The position numbers and the translations under genes were made by a program. A DNA stretch of 64,000 bases from Methylophaga nitratireducenticrescens (GTDB lineage Bacteria > Pseudomonadota > Gammaproteobacteria > Nitrosococcales > Methylophagaceae), in assembly GCF_000260985.4 (NCBI RefSeq), contig NC_017857.3:248001-312000 (forward strand), given 5' to 3'. Positions 1 through 64,000 of this stretch are shown here, in pieces. The notes under the pieces are model-generated. The model searched no databases and had not been told where the DNA came from. It saw only the letters and a program-made list of their open reading frames with translations. Position 1 is the stretch's first letter; each line of letters begins with the position of its first letter.

Positions 1-1304
<1,304 letters not shown>

Positions 1305-1309
1305 TTATA

Positions 1310-4300
1310 TCAGGCCGCTTTGGTGGCAATTTTTAATAAACCATCCAGTGACGCTGCTTTAGGTTTGACCAGCCAAAATTCTTTGATCGCCTGTTCAAAA
1401 CGATCCAGAATCTGGTGCGCCCAGACACTACCGGTTTCACGCACATGGTCTTCAATAAGGCCTTTAAGATGCAAAGCGGCATCAGCCATTTCGTTACTAT
1501 CAATCCGCATCAATTCAACCAGCTCTTGGTTATAACGCTTCGCAAAGGTGTTATCTAAATCCAATACATAAGCAAGACCACCGGTCATACCTGCACCGAA
1601 GTTGAGTCCGGTTTCACCCAGAACGGTAACAACACCGCCGGTCATATACTCACAACCATGATCACCAACGCCTTCAACAACCGCAACTGCTCCGGAATTA
1701 CGAACTGCAAAACGTTCACCCGCTTTACCCGCAGCATACAGCTCACCACCTGTAGCACCATATAAACAGGTGTTACCGATAATGCTGGCATTTTGCGTTT
1801 CAAAATCACTTTCCGGTGATGGATAGATGGTCAGCTTACCGGCTGCCATGCCTTTACCTACATAGTCATTGGCATCGCCTTCAAGACGCATCTCCAGACC
1901 ACCCGCATTGAATACACCAAAACTTTGTCCACCAGAACCTTTGAGGTTCAGACGAACAGGTTTATCAATCATGCCGTAATTGCCATGAACCTTGGCGATC
2001 TCACCAGACAAACGGGCACCGATTGAACGGTTGATGTTACGAATTTCGTAACTGAATTCACCGCCGGTTTTATTGACAATAGTTTCTTTAATATCCTCCA
2101 CCATTTGCTCAGCCAACTCACCCTTATCATAGGGTTCATTTTTTGGCTCAAGACAGAATTGCGGTTTGTCGGCAGGAACACCGGCATTCGACAACAATGG
2201 TTGCAGATTCAGCCCACGCTGTTTATCCGTCGTCCCCGGAAGGATTTCGAGCAAATCAGTACGGCCGATCAAATCCTGCAAACTACGCACACCCAGTTTT
2301 GCCAACCATTCACGTGTTTCACGTGCAACAAACTGGAAGTAGTTCATCACCATCTGTGGCAAGCCAATAAAATGCTGCGTCCGCAGCTTTTCATTTTGTG
2401 TTGCAACACCGGTCGCACAGTTATTCAAATGACAAATTCGCAGATATTTACAACCCAGCGCGACCATCGGCCCGGTACCAAAACCAAAGCTTTCTGCACC
2501 CAGAATAGCGGCCTTGATAACATCAAGGCCGGTTTTCAAACCACCGTCAGTCTGCAGACGCACTTTGTCACGCAAGTCATTGGCGCGCAGCGTCTGATGA
2601 GCTTCGCTTAAACCAAGTTCCCAAGGGCCGCCAGCATATTTGACCGAAGTCAGCGGGCTGGCACCTGTACCACCGTCATAACCAGAGATGGTAATTAAAT
2701 CGGCATAGGCTTTTGCCACACCCGCAGCGACTGTTCCAACACCAGCTTGTGAGACCAGCTTTACTGATACCAATGCATCAGGATTGACCTGTTTCAGATC
2801 AAAGATCAGCTGAGCCAAATCTTCAATAGAATAGATATCATGATGTGGTGGCGGTGAAATCAACGTCACGCCAGGCACCGAATGGCGAAGCGTGGCAATC
2901 ATCTGATTAACTTTACCACCCGGTAACTGGCCGCCTTCACCCGGTTTTGCACCTTGGGCAATTTTAATCTGCAAAACTTCAGCATTGACCAGGTAGTGTG
3001 GTGTTACACCAAAACGGCCTGAGGCAATCTGTTTGATTTTGGAGACACGCTCGTTACCAAAACGATCCGGATCTTCACCACCTTCACCCGAGTTTGAACG
3101 ACCACCTAAGCGGTTCATCGCAATTGCCAGCGCTTCATGCGCTTCGGGCGATAACGCTCCTAAGGACATACCTGCGCTGTCAAAGCGTTGCAGAATAGCG
3201 CCCGTGTCTTCAACTTCTTCGATATCCAACGGCGTTTCGGCCAGTTTGACATCCAGCAAGTCACGCAACACCATCGCAGGACGTTCGTTCACTAAAGCGG
3301 CATAGGCTTTATAGTCATCATAATGACCGCCCTGAACCGCTTTCTGTAATGCGCCAATCACATCAGGGTTATAAGCATGATATTCACCACCATGGATGAA
3401 TTTCAGCAAACCACCTTGATCACGTTTTTTACGTTGATTCCAAGCCAGTTTTGATAGTTGCAGCTGATCTTCATGCAAGGCTTCAAAGTCAGCACCATTA
3501 ACCCGGCTGGTTGTAGCAGTAAAACACTTGTCGACAACTGCATCATTCAGGCCAACGATTTCAAACAATTGTGCCCCACGATAGCTGGCAATTGTCGAGA
3601 TGCCCATTTTCGAAGTGATTTTGAATAAACCTTTATTGATGCCTTTACGATAACGACGACATAACTCGGCATGTTCGACATCTCTGATTTCCTTAGTGGC
3701 ACGCAGATCCTGCAGGCAGGCATAGGCAAGATAAGGATAAATTGCCGTCGCACCATAGCCCAGCAATACTCCGAAGTGATGCGGATCACGCGCTGTCGCG
3801 GTTTCAACGATAATATTCGCATCACAACGCAAACCTGCTTTGATCAGGTGCTGATGCACCGCACCGGTTGCCAATAAAGCATGCACCAGTAATGTTTCTT
3901 TGGAAATATCACGATCACTTAGCACTAATACGACATTGCCATCACGCACGGCCTTTTCTGCATCAGCACAAATGTTATCAATCGCTTTTTCCAAACCGAT
4001 TTCAGGCTGATAATTCAGAAAGATACGGTAAGATTTGTATTCAGGATCGTTATCGCCGAGCTTGAGGATCTGATTAAACAGTTTTCCGGTTAATACCGGC
4101 GAATCAAGTACCACACGCTGGGCATGGTCTTCACCTTCCTCAAACAGGTTACGCTCTTCACCAATACACGTCTCCAGAGACATGACGATGTTTTCACGTA
4201 ATGGATCGATAGGTGGATTGGTGACCTGCGCAAACTGTTGACGGAAATAGTCATACAATGAACGGACTTTCTCAGACATCACCGCAAACGGGCTGTCATC

Positions 4301-5800
4301 GCCCATTGATCCGGTTGCTTCCTGTCCAAGTTCACCTAATACACGAATCACCTGATCACGTTCTTCAAAACTGACACCGAACATTTTTTCATAGATATCC
4401 AGCTCATCGCCCTGTATTTCCGGCAAGGTATGCTGGTCATCTTTCTCTGTGTCATGCAGACGCTGCAGATTATTATCCAGCCACTCGCGGTAAGGCTGCG
4501 CTTTTTTGAGCATGTTGTTGATATCTTCCGGCATCAACAATTCACCGGTTTTGGTATCTACCGCCAGCATCTGGCCAGGTTTCAGACGACCTTTTTCAAC
4601 CACATCTTCCGGCTGATAGTTGTAGACACCTACTTCAGAAGCCAACGTAATATGACGATCTTTGGTAATGACATAACGTGCAGGGCGTAAACCATTACGG
4701 TCCAACGTACATGCTGCATAACGGCCATCAGTGATTACTACACCAGCGGGACCATCCCATGGCTCCATATGCATGGAATTAAAGTCATAGAAGGCTTTCA
4801 AATCACTATCCATTGTGGGATCGTTCTGCCAAGCAGGTGGGATCAGTAAGCGCATTGCACGGAACATACTTACGCCACCAGCTAACAATGCTTCAAGCAT
4901 ATTATCCATGCTGGATGAGTCAGAACCAGTGGTACCAACTAATGGACGGATATCTTCCATATTCTCAATTAACGAGGTGGCAAATTTTGCACCACGCGCC
5001 AAGGCCCAGTTCCGGTTGCCTTGGACAGTATTGATCTCACCATTGTGAGCCAGATAACGAAATGGCTGAGCCAGACGCCATTGCGGCCAGGTGTTGGTGG
5101 AGAAACGCTGATGGAATACACAAATAGCGGTTTCCATGCGCTCATCACTGAGATCTTTATAAAACACTGGCAAATATGAAGGCATTACCAAGCCTTTATA
5201 GGACACCACTTGTGATGACAGGCTTGGAATGTAGAAATCTTTATCTTCAGTAATGGCTTTTTCAGCTTTGCGGCGCGCGATATAGAGATTGCGTTCAAAT
5301 GCCGCATCATCCATTGACTCGTCAGCATTAACGAATACATGGCGCATCTTCGGTAGCAAACGAAGTGCTTCCTGGCCACAGGCAGTTTCAGCATCGACCG
5401 GCACTTCACGCCAACCGACGACTTGCAGCCCCTGCTCTGTCAGTTTTTCAGTAACTGCATCCTGGGCTAACTGTGCTTTATTGTCATCTTGTGACAGAAA
5501 AACCATACCGACCGCATAGCGTTGCGCGAGCGTAAAGCCAAGCTCTTCGGCAATAGCCTTAAAAAAGCTGTCAGGTTTTTTCAGCAATAAACCACAACCG
5601 TCGCCGGTTTTGCCATCTGCACCGATTGCACCACGATGAGTCAGGTTACCCAAGGCTTCAATGGCTGTCTTAACAAGCCAATGACTGGGTATACCATCCA
5701 TCTGGGCAATCAATCCGAATCCGCAATTATCGCGCTCAAATTCTGGTCTATAGAGACTTTGTGTTAGTTCTGTTGGCTGACTCACGTCATATACCTTCAT
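1310..5800 (-). CDS. gltB: Glutamate synthase large (alpha) subunit
   Basis: Cytoplasmic NADPH-GOGAT catalytic subunit: releases ammonia from glutamine and channels it to 2-oxoglutarate. The 1496 residues match the usual length. A short propeptide precedes Cys26 (DNCGFG), the expected N-terminal nucleophile of the class II amidotransferase domain. A central domain and an FMN-barrel domain follow, with 3Fe-4S ligands Cys1117, Cys1123 and Cys1128 in [12 protein letters not shown]. The last ~250 residues are a Gly-rich beta-helix (repeats such as [18 protein letters not shown]), the same fold family as FhcC in this window. First gene of gltBD; divergent from purE across a 234-nt gap. Confidence 0.98.
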
Positions 5801-6034
5801 CGTTTGTTAGCGCCGTCGCAGCTCCATTCCGGAGGTTAATCCGGCACAGCTATATCAAAACTGAGGAGCGTCGCACAAAAACACGGCAGAAAAGGATCAC
5901 CTAGTATAACGATTGATTCACTGCCATTCAATTCCAGCTGCATTTTTTGGACAACAATCATCAGCAGTAAATTTTCCTATTTTCAATAAAATAGCTAAAA
6001 TGCACTGCTTTTCTGACAAATAACCGGACTAACA

Positions 6035-6529
6035 ATGGACAAACCACTGGTAGGTGTAGTGATGGGCAGCAATAGTGATTGGCCAGTCATGCAAAAAGCC
6101 GTTGAACAACTTGACGCTTTTGGCGTTGCCTACGAAACTCAGGTTGTATCTGCTCACCGAACCCCCGATCTGCTGACCGAATATGCCAAAACGGCTAAAA
6201 GCAAAGGTTTAAGTTGTATTATTGCGGGAGCTGGCGGGGCCGCCCATTTGCCAGGCATGCTCGCTGCAAACACATTAGTCCCGGTACTCGGTGTTCCGGT
6301 TCCTTCGCGTTACCTCAAAGGCCAGGACTCTCTTTTATCCATAGTCCAGATGCCTAAAGGTATTCCGGTTGCTACATTTGCCATTGGTGAAGCTGGCGCG
6401 GCAAATGCTGCTTTGTTTGCTATTGCCCAGCTGGCAATTCATGACACACAACTGGCTGCAAAACTGGAACAGTTCCGCAAAAACCAGCATCAGGCCGTGC
6501 TGGATATGAAACTTCCCCCATTAGCTTAG
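6035..6529 (+). CDS. purE: N5-carboxyaminoimidazole ribonucleotide mutase
   Basis: Class I PurE of purine synthesis, converting N5-CAIR to CAIR. All family signatures are present in 164 residues: GSNSDWPVM near residue 11, SAHRTP near 45, [11 protein letters not shown] around 71, and the [10 protein letters not shown] loop. It lies 14 nt before purK, which supplies its substrate, so the two form an operon. The gap to gltB holds both divergent promoters; a TAAAAT stretch about 40 nt before the start could be the -10 of purE, but no clear -35 or PurR operator was seen. Confidence 0.98.
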
Positions 6530-6543
6530 AACTGAGGATGTAG

Positions 6544-7674
6544 ATGATTTTACCAGGTGCCACATTAGGAATGCTTGGCGGCGGTCAATTGGGCCGCATG
6601 TTTACCACCGCGGCCCAGACGATGGGCTACAAAGTTATTGTGCTAGATCCAGACAAAAATAGTCCTGCCGGAATTATCGCTGATCAGCATATTTGCGCCG
6701 CTTACACTGATGAAGCAGCCTTGACCGAGCTGGCTCAGCATTGTGCAGCAATCACTACCGAGTTTGAGAATATTCCCGCCAGCACCCTGGCATTTCTCGA
6801 AAAACGTACCGTTGTGCATCCCTCCTCTTCTGCTCTAGCCAGCACACAAAATCGCAATACAGAGAAAATTTTTATTCGTGCGCAAGGCATTGCCACCGTG
6901 CCGTTTGTCCGCATAACCAGTCGAGATGATTTTGCTGATATCAGCACTCAAATTAAATTCCCGGCCATTCTTAAAGTCGCCACCTTTGGCTATGACGGAA
7001 AAGGTCAGATTGTTTGTGAAGATGTGCAGGCTGCTTATGAAGCATTTGATGCTTTAGGCCAAAAAGAATGTGTGTTGGAACAGCGAATCGATTTGGAGCG
7101 CGAGATTTCGGTCGTTCTGGCGCGTGGCGAAGATGGTCAGATCACCGCTTTCCCGGTCGCTGAAAATGTCCACATCAACGGAATTTTACATTCCACCACG
7201 GTTCCTAGCGCTGCCGCTGAAACACAGCAACAAGCGGCTATTGAAATGGCCGGTAAAATTGCTGATGGACTTGATTACGTTGGTACTATGGCGGTTGAGT
7301 TTTTTGTTTCCAAGCAAGGCGAAATCATTGCCAATGAGATTGCCCCTCGTCCACATAATTCGGGACATTACACACTGGATGCCTGCAAAACCTCACAATT
7401 TGAACAACAGGTACGTATGTTATGCGGTTTGCCCGCTGGAAGTTCCCAATTAATATCCCCCGTGGTGATGATTAATATTCTGGGTGATGTATGGGGAAAC
7501 AGCCAACCTGACTGGGATAAGCTACTCAATCAACCAGATATTAAACTGCATTTGTATGGTAAGAGAGAAGCCCGTGCAGGACGCAAGATGGGCCACTTTA
7601 ATGTTCTGGCAGACACTACGGATTTGGCAATGCAATCCGCCAATACGGTGTTTGAGGACATCAAGGCAGATTAA
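6544..7674 (+). CDS. purK: N5-carboxyaminoimidazole ribonucleotide synthase
   Basis: ATP-grasp enzyme that uses ATP and bicarbonate to carboxylate AIR to N5-CAIR for PurE. The 376 residues begin with the preATP-grasp Rossmann motif GMLGGGQLGRMF; the ATP-grasp core contains KVATFGYDGKGQ, the EQRIDLEREISVV strand and NEIAPRPHNSGH, which supplies Mg/ATP ligands. Length and order are normal. The stop codon overlaps the start of the next small gene (TAATG), so the three genes are probably translationally coupled. Confidence 0.98.
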   Translation: MILPGATLGMLGGGQLGRMFTTAAQTMGYKVIVLDPDKNSPAGIIADQHICAAYTDEAALTELAQHCAAITTEFENIPASTLAFLEKRTVVHPSSSALASTQNRNTEKIFIRAQGIATVPFVRITSRDDFADISTQIKFPAILKVATFGYDGKGQIVCEDVQAAYEAFDALGQKECVLEQRIDLEREISVVLARGEDGQITAFPVAENVHINGILHSTTVPSAAAETQQQAAIEMAGKIADGLDYVGTMAVEFFVSKQGEIIANEIAPRPHNSGHYTLDACKTSQFEQQVRMLCGLPAGSSQLISPVVMINILGDVWGNSQPDWDKLLNQPDIKLHLYGKREARAGRKMGHFNVLADTTDLAMQSANTVFEDIKAD

Positions 7675-7949
7675 TGCATAGCGTTATCATTGTTTACTGT
7701 ACCCAATGTCGATGGATGCTCCGTGCGGCCTGGATGGCGCAGGAGTTGCTCAGCACCTTTGATGGAGAGATTGCAGAATTAACCCTCAAACCGGGTACCG
7801 GCGGTATTTTTGAAGTTACAGCAGACAATCAGTTGGTCTGGTCCAGAAAACAGGAAGGCCGTTTCCCGGAAATTACTGAGTTAAAGCAGCGGGTGCGCGA
7901 CGTAATTGCTCCAGAACAGGATTTAGGTCATTCGGAGCGCAAAAAGTAA
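7674..7949 (+). CDS. SelT/SelW/SelH (Rdx) family CxxC protein
   Basis: Small thioredoxin-like protein of 91 residues. It starts MHSVIIVYCTQCRWMLRAAW, where CTQC is the CxxC redox motif that in eukaryotic SelW-type proteins is CxxU, and continues with ELTLKPGTGGIFEV, typical of the Rdx fold. The selenocysteine position is an ordinary Cys. Its cellular substrate is unknown for the bacterial family. The start codon overlaps the purK stop by one base, so it is co-transcribed with purEK; that pairing says nothing certain about role. A strong hairpin terminator follows. Confidence 0.85.
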   Translation: MHSVIIVYCTQCRWMLRAAWMAQELLSTFDGEIAELTLKPGTGGIFEVTADNQLVWSRKQEGRFPEITELKQRVRDVIAPEQDLGHSERKK

Positions 7950-7968
7950 AATTCCACTTCGGTGAATT

Positions 7969-7999
7969 AAAAAAGGGACGTTTTCACGTCCCTTTTTTA
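7969..7999. terminator. Bidirectional intrinsic terminator between rdx gene and topA
   Basis: Perfect stem AAAAAAGGGACGT (7969-7981), loop TTTC, then ACGTCCCTTTTTT (7986-7998). It has a U-tract in both directions and lies between the convergent ends of the purEK operon and topA, so it probably ends both transcripts. Confidence 0.9.
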
Positions 8000-8002
8000 T
8001 TT

Positions 8003-10285
8003 TTAAGCGCTTTCCACTTTCTCACTAAAGCCACAATCCTTCTGCGGACAGACTTTTTCGGTGCCTTTGCTCTTGGTTGTTTTAATGGTCAATATCGGCC
8101 ACTGACAATTTGGACAGGCTTCTTTGATCGGTTCGTTCCATAACGCATAGTCACAGGTCGGATATTCCGAGCAGGAATAAAATACTTTGCCTCGGCGTGA
8201 CTTGCGCGTCAGAATTTCACCCTTATTACATTTGGGGCATTCAACGCCGGTATTTTCGGGCTGTTCCAGTGATTCAATGTGTTTACATTTCGGGTAACTG
8301 CTACAACCGATAAATTTGCCGTATTTACCCGTGCGTACCCACAAATCAGATTCACATTTCGGGCATTTACGCCCTTCAACCACTTCCGGTTCGCTGGCTG
8401 TGGTTTCTTCACCATCAATATTGCGGGTGTAATCGCATTCCGGATAACCGGTACAACCGATAAATCGGCCACTGCGTCCTAACCTGCTGGAGAGTTTTTT
8501 ACCACATTTAGGACAATCTTCATCCAGCAGTTCCTGCGTCACATCGCTACGCTGGACTTCTTTATCCTTGGTTTCAACCTGCTCTTTAAATGGTCCCCAG
8601 AAATTACGTAACAATGGGATCCACTCGGCTTCACCACGCGATACCGCATCCAGATCATCTTCCAGTTTGGCTGTAAAGTCATAATCCACATAGCGGGTAA
8701 AATGCTGAACCAGAAACTTGCCGACAACACGTCCCACATCGGTGGGGTGAAAACGTTTAGTAATCAGCTCAACATATTCACGCTGTAACAATGTAGAGAT
8801 GATGCTGGCATAGGTCGATGGTCGACCAATATCATGTTCTTCCAGACTTCTGACCAGACTGGCCTCACTGTATCTTGGTGGTGGCTCGGTAAAGTGCTGT
8901 TCAGGGCGAATGGCGACCAGATCAACGACCTTCCCGACTTCCATCGGTGGCAGGATATTTTCATCTTTGTCGCCTTTGGTATCGTCCTTACCTTCCAGAT
9001 AAACACTCATGAACCCCGGGTTTACCACGGTAGAACCATTGGCGCGGAAAGTATTGCCCTTACCACAGCCCAAATCCACAGCAACCGTATTCAAAGTCGC
9101 GTGAATCATCTGGCTGGCTAAGGTACGCTGCCATATCAGGTTATAAAGTTTGTGCTGATCGACGGATAAATAAGCCTTCATCTCATCGGGGGTGCGCAGA
9201 ACTGAAGTTGGTCTGATTGCCTCATGCGCTTCCTGGGCATTTTTGGATTTAGTTTTGTATTCCTGCGGTTTGCCTGGTACCGATTTCGCACCATATCGTT
9301 GACCGATAAATATGCGGATTTCTTCAATCGCTTCTGCCGCCAGCGTCACCGAGTCAGTACGCATATAGGTGATTAAACCTTCTGCACCCTCACCTGTATC
9401 GACACCTTCGTATAACTGTTGTGCCACACTCATCGTGCGCTGAGCACCAAACCCCAGCTTACGGGAGGCTTCCTGTTGCAAGGTAGAGGTAGTAAAAGGT
9501 GCTGCAGGATTACGCTTGCGTTGTTTTTTCTCAACGTGGGTAACTAGCAGTTTGCCTTCAGCCGCTTTTGTTAATGTCGTAACAACATCATCGGCCTGCT
9601 CGGTATGGTCAATGCTGAATTGACTGAGCTTTTCGTTTTTATAATGGGTTAATTTTGCCTGGAACGGAGTTTTCTCAGCAGTTGCATCTGCTTCAATAGT
9701 CCAGTATTCCTGAGCTTTGAAAGCTTCAATTTCCAGCTCACGCTCAACAATCATCCGTAAAGCAGGACTTTGTACCCGGCCAGCAGATAAGCCACGACGC
9801 ACTTTTTTCCATAATAATGGGGAAAGGGTGAAGCCGACCAGATAGTCCAGCGCACGACGTGCCTGCTGAGCGTTAACCAGATCCATCGACAGTTCGCGGG
9901 GATTGGCTACAGCATCATTAACTGCCTGCTTGGTGATCTCATGGAAAACGACACGGAAGGTTTCTTTATCTTTTAACACTCCCTTCTTTTTCAATAACTC
10001 ATATAGATGCCAGGAGATTGCCTCCCCTTCACGATCCGGATCCGTTGCCAGATAGAGCGTGTCAGCTTTTTTCATGGCTTTGGCAATCGCCTCGACATGT
10101 TTGCTGTTGCGATCAATCACCTGATATTTCATCGCAAAATCATTTGACGGATCGACGGCTCCTTCTTTGGGCAGTAAATCTCTCACATGACCATAAGATG
10201 CCAAGACTTCTACATCTTTGCCCAGATACTTTTTGATGGTCTTGGCCTTGGCCGGTGACTCAACAATAACGAGTTTTTTTCCCAT
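8003..10285 (-). CDS. topA: DNA topoisomerase I
   Basis: Type IA topoisomerase that relaxes negative supercoils. The Toprim domain opens the protein (KLVIVESPAKAKTIKKYLG, later DPDREGEAISWHL); the catalytic Tyr307 sits in ITYMRTDS; the C-terminus has four CxxC-type zinc-ribbon segments (CPKCGKK, CPKCESD, CPKCNKG, CPNCQWP), as in long gammaproteobacterial TopA. A TTG further upstream (10300) is in frame, but the ATG at 10285 gives the conserved MGKKLVIVES start and has GGGA upstream, so I use 760 residues. Last gene of lysM-dprA-smg-topA; a 12-bp hairpin lies in the gap to smg. Confidence 0.97.
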   Translation of the reverse strand: MGKKLVIVESPAKAKTIKKYLGKDVEVLASYGHVRDLLPKEGAVDPSNDFAMKYQVIDRNSKHVEAIAKAMKKADTLYLATDPDREGEAISWHLYELLKKKGVLKDKETFRVVFHEITKQAVNDAVANPRELSMDLVNAQQARRALDYLVGFTLSPLLWKKVRRGLSAGRVQSPALRMIVERELEIEAFKAQEYWTIEADATAEKTPFQAKLTHYKNEKLSQFSIDHTEQADDVVTTLTKAAEGKLLVTHVEKKQRKRNPAAPFTTSTLQQEASRKLGFGAQRTMSVAQQLYEGVDTGEGAEGLITYMRTDSVTLAAEAIEEIRIFIGQRYGAKSVPGKPQEYKTKSKNAQEAHEAIRPTSVLRTPDEMKAYLSVDQHKLYNLIWQRTLASQMIHATLNTVAVDLGCGKGNTFRANGSTVVNPGFMSVYLEGKDDTKGDKDENILPPMEVGKVVDLVAIRPEQHFTEPPPRYSEASLVRSLEEHDIGRPSTYASIISTLLQREYVELITKRFHPTDVGRVVGKFLVQHFTRYVDYDFTAKLEDDLDAVSRGEAEWIPLLRNFWGPFKEQVETKDKEVQRSDVTQELLDEDCPKCGKKLSSRLGRSGRFIGCTGYPECDYTRNIDGEETTASEPEVVEGRKCPKCESDLWVRTGKYGKFIGCSSYPKCKHIESLEQPENTGVECPKCNKGEILTRKSRRGKVFYSCSEYPTCDYALWNEPIKEACPNCQWPILTIKTTKSKGTEKVCPQKDCGFSEKVESA

Positions 10286-10317
10286 ATAATCCCGTACCAA
10301 AAATAGACGCTCTAAAT

Positions 10318-10346
10318 AATACTGCCCGTGTAAAACGGGCAGTATT
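10318..10346. terminator. Perfect 12-bp hairpin between smg and topA
   Basis: Stem AATACTGCCCGT (10318-10329), loop GTAAA, then ACGGGCAGTATT (10335-10346). On the minus strand it is followed by ATTTAGAGCG, so there is no immediate U-run; it may be a leaky terminator, a processing site or a protein-binding palindrome that sets topA expression apart from smg. Confidence 0.5.
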
Positions 10347-10369
10347 AAGGAGAATAAGAGCGGTCAGAT

Positions 10370-10837
10370 TTAGTGAATAACCGCCTCCAAATCTTCAAAC
10401 ACCAGATCTTCCATCCAGGCATAAGCAACTTCTCGGCCCGGTTGATAAAACAGCACCATGAGTACGACCCACTTGAGCTGCTCCAAATCAATTTCTTCGC
10501 TGTCTAATGCCAATACGCGTTCAATAACAACTTCGCGTGTTTCGACATCCAAAACGCCTACCTGTTCCAAAAACAGTAAATAGCCACGACAATGAATATC
10601 GAGACGCTCTATTTCACTCTCACTGAAAACACGAATATGTGTATTGGGATTGTCTGTCTGCGGAGACACTACCGTCATATTGTCAAGCCAATCAAGTGCT
10701 TTGTGTATTTCCATTTCCTGAAAGCCTACCTGTTCTAATTCAAGCTCCAGGACATCTTTATCAGGCTGACTGCTATTTTCTGTATCGATATAGTTTTCGA
10801 ACAGATAGAGCAACACATCAATTACATTTTCTTTCAT
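10370..10837 (-). CDS. smg: Smg family protein (DUF494)
   Basis: 155-residue acidic, helical protein that begins MKENVIDVLLYLFENYIDTE and contains the LEQVGFQEMEIHKALDWL stretch of the Smg/DUF494 family. Biochemical function is not established. The family is typically found between dprA and topA in gammaproteobacteria, exactly as here (23 nt after dprA). No transmembrane segment or signal peptide is visible. Confidence 0.93.
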   Translation of the reverse strand: MKENVIDVLLYLFENYIDTENSSQPDKDVLELELEQVGFQEMEIHKALDWLDNMTVVSPQTDNPNTHIRVFSESEIERLDIHCRGYLLFLEQVGVLDVETREVVIERVLALDSEEIDLEQLKWVVLMVLFYQPGREVAYAWMEDLVFEDLEAVIH

Positions 10838-10860
10838 CGGCTTCTCTGTTGTGGGCGTGA

Positions 10861-11982
10861 TCAGGTTCCGTTTCGAACGTAACGTCCTCCAGGTAGTGAA
10901 GCAACCTGACCTTGCAGCTCCAGTAATAACAGCATGGATGAAACGGCATCAGCCGTCAATCCGCTTTTGTCAATAAGTATATCGATATGGATCGGGTCAT
11001 ATCCCAAAAACGCAAACAATAATTGGTAATCATTGTCATATTCTGCTTGCACCGATGTTTGCTCTAATGAGGTCGGTTTCTCCACAGCTTGCGGAACAAC
11101 ACCGGCAATGGCCCCTAGTTCTTCAATAATGTCATTTGCCGTTTCTACCAGCTTGGCTCCCTCACGAATCAACTGGTGACAGCCCCGGGATAATGGATTG
11201 TGAATCGAGCCTGGAATAGCAAACACTTCACGGCCCTGTTCCATAGCCATTCTGGCCGTAATTAATGATCCACTTTTCACTGCAGCTTCCACGACCAAAG
11301 TGCCAAGGCTCAAACCACTTATAATGCGGTTACGGCGGGGAAAATTTTCCGCTTTGGGTGATGTCCCTAATGGAAACTCCGACACAATTGCACCACCTTC
11401 GGCGATATAATGCGCCAGTTCCCGGTGTGAGGCCGGATACACACGATCCAAACCGGTACCTATCACGGCAATTGTTTTGCCTGATGCTGCCAGAGCACCT
11501 TTATGAGCAGCCGCATCAATACCGGTCGCTAAACCACTGGTAATGACAATATCGCCCTGAGCCAGGTATCTGGCGAATTCAAATGCTGTGTCTCGACCAG
11601 AAGCAGTTGGGTTGCGACTGCCTACTATCGCCAACTGCCATTTGCTAAGCAATTTGATATCGCCCTGAATAAACAGTAACGCTGGAGGATCGGGTATTTG
11701 TTGGAGCAGCTCGGGATAAAGTTGATGCTGTTGATCGATGACATGCCGATTATCCTCTGATAACCATTCCAAATCCCGCTCAACCTGTTCCCAATCCGGC
11801 GTTTGTAGTAACGACACAATTTTAGGATCAATGCCTTTTAACAACCGGGGCTCACCAAAGATATCAGCTGGCTGATTAACTTGCTGTATGAGTTTGTTGA
11901 AGGTAGCTGGCCCAATACCGGGAATACGTTGTAAAGCCAGCAGACATGCCAGAGACAGTTGCGAAACAGAAAATCTATGCAA
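10861..11982 (-). CDS. dprA: DNA-processing protein DprA
   Basis: Binds incoming single-stranded DNA and loads RecA during natural transformation. The Rossmann-like core shows GSRNPTASG and SGLATGIDAAAHKGAL; an N-terminal helix-hairpin-helix part (LQRIPGIGPATFNKL) and a C-terminal winged-helix-like region (GYDPIHIDILIDKSGLTADA) flank it. The start is a TTG at 11982, preceded by AAAGGAAACCG and lying 10 nt past the lysM gene stop; an upstream in-frame TTG at 12018 would overlap lysM and has no better ribosome site. About 373 residues. Presence suggests, but does not prove, transformation competence. Confidence 0.94.
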   Translation of the reverse strand: MHRFSVSQLSLACLLALQRIPGIGPATFNKLIQQVNQPADIFGEPRLLKGIDPKIVSLLQTPDWEQVERDLEWLSEDNRHVIDQQHQLYPELLQQIPDPPALLFIQGDIKLLSKWQLAIVGSRNPTASGRDTAFEFARYLAQGDIVITSGLATGIDAAAHKGALAASGKTIAVIGTGLDRVYPASHRELAHYIAEGGAIVSEFPLGTSPKAENFPRRNRIISGLSLGTLVVEAAVKSGSLITARMAMEQGREVFAIPGSIHNPLSRGCHQLIREGAKLVETANDIIEELGAIAGVVPQAVEKPTSLEQTSVQAEYDNDYQLLFAFLGYDPIHIDILIDKSGLTADAVSSMLLLLELQGQVASLPGGRYVRNGT

Positions 11983-11992
11983 ACGGTTTCCT

Positions 11993-13027
11993 TTATTCTG
12001 CAGAACGGACCTTGTCAAAAAGATGCATGGAGGTTGTCGCTTTCATTACTATCGCGTAACTAACCTTTTCATACAGTTTAAACACCATCGCTTCTCCGGC
12101 ATGTTCATCCGGTAACGTTACTGTTGCTTTGCGATCTTCGCTAACGGCATCCCGTACGGTTTTTCCGGTTTTGTACACAGACAAAACATGACCACTTTCC
12201 AATCCATCCCGGGTTCCAAGGTTTAATACAATTATTTGATACTGACCTACTTGCGAAACCCCATCAAATACCGAAATAATCGTACCGTTCATTGGTTGAG
12301 AAGGTGCTCGAGGAAAGAAGTTAAGTTCAAAATCTTCGTCTTCAACTACCAGTAATCTATCACCCACCATAACTTCCCGGTTGGTGTAAGTTAAGCCCAA
12401 GGTGGAAACTTCCCCTGGCTCTTTCACCACGGCATCCCCGGTATATATAGCCTCAACGCCAAGTTCTTCACCGGTATTGGGATCTAAATACACTTTACCA
12501 CCACGGAAAACATTGAAATCCGTTTTTTCTGGCTCAGTAACACCACGGGCATAGACGATGTCACCGGCTCCTGACAATAGTCTTTCATCCGAAGTAGCAA
12601 CAACATAAGGGGCTGCATCAAGAGCTTCAGCACCCACCACACGTGGTTTGGTTAAGAACGGTCGGATGATGGATAACGGGATGGTATGGATGGCTTCATC
12701 CAGTCGAATCTCACGCATTTCGGGTGAAAGCTTGAACGTCTGTTGACCACGGTTTAATTCAAGAACTGGCCGACCATCACGGTAAACCAGCGTTAATTCA
12801 TCTCCCGGATAGATAAGGTGAGGATTTTCCACCTGTGGATTTACCTGCCAGATTTCTGGCCAGTGCCAGGGAAATTGCAAAAATTTTGCTGATATTTCCC
12901 AGAGCGTATCTCCTTTAACCACCACATAACGATCCGGATGATCAGGCTTAAGAGCGACCTCGTTTGCAAACAACATATTACTTATCAACAGGGCAAACAC
13001 CCCTAAACAAACGTGACGTATCATCAT
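11993..13027 (-). CDS. Secreted LysM domain protein
   Basis: 344 residues with a Sec signal peptide (about 1-21) and one LysM peptidoglycan-binding domain at about 33-82 (RYVVVKGDTLWEISAKF ... PGDELTLVY). The remaining 250 residues are an uncharacterised beta-rich region seen in proteins encoded next to dprA across gammaproteobacteria. It probably resides in the periplasm bound to the cell wall. GAGGA lies 5 nt before the first of two adjacent ATGs. First gene of the lysM-dprA-smg-topA transcript and divergent from the cytochrome c gene. Confidence 0.9.
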   Translation of the reverse strand: MMIRHVCLGVFALLISNMLFANEVALKPDHPDRYVVVKGDTLWEISAKFLQFPWHWPEIWQVNPQVENPHLIYPGDELTLVYRDGRPVLELNRGQQTFKLSPEMREIRLDEAIHTIPLSIIRPFLTKPRVVGAEALDAAPYVVATSDERLLSGAGDIVYARGVTEPEKTDFNVFRGGKVYLDPNTGEELGVEAIYTGDAVVKEPGEVSTLGLTYTNREVMVGDRLLVVEDEDFELNFFPRAPSQPMNGTIISVFDGVSQVGQYQIIVLNLGTRDGLESGHVLSVYKTGKTVRDAVSEDRKATVTLPDEHAGEAMVFKLYEKVSYAIVMKATTSMHLFDKVRSAE

Positions 13028-13138
13028 AAAATCCTCATGGACGCTACAGGGCAGCCATTATCCCTGGATAAACAGCAACGGCTCATAGTGTCTAATAAGC
13101 GTTTACACTAATCAAGTAATCCAGCAACAAACTTGGTT

Positions 13139-13144
13139 TATAAT
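13139..13144 (+). promoter_or_regulatory. Candidate -10 box of the cytochrome c gene
   Basis: A perfect TATAAT lies about 67 nt before the cytochrome c start. The sequence at the expected -35 distance is a poor match, so an activator or an extended promoter may be involved. Inference only. Confidence 0.35.
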
Positions 13145-13210
13145 GTGTCAATATCTCGACTGGTTAAATTTTTTATGTCTGACACGGCAACTCATATAAC
13201 GGAGAACACC

Positions 13211-13528
13211 ATGAAATTAACAACTTCCTTTATCGTTGGTATCGCTACGCTTAGTATTAGCTCAATGACTTTTGCTGCGGGTGATGTGGCTGCAGGGAAA
13301 GCAAAATCGGCCGTCTGTGCAACTTGCCATGGCGCTGAAGGTATCGCAATTATGCCGGCCTACCCTAACCTTGCTGGGCAAAATGCTGAATACCTGCAGG
13401 CAGCACTTAAAAGCTATCGTGATAAACAACGTCAAGGTGGTATGGCGGCGGTTATGCAAATGCAAGCTACTAATTTATCTGACGAAGATATTGCTAACCT
13501 TGCTGCTTACTACTCCAGTCTGAAATAA
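13211..13528 (+). CDS. Small class I cytochrome c (c553/c4-half type)
   Basis: 105-residue periplasmic mono-haem electron carrier. A signal peptide ends at TFAAG near residue 22; haem-binding Cys36, Cys39 and His40 are in CATCHG. The C-terminal segment has several Met residues ([29 protein letters not shown]), one of which is the likely axial ligand, and the usual closing helix. The start chosen has GGAGA 8 nt upstream; an earlier in-frame start (13133) would add 26 residues before the signal peptide and is unlikely. Its redox partner is not shown by the neighbours. Confidence 0.93.
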
Positions 13529-13566
13529 ATAAACTGCTGATTAAATGATTTATAGCAGGTACTGAA

Positions 13567-14070
13567 ATGGCTCGACTGAATATATTGCACTTCCCCGATC
13601 CCAGGTTACGTTTAAAAGCTAAGCCCATCGAGAAGGTAACCGATGAAATCCGTCAGCTCGCTCATAATATGCTTGAAACCATGTACGACGCGCCGGGCAT
13701 TGGCCTGGCGGCAACACAAGTCAATGAACAAAAAAGATTGATTGTTATTGATGTTTCAGAAGACAAATCCAGTCCTCTGTTTTTGATTAACCCGGAATTA
13801 ATTGAAACCGAAGGCGAGCGTGAATTTGAAGAGGGCTGTCTTTCGGTACCGGAAGCTTATGAAACCGTCACCCGCGCCGACACAATCCGTGTTCGTGCGT
13901 TGGATCTGCAAGGCGAAACGTTTGAAATGGATGCCGACGGTATTCTGGCAACCTGTATTCAGCATGAAATCGATCATCTTGAAGGAAAACTGTTTGTTGA
14001 CTATCTAAGCAACCTCAAGCGTCAACGTATCAAAAAACGGCTGGAGAAACACCAGAAACAGAAACTATAA
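13567..14070 (+). CDS. def: Peptide deformylase
   Basis: Removes the formyl group from nascent polypeptides. The three family motifs are intact: GIGLAATQ (44-51), EGCLSVP with metal ligand Cys91, and QHEIDHLEG with His133, His137 and catalytic Glu134. 167 residues is normal. It lies 8 nt before fmt, which makes the formyl-Met-tRNA that creates its substrates. First gene of the compact array that continues to 26.4 kb. Confidence 0.98.
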
Positions 14071-14078
14071 GGACATCC

Positions 14079-15011
14079 ATGCGTATCATTTTTGCCGGCA
14101 CACCGGACTTTGCAGCAACCACGCTGGCGGCTTTACTGACAACGGAACATGAAATCTGCGCCGTCTATTCACAACCGGATCGTCCGGCTGGCAGAGGTCG
14201 GAAACTGACTGCCAGCCCGGTTAAGCAACTTGCTTTACAACATCATATCCCGGTTGAACAACCACTCAATTTCAAAGCTGAAGCCGATCGAGCTACGCTT
14301 GCCAGTTTTCAGGCAGACTTAATGATTGTAGTAGCCTATGGGTTACTGTTACCACAAAGTGTTCTGGACACTCCCCGACTTGGCTGCATTAATGTTCATG
14401 CTTCCCTGTTGCCTCGATGGCGTGGTGCCGCGCCAATTCAACGTGCCATCCTGGCTGGGGATAAACAAACCGGTGTTTGTATTATGCAAATGGAAGCCGG
14501 TCTGGATACCGGACCGGTTATCAAACGTGCAGAAATAGCCATAGAAGCAAATGATACTGGCGAACAACTGCATGACAAACTGGCATTGCTGGGGGCCAAC
14601 ACCCTGCTGGAAACATTGAATAACTTTGAGGTATTACAATCCCAGTCGATGCCACAGGATGATGCAGAAAGCTGTTATGCGGCAAAAATACTCAAAAAAG
14701 AAGCCAATATAGATTGGTCACAATCAGCACAGCAAATTGATAGGCAGATCCGCGCGTTTAATTCCTGGCCGATTGCCCAGACCCTCTGGCAGGACAAAAT
14801 GCTGCGGATCTGGCAGGCAGAAGTTATTGACTCACAAAATCATGCTGTGAAACCAGGCACGATTATCCAGGCAGACCGTCAGGGAATTGATATTGCTACC
14901 GGGGATGGTGTCATTCGCTTATTATCGCTCCAGGCACCGGGGAAAAAAGCCGTTCCAACCAATGACTTTCTGAATGCGCACTCCTTGAAGGCAGGCGACT
15001 ATTTTGGCTAA
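14079..15011 (+). CDS. fmt: Methionyl-tRNA formyltransferase
   Basis: Transfers formyl from 10-formyl-THF to initiator Met-tRNA. 310 residues with the N-terminal formyltransferase Rossmann fold (MRIIFAGTPDFAATTLAAL), the catalytic segment CINVHASLLPRWRGAAPI and the C-terminal tRNA-binding domain (FNSWPIAQTLW). AAGGACATCC just upstream gives a ribosome site. It overlaps the rsmB start by 8 nt. Confidence 0.98.
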   Translation: MRIIFAGTPDFAATTLAALLTTEHEICAVYSQPDRPAGRGRKLTASPVKQLALQHHIPVEQPLNFKAEADRATLASFQADLMIVVAYGLLLPQSVLDTPRLGCINVHASLLPRWRGAAPIQRAILAGDKQTGVCIMQMEAGLDTGPVIKRAEIAIEANDTGEQLHDKLALLGANTLLETLNNFEVLQSQSMPQDDAESCYAAKILKKEANIDWSQSAQQIDRQIRAFNSWPIAQTLWQDKMLRIWQAEVIDSQNHAVKPGTIIQADRQGIDIATGDGVIRLLSLQAPGKKAVPTNDFLNAHSLKAGDYFG

Positions 15012-16311
15012 AAGTAATTTATTATGCCCACGCAGTGCCGCCGCTTTAGTCATACAGCGGGTAATTCAGGGCCAATCATTAAACACCGCTTTTGTAGATA
15101 TCAGTCAACGACTGGATGAAACTCAACGCCCCCTGTTCCACCAATTAACCTATGGTGTAATCCGTTGGTTTTTTGCCCTTGAAAGCATCAGCCAGCAATT
15201 ACTTTCAAAATCATTAAAAACGAAAGATGCTGATATTCAGGCGTTGCTGCTGGTGGGTATATATCAACTTCGCTCCTTACGTATACCGGATCATGCCGCC
15301 CTGTCAGAAACGGTTAACGCCAGTAACCGCTTGAACAAACAATGGGCAAGCGGCTTAATCAATGCCTGTCTGCGGAATTATCAACGCCAGCAGGAAACCT
15401 TAGAAAAAAACCTGACTGAACAAACAGTGACGGAATATGCTCACCCAGCCTGGCTGATTGAAAAATATCAGGCTGACTGGCCAGCGTTGTGGCAAAACAT
15501 TTTGACAGCCAACAATCAGCAACCACCGATGATGCTGCGGGTTAACAGCCGAGAATATTCTCAGTCGGAATATCTGGAATTATTAGAGAAAGCCGCCATT
15601 TCTGCCACCGCAATTGAAAACTGTCCTCAAGGGATCTTGCTGGAACAAGCCTGTGATGTATTTGCTTTGCCAGGTTTTGTAGAAGGTGCGATTTCTGTGC
15701 AGGATGGCGCCGCACAACAAGTGGTTGATTTGCTTGATTTACAGCCCAATCAGCGCATTCTCGATGCCTGTTCAGCACCAGGAGGCAAAACCTGTCATAT
15801 TCTGGAGAGAGTTCCAACCAATGAATTAATTGCTTTGGATATCAGTCAGGAGCGACTCAAACAGGTTGAGGAAAATCTATCCCGTCTGAATTTATCGGCA
15901 AATTGTCTCGCAGCAGATGCCAGCAATCCACAAAACTGGTGGAATGGTGAACAATTTGACCGTATATTGATTGATGCTCCGTGTACTGGCAGTGGGGTTA
16001 TCAGACGACACCCGGATATAAAACTGCTCCGAAAACCTCATGATATTGATCAGCTGGCCCAACAACAACAAGCGTTGCTGGATAACTTGTGGCCATTACT
16101 GAAACCTGATGGCTTGATGGTTTACACTACCTGCTCTGCATTTAAGCAGGAAAATGAATTACAAATAGAAGCATTTTTGCAACGCCAGCCTGAAGCGAAG
16201 GAACACGTTCCAGTTCGGGCTCCAGCACGAAGAGTAAGCTTCGGCTACCAATTGCTACCGGGAGATAACGATCTGGATGGTTTCTATTATGCCTGCCTAC
16301 GTCACCGTTAA
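15004..16311 (+). CDS. rsmB: 16S rRNA (cytosine-967-C5)-methyltransferase
   Basis: Methylates C967 of 16S rRNA using SAM. An N-terminal NusB-like RNA-binding domain (about 1-140) is followed by the Sun/NOL1 methyltransferase domain with SAM motif LDACSAPGGKTCHILE, the DAPCTGSGVIRRHPDIK segment and the nucleophile motif YTTCSAFKQENE. 435 residues from a TTG start inside the last codons of fmt, implying coupling. The def-fmt-rsmB order is the common gammaproteobacterial one. Confidence 0.96.
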   Translation: MAKSNLLCPRSAAALVIQRVIQGQSLNTAFVDISQRLDETQRPLFHQLTYGVIRWFFALESISQQLLSKSLKTKDADIQALLLVGIYQLRSLRIPDHAALSETVNASNRLNKQWASGLINACLRNYQRQQETLEKNLTEQTVTEYAHPAWLIEKYQADWPALWQNILTANNQQPPMMLRVNSREYSQSEYLELLEKAAISATAIENCPQGILLEQACDVFALPGFVEGAISVQDGAAQQVVDLLDLQPNQRILDACSAPGGKTCHILERVPTNELIALDISQERLKQVEENLSRLNLSANCLAADASNPQNWWNGEQFDRILIDAPCTGSGVIRRHPDIKLLRKPHDIDQLAQQQQALLDNLWPLLKPDGLMVYTTCSAFKQENELQIEAFLQRQPEAKEHVPVRAPARRVSFGYQLLPGDNDLDGFYYACLRHR

Positions 16312-16870
16312 ACGTCTTCTGGCGTTGGTTTTTGGTGTATTTTTGTCTGTGCAAACCGCGCAGGCTGGAGCGTTTTTTATCAATGATGCTCACACCTCCC
16401 CAGCAGGCAATGGTTATTTGCTTAATGCAAATATTCAATATCCACTCAATGCTCGGGTTAAAGAAGCTCTTTACAATGGCGTACCCATCTCTTTTGTTCA
16501 GGAAATCCAACTGATAAGAAGCTATCCCGTTTTGGGTGAATGGTGGCAATGGCAAAGCAATATCTGGTCCACTGAAATACGCTATGTATTGCGCTATCAC
16601 GATCTGTCCCAACAATATTTGTTGCATTCGATGGATACGCAAACACATCGTAATTTTACCACTCTGGAGAGTGCGTTAAGTGGAATGGGTGTAATAAAGG
16701 ATTTTAGCCTTCCACCACAACATACGCTTGATACACACAACCTAGTTCTCCGATTACGCACTCAGATTGATTTAAACGCCCTGCCTTCGCCAATGCGACC
16801 CGGAGCGTTTCTTTCAAATAAATGGGACTTAGCCAGTGATTGGTTTGAGGTGGCATGGCCTTCCAATTAA
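16277..16870 (+). CDS. DUF4390 secreted protein
   Basis: 197-residue protein with a signal peptide (VTVKRLLALVFGVFLSVQ, cut near QAGAF) and the DUF4390 pattern: FINDAHTSPAGNGYLLNANI, a conserved LNARVKEALYNGVPI and a Trp-rich middle. Likely periplasmic. Function unknown; the family regularly sits between rsmB and an ntrY-like kinase gene, so a link to that sensor is possible but unproven. It overlaps rsmB by 35 nt (12 codons; a second ATG at 16289 would shorten the overlap) and ntrY by 16 nt. Confidence 0.85.
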   Translation: MVSIMPAYVTVKRLLALVFGVFLSVQTAQAGAFFINDAHTSPAGNGYLLNANIQYPLNARVKEALYNGVPISFVQEIQLIRSYPVLGEWWQWQSNIWSTEIRYVLRYHDLSQQYLLHSMDTQTHRNFTTLESALSGMGVIKDFSLPPQHTLDTHNLVLRLRTQIDLNALPSPMRPGAFLSNKWDLASDWFEVAWPSN

Positions 16871-19014
16871 TCCGGGGGCTCAGCTCGGGAACCGCACCGT
16901 ATTTTTCACTGGCTTTATTACTATTAATACTAGCCTACATGCTGAGTGCTGCCACTCAGGACACCTCTCGCCTTAATGACTTATTTTTGTATATTTTTGG
17001 GCTGGGATTAATCTGTTTATTGTTGCTGGCCGGAATTCTCGGCCGTGGTTTGTATCGGCTTTATCGCGACTTTAAACGCAAAGCCCCCGGCTCGCGACTC
17101 ACACTGAAACTAGTCAGTTTGTTTGTATTACTGATCGTTGGCTCTACCAGTATTGTTTATGGGTTCTCCGTGCATTTTCTGCAACGCGGCATAAATAGCT
17201 GGTTTGATGTGAAAGTTGAACAGGCGTTGGAGGACTCCCTGGAACTGAGCCGAAATGCCTTTGGTATTCGTATGCGCACCTTACTGCGCCAGACGCGAAT
17301 GATGGCTGGTGTACTATCAGAACTACCGGATACTCGTCTCACTAATAGTCTGCGTGAGCTGGTGCAATTAAGTGGTGCACTGGAAATCAGTATATGGAAT
17401 ATGCAAGGACGACTGGTGGTGTCCAGTATTGAAAACCCGGCGATTATTCTTCCCAACGCGCCCGATGAATCTATCGTGCGTCGTTTACAACAGGGAGAAG
17501 ATTACATTGGCCTGGATCCAGCAGCAAATGATGAGCTGCAATTACGTGCTGCAGTCATGTTGCCACGTAAATCTATCCTTGCTGAAGAGCGTTTTTTACA
17601 TGTGGCTTTTCCCGTCAATGAACATCTGAGCTCGCTGGGCAAGAATGTTCAGGATGCCTACACCGATTACAAAGAACTGAGTTATTTACGTAAACCATTG
17701 GTCACCATCTTTACCTTAACATTGAGCCTGATAGTTTTTCTGACCATGCTGGCATCAATCTGGTTTGCAGTGTGGATCTCCCGACGAATGGTTCAGCCTT
17801 TGCAGGAATTGGCTGCAGGCACTCAGGCAGTTGCTTCCGGCAATTATAATATGCAGCTCACTGCTTCAGGTCATGATGAAATCGGCTTTCTGGTGCGGTC
17901 GTTCAATCAGATGACACAGCGTCTGACACAAGCCCGGAACGCTTCGGATCGGAGCCATCGGTTACTGGAGCAACAGACCAGTTACCTGACCACGGTACTT
18001 GGCAGTCTATCAAGTGGCGTAATTACTATTGATAAGGATCTGTACTTACGAACAGCCAATGTGGCCAGCAGTCAAATTCTCGGTGTTAACTTACAACAAC
18101 GACTGGAAAGCTCTTTGGATAGCTTGGCGAAACTGAATGACAACCTGCATAGCTTTGCCTTGCTGATTCAGAACTACACCTTTAAAGCCGTCGCCTGGCA
18201 ACAACAAATTGAACTGCAACAAACCAAAGGGCGACAAACCTTGATGTGTCATGGTACACCTTTACCCGCAGATACTGGCTGGGTGATCGTATTTGATGAC
18301 ATCACAGCCTTATTACAGGCCCAACGCAATGCAGCATGGGGTGAGGTCGCCAGGCGTCTGGCCCATGAGATTAAAAATCCGTTAACCCCCATTCAATTAT
18401 CAGCAGAGCGTTTACAACACAAATACGCCTCATTAGTACCTCCGGATCAAACCGAGACGTTGCAAAAGCTCACCGACACGATTGTGCAACAGGTTGAAGC
18501 CATGAAAGACATGGTTAACGAATTTTCTGACTATGCTCGTAGCCCAGGATTACAATTGGAAAAAGTTTCGATTGGCGAATTGCTACGAGAGGTATTAACC
18601 CTTTATCAAAGCCATTCCAACCATCAATTTACATTACTGAACAGTCCAACTGACATCCGTATCAGGCTGGATAAAAACCGGATGCGTCAGGTCTTTCATA
18701 ATCTGTTAAAAAATGCCATTGAGGCTAGTGAAGAAGCCGAAAAAGCTGTCGATATTGTGATCAGCTATCACATGATTGTTCAGCAACATATGCCGTGGCT
18801 GGAAATCATTATTAATGATCAGGGACCAGGATTTCCCCAAAATATGGTGGACAAGTTGTTTGAGCCTTATGCGACGACCAAAATCAAAGGTACTGGATTG
18901 GGGCTGGCGATTGTCAAAAAAATCATCGAAGAACATGGCGGGGATGTTTGGGCGGAAAACCTTAATCCCGAAGGAGCAGGTATAATAATTCGGCTACCAC
19001 TGGAGGAAGATTAG
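16855..19014 (+). CDS. ntrY: NtrY-type membrane sensor histidine kinase
   Basis: 719 residues. Three N-terminal membrane segments (about 15-33, 44-66, 83-107), a long extracytoplasmic loop, a fourth segment near 283-308, then HAMP (SRRMVQPLQELAAGTQAV), a PAS-like region, and the kinase core: phospho-acceptor His504 in RRLAHEIKNPLTPIQL, N box NLLKNAIEAS, G boxes NDQGPGFP and GTGLGLAIVKKI. This is the NtrY architecture, associated with nitrogen or redox signalling in other proteobacteria. It is followed 2 nt later by its probable partner ntrX. Confidence 0.92.
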   Translation: MAFQLIRGLSSGTAPYFSLALLLLILAYMLSAATQDTSRLNDLFLYIFGLGLICLLLLAGILGRGLYRLYRDFKRKAPGSRLTLKLVSLFVLLIVGSTSIVYGFSVHFLQRGINSWFDVKVEQALEDSLELSRNAFGIRMRTLLRQTRMMAGVLSELPDTRLTNSLRELVQLSGALEISIWNMQGRLVVSSIENPAIILPNAPDESIVRRLQQGEDYIGLDPAANDELQLRAAVMLPRKSILAEERFLHVAFPVNEHLSSLGKNVQDAYTDYKELSYLRKPLVTIFTLTLSLIVFLTMLASIWFAVWISRRMVQPLQELAAGTQAVASGNYNMQLTASGHDEIGFLVRSFNQMTQRLTQARNASDRSHRLLEQQTSYLTTVLGSLSSGVITIDKDLYLRTANVASSQILGVNLQQRLESSLDSLAKLNDNLHSFALLIQNYTFKAVAWQQQIELQQTKGRQTLMCHGTPLPADTGWVIVFDDITALLQAQRNAAWGEVARRLAHEIKNPLTPIQLSAERLQHKYASLVPPDQTETLQKLTDTIVQQVEAMKDMVNEFSDYARSPGLQLEKVSIGELLREVLTLYQSHSNHQFTLLNSPTDIRIRLDKNRMRQVFHNLLKNAIEASEEAEKAVDIVISYHMIVQQHMPWLEIIINDQGPGFPQNMVDKLFEPYATTKIKGTGLGLAIVKKIIEEHGGDVWAENLNPEGAGIIIRLPLEED

Positions 19015-19016
19015 GC

Positions 19017-20291
19017 GTGAGTACTGAAAAACCACTTATTTTAGTTGTAGATGATGAGCCCGATATCCGTGAGCTCATTAAAGACATACTTGAGGATGAA
19101 GCCTACAGGGTTGTCACCGCAAGTAATGGTGAAGAAGCTCGTCTGGTATTCAACCAAAATCAGCCACAGCTGGTGTTACTGGATATCTGGATGCCGGATG
19201 TTGACGGTATTACACTGCTCAAGGAATTTAAGCAACAAAACAAGAGTGTCACCATTGTTATGATGTCTGGGCATGGCACTATTGAAACTGCTGTTGAAGC
19301 CACTCGCTCAGGTGCCAACGATTTTATTGAAAAACCATTATCCATGGCAAAGTTGCTGCGGGCTGTAGAATTAGCCATTGAAAATCGGACTAAACAGACG
19401 GCTCAACGCCATGAGTTTGCATTAGAACCTGTTGGTAAAAGCCCCCAGATGTCGCAGCTTCGTGAGCAGGCTGAGCGTATAGCAGGTCATGAAATGCCAA
19501 TTTTACTGATTGGTGAAGGTGGCACGGGTAAACACTGTTTTGCTTATTATCTCCATCGTTTGGGCTTATGTAGTAATGGTAAGTTTATAGAAGTCAGTCC
19601 AGAAAGCTTTCCATCAGACAGTTACAAACTGATTTCATTAGCGCAGCAAAATACCCTGTATATAAATGATGTGGCTTTGCTTAGTGATGAGGCTCAGGCG
19701 ATGCTACAACATTTACTTGAAAGCGATAGACTGAAAGAATGCCAATTAATCTGCGCCACTCAGCTTGGCTTGGACAAATTTATCGCTCGCGGCGATTTCA
19801 GTGAAGGTCTTTTTTATCAGCTTAATACCATAACACTGCAATTACCTGCTCTACGGGATCATGTAGAAGACATCCCTGAACTGGTGCACTTTTTCGTTGA
19901 TCAACAGACCACACAAGCTGATCTACCGTATCGCCGTTTTACGGTTGCAGCACAAAATCGACTGCGAAACTATTCTTGGCCAGGCAATGTACTGGAACTG
20001 AAAAATGTTATTCAAAGACTATTAGTGCTTGGTGATTCAGATGATATTGATGTCGATGATGTGGAAAAAGCTATGCAGTCTGAGCAGCCACCTCAAGCTG
20101 ATGATGTCACCGGAATCAACTTTGATCAGCCGCTACGCGAAGCACGCGAACAGTTTGAACGAATTTATCTGCTGCAAAAACTGCAGGAAACCGATGGAAA
20201 TGTGGGCAAAGCCGCTAAACTGGCGGGAATGGAACGTACCCATCTTTACCGTAAACTTCGAGCACTGGGCATTGATAGTAAACAAGTATAA
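19017..20291 (+). CDS. ntrX: NtrX-type response regulator with degenerate AAA+ domain
   Basis: 424 residues: receiver domain with phospho-acceptor Asp56 (LVLLDIWMPD) and Lys106, an NtrC-like AAA+ domain, and a C-terminal Fis-type HTH (GNVGKAAKLAGMERTHLYRKLRALG). The AAA+ part is unusual. Walker A reads GEGGTGKH (166-173), the segment that should carry the sigma54-contacting GAFTGA loop is missing (about 35 residues collapse between SPESFPSDSYKL and AQQNTLYIND), and Walker B is YINDV rather than FLDE. It therefore probably cannot activate sigma54 and may act as a DNA-binding repressor or sigma70 regulator. GTG start with GGAGGA upstream. Confidence 0.92.
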   Translation: MSTEKPLILVVDDEPDIRELIKDILEDEAYRVVTASNGEEARLVFNQNQPQLVLLDIWMPDVDGITLLKEFKQQNKSVTIVMMSGHGTIETAVEATRSGANDFIEKPLSMAKLLRAVELAIENRTKQTAQRHEFALEPVGKSPQMSQLREQAERIAGHEMPILLIGEGGTGKHCFAYYLHRLGLCSNGKFIEVSPESFPSDSYKLISLAQQNTLYINDVALLSDEAQAMLQHLLESDRLKECQLICATQLGLDKFIARGDFSEGLFYQLNTITLQLPALRDHVEDIPELVHFFVDQQTTQADLPYRRFTVAAQNRLRNYSWPGNVLELKNVIQRLLVLGDSDDIDVDDVEKAMQSEQPPQADDVTGINFDQPLREAREQFERIYLLQKLQETDGNVGKAAKLAGMERTHLYRKLRALGIDSKQV

Positions 20292-20300
20292 GGACTTGCA

Positions 20301-21674
20301 ATGAAGATTCTGATCCTCGGTGCCGGACAGGTTGGCGCTTCTGTTGCAGCCACCCTCGCCCGTGAAGATGATGACATTACGCTGGTCGATACCGATGCCA
20401 ATAGCCTGCATAAACTTCAGGATCACTATGATATACGTACAGTGCAAGGGCTTGCCTCGCATCCCGAGGTATTAGAAAGGGCCGGAGCAGCCGATGCCGA
20501 TCTGGTGCTGGCTGTCACCAATAGTGATGAAACCAATATGGTGGCGTGCCAGATTTGCCATACGCTGTATAACACGCCAACCAAAATTGCCCGGATCCGT
20601 ACTCCGGAATACCTCACCAAACCTGAATTATTCAGTAATGAAGCCATTGCCATTGATGTATTAATCAGCCCGGAACAATTAGTGACCGATTATATTGAAA
20701 GATTAATCAGTCACCCGAATGCCTTACAGGTGCTGGATTTTGCCGATGGACTGGTTCAGCTGGTGGCGGTCAGAGCCTTTCATGGCGGGCCATTAGTCGG
20801 TAACCCCCTACGCGAATTACGTAAACATATTCCCAAAACCGAAACCCGCGTCGCCGCTATTTTCCGTAATGGTAAAGCGATTCTGCCGGAAGCCGAAACG
20901 GTTATCGAAGCAGATGATGAAGTGTTTTTTATCGCTGCCAGCAAAGATATCCGCTCAGTGATGGCTGAATTACGGCGGCTGGAAAAACCTTATAAACGCA
21001 TTATTCTGGCAGGTGGGGGCAATATCGGTATACGGCTAGCACGAGCGCTGGAACATGACTATCAAATCAAAATCATCGAAGCCAATAGTGCCCGGGCTGA
21101 TTACTTATCTGAAGAGTTATCTAAAAGTATTGTTTTATTAGGCGATGTGGCCAATGAAGAACTGCTGCTTGAAGAAGAAATCGACAATGTGGATTTGTTC
21201 TGTGCATTAACCAATGATGACGAGGCAAATATTCTGTCAGCTATGCTGGCCAAACGTCTTGGGGCACGCAAGGTGCTGTCACTGATTAACCGTGCTGCTT
21301 ATGTGGATCTGGTAGAAAGCGGTACCATCGATATTGCCCTGTCTCCTCAACAAGCGACTATCGGCAGTTTGCTGGCGCATATTCGTCGTGGCGATATAGT
21401 TGCGGTACATTCATTAAGGCGTGGTGCCGCCGAAGCACTTGAGGCGATTGCTCATGGCGATAAAAGCTCGTCAATGGTGGTGGGTAGACGAATTGATGAA
21501 ATTGATTTACCACCGGGCACTTCTATTGGCGCAATCGTGCGTGGAGAGGAAGTGGTTATTGCGCATCACAATACTGTCGTTGAAGCCGAGGACCATGTGA
21601 TTTTGTTTTTAACCAATAAACGTTATATCAAGGAGGTAGAGCGTTTATTCCAGGTAGGGTTCACTTTCTTCTAA
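20301..21674 (+). CDS. trkA: Trk potassium uptake regulatory protein TrkA
   Basis: NAD-binding peripheral subunit that gates the TrkH/TrkG potassium channel. 457 residues in two RCK repeats, each starting with a dinucleotide-binding motif: [16 protein letters not shown] at the N-terminus and [17 protein letters not shown] near 235. No trkH or trkG is present in the window. It is 9 nt after ntrX and 3 nt before yqgE, within the compact array. Confidence 0.97.
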
Positions 21675-21677
21675 TTT

Positions 21678-22235
21678 ATGTCTTACTCTCTTAAACATCA
21701 TTTTCTCATCGCCATGCCGACGCTGATAGACAGTTTTTTCTATCATTCGGTGATTTATCTGTGTGAACACGACGAAGAGGGTGCGATGGGACTGATTATT
21801 AATCGTCCGACCCGGATCATGATGCAGGAACTGCTTAACCATCTGCAGATTACCAATAATTCCGAATGGGCGACTAAAACAGCCGTTCTGTTTGGCGGGC
21901 CAGTGCAGAAAGATCAGGGCATGGTAGTGCATGACGGTGGCGAGCAGTGGAAAAATACGCTGAAGATTACTGATGAAACATTTTTAACCACCTCCAGCGA
22001 TATCCTGGAATCATTAGGCACCGAGAATGGCCCTCCTCATTCAATTGTGACGCTGGGGTATGCTGCCTGGGAAGCCGGACAACTGGAACAGGAAATAGCC
22101 GACAACAGCTGGCTTACCGTTCAGGCAACCCCGGAACTGCTATATGAAACACCGGCCGATGAACGCTGGCAGACTGCAGCAAAATTACTGGGCATTGATA
22201 TCAATCTCATGTCTAATACAACAGGCCATGCATGA
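21678..22235 (+). CDS. yqgE: YqgE/AlgH family protein (DUF179)
   Basis: 185 residues with family hallmarks: HHFLIAMPTLIDSFFYHSVIY near the N-terminus, GAMGLIINRPT, FGGPVQKDQGMVVH, and GYAAWEAGQLEQEI toward the C-terminus. Function is not firmly known; the gene was linked to alginate regulation in Pseudomonas. Gene pairing with ruvX is widely conserved and holds here (4-nt overlap). Confidence 0.95.
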   Translation: MSYSLKHHFLIAMPTLIDSFFYHSVIYLCEHDEEGAMGLIINRPTRIMMQELLNHLQITNNSEWATKTAVLFGGPVQKDQGMVVHDGGEQWKNTLKITDETFLTTSSDILESLGTENGPPHSIVTLGYAAWEAGQLEQEIADNSWLTVQATPELLYETPADERWQTAAKLLGIDINLMSNTTGHA

Positions 22236-22651
22236 GTACAGAGAAAAATATTCTCGGCTTTGACTTTGGCATGAAGAGTATAGGTGTCGCGGTTGGACAT
22301 CATTTAACCCATACCGCCAGAGGCATCGCTGCCTTATCGGCCCGGGACGGGATTCCAGATTGGGATGATATCGCTAAAATAGTAGCCGAATGGCAGCCCG
22401 GCCTTATCGTTGTGGGTTTACCGCTGAATATGGATGGTACTGAACAACTAATGACCACTGCAGCCAGAAAATTTGGCAATCGCATGAACAATCGTTTTAA
22501 TATCCCAGTGGTCTGGCAGGATGAGCGTTTAACTACTTTTGAAGCGCTCGGCCAAATGGGAATACGCAGTAAAATGCAGACTGACAAACGTAGTGATGTC
22601 GACAAACTCTCGGCTCAAATTATTCTTCAATCATGGCTGGACCAACAATGA
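22232..22651 (+). CDS. ruvX: YqgF/RuvX RNase H-fold nuclease
   Basis: 139-residue RNase H-like protein, proposed as a Holliday-junction resolvase homologue and shown in E. coli to act in pre-16S rRNA 5' processing. Signatures: [15 protein letters not shown] at the N-terminus with catalytic Asp, [13 protein letters not shown], and [11 protein letters not shown] with Glu, then [12 protein letters not shown] with the final Asp. It overlaps both neighbours. Confidence 0.95.
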
Positions 22652-23178
22652 CAATGCCCAAAACATCAGCAGAAATTCAGAGCCTGCTCGAAGAGATGGC
22701 TGAAACCATACGCGAAGAACTCGCCGATAAAGATCCGTTGCTGGTGGGGATTCATACCGGCGGGGTCTGGGTGGCAAAAGCATTGCAAAACATCCTTGGA
22801 GAAGACTTTTTTGATGCCCCGCTGGGGACATTGAATATTGCCTATTATCGTGATGATTTCACGCGCATTGGCATGCATCCTCAAGTGTCTCCATCCGATC
22901 TGCCTTTTGAAGTCGATAATCGTCATCTGGTACTGGTGGATGACATTTTTTACAGTGGTCGCACTACGCGAGCGGCGCTAAATGAAATTTTTGATTATGG
23001 TCGCCCCGCCAGTGTCACATTAGCGGTGCTAATCGAGCGAAATGGCCGCGAATTACCGATTCGGCCGGATATTGTTGGTGCCTCCGTTACTTTGCCGCGA
23101 AATCAACATCTGAAATTGCGCAATAAAGATGGCTTACAATTGGAGATCCGTGCAGCTGGAGCACTGAATGCCGAGTAA
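22648..23178 (+). CDS. pyrR: PyrR regulator / uracil phosphoribosyltransferase
   Basis: Type I phosphoribosyltransferase fold, PRPP-binding loop [18 protein letters not shown] near 93-110. In Gram-positives PyrR is an RNA-binding attenuator of pyr operons with weak UPRTase activity; in gammaproteobacteria it lies just before pyrB as here, and its role is less sure. I chose the ATG at 22648 because it makes an ATGA overlap with the ruvX stop; another in-frame ATG at 22633 is possible. It overlaps pyrB by 11 nt. Confidence 0.92.
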
Positions 23179-24139
23179 TCAACTGACAGAGAGCGGCCAG
23201 CTGAGACATTTTCTGACCATTGAAGGTCTGAAACGCCCTTTATTAACCGAAATTATGGATCGGGCTGAACAGTTCTCCGGAATCAGTCACCGTCAAGTAA
23301 AAAAGGTCCCGTTGCTTCGCGGCAAAACCATTATTAATCTGTTTTTTGAAAACAGTACCCGTACCCGCTCAACTTTCGAACTGGCCGCCAAAAGACTGTC
23401 CGCCGATGTGATGAATTTTAATATCAACACATCCGCCACTTCCAAAGGCGAAAGCCTGCTCGACACTCTGCATAATCTTGAAGCCATGCACACAGATATG
23501 TTTGTGGTTCGCCATGATCAAAGTGGTGCAGCCGAGTTTATTGCTCAGCATGTGGCACCACATGTCAGCGTAATTAATGCTGGTGACGGTTGTCATGCTC
23601 ACCCCACCCAGGCGATGCTGGATATGTTTACCATCCGCCGCCACAAACACGATTTTGCCAATTTACGTGTAGCGATCATTGGCGATATTCTGCATTCGCG
23701 TGTGGCACGTTCGCAGATTCAGGCTTTAGCAACACTTGGTGTTGGTGAAATCCGCGTTATTGGTCCACAGACTTTATTGCCAAGAGAAAGTCAGACCCTT
23801 GGGGTACATGTTTATCACGATATGGAAAGCGGCCTTGAGGGGGTCGATGTGGTGATAACCCTGCGCCTGCAACTGGAACGTATGCAAGGGGCATTGTTAC
23901 CCAGCGCTCGAGAATATTTCCGCTGTTACGGGCTAACAGAAGAAAAACTCAAATATGCCAAACCGGATGCCATCGTTATGCATCCCGGCCCCATTAATCG
24001 AGGCGTAGAGATAGCCTCATCGGTTGCTGATGGGCCGCAATCAGTAATTCTTGAACAGGTAACCCACGGCATTGCTATCCGTATGGCGGTGATGTCGATG
24101 GCGCTGGCCAGTCAATCAGAACAGGCAGAGATCGAATAA
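23168..24139 (+). CDS. pyrB: Aspartate carbamoyltransferase catalytic chain
   Basis: Condenses carbamoyl phosphate and aspartate in pyrimidine synthesis. 323 residues with the carbamoyl-phosphate motif [19 protein letters not shown], the HPTQAMLDM segment, and [12 protein letters not shown] near the C-terminus. There is no pyrI regulatory gene; instead an inactive dihydroorotase-like gene follows with a 1-nt overlap. That is the Pseudomonas-type arrangement, in which the two proteins form a dodecameric complex. Confidence 0.97.
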
Positions 24140-25422
24140 TGAAGATTTGTATTCTAAATGGTCGCGTCATTGACCCTGCCAGCCAGCTGGATATCGATCA
24201 AAATATCTATATTGAAGACGGAAAAATTGTTGCCATAGCTGAAGATTTGTCAGGGTTTGATGCCGATATTGAAATTGATGCGTATAACAAAATTGTCTGT
24301 CCCGGCCTGGTGGATCTAAGTGCACGACTGCGTGAACCCGGCCAGGAACACACGGCAACAATAGAAAGTGAAACCCGTGCTGCAGCAGCTGGAGGTGTCA
24401 CTACACTCGCCGTTCCCCCTGACACAGATCCGGTTATTGATAATCCGGCCGTGGTCGAATTGATAGAGGATCGCGCCAAAAAAGCCGGTCGTACCATGGT
24501 CTTGACGGTGGGCGCATTGACCCAAAAACTCAATGGTGAACTATTGGCCGAGATGGCTGCGTTAAAAGCGGCTGGTTGTGTCGGTGTCAGTAACGGCGTA
24601 ACCGAGATTAAAAATACCGTAGTCTGGAGGCGTGCACTTGAATATGCCGCCACGTTGGATTTAACAGTGTTTATCAATGCAGCCGATCCCTGGTTACAGA
24701 AACAGGGGTGTGTACATGAAGGTACTGTCAGTGCCCGGCTGGGGTTATCCGGTATTCCGGAAAGTGCAGAAACCATCGCCGTAAGCCGCGATTTGATTCT
24801 GATCGAACAAACCGGAGTACGTGCTCACTTTCATAGTATATCTACTGGTAAAGCGGTTAAGCTGATTCGTGAAGCACAGGATCGGGGGCTACCGGTCACC
24901 GCTGATGTCAGTGCCCACCACTTACATCTATGTGAACATGATCTGGGTAATTACGATAGTTTCAGTCATGTGATGCCGCCTTTACGTGGTGTTCGGGATC
25001 GTGAACAGCTAAAACAAGGCCTGCGCGATGGCGTTATCCAGGCGGTCTCTTCCCATCATCAACCATTGGATGCGGATGCCAAACTGGGTCCGTTTGCAGA
25101 AACGACGCCAGGGCTTTCGGCCCTGGAAACCCTGTTACCTCTTACGCTTAAATTAGTTGAAGATGATGAGATTAGCCTGCATCAGGCTATCGCCAGTCTG
25201 ACCTGCCAGCCTGCGGCTATTCTAGGAATTGACGCTGGGCAGCTCAAAGCCGGTGCCAGTGCAGATATCTGTATTATTGACCCAGATGTTCAGTATGACT
25301 GTTTGCCTTCAGCGTTTATCAGTGCCGGTAAAAACAGTCCATTTGGCGGATGGTTGTTCCAACATCAGGTCAGCCATACCCTGTTTCAGGGTAAAGTTGT
25401 TTATCAGCGCGAGTCCAACTAA
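24139..25422 (+). CDS. pyrC': Dihydroorotase-like protein PyrC', catalytically degenerate
   Basis: 427-residue amidohydrolase-fold protein of the dihydroorotase family. The metal-binding HxH that should follow PGLVDL is Ser61-Ala62-Arg63 (LSARLREPG), the MPNT substrate loop reads VPPDTDP, and the DHAPH catalytic motif is His306-His-Gln-Pro-Leu310. It is therefore almost certainly inactive. In Pseudomonas the equivalent PyrC' is a structural partner needed to assemble active PyrB; the position directly after pyrB supports the same role. A genuine pyrC must exist elsewhere in the genome. Confidence 0.92.
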   Translation: MKICILNGRVIDPASQLDIDQNIYIEDGKIVAIAEDLSGFDADIEIDAYNKIVCPGLVDLSARLREPGQEHTATIESETRAAAAGGVTTLAVPPDTDPVIDNPAVVELIEDRAKKAGRTMVLTVGALTQKLNGELLAEMAALKAAGCVGVSNGVTEIKNTVVWRRALEYAATLDLTVFINAADPWLQKQGCVHEGTVSARLGLSGIPESAETIAVSRDLILIEQTGVRAHFHSISTGKAVKLIREAQDRGLPVTADVSAHHLHLCEHDLGNYDSFSHVMPPLRGVRDREQLKQGLRDGVIQAVSSHHQPLDADAKLGPFAETTPGLSALETLLPLTLKLVEDDEISLHQAIASLTCQPAAILGIDAGQLKAGASADICIIDPDVQYDCLPSAFISAGKNSPFGGWLFQHQVSHTLFQGKVVYQRESN

Positions 25423-25441
25423 CCCACATGGAGTCTTCAAA

Positions 25442-25618
25442 ATGACTATCTCCCGTTATTGTTTCCGATTTCTTGGGCTGATGACATTAGCCATAGTCTT
25501 CTCAGCCTGCACTCCTGAGGTGGGCTCGGATGAGTGGTGTGTACATATGAAAGAGAAACCCAAAGGCGACTGGACAGCTAATGAAGCCGGTGCCTATGCG
25601 GAGCATTGTTTGCTTTGA
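25442..25618 (+). CDS. Small DUF3012 lipoprotein
   Basis: 58-residue lipoprotein, too short for many gene callers. It has a signal sequence with lipobox FSAC (Cys23), then the compact DUF3012 motif: GSDEWCVHMKEKPKGDWTAN followed by EAGAYAEHCLL, with two Cys that could form a disulfide. Membrane-anchored in the periplasm by inference; function unknown. It starts 19 nt after pyrC' and its stop overlaps the start of the HAD gene. Confidence 0.85.
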   Translation: MTISRYCFRFLGLMTLAIVFSACTPEVGSDEWCVHMKEKPKGDWTANEAGAYAEHCLL

Positions 25619-26370
25619 AGATCGCAGAAAACAAATTATTTGCTCTGGATTTTGATGGGGTAGTTTGTGATAGTGCGATTGAAACAGGATTAACTGGCTG
25701 GCAAGTCGCAACGCAGCTCTGGCAAGATATGCCTGAAAATATGCCTGAGCAAATCATGATCGATTTCCGCTATATCCGACCGGTTATGGAAACCGGTTTT
25801 GAAGCCATATTGATTTGTCGGCTATTATTTGAAGGAATAAAACCTGACCTTTTAATGACTGACTTTACCCAACGAATAGACGCTATTCTTTCACGCGATC
25901 AGCTTGATACCACGGATTTGAAAAAACGCTTTGGTGAGTACAGGGATAACTGGATTGAAAATGATTTTTCGGGTTGGATAAAAATGAATCCGCTTTATCC
26001 GGGTATCGGCAAACTACTGCAGCAAATCCCATTGTCCCAGCTTTTTATCATTACCACCAAGCAGGAACGTTTCGTTCAGGCAATTCTTCAGGCAAACCAG
26101 ATAGACATTATCCCGACGCATATTTACGGGTTAGATCGCAAATTGAAAAAACCACAAATCCTGAGCAATTTGCAGCAGTCACATCCTCAAACAACCATTT
26201 TATTTATTGAAGATCGTCTGCCTACCTTATTGGATGTCATCAGAACGCCATCGTTATCCACTATCCAGTTATGTTTCGCTACCTGGGGTTATAACACGAC
26301 TAAAGACCTGCAAGCTGCCCTGAAAAATCCACGAATTAACACTTTGGATACACCCTCTTTACCCAACTGA
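25615..26370 (+). CDS. HAD superfamily hydrolase (phosphatase)
   Basis: About 251 residues. Motif I LDFDGVVCDS near residue 10-20 holds the nucleophile Asp; motif II is FIITTKQ; a conserved Lys lies in LKKPQIL; motif III is FIEDRLPTLLDV. Resembles phosphoglycolate phosphatase-like HAD enzymes; substrate not identifiable. The start is a TTG overlapping the preceding stop (TTGA), with GGAG 11 nt upstream; a second in-frame TTG at 25606 has GGAG only 2 nt away. Last gene of the array. Confidence 0.85.
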   Translation: MKIAENKLFALDFDGVVCDSAIETGLTGWQVATQLWQDMPENMPEQIMIDFRYIRPVMETGFEAILICRLLFEGIKPDLLMTDFTQRIDAILSRDQLDTTDLKKRFGEYRDNWIENDFSGWIKMNPLYPGIGKLLQQIPLSQLFIITTKQERFVQAILQANQIDIIPTHIYGLDRKLKKPQILSNLQQSHPQTTILFIEDRLPTLLDVIRTPSLSTIQLCFATWGYNTTKDLQAALKNPRINTLDTPSLPN

Positions 26371-26406
26371 AATGCTGCTATAAAACTTTGTTATTCAGCG
26401 TTGGGT
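26361..26406 (+). terminator. Imperfect inverted repeat at end of the HAD gene
   Basis: ACCCAACTGAA (26361-26371) can pair with TTCAGCGTTGGGT (26394-26406) with a 2-nt bulge, enclosing a 22-nt loop that includes the HAD stop region. There is no U-tract after it, so terminator activity is uncertain. Confidence 0.3.
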
Positions 26407-26799
26407 ACAAATTTGAGCATGCTTAAAAGGCTTCTTGTGCAGTTCCTTTGAACCATTGACTTACAGCCTAACAAAGTGTTGTTAGCCACCTATGTATCAC
26501 AGCGATAACGTCATATCATCAGAGCCAAGGCCCGGGGGCTGTTAATCTGTGGATATAACAATCCTGGCCAATAATAATGACCAGCCTTTAATTAGTTTTT
26601 GGGGAAATTTATTTCTACTACAAACAACTTTTCTGAATTTTGAGCAGATTTATATTGATAATGATAGTTATAGCGTGGAAGCGAGCGTCGGATGGTAAGT
26701 TTCACGGGTTCTCCTGGTATCACCTGTTTCGCTTTATTAATTGAAACAAATTTGATAACCAGACAACACTAACTTAGATGGAAAGGTCTACCATAAAAA
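26371..26799. other. Geneless gap with a weak Fur-like half site
   Basis: About 430 bp with no credible coding frame. I see small hairpins (CTAACAA-AGTG-TTGTTAG at 26469-26486; CTGGCCA...TGACCAG near 26571-26592), a larger imperfect one from about 26716 to 26764, and at 26657-26675 a Fur-box-like stretch matching 13 of 19 consensus bases. No promoter-terminator pair typical of an sRNA could be defined. Confidence 0.5.
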
Positions 26800-26876
26800 T
26801 GGCGGAGCGGACGGGACTCGAACCCGCGACCTCCGGCGTGACAGGCCAGCATTCTAACCAACTGAACTACCGCTCC
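26800..26876 (-). tRNA. tRNA-Asp (GTC anticodon)
   Basis: 77-nt tRNA read on the minus strand. Acceptor GGAGCGG (5') pairs with CCGCTCC; D-arm region TAGTTCAGTTGGTTAGA; anticodon stem CTGGC/GCCGG with loop CTGTCAC giving anticodon GTC; T-arm GCGGGTTCGAGTCCCGT; discriminator G and encoded CCA end at 26800. This closely resembles E. coli tRNA-Asp. Single isolated tRNA gene. Confidence 0.97.
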
Positions 26877-26890
26877 GCGACCTGATGGTT

Positions 26891-26919
26891 TACATACAAC
26901 CGGTCAGGAAGCGTGCAAG
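26891..26919 (-). promoter_or_regulatory. Candidate sigma70 promoter of tRNA-Asp
   Basis: On the minus strand CTTGCA (-35), 17 nt, TATGTA (-10), placed about 14 nt before the mature 5' end. A GC-rich discriminator is not evident. Spacing fits; experimental support absent. Confidence 0.4.
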
Positions 26920-27052
26920 AATACAGCAAAAAATCAAAAGGTGTTAGTGTTCGATAGAAAAAATCGTCCTTTTCTCGGTAAGTATTTGAAACAGTGGTTT
27001 TTAAACGATTTTATTGATTGAACAAAATCAACGCTGGCGATAAATAACAGAC

Positions 27053-27092
27053 AAAAAAATCCCCCGGGAGCTCAATTATCAGCTCGCGGGGG
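27053..27092 (-). terminator. Intrinsic terminator of the anchored pseudoazurin gene
   Basis: On the minus strand, AGCTC-rich stem CCCCCGCGAGCT (27092-27081) pairs with AGCTCCCGGGGG (27072-27061) with one mismatch, 8-nt loop, followed by A and seven T. It begins 8 nt after the stop codon. Confidence 0.9.
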
Positions 27093-27100
27093 AATCTTAT

Positions 27101-27937
27101 TTACATGGCTTCAGCAGCTTGTACCGCTTTCTTAACCAAACGTTTTGCAGCCCCCTTAGCGCCTGAATTTTTAATCTGTTCCAGATTAACTGGTTCACCA
27201 ACAATGATTACACCGCCCATTCCAGCGCCAAAATGAGGGGTACATTTATAAAGGTAAATGCCTTCTTGCGTAAACGTATGAGTATAGTTTTCACTCATTT
27301 TAGAAACCCACATTTCAGCACCTTCAGGAATCAAACCTTCCAGCGATTCGGTATTATGGGTACTCATATTGGTCCATGAAACACTGTCGCCTGGTGCAAT
27401 TGTTACAACCAACGGGTTATAAATCAAGCCTTGAGCTGTAACGGTATGATTTTTCGACTCTACTGTAGCCTGTTCGACCTCTGCAGCCGCTTCAGCAATA
27501 CCCGCCTCTTTTTCAACTGCTGCTAGTCTTGCTTCAGCATCAGCCCGACCTTCTGCAGCCGAATTTTCTGCCGCAGCAATCGCTTCATTGGCACGCTCAC
27601 TTACGCTTTTACTGGTTTCCTTGGCGCTTTCAATAGCGGATTCGACTGCTTCATTAGTATTATCCAATACCTCTTCCTGGGCATTACTTTCCAAAGCTTC
27701 TGCTTCCTGTTGGGCTGCCTGAGAAACTTCTTCACTTGTCTCTGTTTTAGCTTCAGATGGAGTAGTTTCACCCGTTGTCTCAGCAGCTTCAGTCATCTTT
27801 TCAAGAACTTCGTCTGGAGAGCTTGGGCGTTCATAATGATCACTTGTTCCAGAAATAAATGAAGATACCGCTGCCACCACAAAAATAGCTATGGCAATGA
27901 TGATGGTTAAAGTAATGATTGATCGGGAATGTCGCAT
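27101..27937 (-). CDS. Membrane-anchored pseudoazurin-type blue copper protein
   Basis: 278 residues in three parts: an N-terminal membrane helix (about 7-27), a 110-residue linker very rich in Ala, Glu and Ser (many EAxE/AAE repeats, probable coiled coil), and a C-terminal cupredoxin. Copper ligands are visible: His194 (THN), Cys232 and His235 (KCTPH) and Met240 (GAGMGG), as in pseudoazurin. A Lys/Ala-rich helix ends the protein. It likely carries electrons at the periplasmic face. The ATG at 27937 has GGAGG 6 nt upstream; the in-frame TTG at 27949 overlaps that site and is rejected. Paralogue of the soluble protein at 39.5 kb. Confidence 0.88.
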   Translation of the reverse strand: MRHSRSIITLTIIIAIAIFVVAAVSSFISGTSDHYERPSSPDEVLEKMTEAAETTGETTPSEAKTETSEEVSQAAQQEAEALESNAQEEVLDNTNEAVESAIESAKETSKSVSERANEAIAAAENSAAEGRADAEARLAAVEKEAGIAEAAAEVEQATVESKNHTVTAQGLIYNPLVVTIAPGDSVSWTNMSTHNTESLEGLIPEGAEMWVSKMSENYTHTFTQEGIYLYKCTPHFGAGMGGVIIVGEPVNLEQIKNSGAKGAAKRLVKKAVQAAEAM

Positions 27938-28082
27938 TGGAGCCTCCAAATGATGAATTTGTCACCGATCATACCATCACATCCATGCACTTTATAAGCA
28001 AATGTGTGCCCACCTTTAGTTTCTCGCATGCTTTCAGGCCCTTCCCGATAATCGTTCGCCTCTTAATTCTTAAACAAAACGG

Positions 28083-30789
<2,707 letters not shown>

Positions 30790-31812
30790 TTAATTGGCCA
30801 TACGGGCAAAAACGGCTAAAGGATGAGTGGTCGTGATATGTAGCATGACACGCTGTCCGGGAATAGCGATATTTTCATGACTGCAGCGAATTTTGACTGT
30901 AGCACCATTATCTGTTTTAACTGCGTAGAGACGAGCACTCCCTTCATAGCGGCTCCAGATAACTTCACCATTACCTTGTTCGTCCAGGTTCAGTGAAAGG
31001 TCATCCGGACGCAACAACAAATCAACCTCACCCGATGCGCTATCAACTGGTGTTGCTGGCGCGTTGCCTAATTGTGTGGCAACAATATTACTGTCCGGCT
31101 TCAGTACACCGGGCAAGAAACTGGCCTCTCCGAGGAAACGGGCAACAAATCGATTGGCCGGTTTGCTGTAACAGCTTTCCGGCGAGCCGATTTGCTCCAG
31201 CCGACCATCACGCAGAATACCAATTCTATCTCCAACGGATAGCGCTTCTTCTTGATCATGAGTGACCCATATCGCCGGAACACCAGCAGCTTTGAGAGTA
31301 TTGCGTATTTCCCAACGTAAATCGTCTTTGAGTGCCGCATCAAGATTAGATAATGGCTCATCCAGCAGTACAAATGTTGGTTCATGGGCTAATGTGCGGG
31401 CCAGAGCCACACGCTGTTTCTGCCCCCCCGATAAATTAGCCGGCTTAGCATGTCGCCAGGGGTTAAGTCCCAGCAGATTTATCCAGTGATCAACCAGATT
31501 CAGGTCTTTCAACTTGAAACTGATGTTCTGTTCAACGGTTAGGTGAGGAAACAGCGCGAAGTCCTGAAAGACCATACCAACATGACGTTTTTCCGGCACC
31601 AGCGTATTCTTCGCGGTCACTGCCTGAGAGCCAAGCTTGATGACTCCTTCAGAGATCGGAATCAGTCCAGCAAGCGCTTGAAGAATAGTGGTTTTACCGC
31701 ACCCAGTTGGACCAACCAGTGTCAGTAATTCAGCCTCACCCAGTGTCAGGCTGAGATCATCCACGACTTTTTTCTGAGCATAATGGACAGACAGATTATG
31801 AATTTCAATCAT
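30790..31812 (-). CDS. fbpC: Fe(III) ABC transporter ATPase
   Basis: 340-residue ATPase of the ferric-iron/thiamine/putrescine importer family. Walker A GPTGCGKT (34-41), Q-loop in VFQDFALFPHL, signature LSGGQKQRVALARTLAHEP, Walker B VLLDEPLSNLD, switch His in IWVTHDQEEA. The C-terminal ~100 residues form a TOBE-like regulatory domain (LLLRPDDLSL). The start overlaps the permease stop by 4 nt. Substrate assignment rests on the binding protein two genes upstream and on the Fur box. Confidence 0.92.
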   Translation of the reverse strand: MIEIHNLSVHYAQKKVVDDLSLTLGEAELLTLVGPTGCGKTTILQALAGLIPISEGVIKLGSQAVTAKNTLVPEKRHVGMVFQDFALFPHLTVEQNISFKLKDLNLVDHWINLLGLNPWRHAKPANLSGGQKQRVALARTLAHEPTFVLLDEPLSNLDAALKDDLRWEIRNTLKAAGVPAIWVTHDQEEALSVGDRIGILRDGRLEQIGSPESCYSKPANRFVARFLGEASFLPGVLKPDSNIVATQLGNAPATPVDSASGEVDLLLRPDDLSLNLDEQGNGEVIWSRYEGSARLYAVKTDNGATVKIRCSHENIAIPGQRVMLHITTTHPLAVFARMAN

Positions 31813-33332
31813 GAATGATAGGTATCTTCTAGTACATCAGTTTGATTCCAGCGTTCACCGTAGAACATAACAGCAAGCGCAAGGACGGAAATCACCACTA
31901 GCAACAGGCCCGGGATGGCAGCCTGCCCAAAGTAACCTGCTTCATAAACTCGCCACAGATAGGTTGCCAGAGTTTCAAAATCAAAGGGACTCAGGATTAG
32001 TGTCGCCGGTAATTCTCGCATGACTTCGAGGAAGACTAAAGCCGCCCCAGCGACGATACCCCGAATACTCAACGGGAAAGTGATTCGTCTGAAAGCTTCT
32101 TTGCGACTGGCACCCAGTAACCGTGCCGCTCTGACCAGGCTGGGATCAAGCCGTTCGGAAGTAGATCGAATCGCACCCACCGCCAGTGGCAGAAAACGCA
32201 TTACATAAGCTATAACCAATAAAGCCATTGTCTGGTAGAGCACTGAAAACTGCAGACCAACATAGACCAGTGCTGTTCCCATCACAATGCCGGGCACACC
32301 AAACCCAAGAAAGCTGACCCGTTCCATCAGCCTGCCAAACTTACCACTGATAGCGGCTTGTGCCACTGGTAAAGCAAAAAGCACCGTGGCAATTGAGGCG
32401 AATAGTGCTGCATACGCAGAGTTCCACGCATAAATCAGTTCGAAGTTGCCAACCCCCTCGCGCCATAACCAGATGCCAAATATCGTCAGAGGCAACAAAA
32501 TCGCCAGAATTACCACCGGCAGACAAGCCAGTAACATCAACGCTGTTCTCAAGCGTCCAGGCCATAAGGATAATGATTTTCCGGGTCGCTCGTGGGTGCC
32601 AATAACACGTGACTCCAGAAATAGAATTAAGCCGACAATCACTAGTAACTGTAGAGAAAGCATCGCCGCCTGACTCAGACCAAAACTATTGTATTCGACA
32701 TAAATCATTCTGGTAAAAGTATCCAACCGCAGGATCGCTGGTGTTCCGAAATCAGACAAGGCATACATAGCTGCCAGCAAAGCACCCGCTGCAATTCCGT
32801 TGGTAATACGAGGTAAAATGACATACCAGATGCTACTGAACAGAGACATTCCCAAGGTGCGTGCCGCATGCACCAGACTGGCATCAAGACTCAGTAAGGA
32901 GGCCCGCACAGTCAGCATTACAAAGGGATAAGTATATAAAGCCATCACCACGCTGGAGCCGAATAAACCATCAAAAGCCGGTGTGGCCAGCCCTGTCAGC
33001 TGGTCTATTTCCCCACCGGGGCCGAAAGCGGCATAAAGTGTAAAAGCACCTATATAACTGGGAATGGCTAGAGGGGCAGCCAGTAATACCAGCCAAAACT
33101 TTGCCCACGGCAACTTGACATAGGCCGTCAATAAAGCCAACGGAACCCCGATTAAAATCGCACCGACGGCGGTGAACACCATCAATGATAGTGTGTTACT
33201 TAGGATTTGAAGATTACGCGCATCAAACAGTTGTGGACTGTCTGTTGCCAGTACCATCAAGACTAATACCGGCATTAACGCCAGCAGAGAAATGACAAAT
33301 GCCAGGGGATAGGACGGGGACCATCGTGTCAT
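31809..33332 (-). CDS. fbpB: Fe(III) ABC transporter permease (fused two-domain)
   Basis: 507-residue inner-membrane protein with about 12 hydrophobic segments and two copies of the importer transmembrane domain, as in FbpB/ThiP. Each half has the EAA-type loop contacting the ATPase: HAARTLGMSLFSSIWYVILP near 155-175 and RAARLLGASRKEAFRRITFP near 400-420. It overlaps genes on both sides by 4 nt. Confidence 0.93.
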   Translation of the reverse strand: MTRWSPSYPLAFVISLLALMPVLVLMVLATDSPQLFDARNLQILSNTLSLMVFTAVGAILIGVPLALLTAYVKLPWAKFWLVLLAAPLAIPSYIGAFTLYAAFGPGGEIDQLTGLATPAFDGLFGSSVVMALYTYPFVMLTVRASLLSLDASLVHAARTLGMSLFSSIWYVILPRITNGIAAGALLAAMYALSDFGTPAILRLDTFTRMIYVEYNSFGLSQAAMLSLQLLVIVGLILFLESRVIGTHERPGKSLSLWPGRLRTALMLLACLPVVILAILLPLTIFGIWLWREGVGNFELIYAWNSAYAALFASIATVLFALPVAQAAISGKFGRLMERVSFLGFGVPGIVMGTALVYVGLQFSVLYQTMALLVIAYVMRFLPLAVGAIRSTSERLDPSLVRAARLLGASRKEAFRRITFPLSIRGIVAGAALVFLEVMRELPATLILSPFDFETLATYLWRVYEAGYFGQAAIPGLLLVVISVLALAVMFYGERWNQTDVLEDTYHS

Positions 33333-34366
33333 AGAACGCCAGCGTTTCGCATCAAATCAATGGTAGGACGCAAATCGGCTAGGCGAGTCAAATCAATGTT
33401 CGGTGGGTTGATGGTTTTTAGCGAAGGTAACCCTTCAGGAAGGGGTACATTGTTGACCAGTGGAATCTCACAGGCCTCTTCAGCCAAATAAGCCTGTACT
33501 TCCCTAGTCAACAGATATCGAATAAAGTTAACCGGTAACTCACCTTCTTTCAACGCCAGAATACCAGAAGTATTGACCAAACAGCCTGCATCATCACGGG
33601 TAAAAGCTAAATCAACATGGGCATCTGGCTTACCTGCTTTCAATCGTAGCGTGTAGTAGTGATTCGCCAGACCGATATCGACCTCACCACGCTCAACAGC
33701 CATCACAACGCCAAGCTCTCCAGCATATTGTTTTGCTTTTTTGTTCATGGCCTGCAGCCACGCTGTGGTTACTTTATCCCCTTCCAGAAGACGCATGGCT
33801 GTAACAAACGATTGAAACGCGGCATATGCCGGAGCCCAACCAATACTGAAATGACTATCCGGTAACGCCATAATATCCTGAGGAATCACCTCCGCGTTGA
33901 AGCGCTCTGTATTGTATGGGATTGTACGAATCCGTCCAGTGATGGGAGCCCAGTCAGCGAAGCGAAACGCCGGTTTTAATTGACCAATGAGATCTTCTGG
34001 TAGACTTTTTGCCAATCCGGCAGCGGTGACCATTCCAATTGCTCCGGAATCGACTGCCCAGAAAACATCTACCCGCCTCACCCCCGCTTTGGCTTCAGCC
34101 AGAACAGCATTCGTCAAAGATGCTGTCGGCCCACGCCGAATCCGTAGTTTGAAATCAGGGTTGCGGTCTTCAATCGCTTTAATCACATTCTCATACAATC
34201 CCCCCTCCCCTCGGCCAAGATAGAGTGTCAACTCTCCTTTCAACTTGGGCAAATCCTCCACGGAGACAGCACTGTGCGGATCGGCCAGTACCTGATTGAT
34301 ACTAAGTGGCAAAGCGCCAGCAGCGGCTAGCGTTGCCATGGATTGCATAAAGGTTCTGCGTTGCAT
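33329..34366 (-). CDS. fbpA: Fe(III)-binding periplasmic protein
   Basis: 345-residue solute-binding protein. The N-terminus MQRRTFMQSMATLAAAGALP has a twin-arginine-like start and a hydrophobic core, cleavage near VLADP. The ANHYY segment places Tyr237-Tyr238 where FbpA family members bind Fe(III), with the usual hinge sequences around it (RTIPYNTERFN; LVNTSGILALK). The start codon abuts the stop of the upstream gene (TAAATG). Iron is the likely cargo; a related thiamine or phosphonate ligand is less likely. Confidence 0.9.
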   Translation of the reverse strand: MQRRTFMQSMATLAAAGALPLSINQVLADPHSAVSVEDLPKLKGELTLYLGRGEGGLYENVIKAIEDRNPDFKLRIRRGPTASLTNAVLAEAKAGVRRVDVFWAVDSGAIGMVTAAGLAKSLPEDLIGQLKPAFRFADWAPITGRIRTIPYNTERFNAEVIPQDIMALPDSHFSIGWAPAYAAFQSFVTAMRLLEGDKVTTAWLQAMNKKAKQYAGELGVVMAVERGEVDIGLANHYYTLRLKAGKPDAHVDLAFTRDDAGCLVNTSGILALKEGELPVNFIRYLLTREVQAYLAEEACEIPLVNNVPLPEGLPSLKTINPPNIDLTRLADLRPTIDLMRNAGVL

Positions 34367-35179
34367 TTAGAAAACGTCCTTTCTCTTTTCAGCTGATTGC
34401 GACAACAAAGAGTGAGCATCATCTATTTTACCTTTCATGGTATTCACAACATCACGAACCTGATCAATGTTGTCAGCTTTGGCAATTGCCTGCGGTAGTA
34501 CAACATTGAAGTCTTTTTCCATGTCTTCAACCAGGTTGGCGTCAAGCGAAATGAGTTCACCTTCTACACCTTCAAACAGATTCAGGTAAATATCATGCAC
34601 TAAACTAACGGCTTCTTTAGGCAGTTTTTCTGCATATTTGGCAACCACACGATCCAGGCGATTTTTAATCGCATCCAATGTTTCCAGTGAATTCGTCGGA
34701 TTTGCCTGCGTAATGGTGACATGATCGGTCAATCCTTTATCCTGATATTGCGCAGCCAGTTTGACAGCTCCTAATGCCTGCCATAAAGACTGCTGCAGAA
34801 ACAGCTGTTGTTTTCGAACCTCTTCAATAGGGGCTTTATCTTCGATGGCGCCTTTAATGCCAAAAAGGCCCTGCCAGATTGACGCATAAACAGGGACATA
34901 ATTGGTTTCGATAGCTGAGTGGAATTTCACCTCTTCCCAGTATTCAACCAGCTGCTCTGGTTTGGCTTCTTCGACGCCACCGTTAAGATAGCGAATGATC
35001 ATTTCTTCAACCTTGGTGTTCAGCCAATTCACTTCCTCAGTGTAGTTTTCGATGTTGTCAGACAGGTGGTTAACATGCTCGCCAACGGGTCCGTTAGCAA
35101 AAGTTGCCGATGCTGAAAACAACACGGCGGCCCCCAACAGGTTGATCCAATGCTGACGTTTAATCCTATTGAAAATCAT
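34367..35179 (-). CDS. Unrecognised secreted protein heading the iron-import operon
   Basis: 270 residues with a signal peptide (INLLGAAVLFSASATFANG, cleavage near 28) and a mature part predicted by eye to be almost wholly helical, rich in Glu, Lys and Leu. Notable stretches: NWLNTKVEEMIIRYLNGG, YWEEVKFHSAIETNY, SLVHDIYLNLFEGVEG. HSAIE slightly recalls the HxxE of imelysin-like iron proteins, but spacing differs and I do not assign the family. First gene of a four-gene operon with fbpABC and behind a Fur box, so a periplasmic role in iron capture or delivery is inferred. Confidence 0.8.
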   Translation of the reverse strand: MIFNRIKRQHWINLLGAAVLFSASATFANGPVGEHVNHLSDNIENYTEEVNWLNTKVEEMIIRYLNGGVEEAKPEQLVEYWEEVKFHSAIETNYVPVYASIWQGLFGIKGAIEDKAPIEEVRKQQLFLQQSLWQALGAVKLAAQYQDKGLTDHVTITQANPTNSLETLDAIKNRLDRVVAKYAEKLPKEAVSLVHDIYLNLFEGVEGELISLDANLVEDMEKDFNVVLPQAIAKADNIDQVRDVVNTMKGKIDDAHSLLSQSAEKRKDVF

Positions 35180-35228
35180 CGTTTTATGTCTCCTGAAAGC
35201 AGAATGGTTTTTAGATCATCGAAAATTT

Positions 35229-35247
35229 GATAATGATACTCATTTCT
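35229..35247 (-). promoter_or_regulatory. Fur box upstream of the iron operon
   Basis: GATAATGATACTCATTTCT matches 15 of 19 bases of the classical Fur consensus GATAATGATAATCATTATC. It lies about 50-70 nt before the first gene, where a Fur dimer would block the promoter under iron sufficiency. Confidence 0.75.
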
Positions 35248-35356
35248 ATTACCAGGGTAAACAGAATGTTCTCCTGACTCTTGTTTTTCTATGAGCATTG
35301 TTACTCAAGTGTAAGGTCTTGTTGGTCGTTCAGTTACCTCACTGTTGGAGACTCTT

Positions 35357-35405
35357 TTTTCGTTCACAAATCAAGTTTGAAATAATGCGATCTTGTTATT
35401 CTACA
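35357..35405. repeat. Diverged repeat, copy 2 (upstream of iron operon)
   Basis: Core GAAATAATGCGATCTTGTTA then TTCTACAGAA (about 35376-35405); partner of the element upstream of icd. It lies about 195-225 nt before the first iron-operon gene, on the same relative strand as in copy 1. Confidence 0.55.
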
Positions 35406-36418
35406 GAAAACCGTTCTACCTCTCTGCGATGGAATAAGCCCTGGGCTGGTTCAGGATGGCTTTTCACCCATCACTGCTTGTTTTTTTCAGGCAACGCAGC
35501 AAGACCAGCTTTTCAACTTCTACCCGTTTTTATTTCGTTTCAGTTCATCTTTGAACACTGTCTTTTGTGTCAACAAACCATGGTTGACATGGGCATACGC
35601 ACGCACTGGAGTTCTTATCACTTTCAATAATGGTCACCATGACTTTCTTTCTATTTAAAATGTCTTTTCCCGTGTGTGCGTTTACTTTTGGTTGCGCCGT
35701 CTGAGAAGTTTCTTCATCGTATCGAGGCAACTTCAAAACGAAACATTTCATCGTCGAAGCAACGGTTTCAGATCTTTTCTTCCGTTGTCTGGACAAGTTT
35801 AATGCCCAAAATGTCAAAGGTAATGGATGAACCGAATGACGACAGCAATGGCAAGAATGATGGTGGCAGCACTCATTGAACAAACTTGCTTTATTGGTCT
35901 GCCATTGATGAAACGGCTATCCGACATACCCTCTTGTAACACTATTCATAGGATAAAAAAGGACTTTCGTTGGTATAAACCAGGGTATTCCGACAAGAAC
36001 AACGTTTGCTTTGTGTTTTCAACTGTCAAACCTATTCTATACAGCTATAGAAGGATTTTCAGGCAAGGTCAAAGCAAGGCTTTTCTCCTGAAATTTTGTG
36101 CGCAAATTCCCAAAGAGTGTTTATAAAAACAAACTCAAACCCCTTATTTCGTTGTTTTTAAGCAACAATTTTTCGTGTTTTGGTCTTGTTAACAACTGTT
36201 TTAAAAAGTGTTTGTTTATAACCATATAAGTGAAATATTTCAGCCATCTATTAAAAGGGTTCCAATTTTCATATTGATATAGCTAAACAACAACTAAAAC
36301 CATTCTCTCTCAAAAGTGGCTTATTTAAACCACTCTCAAATGCCTCGAGTCTTTTATAGGCTACATCACCGTGTCCCCACTTTTATCTAACGCTGTTTTA
36401 GGAATTTTTCCTATACCC

Positions 36419-36455
36419 AGCCCATAAGCGTAGCGCTAGCCTGCACGGGCTTTTT
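36419..36455 (+). promoter_or_regulatory. Terminator-like hairpin just before the receptor ribosome site
   Basis: AGCCC (36419-36423) pairs with GGGCT (36447-36451), followed by TTTT; the enclosed part has a second stem AGCG-TAG-CGCT. It ends only about 10 nt before AGGAGAGAG and 18 nt before the ATG, a position typical of an attenuator or of a leaky terminator. No known riboswitch core (cobalamin, FMN, TPP) was recognised. Confidence 0.4.
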
Positions 36456-36472
36456 ACGTACAGGAGAGAGAA

Positions 36473-38641
36473 ATGAATCTAAAACCAAAACTCATCAGCT
36501 CCGCGATAATGTCATCGCTGATGCTGATGCCTTATGCCGTTCTGGCTGAGGAAGATACTGTTGATTCGGGCAAAATGACTGTTACAGGAATTCTGCCGGA
36601 CCGCTTGGAAGCTGTTTCAGGCTCTTTCAGTATCATTGATGAGGAATATCTGGAAGAACGTCGGCCGATATCTAACCTGGAAAGGATGAGATCAATACCA
36701 GGCATCAATGTAGTTGCTGACGGCAGTATGGGGTTTGATACCAATATTGGTATCCGTGGCCAAAACCCACGTCGTAGCGCCAAAGCAATGATTATGGAAG
36801 ATGGTATGCATTTACAATTGGCTCCATATGCCGATCCCGTTGTGCATTACACCACCCCATCACAAGCCATTAACCGTATTGAGGTCATTAAAGGTGCAGG
36901 TCAAATCCTTTATGGACCACAAACGCTTGGTGGTGCCGTGAACTTTGTCACCAAACCCGTTCCACGTAACGGTGAAATTGAAGGAAGTGTCACCTCCGCT
37001 TTTGGTAACCAAGGTTATCGTATGCTGAACGGCAGCGTTGGTTTTGGTAATGAAATTGGCGGAGTTATGTTTGATTTCAACCAGAACAAAGGTGACGGTG
37101 TTTATGACGATGCTGAGTTTGATGTTAAAGACTACCGTTTTAAAGGTGAGCTGGATATTACCGGCCGCCAAACGCTTGCTTTAAAACTGGTCCACACTCG
37201 TGACCGTCGCAATTCAACTGAGGCCTACTTAACCCCATTTGAATATGATCAAGATCCTTATTCCCACCCGTCCATTGAAAACGATGAATGGGAACAAGAT
37301 CGTGATGTCGTTCAGTTACAACATATTTTCAGAGTGAATGATAACTTTAAGCTGAGTTCTCAAGCGTATTACACCGATACCTTCCGTAATGGTTTACGCA
37401 GTACCGAAGAAAATGAAGATGTGCTAGATGATAACGGTAATATCACTTCTTTATTTAGAAATTGTCCAGATGAAGGTGGTGAAGGTATACCGGCGGGTAA
37501 CGTGGCTGATATCAGTCAATGCGGCGGTCGTCACGCACCTCGTCAATACTATACTCGTGGCATAGAAACCCGGGGCGACTTGTCGCACAGTCTGTTTGGC
37601 CTTGAGCATGACACTATCTTTGGAGTGCGTTACCACGAAGAAAATGTGCATCGTCAGGAAATCCTGGCACAAAATGCTGCTGAACGTGAAGACTATGATT
37701 TGGCGTTAGCCAATAATCCGGATGATGTTGAAGAAGGATTTTATAAAACTAACGCACTGTCTTACTACATGCAAAATACTACGTATGTAGGTAATTGGTC
37801 TTTCACCCCAGGCTTTCGTGTGGAAGATGTACGTACCAGTGAAACCATCTTTGATGGCGGCGTTCAAGATAGTCGTGAAAGCCTGTCCTACACAGAGTTT
37901 TTGCCAAGCTTTGGTTTAACCTGGAATGGCATTGCTAACACAACCATCTTTGCCGGTATTCATAAAGGTATTGCACCAGCACGAGCAGACCGTGAATTTA
38001 GTGAAGATGGTGGCCGAGCTGAACCAGAAGAAAGCACCTTGTATGAAGTAGGTGTACGCAGTACCTATTTCAAAGGCATCAGCTTTGAAACAGCGCTGTT
38101 CCATAACGATATTAAAAATACACTGATTGATTTTGGTAATACGTTTGATAACAGCGGCGACAGCAAACAAACCGGTATTGAAGTAGCGGGTCGTGTTGAT
38201 TTCGGTGATATTTATGGCTGGTCAAATAACATTTATTTGTCAGGGGCGTATACCAATCTTTGGACTGCTGAATATGAAGATGGTCCAGATCCAACAATTA
38301 ACGGAAACAGAATGCAATATGCACCTGAGCACCTGTTAAACATTGACCTCGGCTATGAACATCAAAGCGGCGTACATGCTCGAATCGGTGTACAACACGT
38401 CAGTAAACAATTTGTTGATGATGGAAATACTCGCGTCGAAGATGTTAGCGGTCTTCAGGGAACCATTCCAAGCTTTACTATCTGGAATGCTACGGTTAAT
38501 TACCGCGTGCCGAATACTGGTGTAACGTTATTTACCGGAGTTGAAAACCTGTTTGATAAAGAGTACCTAGCCAGCCGTAACGAAGGTAAGTTAGCGGGTC
38601 GAGAACGTCTTTACTACGGTGGTATTACTTATAACTTTTAA
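36473..38641 (+). CDS. FecA-like TonB-dependent outer-membrane receptor
   Basis: 722 residues: signal peptide (about 1-25, ending AVLAEE), plug domain with ISNLERMRSIPGINVV and IGIRGQNPRRS, IEVIKGAGQILYGPQTLGGA, then a long beta-barrel ending in YYGGITYNF, where the terminal Phe fits outer-membrane assembly. The plug resembles FecA-type ferric-citrate receptors (LAPYADP segment), but there is no N-terminal signalling domain, so it should not control an anti-sigma factor. Substrate unknown; iron chelate is favoured by the iron importer upstream, copper is possible because pseudoazurins flank the region. AGGAGAGAG ribosome site. Confidence 0.9.
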   Translation: MNLKPKLISSAIMSSLMLMPYAVLAEEDTVDSGKMTVTGILPDRLEAVSGSFSIIDEEYLEERRPISNLERMRSIPGINVVADGSMGFDTNIGIRGQNPRRSAKAMIMEDGMHLQLAPYADPVVHYTTPSQAINRIEVIKGAGQILYGPQTLGGAVNFVTKPVPRNGEIEGSVTSAFGNQGYRMLNGSVGFGNEIGGVMFDFNQNKGDGVYDDAEFDVKDYRFKGELDITGRQTLALKLVHTRDRRNSTEAYLTPFEYDQDPYSHPSIENDEWEQDRDVVQLQHIFRVNDNFKLSSQAYYTDTFRNGLRSTEENEDVLDDNGNITSLFRNCPDEGGEGIPAGNVADISQCGGRHAPRQYYTRGIETRGDLSHSLFGLEHDTIFGVRYHEENVHRQEILAQNAAEREDYDLALANNPDDVEEGFYKTNALSYYMQNTTYVGNWSFTPGFRVEDVRTSETIFDGGVQDSRESLSYTEFLPSFGLTWNGIANTTIFAGIHKGIAPARADREFSEDGGRAEPEESTLYEVGVRSTYFKGISFETALFHNDIKNTLIDFGNTFDNSGDSKQTGIEVAGRVDFGDIYGWSNNIYLSGAYTNLWTAEYEDGPDPTINGNRMQYAPEHLLNIDLGYEHQSGVHARIGVQHVSKQFVDDGNTRVEDVSGLQGTIPSFTIWNATVNYRVPNTGVTLFTGVENLFDKEYLASRNEGKLAGRERLYYGGITYNF

Positions 38642-38746
38642 TCGGTTTCAACGTTGACGGAGATGGTTTTACAGAACATATTTTAATATGTATAAATAAA
38701 CAGTCTTTTCTCCCAGATTTGCTGTTTCTGTAAGACCTTTGCCGAC

Positions 38747-38781
38747 AAGCCCCGGTATTTTTACCGGGGCTTCTTTTTTTT
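38747..38781 (+). terminator. Strong intrinsic terminator after the TonB receptor gene
   Basis: AAGCCCCGGTA (38747-38757), loop TTTT, TACCGGGGCTT (38762-38772), then CTTTTTTTT. An 11-bp perfect GC-rich stem about 105 nt past the stop. Confidence 0.95.
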
Positions 38782-39400
38782 CAGAGAACGGAAGGTTGAA
38801 CTTATACTATTTTTGATATTGGCGATATGGCTGACGTTTATTTTTAACCGTTCATGTGCCTGCTTGAAGCTGTATAACCATTTGAAAAGCCTAAATCAAG
38901 CTCCATAGTTTTCACTAGAGAATTTTCATCTTCTGGCAAGCTGTTGTTGAAAAATAGCTTACATCACGTTTTTTGATATCTTCCCTGAGAACAACAATAA
39001 ACCGTATCTATAGCGTTTTACTTAGTTTCAGCCAAGCTATGTTCGTAAATTTAGCCCATCCTGGGTACTCTTAATTGCTTTCTCAATTACTTAGCCTGAT
39101 GTTATTGATGTTCGGTACGCTGTCTTGTTGCACATAACGTATGACGATTTTGTTCCGACTCAATTTTTTGCACCGTCTTCTGCACGAGGCAATTAAAGGC
39201 CGTTGTCCAGGCTTCTGTCATGATCGTTGGTTTTTATTTGCTTATCCATCTGGTTATTGGTGGTATTAAGAACGTTTCGTCAGGCACCCGTATCGCTCGT
39301 TACCGAGTGAATGCTGCATGCCTGCTAAACGAAACTTCATGAACAAATAATATTGATAACCGTTATTTAAAAAAATAAAGACTAATCGTTCCATCTCAAA
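38782..39400. other. Non-coding gap between receptor and pseudoazurin genes
   Basis: About 620 bp between two convergent, terminated genes with no convincing frame on either strand. Only a short palindrome ATAAC-C-GTTAT (39356-39366) stands out. It looks like decayed sequence; no insertion-sequence ends, tRNA or direct repeats were found. Confidence 0.5.
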
Positions 39401-39404
39401 GATA

Positions 39405-39444
39405 TAAAAAAACCTCCCGTCGTTATAAAAACGGGAGGTTTTAG
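39405..39444. terminator. Intrinsic terminator of the soluble pseudoazurin gene
   Basis: AACCTCCCGT (39411-39420), 10-nt loop, ACGGGAGGTT (39431-39440), with a T-run on the minus strand (AAAAA at 39406-39410) and TTTT on the plus strand. Lies 23 nt past the stop codon. Confidence 0.9.
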
Positions 39445-39463
39445 TGGGCTACCTTTAAGTTGA

Positions 39464-39889
39464 TTACATTGCTTCAGCTTCAGAAATGGCTTTTTTAACC
39501 ACTCGACCAACCCCACCTTTTGCATCGGCAGCTTTAAGAACATCCAGGTTTGTTGGTTCACCAACAATAATGGCACCACCCATACCGGCGCCAATATGTG
39601 GAGTACATTTATAAACGTAAATACCTTCTTTTTCAAAAGTATGTTGGTAGTTTTCACCCATGGAAGAATTGATTTTTTCTGTACCTTCTGGCACTAAACC
39701 ATCAATTGTTTCAACATTATGAGTGGGCATATTTTCCCATTGAACGGTATCACCTGGTGCAATTTTGACCACTAAAGGCTCAAACTTCATACCAGCAGTC
39801 GTAACCACATGGGTCTCAGCAAAAGCAGTCATCGAAAACATAGATGCAGCACCTATTGCTGCCGCGATCAGTGATTTGCCATATTTCAT
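39464..39889 (-). CDS. Pseudoazurin, soluble periplasmic blue copper protein
   Basis: 141 residues. The signal peptide ends at TAFAE (about 24). Type-1 copper ligands are His57 (THN), Cys95 and His98 (KCTPH) and Met103 (GAGMGG), with the pseudoazurin-type motif MKFEPLVVKIAPGDTVQW. The last 30 residues form a Lys/Ala-rich helix, matched in the anchored paralogue at 27.1 kb. Likely a mobile electron carrier between the respiratory chain and periplasmic redox enzymes. Single gene with its own terminator; a 24-bp palindrome lies about 70 nt upstream. Confidence 0.95.
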   Translation of the reverse strand: MKYGKSLIAAAIGAASMFSMTAFAETHVVTTAGMKFEPLVVKIAPGDTVQWENMPTHNVETIDGLVPEGTEKINSSMGENYQHTFEKEGIYVYKCTPHIGAGMGGAIIVGEPTNLDVLKAADAKGGVGRVVKKAISEAEAM

Positions 39890-39958
39890 AAGTATTTCCT
39901 TTCTTTAATTGAGTTATTTGCCACAGTGCTAAGCTAGTCTCCCATAGTTAAGCTGAAC

Positions 39959-39982
39959 ACATACTGAACATATTCGGTATGT
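39959..39982. promoter_or_regulatory. Operator-like palindrome upstream of pseudoazurin
   Basis: ACATACTGAA-CATA-TTCGGTATGT, 10-bp arms with one mismatch, about 70-93 nt before the pseudoazurin start, close to where a -35 region would lie. Looks like a dimeric regulator site; the regulator is unknown. Confidence 0.5.
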
Positions 39983-40195
39983 ATTTTCAGGTATTAAACA
40001 TTAGTGGCAAAAGCAATCCCGAAAGCTGTATCAAAGTAACCGTATCTACACTAAAACCTGTACACCAATATGGAATGGCGCTCGAAGGTAATTATGACAG
40101 CCACATCATGCTGTCGTTTATTTATGATATGGCTGTCAATGGGGGTTGGTTAATTTGTGTACCGAAACGGCGAATAGAAGACTTATCAAGTTCTG
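39983..40195. other. Gap with a long hairpin between pseudoazurin and AI-2E permease genes
   Basis: Part of a 306-bp non-coding stretch (39890-40195). GACAGCCACATCAT (40096-40109) pairs with ATGATATGGCTGTC (40124-40137), 13 of 14 bases, with a 14-nt loop. It lies 60 nt past the permease stop; no U-tract, so it may be an mRNA 3' stabiliser rather than a terminator. The plus-strand 76-codon frame here shows no protein features. Confidence 0.4.
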
Positions 40196-41272
40196 TCATT
40201 CCGCTTTAATCTGTGACTTCAAGCCTCTCGGCCAGGCAGTAACCAGCGATTTCAGTAACGTGGCCAAAGGTATTGCAAAGAAAATACCCCAAAATCCCCA
40301 AATCCCGCCAAAGAACAGAACCGCTAATATAATAGAGACCGGATGCAGGTTGACGGCTTCAGAAAATAGAATGGGAACCAGTACATTTCCATCCAGAGCC
40401 TGAATAATGCCATACGCCACCAACACATAGGCAAACTCATCTGTCAGGCCAAAATGAAAACCCGCCACAGCTGCAACGGGTATCGTTGCTACGGCAGCAC
40501 CGATAAAAGGAATAAGTACAGAGAAACCGACTAAAACGGCCAATAACGCCGAATACGGCAACCCAAACCAGGCAAAGGTAATAAAGGCAACCGTGCCAAC
40601 AATAATAATTTCAACCACTTTTCCACGCACATAATTGGCGATCTGACCATCCATCTCTTTCCAGATCCGACTCATCAAACCACGCTTTTCGGGCATCATC
40701 GATAAAATAAACTTAACCAGTTTCTCGCGATCTTTGAGCATGAAAAAAACTAGAATCGGCACCAGCACCAGATAAACAATCAGCCCAATAACGTTACCTA
40801 GCGAAGCCAGCGATAACGTGAGCGCTCGTTGGCCATAAACACTCAGTTCACGCGCGACCATTGAAATCCAGTTCTGTATTTCATCCGGTGTTATCAGTGT
40901 TGGATACTTTGCCTGAAGTCCATCCAGCCAGGTCTGTCCACTGGAGAGCATCCTGGGGGTTTCAAGAACCAGATTGACCAGCTGATTCCATAACAATGGC
41001 ATCAGCAAAAAAGCCAGGGCCAACATCACGCTGACAAAGCCCAAAAAGACTATCGCCACAGCGACCGTTTCCGGAATATGTTGCTTCACCAACATATTCA
41101 CGACTCCTTGAAGCAGAAAGGCGATGATCAGAGCGGTAAAAAACGGTGCCAGCATGCTGCCTAACCAGATGATTACCGCAAACCCCAAAATCAGGACTAT
41201 CAGCAAAATGACGGCTTCTTCGTCAGAAAAATATCGTTCTGTCCAATCTTTGAAAACTGCGCGCAAGGTCAT
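40196..41272 (-). CDS. AI-2E family transporter / PerM-like permease
   Basis: About 358 residues with the eight-segment pattern of the family: two N-terminal helices (VILLIVLILGFAVIIWLGSM, APFFTALIIAFLLQGVVN), a soluble central part (residues ~120-160) and later helices with the conserved PYSALLAVLVGFSVLIPFIG and DGNVLVPILFSEAVNLHP. Members export quorum signals, sodium/protons or unknown substrates; none can be chosen here. The ATG at 41272 has AGGA 11 nt upstream; an in-frame TTG at 41305 would add 11 charged residues and is less likely. Confidence 0.88.
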   Translation of the reverse strand: MTLRAVFKDWTERYFSDEEAVILLIVLILGFAVIIWLGSMLAPFFTALIIAFLLQGVVNMLVKQHIPETVAVAIVFLGFVSVMLALAFLLMPLLWNQLVNLVLETPRMLSSGQTWLDGLQAKYPTLITPDEIQNWISMVARELSVYGQRALTLSLASLGNVIGLIVYLVLVPILVFFMLKDREKLVKFILSMMPEKRGLMSRIWKEMDGQIANYVRGKVVEIIIVGTVAFITFAWFGLPYSALLAVLVGFSVLIPFIGAAVATIPVAAVAGFHFGLTDEFAYVLVAYGIIQALDGNVLVPILFSEAVNLHPVSIILAVLFFGGIWGFWGIFFAIPLATLLKSLVTAWPRGLKSQIKAE

Positions 41273-41423
41273 ATCTGTTTTGGTCCTGTTTAGCGTCTTA
41301 CTCAATGTCTGGTACTATTCTGGCATACCGGAATAAGACTTGTTACCAATTAAAAATAGTTTACCACTCAACTTTCAGGAACTATCCAACCCGGGTTATG
41401 TTCATTATCTGCATCCACCTACC

Positions 41424-42515
41424 ATGCGAACCTCTATGCTGAACTCTTTTTTTTCCAGCAAACTGCTGTACGGTTTATTTTTTTTACTGATTAATTATTC
41501 CAGTTTCGCAGCAACGCCCGTCAGCGTTAGTAAACCGATAATTTCTGAATCTACTGAAAAACTGACCTTATCAGGATCGTTAACGGCTGAACGTCGGGCA
41601 CTACTTTCACCTCGGGTAGATGGCCTGGTCAAAGAAGTATTAGTTGATGCCGGCTATCGGGTTGAACAAGGCGATATCTTAATGCGTCAGGATGCCGCGA
41701 TTGCCAGTCAGCAGCTTGAGCAGGCAAAAGCTGCGACAAATGAAGCTCAGGCCAGAGTTGATGAAGCTCAGCGTTTGGTAGATGAAGCTCAACGTTTGCG
41801 CGGAGAAAACTACATTTCTGCCACTGAACTGGCGAATCGCGAATCCAATTTTGCGCTGAACCAAGCTGCACTGGCTGCAGCTCAAGCCATGCAAAAGACT
41901 GCTGAAGAACAATTTCGCCGCCACGAATTACCCGCACCTTTCAGTGGGGTTATCAGCAGCAAAATGACGGAAGCAGGTGAATGGGTAAACCGTGGAGATC
42001 AGGTGTTGGAATTGGTTGCGTTGGAACCGGTCAGACTGGATGTAAATGTGCCGCAGGAAAAATTTTCTGATATCACCCTCGAAACACGAGTGGAAATTCT
42101 GCCAGATGCGCTGCCCTCACGAAAACTTTCTGGAAAAATAACTGCTCTGGTACCCGTTAGTAATGCTCAGGCACGCTCATTTTTAGTGCGTATTGTTATC
42201 GATTCCGCTGATGCGACGCTGCTTCCTGGTACGTCCGCCAGTGCAGTGCTTTATCTGGGCGGCGATGAGAGGAAAGGTTATCGGATTCCACGTGATGCAG
42301 TTTTGCGTCATCCGGACGGCGGTCGTAGTGTATTTATTATCAATGAAAACAATCAGGCGCATCGCCGAAGCGTAGATGTTGGCAGTGAAGATTCGGATGG
42401 AATTATTATTACCGATGGCTTAACCGCGGATGATTTAGTGGTGGTACGGGGCAATGAGGTGCTTCAGGAAAATGATGAAGTAGAAATCGTTCGCGACGAT
42501 AAAAAAAGGAATTAA
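41424..42515 (+). CDS. RND efflux periplasmic adaptor (membrane fusion protein)
   Basis: About 363 residues. A hydrophobic N-terminal signal (LLYGLFFLLINYSSFAA) leads to a lipoyl/barrel-sandwich region (RRALLSPRVDGLVKEVLVDA), an Ala/Glu coiled-coil hairpin (around 95-155, with a repeated VDEAQRL unit), then beta-barrel segments (PLPSRKLSGKITALVP). It links the inner-membrane pump encoded 6 nt downstream to an outer-membrane channel; no tolC-like gene is in the window. Start ATG 41424 or 41436; neither has a good ribosome site, and an upstream TTG at 41340 would bury the signal peptide. Confidence 0.9.
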   Translation: MRTSMLNSFFSSKLLYGLFFLLINYSSFAATPVSVSKPIISESTEKLTLSGSLTAERRALLSPRVDGLVKEVLVDAGYRVEQGDILMRQDAAIASQQLEQAKAATNEAQARVDEAQRLVDEAQRLRGENYISATELANRESNFALNQAALAAAQAMQKTAEEQFRRHELPAPFSGVISSKMTEAGEWVNRGDQVLELVALEPVRLDVNVPQEKFSDITLETRVEILPDALPSRKLSGKITALVPVSNAQARSFLVRIVIDSADATLLPGTSASAVLYLGGDERKGYRIPRDAVLRHPDGGRSVFIINENNQAHRRSVDVGSEDSDGIIITDGLTADDLVVVRGNEVLQENDEVEIVRDDKKRN

Positions 42516-42521
42516 TCCCGC

Positions 42522-45500
42522 ATGTTAGAAGCACCTATTCGCAATGGCAAACTGCTGACCGTCATTGTGCTTATTGTTTGCGTATTAGGTATAGCCGCCG
42601 CACGTTTAATACCCGTACAGATGATCCCGGATCTGGATGTTCGCACTATCAGCGTGGTCACTCAATGGCCTGGTGCCACCCCGCAGGATATCGAAAAAGA
42701 AATCCTAATCGAGCAGGAACGGTATTTGCGGAACATTCCCAATCTCCGCCGTATGGAAGCCTTTGCTGAAACCGGCGAAGCTTATATAGAGCTGGACTTT
42801 CCATTTGGGGTTGGCATCAACGAAACGTTAATCGAAGTTTCCAATGCGTTAAGCCAGGTTCCTAGCTACCCTGAAAATGTCGATCAGCCCAGTATCCGCA
42901 GCAGCTCTTTTTCGGAAAATGCATTCATGTATTTTGCGATATCACCCTTGCCGGGTAACCCGCTGAATCTCAACATCGATATGATTACCGACTTTATCGA
43001 TGACAACGTTCGCACGCAGATGGAACGTGTGTCGGGGGTGTCCGAGGTACAGCTGCGTGGTGGAGCTGAACGGCAAATGCAGATCTTTATTGATTCCGCC
43101 AAACTGGCTCAGCGAGGGTTAAGTCTGACCGAGGTTCGTGATGCGATACGAGCTCGCAACAGCGACACCTCTGCCGGTGATTTGGATGACGGCAAAAAAC
43201 GTTATTTGCTCAGAACCATTGGACGCTTTGAAGATAAACAGGAATTGGAAAACCTCATCCTGGCACACCGCAATGGTACGGATATTCAGTTGAAGGATAT
43301 CGCTACCATCAAACTTGATCACTATGAAGTCCGTCAGGTTGCTGTAGTAAATGATGAACATGCTCTGACCATGGCCGTTAAGCGTGAACCTGGCTCGAAT
43401 GTAATTGATATCAAACACGCCATGATGGAAGTGGTCGAGGAGCTGCGTCGTGATTTATTAAACCCAAACGGGTTAGATCTGATACTTATTGGGGACGATG
43501 TCCGCTATGTAGAGTCATCAATTCAGAATGTTTCCCAAAATCTGCTGTTAGGGGCTTTACTGGCCACCTTTATCCTGTTTTTATTCCTGCGCAGCCTGCG
43601 CGGTACGTTAATTGGCTTAATGGGAATGCCGGTTTGTATCATTGCCGCTTTTTTGGGGCTCTTGGTTTTTGATCGGACAATCAATGTTATTTCTCTGGCC
43701 GGTATTGCGTTTGCCATCGGTATGACGGTTGATAACACCATCGTGGTGCTGGAAAGCATTGAACAAGCCAGGCGGCGAGGGCTGGACCGAATTGAAGCCG
43801 CAATTGTGGGGGTTCGGGAAGTCTGGACGGCAGTACTAGCCTCCAGTATGACTACTATCCTGGTGTTTGCACCCGTGTTATTTGTGCAGGAAGAAGCCGG
43901 TCAATTATATTCCGATATCGCGATTGCTATTTCCGTGGCGATCCTTGCATCAATGTTATTTGCTGTAGGCGTTGTTCCAGCTGCCTGTGCTCGTTTTGGT
44001 CTTGGAAAAAGCAAAGGTACACATGAAGATCTGCATCGTCGGGGGATTATCCTGCATGGCGTTAATTGGTTAACCAAAGGTTCGGTGAGACGTTTAACGA
44101 CGATGGCTATTACGGTGTGTGCCACTTTGGTTGCCGCGTGGCATCTGATGCCCCCTGCAGAATATTTACCGGAGGGAGAGGAACCCAAGGCCTTTACCAG
44201 CATGATTCCACCGCCCGGTTATAATCTGTCTGAAATGTTACGCATCAGTGAAGAAGTCATTGAAATTCTGGCTGATGCCAAAGGCGCCGATCCGGCCCTG
44301 TTTGATCAAGGTGAGGCCCCTATCCCATCGCTCGCCTATTATTTCATCCGGACCTCTCCCACCGGATTACGGGTTTTGAGTGAGCCCACTAGAACTCAAG
44401 ATATCATCCCGATGATGAATGCCTTAACCGATTTATTCGAAAGTTATCCGGGAATGCGGGCTTTCTCCGGTCGGGGCTCGATTATCTCCAGCGATCAGGG
44501 CGGAACCCGTGCCGTCAGCCTGGATATCGCTGGACCGGATATGGAAAGTTTATACAGTACGGCTGAGTTTGCACTGAAGCGGGCCGAAGGCTTGTTTGAA
44601 AACCCACAGATTGACTCCATTCCAGGATCGTTATCGCTGGATCAACCGTTAATTGAAATACGTCCACGTTGGTCGCGGTTAACTGAAACAGGTTTTACTG
44701 CAGATGATTTTGGTTATGCGGTGGCTGCTTTGAGTGATGGTGCATTTGTCGATGAGTTTTTTATCGATGATGACAAAGTCGACATGTTTTTATTCAGTAC
44801 CGCTGGCCAACAGCAGAATCTATCCGGGCTTGCCGGTTTACCTATCCTGACCCCCAATGGCGATGTCATACCGCTAAATGCATTAGCCGACCTGGAAGAA
44901 ACGGTTGATAGTGCCACTCTGCGGCGGGTTGATAGTCGTCGTACGGTCACCTTACTGATTATCCCGCCCCGTGAAGTAGCGTTAGAAACCGCTGTGAACA
45001 AGGTTCGCAATGAAATGATCCCAGCAATGCAAACTGATGGTGAAGTTGCCAAAGGGGTCAATCTGTCGATTTCCGGTGCGTCAGATCAACTGGATGCCAC
45101 CCGTGAATCGTTATCTGAAAATCTGCTGGTGGCCGTCATTCTGATTTATCTGGTACTGGTGGCTATTTTCTCGCATTGGGGCTATCCATTGATTATTTTA
45201 ACCACGGTGCCATTGGGTATCGCTGGCGGTATCGTTGGCTTAGTGGGAGTCAATGCTTCGGGCAGTTTATTGAATGCGATGGGATTACCGGCCATCATTC
45301 AGCCGTTTGATATGATTACCATGTTGGGCTTTGTCATTCTATTGGGTACGGTAGTCAATAACCCTATCCTGATAGTTGAACAGGCCAGACGCAATCTGGC
45401 CGATAAAGCAATATCAATACATACTGCGGTTAATCAGGCAGTGGCAACACGGTTACGACCAATATTAATGTCAACGCTAACCACTATTTTTGGACTGGCA

Positions 45501-45686
45501 CCACTGGTTTTTATTCCGGGGGCCGGTACCGAGCTATATCGAGGCGTGGGGATTGTTGTATTAGTTGGGATTGCTGTTTCTACTCTGATTACACTCACTT
45601 TCCTACCCAGTTTACTGGTCACAGTTTTGTCGTGGACACAGAGAGAACATCCAGTACAAGCTCATTCAGCTGAGACAGAATCCTGA
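42522..45686 (+). CDS. RND family efflux pump, inner-membrane subunit
   Basis: 1054 residues of the AcrB/HAE1 type: N-terminal helix then large periplasmic loops (about 40-330 and 560-880) between 12 membrane helices. Start motif PVQMIPDLDVRTISVVTQWPGA is typical. In helix 4 the proton-relay pair is Asp404-Asn405 (GMTVDNTIVVLE) and helix 10 has Asn946-Asn947 (TVVNNPILIVE) where AcrB has Lys940, as in several other HAE1 subgroups. Export substrate unknown. The 3' end overlaps the convergent lipocalin gene by 25 nt. Confidence 0.95.
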   Translation: MLEAPIRNGKLLTVIVLIVCVLGIAAARLIPVQMIPDLDVRTISVVTQWPGATPQDIEKEILIEQERYLRNIPNLRRMEAFAETGEAYIELDFPFGVGINETLIEVSNALSQVPSYPENVDQPSIRSSSFSENAFMYFAISPLPGNPLNLNIDMITDFIDDNVRTQMERVSGVSEVQLRGGAERQMQIFIDSAKLAQRGLSLTEVRDAIRARNSDTSAGDLDDGKKRYLLRTIGRFEDKQELENLILAHRNGTDIQLKDIATIKLDHYEVRQVAVVNDEHALTMAVKREPGSNVIDIKHAMMEVVEELRRDLLNPNGLDLILIGDDVRYVESSIQNVSQNLLLGALLATFILFLFLRSLRGTLIGLMGMPVCIIAAFLGLLVFDRTINVISLAGIAFAIGMTVDNTIVVLESIEQARRRGLDRIEAAIVGVREVWTAVLASSMTTILVFAPVLFVQEEAGQLYSDIAIAISVAILASMLFAVGVVPAACARFGLGKSKGTHEDLHRRGIILHGVNWLTKGSVRRLTTMAITVCATLVAAWHLMPPAEYLPEGEEPKAFTSMIPPPGYNLSEMLRISEEVIEILADAKGADPALFDQGEAPIPSLAYYFIRTSPTGLRVLSEPTRTQDIIPMMNALTDLFESYPGMRAFSGRGSIISSDQGGTRAVSLDIAGPDMESLYSTAEFALKRAEGLFENPQIDSIPGSLSLDQPLIEIRPRWSRLTETGFTADDFGYAVAALSDGAFVDEFFIDDDKVDMFLFSTAGQQQNLSGLAGLPILTPNGDVIPLNALADLEETVDSATLRRVDSRRTVTLLIIPPREVALETAVNKVRNEMIPAMQTDGEVAKGVNLSISGASDQLDATRESLSENLLVAVILIYLVLVAIFSHWGYPLIILTTVPLGIAGGIVGLVGVNASGSLLNAMGLPAIIQPFDMITMLGFVILLGTVVNNPILIVEQARRNLADKAISIHTAVNQAVATRLRPILMSTLTTIFGLAPLVFIPGAGTELYRGVGIVVLVGIAVSTLITLTFLPSLLVTVLSWTQREHPVQAHSAETES

Positions 45687-46192
45687 TCAACAAAAATCAG
45701 TTTATCTGTTTCAAAACCGCGTTGTGAGGCCTCATTGATAAAGTCGGCGATAACCTCATCGCTGACTTGTGGGGTGCGAGCCAATAACCATAAATAACCA
45801 TGATTCGGTCCTGAAACAAACGTGTATTGATAGTCCTGTTTATCCAGTCCAAACACAATATAACTGCCATAAAATGGGCCGAAGAACGAAACTTTAAGCT
45901 GGCCGATATCCCTCGATTGAACAAATTTCGCTTTTCCCTCAGCTTCTTCCCACTGGTTTTCTGCTGAATTAAAACCACGATTAATCACTTGAACATGACC
46001 CTCTTCATGCAGACTGTAATCCGCCGTCACCGCAGTTAACCCCTCTTCAAACGAATGATCCAGACGCGCTATCTCATACCATTTACCCAGATAACGATCC
46101 AGTTCAAAGCCAGTTACCGGTTCGACGCCTTCTGGTGTTCCGGTACAAGCCGTTAACATTAGAGACAGCAATAAAATTTTATATAGACGCAT
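45662..46192 (-). CDS. Outer-membrane lipocalin lipoprotein (Blc type)
   Basis: 176 residues. Signal peptide with lipobox LTAC (Cys16), lipocalin motif 1 YLGKWYEIARLD with GxW, a central FFGPFYGSYIVFGLD and motif LWLLARTPQVS, as in bacterial Blc. Binds fatty acids or lysophospholipids in E. coli; here anchored to a membrane by lipidation. The C-terminal codons overlap the RND gene on the other strand. Confidence 0.93.
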   Translation of the reverse strand: MRLYKILLLSLMLTACTGTPEGVEPVTGFELDRYLGKWYEIARLDHSFEEGLTAVTADYSLHEEGHVQVINRGFNSAENQWEEAEGKAKFVQSRDIGQLKVSFFGPFYGSYIVFGLDKQDYQYTFVSGPNHGYLWLLARTPQVSDEVIADFINEASQRGFETDKLIFVDQDSVSAE

Positions 46193-46240
46193 ATTTCACA
46201 TAGCCCTGGTTATCTTGAGGTTTTGTTTAAAAGAATTAGT

Positions 46241-46498
46241 ATGAATCAGACTCTGAAATCAGCGGATATTTCCAGGATCATTGAAATGGCCTGGGAAGAT
46301 CGCACCCCTTTTGAGGCAATTTTGCAGCTTTATGGGTTGCCGGAACAAGAGGTGATTAAATTAATGCGCCGTGAAATGAAAGCGGGATCGTTTCGTTTAT
46401 GGCGTGCGCGTGTTTCAGGTCGCAAGACCAAACATCACGCCTTACGAGATCCTGGTATTTTACGAGCTTATTGCCCCACGCAATACAAACCCCGTTGA
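46241..46498 (+). CDS. DUF2805 / TIGR03643 family protein
   Basis: About 85 residues: LKSADISRIIEMAWEDRTPF, then LYGLPEQEVIKLMRREMKAG and SFRLWRARVSGRKTKH. This is the short, basic TIGR03643 family, probably a helix-turn-helix nucleic-acid binder; function unknown. Starts at the ATG 46241; a TTG at 46223 is in frame but has no usable ribosome site. Divergent from the lipocalin gene with a 48-nt gap, so promoters must overlap. Confidence 0.8.
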   Translation: MNQTLKSADISRIIEMAWEDRTPFEAILQLYGLPEQEVIKLMRREMKAGSFRLWRARVSGRKTKHHALRDPGILRAYCPTQYKPR

Positions 46499-46523
46499 GT
46501 CTGCCACAACAGCTTTTTTTTGT

Positions 46524-46919
46524 TTAGACCGCTAGAAAAGCTCTTACGGCAATATATACACAACTTAACCAGCCCACCATAAAAATCAGACTACGGAAAA
46601 GAGCCAGATCTAACGCGTAGAAGATTGGATGCAAAACGCGGCAAGCTAAGAACAGGATGGCGGCACCACTCAGTTCCCGTAAATTTACACTGGAATAAAA
46701 CGCCAGCAAAGTAACGGCTGAATAAAAGATCAACGCCTCCCAGGCATTTTTCTGTGCTGCCAATATGCGAGAGGCAACACCGGTCAGCTCTGCCTGTTGT
46801 TCTCTGGGATGCCGATTATCAAAGTTATCTACATGCTTGTAACGTAAGTATCCCCCGATAAAGGCTAATATCATCGGAAAAAACGTAACGATAAATAACA
46901 CAACAAATAAAGCAGGCAT
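46524..46919 (-). CDS. MAPEG family membrane protein
   Basis: 131 residues with four hydrophobic helices (about 2-22, 60-78, 83-100, 108-128). Conserved features include the N-terminal helix, NRHPREQQAELTG loop with AAQKNAWEALIFY, and ACRVLHPIFYALD. MAPEG proteins in eukaryotes use glutathione; bacterial members are little studied. Single gene between DUF2805 and fbp. Confidence 0.85.
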   Translation of the reverse strand: MPALFVVLFIVTFFPMILAFIGGYLRYKHVDNFDNRHPREQQAELTGVASRILAAQKNAWEALIFYSAVTLLAFYSSVNLRELSGAAILFLACRVLHPIFYALDLALFRSLIFMVGWLSCVYIAVRAFLAV

Positions 46920-46976
46920 GTGTTGCTCCAGCTAGCAAAGGTTAGAGGGGATTAACAGTTTTTTCTAAAGTATTGT

Positions 46977-47987
46977 TTAGTCCTGCTGATGATAGCGCAC
47001 TACTTTTTCGACTTCATTTTTGGACCCCATAATTACGGGCACTCTTTGATGAATACTTTCAGGTTGGATATCCAGAATTCTTCCTTTTCCAGTTGAGCTC
47101 ACGCCCCCAGCCTGCTCAATAATAAAGCTCATCGGATTGGCTTCATACATTAACCGTAATTTGCCACCCTGCTTGGCTATTTTGGAGTCTATCGGATACA
47201 TAAATATGCCGCCTCGTGTCAGCACGCGATAAACCTCAGCAACCATTGATGCAACCCAGCGCATATTAAAGTTTTTCTCGCGCCCACCTTCGGTTCCTTT
47301 TAGGCACTCTTCAATATATTTCTGAACGGGAGCATCCCAAAAGCGCTGGTTGGACATATTAATGGCAAATTCGGCGGTATCTTTGGGAATGCGCATATTG
47401 GGATGGGTCAGAATAAATTCACCAACATCACTGTCCAGCGTAAAACCATTCACGCCATTACCCGTGGTCAGTATCAACATGGTGGCCGGACCATACACGG
47501 TAAAGCCGGCACAAACCTGTTCTGTGCCTTTCTGCATAAAGTCTTTTAACGTCGGATTTTTGCAATCATTGGGGCAACGCAAAATGGAGAAAATAGTGCC
47601 TACCGACAGATTGATATCAATATTCGATGAACCATCCAGAGGATCGAAACAGATCAGATATTTGCCTTTGGGAAATTTGCTGGGGATCTGAATAATCTCT
47701 TCTATTTCTTCAGAGGCCATGGCAGCCAGATGGCCCGTCCATTTCAGATGATCAACCATTACGTCATTGGTAATGATGTCAAGTTTTTTCTGGGTTTCAC
47801 CCTGCACATTTTCACTGTCAGCATACCCGCCTAGACCAATGATATTGCTACGGCTGACCAAATGAGATATTTTTTTACAGGCACTGACAATATCGCCTAA
47901 TAATCCCGTCAAATCACCCGTCGAATCGGGGTGAGATCTTTGTTCTTCAACGATAAATTGATTAACCGATTTGCCGATATCAGACAT
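46977..47987 (-). CDS. fbp: Fructose-1,6-bisphosphatase class I
   Basis: Dephosphorylates fructose-1,6-bisphosphate; in methylotrophs it supports regeneration of sugar phosphates for C1 assimilation. 336 residues with the metal-binding [19 protein letters not shown] near 120-140 and substrate segment RYVGSMVAE-like [18 protein letters not shown]. Lies 159 nt downstream of the fhc cluster on the same strand but behind a hairpin terminator, so it may have its own promoter in that gap. Confidence 0.97.
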
Positions 47988-48102
47988 GGCGTTTCTCTCT
48001 TTGAATGTTTATTTTCCGGGAGTTTGGCTGATGATTCGCAGCTGTTAATGAGAGAGTAAACCAGTAGGCAGGAAAATGCCAAGAGCAGATCAATGGGGTT
48101 TC

Positions 48103-48134
48103 AAAAACGGCGGGGATTAGACAGGCTAATCCCC
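48103..48134 (-). terminator. Terminator-like hairpin after fhcC
   Basis: GGGGATTAG-CCTGT-CTAATCCCC on the minus strand (48134-48112), perfect 9-bp stem, followed by GCCGTTTTTG. The T-run starts a few bases off the stem, so it is probably a moderate terminator at the end of the fhc operon. Confidence 0.7.
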
Positions 48135-48146
48135 TAGCAAATAGCC

Positions 48147-48962
48147 TTAAATCTTAACGAGAATCTCGCCCATACCAATGCCACCGACATCGCCAGCGTA
48201 TCGTTGTACCCGGGAAAACCCCTCAACATTGGCAAACTTGCTATCCAGTTTTTTAAATGAGGCAAACATCAATGGTAAAAATGCCAGGGTATGCGAACCA
48301 CAATCATTAAAGTTGGCAGTGATGCCATGCTGCGGCATTTTAGGCAGCAATATCGTGCCGCGCTTCATTGCATAGCCCAGATGTTTGCCAACGTCACCCA
48401 ATACCGCGATGGTACCGGAAATCATCCGTGAACCGCAGTATTCGCCCGCATCACCTTCAATCAGGATCATGCCACGGCGCATATGATCGCCGGTGCGTGC
48501 TCCGGTATTACCCGTCACAATAATAGTGCCGCCAGTCATGCCGTTTTTATATCCGCTGCGGGCCGCGCCGACAAAATCTCCGGCATTACCGTTAATTTTG
48601 ATTTGGCCGCCTTTCATTTCACAGCCACTATAAATAAACGTGTTGCCAGTGATTTCAATATTTCCACCGGTCATAAACTGCCCCAGATAAGCACCGGCAT
48701 CACCTTCGATGGTAATCCGACCCTGGCTCATGGCATGACCGATATGATCCAGTTTGGCTGAGCTGTTTTCAAAGCGGATGTTGTTTACATCATCACCACT
48801 AATATCAAACAGTTCCTCTACCGGCAGCGTTAAACGACCACTCACCAGTTCCATCGCAGCAATATCTGCAACATCTTTACCCGCCAGTTTATCCGGTGTT
48901 AACGGAGAACAATCAACACGTTGTGTCAAATCCGTTTTGAGTTTAAGAGTCAATGCTTTCAT
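48147..48962 (-). CDS. fhcC: Formyltransferase/hydrolase complex subunit C
   Basis: 271 residues, homologous to formylmethanofuran dehydrogenase subunit C. Mostly a right-handed beta-helix of GxxGxxxG repeats (GDAGAYLGQFMTGG, GNAGDFVGAARSG, GDAGEYCGSRMISG, GDVGKHLGYAMKRG). In methylotrophs the Fhc complex has no net dehydrogenase role; it hydrolyses formyl-methanofuran-like intermediate to formate. Last gene of the cluster; ATG overlaps the fhcD stop (ATGA). Confidence 0.95.
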   Translation of the reverse strand: MKALTLKLKTDLTQRVDCSPLTPDKLAGKDVADIAAMELVSGRLTLPVEELFDISGDDVNNIRFENSSAKLDHIGHAMSQGRITIEGDAGAYLGQFMTGGNIEITGNTFIYSGCEMKGGQIKINGNAGDFVGAARSGYKNGMTGGTIIVTGNTGARTGDHMRRGMILIEGDAGEYCGSRMISGTIAVLGDVGKHLGYAMKRGTILLPKMPQHGITANFNDCGSHTLAFLPLMFASFKKLDSKFANVEGFSRVQRYAGDVGGIGMGEILVKI

Positions 48963-49861
48963 GCCATGATCTCCTGCAGATGAAAGTGGAATGGACCCAG
49001 TTTGCCACCATAATTACCGGCACTGATTCGGCGAATACCATTTTCAGCGCCTAAATCACATGCCGCCTGAATGCCGACACGCATGGCTTTATCAATATCT
49101 TCTTTGCTCAAGCCATCAATAACGATTTCCATAACGGATTCGACTTCTGGCGAACATTCGGATTTGGTCTGACCTTTTAAGGTCGGACAGAATGCATCAT
49201 TGGTTGAGGCATTTAACGCTTTGTATTTGGAACCAACTTTAGAACCACTGCGAACCACGCCGCCGGGAAACGGCATAATGATATTAGGCAGCTGTTTCAT
49301 GGCTTTAACAGCTGCTTCACACGCTGCCAGTGCCTGGGGCTGGGACTCGGCCAGGATCAGGAAGTTACCACCACCAACAGAGGAAACCACACCGGTATTT
49401 TCCTGGGTCAGAAATTCACCATCCATAACCGGAATACGCCAGTAACGTTTACCATCAATCATTTTCGATATCTGATAACCATCACCAAAGAAACGCAGGT
49501 TTTTACCCAACGCAATTTCTTTACCTTCTTCACCTTCAATCCCTGAAAATAAAGCAGATGTCGGCGAAGTTAAAACACACTGACCAGCGCGGGTTTCAAC
49601 CTGTTTCGCCAGTCCTTTACCGCCCATGGCAAAAATCAGACATGCGACGCCGGGACGACCATCAGGGGTTTCAGAAGGCTCTAAGGTTCGTTCAATGGAA
49701 GCTTCACAACCGCAGGCAATAACCGATGTAGCAAAACCGGTGAAGGCAGTAGCTGAATGCATCGCCCATTCCAGATTCTGAGCAGTAATAATGATTCGCG
49801 TTCCTTTCATCGGAAACGCTTCAGCAAAGGTTTTATCAATGCTGACGCCATTGATGATCAT
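48959..49861 (-). CDS. fhcD: Formylmethanofuran:H4MPT formyltransferase subunit
   Basis: 300 residues, about the size of archaeal Ftr. Conserved stretches include AEAFPMKGTRIIITAQNLEW, TSVIACGCEASIER, VSSVGGGNFLILAESQ and MPFPGGVVRSGSKVGSKY. Transfers formyl from formyl-tetrahydromethanopterin to the complex-bound methanofuran analogue during formaldehyde oxidation. Coupled to fhcA and fhcC by 4-nt overlaps. Confidence 0.97.
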   Translation of the reverse strand: MIINGVSIDKTFAEAFPMKGTRIIITAQNLEWAMHSATAFTGFATSVIACGCEASIERTLEPSETPDGRPGVACLIFAMGGKGLAKQVETRAGQCVLTSPTSALFSGIEGEEGKEIALGKNLRFFGDGYQISKMIDGKRYWRIPVMDGEFLTQENTGVVSSVGGGNFLILAESQPQALAACEAAVKAMKQLPNIIMPFPGGVVRSGSKVGSKYKALNASTNDAFCPTLKGQTKSECSPEVESVMEIVIDGLSKEDIDKAMRVGIQAACDLGAENGIRRISAGNYGGKLGPFHFHLQEIMA

Positions 49862-51525
49862 AGTCTGCCTCCCTTATGCAGCGGCTGTATCGTTAAGCTA
49901 CCACGACCATCATCGACGATTTCATCATTACTGATTTTGAAATTGCTCATTTTTTGCGTGTGGTATTTATCAAAATAAGATTTCAGTGGTTTTTCAATAC
50001 TTATGTCGTATTCAGGTTTCACCACATGGGTGGTCCCCCAGGTAATTTTAATGACCTGACCCTGACGCACCACCATTTCACCATCTTTAAAGACATAGTC
50101 CGGTTTTTCAAACATCTTTTCGCGATCGCTGTTATCGGTGTAGACCGTAATATCCGCCGCTGCACCAATTCCCAGATGTCCACGATCCGCCAGACCAACC
50201 AGTTTTGCTGCACCTGCCCGGGTCATAATGGCAATTTCATATAATGAGTATTCGCGATCCAACGACGCCAGATGGGTTGCTTTCTGTGCTTCCGGATGCA
50301 AGGTTGACAGCATATCGTTACGGAAAGATTTATCCATCAATAATCTTATCAAATGTGGGTAACTGGTAAATGGTGCTCCATTGGGATGATCGGTGGTCAG
50401 GAAAATACGCCATGGATCATCGACCATCAAAAAGGTTTCCAAACCAATCATCCACTGCAATGCATTAACGTAGCTTTGATCCTTGTATTTGAATGGCACT
50501 ACACCACAACCGGCATCACATTCAATATCCATACATACCCATTTATTAGGGTGAGCATGCGGTGCCCCAGCAAATTGACGCATATTATCGCCCGAGGCTG
50601 TAACCGTTTGGCCAAACAGAATCTGACCAACATCTACAGTAATATTTTTATGTTTATTAATCGCTTCAGCAATTTCCGCTGCACCGGATGAGAATTTGAA
50701 ATCCCCTTCCATGCCATAGCTATGAAACTGGATATGTGTCAGATGCATCGGCACGCCTTCAGCGCCCTGAATGGTATCCAATGTGGTTTGCATATTGCCC
50801 GGCACACCGAGATTACAGCCATGCACATGCAATGGATGTGGCACACCGATTTCCTGCACCGCTCGCGACAGTCTATGCAGAATATCGCGTGGCGTGACGC
50901 CATAAAAATCATTTTTTTCATCTAAATCCAGCTTACGCTGATTAAATTTGAAGGCACTGATACCGCCCGGGTTAACTACTTTAAGGCCTACCGCCTGTGC
51001 GTGGTTAATGGTCCAGGCAACATAGTTGTTAATGGCTTCCTGATCAGAATTGGCCGCCATCATACGTAGCAGAAAATCATCACTGCCGAGCATCACATAA
51101 CCACCCTTATCGATAATGGGTGTGTCATGCATTTCCATATGGGCCTGACGGGCATTAATCGGTAATACAGCTGGTTCAAAGCCTGCGGTATACCCCATCT
51201 CTGCGTAACGATAACCTGTCGTCAAAGTACTTGGAGCCGCATGGCCTGTGCCTGAGCGTAACAGTTCGGTGCGTTCATAAACGGCTTCAGCATGGTCTTC
51301 GGGTAACATGGTGCGGGCAATATTGACCTTACCACCGCCGATATGCGTGTGCATATCTATGGCACCAGCCATAATCACTTTGCCACTTACATCTATTTCT
51401 TCATCGACCCGACCATCGGTCGGTTTTTCGACAATTCGTCCATCTCGGATATAAATATCCCGCACTACATCATTTACTTCGTGTGCCGGGTCAAAAATAC
51501 GTCCGCCGGTTAATTTTAAAAGCAT
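49858..51525 (-). CDS. fhcA: Formyltransferase/hydrolase complex subunit A
   Basis: 555-residue amidohydrolase-fold subunit that hydrolyses the formyl group to formate. N-terminal GRIFDPAHEVNDVVRDIYI and the metal-binding HxH in MAGAIDMHTHIGGG (His58/His60 region), with later metal/active-site segments HPLHVHGCNLG, HLTHIQFHSYG and LTTDHPNGAPF. GGAGAG ribosome site just upstream. Second gene of fhcBADC. Confidence 0.97.
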   Translation of the reverse strand: MLLKLTGGRIFDPAHEVNDVVRDIYIRDGRIVEKPTDGRVDEEIDVSGKVIMAGAIDMHTHIGGGKVNIARTMLPEDHAEAVYERTELLRSGTGHAAPSTLTTGYRYAEMGYTAGFEPAVLPINARQAHMEMHDTPIIDKGGYVMLGSDDFLLRMMAANSDQEAINNYVAWTINHAQAVGLKVVNPGGISAFKFNQRKLDLDEKNDFYGVTPRDILHRLSRAVQEIGVPHPLHVHGCNLGVPGNMQTTLDTIQGAEGVPMHLTHIQFHSYGMEGDFKFSSGAAEIAEAINKHKNITVDVGQILFGQTVTASGDNMRQFAGAPHAHPNKWVCMDIECDAGCGVVPFKYKDQSYVNALQWMIGLETFLMVDDPWRIFLTTDHPNGAPFTSYPHLIRLLMDKSFRNDMLSTLHPEAQKATHLASLDREYSLYEIAIMTRAGAAKLVGLADRGHLGIGAAADITVYTDNSDREKMFEKPDYVFKDGEMVVRQGQVIKITWGTTHVVKPEYDISIEKPLKSYFDKYHTQKMSNFKISNDEIVDDGRGSLTIQPLHKGGRL

Positions 51526-51537
51526 CTTTCTCTCCGT

Positions 51538-52812
51538 TTACAAGGCCAGTTCGACCGCACTGAGAACTTCAAACACGCTGGGTAAGCCGCTGTCGCGTAA
51601 TTTTCTGAGTGGCACTGAAACCACACTGTCGCTGCGGAAGGCTCTTCCTTCATGGTCAATCCCGGGAACACCGACCGGAATATAGACTTCCGGTTCCGTT
51701 TCAAACTGCATACCACTGCGTCCAAGCACAATGGTATTCGCCGATGATTGAGGTGGTGTTACCGCTGTATTGAAACTGGATACCCAGATTAAAAGATCAC
51801 TTTCATCATTCACCAGAATACGTCTGCTGTCGTTTAAAAATGGATCATAATCCGGAAAACGACGATTAAATGTTGTGCGCATTGGGTAGCCGCTTTGCCA
51901 GGAGGCGACAGCATTCACTGTCGCGTCGCCTTCTTTTCCACCTATCGGCAGACCATTACTACGCGTCGTCGCATTGATCTCTTTAATCATTTCACAAATA
52001 TTTTGGATAGTCGCTTCTGCATGATCAAAATCTAACTGTCCAGCTGACCAGGTGACTACCGAATATTTAGCAGCTTTTAATTTATCTGCCAGGGCGGTTA
52101 AATCACTCACGGCTACACCCGCGACGGTTTCAGCTTGAATCTGTTTACCTTTTACTAAAGCACGTAAAACAGATACGACTTCTGGTAAATCCGCATTATC
52201 ACAGGCAATAACCTGGGCCTTTTTACCATTTGGTGAAGTGGAGGCATCACCACTTGGAGGTTTGCCTAAATAAATAACTTCACGAGACTCAATATCCTGA
52301 CCGAACATACTTTCCTTGTTCCACACCATGCGTTCGTAAAAACGTGGAAAAGTAGATTCAATATCAGTACCGACAACCACTAATAAATCCACCCGGTTTC
52401 TGACTTCTGTCAGTGTGGTGGTCATATAGCCCGTATCCTGTAATACCAGGATATTGCGAAATGCGGCTGGAGAATAATAACTGTCGATGGTGGCGCCACT
52501 TTTATCGGCAAGCGCCATCGCTGCACGCGCACCGTTTAAGTCGGTCCCCATACCGGCAATCAATGGCTGTTTACTATTAATCAGTAAATCAGCAATATGT
52601 GATACGGCCTGATCGAGTGTGACTTCTTTGCCGTTAATTCGGGGCTGAGTATCAGTGATAGGTGTTTCAAAACCGGGCCGGGTGACAGCATCGCCATTTT
52701 CCAGCACTTTAACAGTATTGCCGTTGACCTCTATCGTCAGATCATCGGACGCTATTCCACAAAATGGACTGGCAACTTCATGCCAAACGGTGGCCGTACT
52801 GTTTTCTGTCAT
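51538..52812 (-). CDS. fhcB: Formyltransferase/hydrolase complex subunit B
   Basis: About 424 residues, related to the molybdopterin subunit of formylmethanofuran dehydrogenases. It starts with the conserved SPFCGIASDDLTIEV, but has no Cys-rich FeS motif, in line with methylotroph FhcB, which is thought structural. Middle signature GTDIESTFPRFYERMVWN and C-terminal VPVGVPGIDHEGRAFRSD. The ATG at 52812 has GAGGA 8 nt upstream; an in-frame TTG at 52836 is rejected. First gene of the cluster. Confidence 0.95.
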   Translation of the reverse strand: MTENSTATVWHEVASPFCGIASDDLTIEVNGNTVKVLENGDAVTRPGFETPITDTQPRINGKEVTLDQAVSHIADLLINSKQPLIAGMGTDLNGARAAMALADKSGATIDSYYSPAAFRNILVLQDTGYMTTTLTEVRNRVDLLVVVGTDIESTFPRFYERMVWNKESMFGQDIESREVIYLGKPPSGDASTSPNGKKAQVIACDNADLPEVVSVLRALVKGKQIQAETVAGVAVSDLTALADKLKAAKYSVVTWSAGQLDFDHAEATIQNICEMIKEINATTRSNGLPIGGKEGDATVNAVASWQSGYPMRTTFNRRFPDYDPFLNDSRRILVNDESDLLIWVSSFNTAVTPPQSSANTIVLGRSGMQFETEPEVYIPVGVPGIDHEGRAFRSDSVVSVPLRKLRDSGLPSVFEVLSAVELAL

Positions 52813-52905
52813 ATCGCTGTCCTCGATAGTTTTCAATTAAATACACTGGGGCCATTATGGCCTGCTTCAAGCCCAGCCGGACATTCGGCAGAAATGTGCA
52901 TGGCG

Positions 52906-53502
52906 TTATCCATGCTTCGCCCTTAGCAGGAGTGAATCAATATCATTGTCACGTAACTGTTTCTGTAATGCATCAGCCTTACTTCGTCCTACCACCGGTC
53001 CAACCTGCACCCGATGCCATGTATCGGTATTATCAATTGTGACGGTTTGTACTTTTGATTCAATACCTAAAAAGGCTAATCTGGCCCGGAAACCATCCGC
53101 ATCTTCAAGTTTTTTGAACGACCCAACCTGAATCATGTAACTGACGGCATCTTCCGATGGTTTAGCTGCGGCCTGCTCAGTTTGCTCTGGTGCTGCCGAA
53201 ATTTCTTCAGGTGGCGAGGAAACGATTGGTTTCTGGGGTTGATTGGCAATCGTTTTGGGCTTTTCTACCACCACCTCAGTTTCGGGTAATAACGTATAAA
53301 AATCAAAAGTGGGTTCCACACTCGATTTTTTTGGCTGTTGCTGAGTGGTTTTTGCCTGTTGTTGATCCGCTGGAACATTTTCTTTCAGGTGCAATAAAAA
53401 CATCACAAAAGCACCTACGGCAAAACTAATTAACATTGGTCCCCAAGGCATGCTTCCGCCTTGTTTTGAAGACTGTTTACGAGTATTTCTTCTGGTTGCC
53501 AC
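52906..53502 (-). CDS. SPOR-domain membrane protein (FtsN-like)
   Basis: 198 residues: a short basic cytoplasmic tail, one transmembrane helix (about 20-41, PWGPMLISFAVGAFVMFLLH), a Pro/Gln/Glu-rich periplasmic linker and a C-terminal SPOR domain (about 120-195, SYMIQVGSFKKLEDADGFRA). SPOR domains bind denuded septal peptidoglycan, so a cell-division role like FtsN is likely. Follows argS by 11 nt, as in many gammaproteobacteria where hslVU usually comes next; here the fhc cluster does. Confidence 0.9.
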   Translation of the reverse strand: MATRRNTRKQSSKQGGSMPWGPMLISFAVGAFVMFLLHLKENVPADQQQAKTTQQQPKKSSVEPTFDFYTLLPETEVVVEKPKTIANQPQKPIVSSPPEEISAAPEQTEQAAAKPSEDAVSYMIQVGSFKKLEDADGFRARLAFLGIESKVQTVTIDNTDTWHRVQVGPVVGRSKADALQKQLRDNDIDSLLLRAKHG

Positions 53503-53513
53503 AAAAAAACCTC

Positions 53514-55277
53514 TTACATTGATTGTGGCGCTGAAACGCCCATTAACCCAAGACCATTGGCAATAACCTGCCTGACGGCGGTGATCAGCGTCAGCCGTGC
53601 CTGACTTAACTCAATATTATCTGTCATAAACTGGTGAGCATTGTAGTAGGTGTGAAAATCACGTGCCAAATCCATTAGGAAATGCGCCAATAAATGGGGG
53701 GTATGCGTTATAGCTGCCAGTTCCACTACTTCGGGATAACGTGACAACATGGTAAACAAAGCCTGTTCATGCTCTTCAGTCAATAAAGACAGATTCTGTA
53801 ATCCTGTCTGTTCATCCCAGTTCAGCTGCCTTTCTGCCAGTTGACGGAAAACACTGCAGACACGTGCGTGAGCATATTGAACGTAATATACCGGATTATC
53901 ATTACTTTGTGATTTTGCCAGTTCAAGATCAAAATCCATATGCTGGTCAGCACCGCGCATCACATAAAAGAAACGGGCAGCATCTTTACCGACTTCGTCA
54001 CGTAGTTCGCGTAATGTGACAAACTCTCCGCTACGCGTCGACATACCGACTTTTTCTTTACCACGGTACAACACAGCAAACTGTACCAGTAAGACTTTCA
54101 GCTTGCTGACATCCTGATTCAGCCCTTCCATGGAGGCTTTAACCCGCGTAATGTATCCATGATGATCGGCGCCCCAGATATCAATAATCTGATCAAAGCC
54201 GCGATTGAATTTATTCAGGTGATAAGCAACATCAGAAGCGAAATAGGTTGCCTGACCATTGTCACGAACCACCACCCGGTCTTTTTCATCGCCAAAATCA
54301 GTGGATTTGAACCACCAGGCACCATCCTGCTGATAAAGCATATTGGCGTCTTTCAGTTGTTCAACAGCTTTATCAACCACACCGGATTCCACCAGTGAAC
54401 GCTCAGAAAACCATTCATCGTATTCGGCACCAAACCCAGCCAAATCATTACGAATATCATCCAGAATGGCATTGAGGCCCAAATCAAACAGCTGACGATA
54501 CACATCTGCACCGAGAAGATGTTTGGCCTGTTGTGTCAGCCCATCTATATGCAGCTCTTTATCACCACCTTGGGGTTCATCCGCCGGAACACCATCAAAA
54601 ACCAGAGATACTGGATGTAACAATGCATTTCCATGCTGTTGTTTTAATGTTTCAGCAATATCTAAGACATATTCACCACGATAACCGTTACTTGGGAAAG
54701 TAAACTGCTCACCACATTTTTCCAGGTATCTCAGCCAGACGCTGGTGGCCAGAATATCCATCTGACGGCCGGCATCATTTACGTAATATTCACGGTGAAC
54801 ATCAAACCCTACGGCTTTTAACAAGCTGCTGACTACTGAACCATATGCTGCGCCACGTCCATGGCCTACATGCAGTGGTCCGGTTGGATTGGCCGAAACA
54901 AACTCCACCTGGACTTTCTGACCATTGCCGTAATTGCTCAGACCAAATTGACCGGCTTTTTTCAAGACATCTGCCACTACCTGCTGTCTTGAGCTAGCGG
55001 ATAAGCTGAAATTAATAAACCCTGGACCGGCAATTTCTACTTTCTCGATCATTTCATGCTGTGGAAGCGCATCAACTATCAATGTCGCTATCTGCCGAGG
55101 ATTCATTTTGGCAGGCTTGGCTAATACCATCGCAATATTACTGGCGAAATCACCATGACTGCGATCTTTGGTTCGCTCCAGCTGAACATCAGCCGATGAA
55201 ACATCTGCAGGAAGGCTTTGTTGGGCAATCAACGAAGCTAAAGCACTTTCAATAAGTTCTTTTAATTGGTCTTTCAA
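53514..55277 (-). CDS. argS: Arginyl-tRNA synthetase
   Basis: 587-residue class I enzyme charging tRNA-Arg. The HIGH motif is [17 protein letters not shown] (near 122-138), the KMSKS equivalent is [14 protein letters not shown], and the C-terminal DALR anticodon domain closes with [14 protein letters not shown]. The only start giving the conserved N-terminus ([15 protein letters not shown]) is a TTG at 55277 without a clear ribosome site. Lies between priA and the SPOR gene on the same strand. Confidence 0.97.
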
Positions 55278-55354
55278 GGTAATGAAGTCCGGATAACAGA
55301 ATTGTGATGGCGCATTTTAACCGATCAGACTAGCGGATGACATCATCCAGCCGA

Positions 55355-57529
55355 TTAGATTAATTCAGTAGGATCAATGTCAATCGACCAACGACCTTTT
55401 CGCGCCAGTTTAAGCTTGCTGACAGCTTCGATATGCTGATCGATTAATTGATGCAACGACGCACGATCTGCGGATCGCATCAGCAATTGTGCCCGATATC
55501 GACCGGCACGTTTTTCCATTAACGCTGGAACCGGTCCTAAAATCATTACCGGTGATGCAGTTTGTTGCAATAATTCGGCAACCTGTTGTAATAATTGCAT
55601 AGCCAAATCGGCTTCTTGTGCCTCAGCGCGCCAGACTGCCCAGAAACCATGGGGTGGCAGCTCCATCTGAATTCGCTCTTTTAATAAATTTTCAGCGATA
55701 GCTTCATAACCATCCTGCAGTAAATTTTTCCAGAAAGGGTGCTCCGGTTGTTCGCTTTGTATCAACACTTCACCCGACTTTTTGCCACGTCCAGCCCGAC
55801 CAGTCACCTGAGTAATTAACTGTGCCAGTCCCTCAGTGGCTCGAAAGTCAGCACTGAATAACGCCTGATCAGCATCCACAACACCGACCAGTGTCACATC
55901 ATGAAAATCATGCCCTTTGGCCAGCATCTGCGTACCCACCAGAATAGCCGCCTGACCCTGATTAATCTGTTTGACCATATTGGTAAAGGCATTGACCCGT
56001 TGGGTACTATCTCGATCAATCCGTAAAACCGGTATATCGTTAAAAATGGCTGTCAGAGCCTGCTCAATTTTTTCTGTTCCGACGCCATAACTTTTAAGTT
56101 CGGAATGACCACATTCTGGACATTTTTTCGGCAATGTCTGGATCAAACCACAATGATGACAAAACAATCTGTTTTGATGTTGATGAACCACCATTTTGGC
56201 ATCACAACTTCGGCAATTGGCCTGCCAGTTGCATTCATGACACATCAAAACCGGTGCGAATCCACGACGATTTATAAATAATAAAACCTGGTGATTTTGC
56301 TGCAGATGTTTTTTAATCGAGTTAATTAACACTGAGCTTAAGCCATTGTTATCTGCCGTTTTATTGGCAGCAATAAGCTTAACGTTGGGTAGTGTCGCTC
56401 CACCAGCACGTTTAGTTAACTTAAGTAATTGATAACGCTTTAATTTTACTTGGTAAAGAGTTTCCAGAGAAGGGGTTGCACTGCCCAGCACAATGGGAAT
56501 ATTCAAGGTTTTAGCCCGCATTAATGCCACATTTCTGGCGTGATAACGCAGTCCATCCTGTTGTTTATAGGAACTGTCATGTTCTTCATCGATGATCATC
56601 AGTCCCGGATTGAGCATGGGCGTAAAAACTGCAGAGCGGGTACCGATAATAATGTCGGCCTTACCCGATCTGGCCAATAACCAGGCCTGTTTACGATCAG
56701 CATCTGAGACCGATGAGTTTATAACAACGATGTTGGCCGCAAGGGAATGACGGAAACGCTCAACAAACTGTGTGGTTAATCCAATCTCTGGAATTAACAC
56801 TAAAACCTGTTGCTGGTTTTCGACAAACTCACGACATATTTCAATATAAACCTCTGTTTTGCCACTCCCGGTGATACCGTGCAACAAAAAAGATGAAAAC
56901 TGTCCTTTTTCCGCAAGAACTTTTTCAATAGACTGTTTTTGCTCATTATTTAATGAAACAGTTTGTTGCAACTCAAGACAGGGGACCGGTAATGCAACGT
57001 GTTCTCTGGCAGTAATTACGTTTTGTTGTGCCAAAGTAGTCAAACTGCTTTTCACGTTGCCAAATTGGACTCGTAATGCTTTTTCACTGAGTCCTTCCGG
57101 ATAGTCTTCCAGTAAATCCAGAATCTGTTGTTGTTTTTTACCGGGTTTATTTACCGGTATCTGTTGCAAGGCCCAATAGGTTTCGGTTTGCATTTCATCA
57201 CTATCGCCCAGACGGAGTTTCTTGGGTAATGCCGCCTGAAAGCATTCGCCAATAGGATGATGATAATAACGACTTACCCACTGTACCAGCTGCATGATTT
57301 CAACTGGTAAAAAACTTTGTTTATCAATTTGCTGTTCGATTTTTTTGAGTTTATCGGTAGAAATCTCGCTGACAGGTTTGATGGCAATGACGATTCCTAT
57401 CAGCTGTCTGCTGCCAAATGGAATGACAGCACGCATACCAGGTTGCCAGTGTTCAACTGGTTCATCGCTCAGATAATCAAACGTCTGGCGCAAGGGGCAA
57501 GCTAAGGCAATTTCGACAATGCAACTCAT
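55355..57529 (-). CDS. priA: Primosomal protein N', replication restart helicase
   Basis: 724-residue superfamily 2 helicase. N-terminal 3'-DNA-binding domain (to about 110), Walker A LLHGITGSGKTEVYIE, Walker B MIIDEEHDSSYKQ, an inserted zinc-binding region with eight Cys (CHECNWQANCRSCD ... CHHCGL ... CPECGH) and motifs V-VI VGVVDADQALFSADFRA and QVTGRAGRG. Reloads DnaB at stalled forks. Its 5' side is the gap with five DnaA boxes. Confidence 0.97.
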   Translation of the reverse strand: MSCIVEIALACPLRQTFDYLSDEPVEHWQPGMRAVIPFGSRQLIGIVIAIKPVSEISTDKLKKIEQQIDKQSFLPVEIMQLVQWVSRYYHHPIGECFQAALPKKLRLGDSDEMQTETYWALQQIPVNKPGKKQQQILDLLEDYPEGLSEKALRVQFGNVKSSLTTLAQQNVITAREHVALPVPCLELQQTVSLNNEQKQSIEKVLAEKGQFSSFLLHGITGSGKTEVYIEICREFVENQQQVLVLIPEIGLTTQFVERFRHSLAANIVVINSSVSDADRKQAWLLARSGKADIIIGTRSAVFTPMLNPGLMIIDEEHDSSYKQQDGLRYHARNVALMRAKTLNIPIVLGSATPSLETLYQVKLKRYQLLKLTKRAGGATLPNVKLIAANKTADNNGLSSVLINSIKKHLQQNHQVLLFINRRGFAPVLMCHECNWQANCRSCDAKMVVHQHQNRLFCHHCGLIQTLPKKCPECGHSELKSYGVGTEKIEQALTAIFNDIPVLRIDRDSTQRVNAFTNMVKQINQGQAAILVGTQMLAKGHDFHDVTLVGVVDADQALFSADFRATEGLAQLITQVTGRAGRGKKSGEVLIQSEQPEHPFWKNLLQDGYEAIAENLLKERIQMELPPHGFWAVWRAEAQEADLAMQLLQQVAELLQQTASPVMILGPVPALMEKRAGRYRAQLLMRSADRASLHQLIDQHIEAVSKLKLARKGRWSIDIDPTELI

Positions 57530-57540
57530 TAAACAATACT

Positions 57541-57774
57541 AATTAAATAAAAGAGATCTTTTAATGATGTTAATGCTTTAGTCCTGTGGATAGCTGTATT
57601 AATCCTGAAAAGCCTTTTTATTCATTACGTTAAAGAATGATCTAATTGTGTATAAGTTTATCGTTGCGGGATCGATCTCTTGTGGATAACTTAACGACTT
57701 ATCCACAGGTAATCTTATCCACAGCTTATGCCATGTTTTATAAGCAAAGCATACCGTAGTTGTTAAGTCCTTTT
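57541..57774. other. DnaA-box cluster, candidate replication origin or titration site
   Basis: AT-rich 245-bp gap between priA and the phosphate cotransporter gene. Five DnaA boxes in 140 bp: TGTGGATAG (57585-57593, one mismatch), TGTGTATAA (57647-57655, the TTATACACA form), TGTGGATAA (57681-57689), TTATCCACA (57699-57707) and TTATCCACA (57715-57723), the last three perfect. Three or four GATC sites and AT-rich GATCT-T stretches (57554-57565, 57639-57650) lie on one side. This is oriC-like in content; gene context differs from the usual dnaA or mnmG neighbourhoods. Confidence 0.6.
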
Positions 57775-59391
57775 TTACGGTTTATCTATCGGATGATCGA
57801 GTTGGCTGTTGGAAAAAAACAGACTGGCTTTTACGGCTTGCTGGCAAATTCTTCGTAATTGAGATATGGCTTGTAATTCTTTTTCCATGCGGGCGATTGA
57901 AAGTCTTCCCTCAGCACCTCGACGCAATAACAAAGACTTTAAGGAAAGATAGGTTTTTTCCAGGCTGTCGAGCTGGTTTTTTAAGAATGGATTGAGCTTA
58001 TCTAAAGCAGAAATATCAATCAGCAATAAACAATCCACATTAAAATTGGTGAGCTGTTGCTGCAGTTGGGCCTCAATCGGATGACTAGATAAAGCACGAT
58101 TTTCAGCGATAGCAACGGTTAAGGCAGAAATTGCATCACAGTACTGCGAAACGCGTAATAAATCGGCCGTTTTTTCAGCAATTTGTTCATTGATGTGTTG
58201 TTGATAAAGTTTGTGACTGAAGTTGCCAATTTTTAAAATATTTTGCTCGGTAAAAGCGTGTTGCTGTTTTAACCAGCTGATGGAACGGTTTTTATGGATA
58301 CAGTGAGTTACCATTTTTAGAACATGTTTATTCAGTCTAATTAATTCAAGACGAATGGAGGTGATTGCCAGATTGGGTATCTTTAATGTGGTGTTATCGA
58401 GATATTTGGTTTCGGCAATATTTTCATCCGTTGCTGAAAATTTCGTTTTCAACCCGTTTTCCAGGGGATCGGCCAGCTTCCAGATAAGTGCTACGCCTAA
58501 TAAATTAAACACGGTGTGGAATAAAACCAGAGTAGTGGTGAATTGGACATCCTCAACCACTAATTGCTGAAACCAATGGATAATCCAGATTAACGGCACC
58601 AGCAAAATAAGACTGACGATAGCTGTTAGCAGATTAAAAAGAACATGACTGGCGACAATACGTTTAGCGACCGGCTGACTGCCGATAACGGCGAATATAG
58701 CTGTCGTCGTTGAGCCGAGATTACTGCCAATCACAATTGCAGCGGCAGGTAATAAATCGATGATTCCGCCAGCGAGCGAAGTCAATGCAAGAGTTAAAGT
58801 AAGGCTGGAAGATTGCAGTAAAGTGGTCAGAATTAAACCCGCCAACGCAAACATCACAATATCAATGGCCAATAATCCGCTGGAGAAATGCAGATCAAAT
58901 AAACTGTCAGCTCCTGAGAAGGTTGTTTTTAAGGCCGCTATACCCATAAACAGCAGGCCAAAACCGGTTAGTGCCAATCCGATATTCGCATAGGCTCGAT
59001 TACTGTTTAATAAGCGCATCGCCATGCCTATTCCAATTAGCGGTAAGGCAAAATGTTCAATATTCAGGTTGAAACCGATCAGCACAACCAGCCATCCGGT
59101 GACCGTCGTACCAACATTGCTGCCAAATACAATCCACATAGCTCTACGCAGGCTGAGAATACCGGCATTGGCAAACCCAATCGTGGCCAAAGTAACTGCA
59201 CCTGAATGTTGAATAATCGCGGTGAGCAGAAAACCCGCACTTAAGCCACGCAGACGGCTGTTAGTCCAGTTTTTAAGGATTTGATTGAGCCTTTCCCCGG
59301 CAATTTGTTTAAGGCCGTCAGACATCAACCACATCCCCAGCATAAACAAACCCAAGCCACCTATCAGCGATCCCAACATATTCAACATCAT
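57775..59391 (-). CDS. Na/phosphate cotransporter family protein with PhoU-like tail
   Basis: 538 residues. N-terminal ~310 residues hold about eight to nine membrane helices with two Na/Pi signature repeats (GFLLTAIIQHSGAVTLATIG and LILTTLLQSSSLTLTLALTS, QSS-type motifs; GSNVGTTVTGW and GSNLGSTTTAI). The C-terminal ~200 residues are soluble and helical, like PhoU. Likely sodium-driven phosphate transport at the inner membrane; export is possible for such fusions. Single gene. Confidence 0.92.
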   Translation of the reverse strand: MMLNMLGSLIGGLGLFMLGMWLMSDGLKQIAGERLNQILKNWTNSRLRGLSAGFLLTAIIQHSGAVTLATIGFANAGILSLRRAMWIVFGSNVGTTVTGWLVVLIGFNLNIEHFALPLIGIGMAMRLLNSNRAYANIGLALTGFGLLFMGIAALKTTFSGADSLFDLHFSSGLLAIDIVMFALAGLILTTLLQSSSLTLTLALTSLAGGIIDLLPAAAIVIGSNLGSTTTAIFAVIGSQPVAKRIVASHVLFNLLTAIVSLILLVPLIWIIHWFQQLVVEDVQFTTTLVLFHTVFNLLGVALIWKLADPLENGLKTKFSATDENIAETKYLDNTTLKIPNLAITSIRLELIRLNKHVLKMVTHCIHKNRSISWLKQQHAFTEQNILKIGNFSHKLYQQHINEQIAEKTADLLRVSQYCDAISALTVAIAENRALSSHPIEAQLQQQLTNFNVDCLLLIDISALDKLNPFLKNQLDSLEKTYLSLKSLLLRRGAEGRLSIARMEKELQAISQLRRICQQAVKASLFFSNSQLDHPIDKP

Positions 59392-59486
59392 TTACCCGAT
59401 TTATTGATTTTCATAGTTGAATTGATAATACCGGATAAAAAATCAGCAATGCTATGCTATGCCAAAGTTATTGAATGAGGTGACCG

Positions 59487-59972
59487 ATGAGAACGGCGTT
59501 TGTAGTAGCAATGGATGAAAATGGATTAATTGGGCGGGATAACGATCTCCCCTGGCGACTCTCTGCTGATCTGCAATACTTTCGCCGTATCACCATGGGT
59601 AAACCCATTTTAATGGGACGCCATACTCATGAATCTATTGGCCGTCCTCTTCCAGGACGGCAAAATATCGTGGTGAGCTCTCTGCCGGAATATCAGGCGC
59701 CAGGCTGTGATGTTGTTCACTCCATCGAGGATGGGTTAAACGCAGCTGGGGATGCTGAAGAGTTGATGGTTATAGGCGGCTCATCGCTATTTAAGCAAAT
59801 GTTTGATGCCGCCGATATACTTTACCTGACTCGGGTGCATGCCGAACTTGAAGGAGATACATGGTTTCCAGCGTGGGATGAAAGTCAATGGCAATTACTC
59901 AGCCAGGAATCCCACCCGGCCGATGAGAAAAATGACTATACCTACAGCTTCGAGGTTTATCAGCGGGTTTAA
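59487..59972 (+). CDS. folA: Dihydrofolate reductase
   Basis: 161 residues. Typical start MRTAFVVAMDENGLIGRDN, then LPWRLSADLQYFRRITMGKP with the catalytic acid region and GRHTHESIGRPLPGRQN, and VIGGSSLFKQM for NADPH binding. Reduces dihydrofolate to tetrahydrofolate. GAGG lies 7 nt before the ATG. Its stop overlaps the stop of the convergent gene by a few bases. Confidence 0.97.
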   Translation: MRTAFVVAMDENGLIGRDNDLPWRLSADLQYFRRITMGKPILMGRHTHESIGRPLPGRQNIVVSSLPEYQAPGCDVVHSIEDGLNAAGDAEELMVIGGSSLFKQMFDAADILYLTRVHAELEGDTWFPAWDESQWQLLSQESHPADEKNDYTYSFEVYQRV

Positions 59973-60205
59973 TTCGCTGGCGACATCAGCTGTAAAGCAG
60001 TATGCAAATGTTCAGAAGCTTCATGGCCGAGATCGGTAAGATAACCGCCATCAGGTTGGCTTATCAGGCCATTATCGAATAATTTCTGTGCTGCTTCCAC
60101 CAGACCTTCACGAGCGGTTGAATGGTGAATTTTAATTCCTTGCAAAGTATTACTGGGATCAAATTGTAATAATACTTCGAGCTGATCAATTTTCATTTGC
60201 TGCAT
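59969..60205 (-). CDS. TIGR02647-like small protein
   Basis: 78 residues resembling the TIGR02647 family: LEVLLQFDPSNTLQGIKIHH, then AAQKLFDNGLISQPDGGYLT and LGHEASEHLHTALQLM. Probably a winged-helix-like DNA-binding fold; function unknown. I use the ATG at 60205, which has GGAG 6 nt upstream; the ATG at 60217 contains that site and is less likely. Convergent with folA. Confidence 0.78.
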   Translation of the reverse strand: MQQMKIDQLEVLLQFDPSNTLQGIKIHHSTAREGLVEAAQKLFDNGLISQPDGGYLTDLGHEASEHLHTALQLMSPAN

Positions 60206-60217
60206 ATACAACTCCAT

Positions 60218-60608
60218 TTTTATTTATCTCAGTTTACTCCTAAAGTACTTAAGAGTGTAATGTGAACAAATGGACTTGCGTAGTAGTAAATATTTTTGAG
60301 TAAGATCCCGATTGGGGGCGAGATACGTGTATATGGTTAATGATGCTGACTCGACCAATACTCTTTTAATCACAAATTAAGACCTAAATGAAAGAATAAG
60401 AAACCCAAAAAATATAAAGGCTTTTCCTGCGCGCAACTATTGTTCCTCTATAGCATGCAGATACAACGGGAGCAAAAAAAACGGAAAAACAAAAGTAGCA
60501 GAGATTACTGAGTTTTGAGAGAAAATCATGGTTTTTCAAATGCCTGCGTTTACAATGGCTCAGTAAGAAGAGTAATCTGTAGGTGTTATTTTATTTAGGA
60601 GCAGAAAG
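60218..60608. other. Non-coding gap before the small acidic protein gene
   Basis: About 390 bp of AT-rich sequence with no credible coding frame. TACAAT at 60552-60557 could be a -10 for the downstream pair, without a good -35. No terminator, repeat or RNA gene recognised. Confidence 0.5.
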
Positions 60609-60857
60609 ATGGAAATTCCAGGTATTGCCCCTTTTAGTGGTCAACCAACATTGACTAACCCTCTGTCTACAGAAAATCAGTTGATAGGACGACAGTCTCC
60701 TACCCAGCAAAATAGTGAAACAGCCTCAACAACAGTTGTTCAGGAACAGGAATCCACCAGCTTGCAAACGACCGCAGTGGTAAATGAAGTTGCTCAAAAT
60801 GAAGCTGGAGGTTTTGACCCTGAAAATCCTGGCGGCACAATTGATATCACCGTATAA
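60609..60857 (+). CDS. Small acidic, low-complexity protein of unknown function
   Basis: 82 residues, no Cys, no signal peptide or membrane helix, rich in Ser, Thr, Gln and Glu, and probably disordered apart from a defined end: GGFDPENPGGTIDITV. It starts at an ATG with AGGAG 9 nt upstream, and lies 11 nt before a pentapeptide-repeat gene, so the two are co-transcribed. Not recognised; the terminal Asp-Pro/Gly-Gly-Thr-Ile-Asp pattern may be a docking or export tag, which is only a guess. Confidence 0.65.
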   Translation: MEIPGIAPFSGQPTLTNPLSTENQLIGRQSPTQQNSETASTTVVQEQESTSLQTTAVVNEVAQNEAGGFDPENPGGTIDITV

Positions 60858-60868
60858 GGCACGAGAAT

Positions 60869-61213
60869 ATGGTTAAACCTAAAATCACTCAAGAACTTCT
60901 TTACCAATTATTGCGAGATGGAAAAATTGAAGAATTCAATCACCGCATTGCAAAGGGTGAATCTGTTGACTTAACCAGTTGTGATTTTCGCCATCTTAAT
61001 CTTCAGGGATTGATTGCCAACGGTCTTGATTTTAGTAACAGTTACTTCCGTCAGGCTGATTTGCGTGGAATCGACTTTAGTCAAAGTGTCAGTCTACAAG
61101 GGGCAAGTATTCATGGGGCAAAAATTTCTGGGGTCTATTTTCCGGAACAATTAACCGCTGAAGAAATTAGCCTGTCTTTATTGCATGGAACCCGAATGCG
61201 TTATAACAATTAA
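60869..61213 (+). CDS. Short pentapeptide-repeat protein
   Basis: 114 residues. A helical N-terminus (ITQELLYQLLRDGKIEEFNH) precedes about eight degenerate A(D/N)LxF-type units: LTSCDFRHLNLQGLIANGLD, FSNSYFRQADLRGIDFSQSV, LQGASIHGAKISG. Such repeats fold as a square beta-helix; some members protect gyrase, most have no known role. Cytoplasmic, as no signal peptide is seen. Pairs with the preceding acidic protein and is convergent with tatC, with only 3 nt between the stops. Confidence 0.85.
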   Translation: MVKPKITQELLYQLLRDGKIEEFNHRIAKGESVDLTSCDFRHLNLQGLIANGLDFSNSYFRQADLRGIDFSQSVSLQGASIHGAKISGVYFPEQLTAEEISLSLLHGTRMRYNN

Positions 61214-61216
61214 CGG

Positions 61217-61960
61217 CTAGGAGGTGGTTTCGGAAGAGCCTTTCATCTTAGGTAAAAATCGTGATACTTGCAGACCCAATTCAAACAACAACCAAACAGG
61301 GACAGCCAGAAGTGTCTGGGAAATTACATCAGGTGGTGTAAGTAACATTCCAATCACAAATGCCCCCACAATAACATAAGGCCTTTTCTCAGTAAGGCTT
61401 TGTCGAGTGGAAACACCACTCCAGATTAACAGTAAGGTTGCGATAGGCACTTCAAAGGCCAGTCCGAAAGCAAAAAATAATTTCAGGACAAAATCAAGAT
61501 AACTGCTGATATCCGTCATCACAGCCACACCCTCTGGCGCAGCTTGTGTTAAAAATCCAAAAACAAGAGGAAAAACAACGTAGTAAGCGAATATTATACC
61601 GAGAACAAACAGCACTGTACTGGCAAACATTAAGGGAAAAACGATACGCTTTTCATGTTTATACAAGCCTGGAGCAATAAACGCCCACAACTGATAGAGT
61701 AATACTGGCATCGCCAGCATAATAGCGGCGGTCAATGTTAGCTTAAATGGAGTCAGGAAAGGTGAAGCCACTTCAGTGGCAATCATTGAGCTGGTCTCTG
61801 GTAAATGCTCCATTAAAGGTGCCGATAAAATAAGATATAACTCATTTGCAAATGGTAATAGGCATACAGCAATAATCAATACCGCAAGGATTCCTCGTAG
61901 TAACCTATCCCGAAGCTCAACCAGATGGGAAATTAGTGGTTGTTGTTCACTATTTTCCAT
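61217..61960 (-). CDS. tatC: Twin-arginine translocase subunit TatC
   Basis: 247 residues with six membrane helices. The conserved N-terminal cytoplasmic segment [16 protein letters not shown] and the first periplasmic loop, [16 protein letters not shown], contain the signal-peptide-binding acidic residues. Receptor for folded Tat substrates; the fbpA product in this window has a Tat-like signal. Overlaps tatB by 11 nt. Confidence 0.97.
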
Positions 61961-62270
61961 CTTCAGCCTGCTTTTTATCTACAGAAGTAGTATTAGTTGT
62001 ATTTGAAAGATTCGGTTTAGTTTTTGCCGGAGCATCAATATCAATGACTTCATTAAGATCGGGTAAATCATCCGGTTTTTTGAAAGCTTGTTTGATTTCT
62101 TCGGCACGTAATTCTTTGGCGATATCGTTTTTGACCGATTGAAGTGAGGCGTTGGCACGGCCAATCCATAAACCGCAGACACGAACAACTTTAGGGAGCT
62201 TTTCCGGCCCCACAACAATCAATGCAACGACAGCAATTAATAATAATTCCCAAAACCCAATATCAAACAC
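61950..62270 (-). CDS. tatB: Twin-arginine translocase subunit TatB
   Basis: 106 residues: [20 protein letters not shown] membrane helix, the GPEKLPK hinge and an amphipathic helix, then an Ala/Asp-rich tail with no fixed structure. Forms the receptor complex with TatC. 5 nt after tatA. Confidence 0.95.
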
Positions 62271-62275
62271 GGTGA

Positions 62276-62521
62276 TTATCGTTTAGTTGAGCCGTGTTCT
62301 TCGTGCTGCTGCTTTTGTTGGCTTTCACTATTGTCGTCATGTTTAAGATTGCTGGCATCATTTTTTTGTTCCTCTTCGCCGTCACGGACTGAGGATTTGA
62401 AGCTGCGAATAGCACTGCCCAGATCACCGCCAAGAGAACGGAGCTTTTTAGTGCCGAAAAGCAAAATGACGATGACCAAGACGATCAATAATTGCCATAC
62501 ACTGATTCCACCAAATCCCAT
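62276..62521 (-). CDS. tatA: Twin-arginine translocase pore subunit TatA
   Basis: 81 residues: membrane helix [20 protein letters not shown], the [10 protein letters not shown] hinge, amphipathic helix [10 protein letters not shown] and a charged His/Gln/Glu-rich tail. Forms the translocation pore. Follows the HIT gene by 9 nt in the common hisFIE-HIT-tatABC order. Confidence 0.95.
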
Positions 62522-62530
62522 GCTGTACTC

Positions 62531-62869
62531 CTAATGAAAGCCAGGCAGATTCTTTCCACCTAACAAATGAATATGTAAATGATCGACTTCCTGACCACCA
62601 CCTGGTCCGGTATTTATGATTGTGCGAAACCCTGTCTTTAGGCTTTGAGACTGGGCCAGTTCAGGAAGTTTAAGAAACATATGTGCAATTAACTCCTGAT
62701 GACTCTGATCAAGATGATCCAGCCTGGCAATATGTTGTTTTGGAATCACTAACAGGTGCACGGCGGCTTTGGGATTAATATCGTTGAACACAAAGATCAG
62801 ATCATCTTCAAAAACTTTCGCGGATGGAATCTCACCGGCAATAATTTTGCAGAAAATACAATCAGTCAT
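62531..62869 (-). CDS. HIT family protein (HinT-like)
   Basis: 112-residue histidine-triad hydrolase of nucleoside phosphoramidates. N-terminal zinc-type [13 protein letters not shown] and the triad HLHIHLLGG at about 97-105. Start overlaps the hisE stop by 4 nt. Position between hisE and tatA is usual. Confidence 0.95.
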
Positions 62870-63186
62870 TTTTTGCTCCTGCTGGCTTTTTCTTCGAGGC
62901 CTGATAAGCCAAATCGACGATCCAGCTCATGTAAAACGGCCTCAACATCAATATCATTATGCGCCAGTAATACCATTGAATGAAACCAAAGATCGGCTGT
63001 TTCGTAGATAATTTGCTGTTTGTCGCCAGCTTTTCCTGCAATGACGGTTTCTGTGGCCTCTTCACCCAGTTTTTTCAAAATCTTATCTGTACCAGCAGCA
63101 TACAGGCTGGCTACATATGAGCTGTCAGCATCTGCATATTTGCGATCATTTAGCACCGCCATCAGTCTCAGCAAGGTATCACTCAT
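62866..63186 (-). CDS. hisE: Phosphoribosyl-ATP pyrophosphatase
   Basis: 106 residues, second step of histidine synthesis. Typical [33 protein letters not shown] and [19 protein letters not shown] with the MazG-like acidic metal ligands. Overlaps hisI by 4 nt (ATGA). Confidence 0.96.
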
Positions 63187-63566
63187 CGATATATCTCATT
63201 TGGATCTTTCAGCACTGGTTCGGTGGCTTGCCATTCGCCATCGTGCAGTTCCAGAAAAAAACAATGATGCCGACCAGTATGACAGGCGATGCCACCTATC
63301 TGTTCAACTTCAAGCAAAATGGCATCCTGATCACAGTCCATACGTATAGACTTGATGATTTGCTGATGGCCGGATTGTTCACCTTTATGCCACAGTTTTT
63401 GCCGGGATCGTGACCAATAAACAGCGTGGCCGTTTTCGGCAGTTAGCTGCAATGACTCACGGTTCATCCACGCTAAAGTAAGTACTTGCTTAGTCGAAAA
63501 CTCTTGTGTGATAACGGGAAGCAATCCATCGTTTCCCCAGTTGACCTGCTCCAGCCATGCCGTCAT
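63183..63566 (-). CDS. hisI: Phosphoribosyl-AMP cyclohydrolase
   Basis: 127 residues, third step of histidine synthesis. [37 protein letters not shown] and metal-binding DCDQDAILL with HTGRHHCFF. Separate from hisE (not fused as in enterics). Overlaps hisF by 4 nt. Confidence 0.96.
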
Positions 63567-64000
63567 AAACGTACCTCAATACCTTGTTCTGCCATTTGCT
63601 GTTTGGCTTCGCCCACCGTATGTTCACCGAAATGGAAGATGCTGGCGGCCAGTACCGCATCGGCATGACCTAATTTGATGCCATCAGTCAGATCCTGCAA
63701 TTTACCCACACCACCTGAGGCAATCACCGGCACCACAACCGCATCACTGACGGCTCGGGTTAGCTCTAAATCAAAACCGGATTTGGTGCCATCACGATCC
63801 ATACTGGTTAGTAAAATCTCACCAGCACCCAGCAGTACCATTCTTTTTGCCCATTCAACAGCATCTATACCGGTGGGATGACGACCGCCGTGGGTAAAAA
63901 TTTCCCATCTTGGTGTCTGCCCCTCTGCAGAAACACGTTTGGCATCAATAGCGACCACGATACATTGTGAACCAAATTTTTCGGCAGCTTCACGAACAAA
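63563..64000 (-). CDS. hisF: Imidazole glycerol phosphate synthase cyclase subunit, 5' part outside window
   Basis: The visible 145 residues are the C-terminal part of HisF, reading in from the edge as [20 protein letters not shown]. Further motifs: [20 protein letters not shown] with the catalytic Asp, [13 protein letters not shown] and [12 protein letters not shown]. Makes IGP and AICAR with HisH. The start codon lies beyond the window; a Val or Met near 63958 is internal. Confidence 0.97.

Follow-up and report, generated by a model that had tools for sequence, protein, structure and literature searches.

A cluster of DnaA boxes beside priA as the probable chromosomal replication origin of Methylophaga nitratireducenticrescens and its family

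Can a chromosome start its replication beside priA, at a distance from dnaA, dnaN, and mnmG? The question is raised by a cluster of five DnaA boxes found in the window, i.e., the whole 64-kb stretch of DNA analyzed here (248,001–312,000 of a single contig of 3.135 Mb), in the gap between priA and a gene related to Na/Pi cotransporters. This gap (57530–57774 of the window) is 245 bp long and has a GC content of 31.8%, compared to 45.7% for the window, and the five boxes, three of them perfect, are packed into 139 bp (57585–57723, or 305,585–305,723 in chromosome coordinates). Starting from the priA side, they are CTATCCACA, with one mismatch (57585–57593, minus strand), TTATACACA (57647–57655, minus), and the three TTATCCACA boxes that make up the core, at 57681–57689 (minus), 57699–57707 (plus), and 57715–57723 (plus). 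The same 245 bp contain four GATC sites (57555, 57639, 57670, and 57674). One flank is priA, coding for primosomal protein N' (55355–57529, minus strand; TIGR00595 with 591 bits and NF004067 with 905 bits), and the other is the relative of Na/Pi symporters (57775–59391, minus strand; NF037997 with 139 bits, cut-off 50). An earlier note, made from the letters of this DNA, had described five boxes within 140 bp and in both orientations, in an AT-rich gap with GATC sites between priA and a phosphate cotransporter gene, and all of this has held, the flanks being now backed by profile matches.

The window as a whole has an ordinary number of TTATNCACA sites (four, with 3.22 expected), and it is their clustering that is unusual, all four being located within the priA gap. 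When gaps were simulated with a first-order Markov model on the gap's own composition, the mean was 0.07 boxes (up to one mismatch) per 245 bp and five boxes appeared in none of the 20,000 runs, in keeping with the earlier statement that such a density has a very low chance of occurring. The genome-wide count proposed in the earlier note gave 129 TTATNCACA sites, and among the 100 of these 129 that were listed there is no second spot with three of them in 200 bp. Throughout the 889 kb of the genome that were scanned, the next densest spots have three boxes (up to one mismatch) per 200 bp versus five at the cluster, and the only other places with at least three boxes per 200 bp in the stretches examined are at 3.06–3.07 Mb. 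No other spot of this density was present in the contiguous stretches of four more genomes of the genus (G009, G014, G008, and G005). The strand bias of the boxes was considered as a replichore signal and dropped, since it rests on the 100 of 129 sites listed.

An oriC beside dnaA, dnaN, or mnmG is usual, not obligatory. None of these genes adjoins the cluster, as had been pointed out before for dnaA and mnmG, which are located at about 145 kb (159,503–160,843) and 63 kb (240,774–242,615) from it, respectively. Within the contiguous 137–394 kb of the window's genome, the cumulative GC skew has its minimum at 314,747, 9.0 kb from the cluster, and no box cluster is closer to this minimum than the one in the priA gap. 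Overall, the minimum falls 0.5–9.2 kb from the cluster in the five genus genomes tested (five of five), in which dnaA is 102–212 kb away from the cluster, and the skew check suggested by the earlier note has placed the minimum near the boxes. Specifically, it is at 1,986,300 in G009 (cluster from 1,987,919, 1.6 kb apart, 280 kb examined), 369,685 in G014 (cluster 362,759, 6.9 kb apart), 256,804 in G008 (cluster 256,245, 0.5 kb apart), and 290,472 in G005 (cluster 281,213, 9.2 kb apart), the last three values coming from 120-kb stretches picked around priA, with dnaA outside them. It counts against an origin at the cluster that in three of the five genus members the minimum is 7–9 kb away.

On the scale of the chromosome, most 20-kb samples taken between about 2.0 Mb and 305 kb, passing through zero, have a negative skew, and most of those between 314 kb and 1.9 Mb a positive one. 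There are exceptions in both arms, in the negative one at 137–157 kb (+0.010), 264–280 kb (0.000), and 3.10–3.135 Mb (about 0, with nearly all coding on the plus strand) and in the positive one at 785 kb and 1.80 Mb, where the skew is negative. The strand bias of the ORFs agrees with the skew, the share of ORF length on the plus strand being 0.58 in the right arm, 0.37 in the left arm, and 0.28 between dnaA and the cluster. A dif-like site, with three of its 26 letters off the consensus, is found at 1,989,194, and the skew is near zero at 1.944–2.035 Mb. With the cluster as the starting point, the two arms up to this site measure 1.68 and 1.45 Mb, versus 1.83 and 1.31 Mb with dnaA.

The comparison of this gap in relatives, another of the checks put forward earlier, has covered 17 priA gaps, from 15 of the 17 genomes of one genus (G000, the window's genome, to G016; G004 and G010 gave no gap) and from two members of a second genus in the same family (G028 and G385). 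The boxes are retained, above all the central triplet (minus, plus, plus, with starts 18 and 16 bp apart and up to one mismatch in each box), which is kept in all 17 gaps, and therefore in two genera; its three boxes were followed in an alignment of 15 rows. A fourth box with up to one mismatch is found 34 bp farther, at the spacing of 57647, in 16 of the 17 gaps, and a fifth, corresponding to 57585, in only three. Applied strictly, the core-spacing pattern gave two matches in 369 genomes of the class, both within the genus; G028 and G385 have the spacing, but one or two letters keep them from matching. A Dam methylase gene is present in the window's genome, but GATC sites are few (one to six per 260 bp across the 17 gaps, a mild enrichment only), so sequestration in the style of E. 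coli, with its many GATC sites, Dam, and SeqA, has no clear support for the gap of this family. The IHF consensus, as we tried it, matches in two of the 17 family gaps and nowhere in that of the window.

In steps of 40 bp, the gap is least stable at its priA side (57531–57571), where the nearest-neighbor stability is 1.054 (0.04th percentile), the mean for the window being 1.371, and we propose this step as the duplex-unwinding element. When the 17 family gaps are averaged, the least stable position is at the same place (1.046, sd 0.033). A second AT-rich and easily melted stretch (57621–57661) has a stability of 1.099 (0.17th percentile). What we infer for initiation at this gap, from DnaA binding to the unwinding site, would go as follows: DnaA would nucleate on the central triplet (57681 minus, 57699 plus, and 57715 plus), the filament would grow to the left over the weaker boxes toward priA (57647 and 57585), and the AT-rich stretch that it reaches at the start of priA would melt. 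Helicase loading would come next, and then two forks would leave in opposite directions.

The picture at dnaA is the reverse. In the window's family, the gap between dnaA and dnaN (the latter recognized from its position and N-terminus) is 8–28 bp long and has zero boxes in 16 of 16 genomes measured, and the family rows, two of which have almost no upstream DNA, show no DnaA box either in this gap or in the 600 bp that precede dnaA. Neither dnaA nor mnmG has a cluster at its locus in the family, the density there never exceeding two boxes per 300 bp. A sister family (f2), in contrast, has 5–9 boxes between dnaA and the next gene in the five genomes with dnaA (five of five), mostly 11–12 bp apart and in two opposed runs. 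In the one f2 genome tested (G021, the control), the skew minimum (842,197) is at its own dnaA–dnaN box array (841,962–842,116). None of six f2 priA gaps has a box cluster, and the distance between priA and dnaA is 14–24 kb in the same five genomes. A third family (f3) has 3–4 boxes in the dnaA–dnaN gap, in two genomes.

The priA gap combines what identifies an oriC, namely an intergenic cluster of boxes, closeness to the skew minimum, an AT-rich unstable element, and conservation among relatives. Taking together the skew minima, the conservation of the triplet, and the empty dnaA–dnaN gap compared to the arrays of f2, we conclude that the gap between priA and the Na/Pi cotransporter gene is very probably the chromosomal replication origin of the window's family. 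Of what the earlier note named as grounds for refutation, neither a skew minimum elsewhere nor a loss of the boxes in close relatives has turned up. Among the two readings offered by that note, the origin is the one supported, by skew and conservation, while a datA-like locus for DnaA titration is not needed, although the cluster may have a second, regulatory role beside the origin. That the boxes came together by chance could be argued from how common isolated TTATNCACA sites are in the genome, but this has practically no probability given the simulated gaps, and the persistence of the triplet in two genera has already refuted it. Another reading would be an origin located as usual at dnaA, with the skew as a relic of an old position. 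It has in its favor that the same chromosome carries dnaA, 145 kb off, and that predictions of the DoriC type weigh proximity to dnaA, according to PMC6323995, but from dnaA to the cluster both skew and coding strand have the direction expected for a fork coming from the cluster, and with no box in the family rows at dnaA we regard this reading as very improbable. Since neither locus exceeds two boxes per 300 bp, dnaA and mnmG were rejected as origin sites.

Somewhat less remote, although still improbable, is that the cluster is a titrating or switching site (datA- or DARS-like) or a DnaA-controlled promoter of priA, the origin being a site nearby with fewer boxes. In many other Gammaproteobacteria, the priA gap indeed carries boxes that are probably not an origin and are spaced like those of the DARS core in E. 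coli (see below). However, the DARS spacing has no match, with up to three mismatches, in the 17 family priA gaps (L023–L034, L045, L047, L048, L250, and L251), the skew minimum coincides with the cluster, and the stretches of G009, G014, G008, and G005 contain no rival spot. Both the skew minimum and the failed DARS spacing speak against a datA- or DARS-like function as the main role, and an origin at priA is preferred here.

At the map positions of DARS1 and DARS2 in E. coli K-12, the distances between box starts are 14 and 12 bp in both cores, and the orientations are identical. The shared spacing and the face-to-face arrangement of boxes I and II are also described in PMC5742627 and PMC8682772. 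The cluster in the window resembles these cores in having its boxes in an intergenic gap, the very gap that carries a DARS-spaced array in other Gammaproteobacteria, but differs in geometry: DARS has spacings of 12 and then 14 bp, with boxes I and II face to face 5 bp apart, whereas the window has 18 and 16 bp and an inverted pair of the opposite direction, its two boxes separated by 9 bp. Of 80 named priA loci, 14 have the DARS geometry (up to three mismatches) in the 620 bp before the gene and none has the reversed pattern; the 80 are not independent (many belong to Pseudomonas, which have no array), and in three of them the upstream DNA is shorter than 600 bp. The 14 (L171, L188, L190, L193, L199, L203, L211, L217, L220, L222, L225, L230, L239, and L245) include Xanthomonas, Stenotrophomonas, Lysobacter, Methylovulum, Methylomagnum, and Ectothiorhodospiraceae. 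Class-wide, the pattern (up to two mismatches) occurs in 295 of 369 genomes, often about two per genome, with zero for the reversed control. In nine of 30 pattern loci fetched (L291–L294, L310, L311, and L313–L315) the next gene downstream is priA, oriented alike, and in two rpmE is close by; the neighbors of DARS in E. coli (rppH, ptsP, mutH, uvrB, and bioD) were not found in these 30, most of which are thus left with no named neighbor. Their spacing pattern makes these arrays DARS-like, and they may have DARS activity. The literature passages on DARS describe conservation of DARS2 just for species close to E. coli; with this limit on the sources, the arrays suggest that reactivation of DnaA may reach far beyond the relatives of E. 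coli. The window's genome has three DARS-like cores elsewhere and none at priA. One priA gap (L039, from G026, at about 1042–1350) contains a tandem pair of DARS-like arrays, about 270 bp apart.

E. coli is an established case of an origin away from dnaA, and its oriC, between mnmG and mioC, is a close parallel to the family gap. Both are AT-rich gaps distant from dnaA in which boxes of the TTATCCACA type cluster, in genomes that encode Dam, and in both, measured alike, the least stable stretch is beside the leftmost minus box (R1 in E. coli), with a plus box at the far end. The differences are in the neighbors (here priA and the Na/Pi cotransporter), in the spacing of the boxes (62/34/18/16 here versus 106/35/39 in E. 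coli), in GATC sites (14 in 378 bp there, four in 245 bp here), and in the IHF consensus that we tried, which is without match in 15 of the 17 family gaps. Compared to the dnaA–dnaN origins of f2, with which it shares a box array near the skew minimum, the window has five boxes, wider apart and at priA. In E. coli datA, also a DnaA-box cluster outside dnaA, the boxes flank an IHF site, and datA stimulates ATP hydrolysis by DnaA. It is no origin, in contrast to a cluster near the skew minimum (for datA, the comparison is with the listed order of boxes only). A natural origin far from both dnaA and dnaN is reported for Synechococcus lividus PCC 6715 in PMC6323995, and PMC4285127 states in general terms that origins away from dnaA exist; the former is similar in its distance from both genes, but belongs to a cyanobacterium and has TTTTCCACA boxes. 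For Francisella, priA is named among the marker genes near the predicted oriC. We found no literature that places the origin of this group at priA; subscription journals and DoriC were outside the search, so a database prediction may exist. The origin would be ordinary as an element, in a place that is new and family-wide.

Most simply, these data can be read as a move of the origin from dnaA–dnaN to priA in the window's family with deletion of the former one, and the dnaA–dnaN origin indeed appears to have been lost there. One possibility, which we find rather unlikely, is that a DARS-like element in the priA gap is ancestral and that the oriC of the family was built in or over it while the dnaA–dnaN origin was deleted. 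Descent from such an element is a guess, since the geometry differs and f2 has neither at priA. A short hop of the origin followed by rearrangement would also do, as priA is already so close to dnaA in f2; the first step could have been this hop, with a later rearrangement carrying dnaA and mnmG away. A whole family with its origin at priA and the ancestral one visibly deleted would provide, together with the sister family, a before-and-after pair in which how a bacterium changes its origin becomes directly testable. In practical terms, rotating such genomes to dnaA, or predicting their origin from it, would misplace the start by 102–212 kb.

Some other observations were made along the way. 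In one f2 genome (G018; L316 and L336), a single contig that is 98% complete, there is no match to DnaA or Hda; dnaN stands at one end of the contig, where it begins, and rnpA, yidC, and mnmE at the other, so that dnaA is absent between them, either through real loss or because the contig end was trimmed. The only Rfam match at the gathering threshold in the window is a tRNA at 26803–26876 (minus strand). The window also has, at 48959–52836, a gene for formylmethanofuran dehydrogenase subunit A (TIGR03121) in a run of ORFs on the same strand, a mark of one-carbon metabolism, and a similar gene is found near the dnaN end of the G018 contig.
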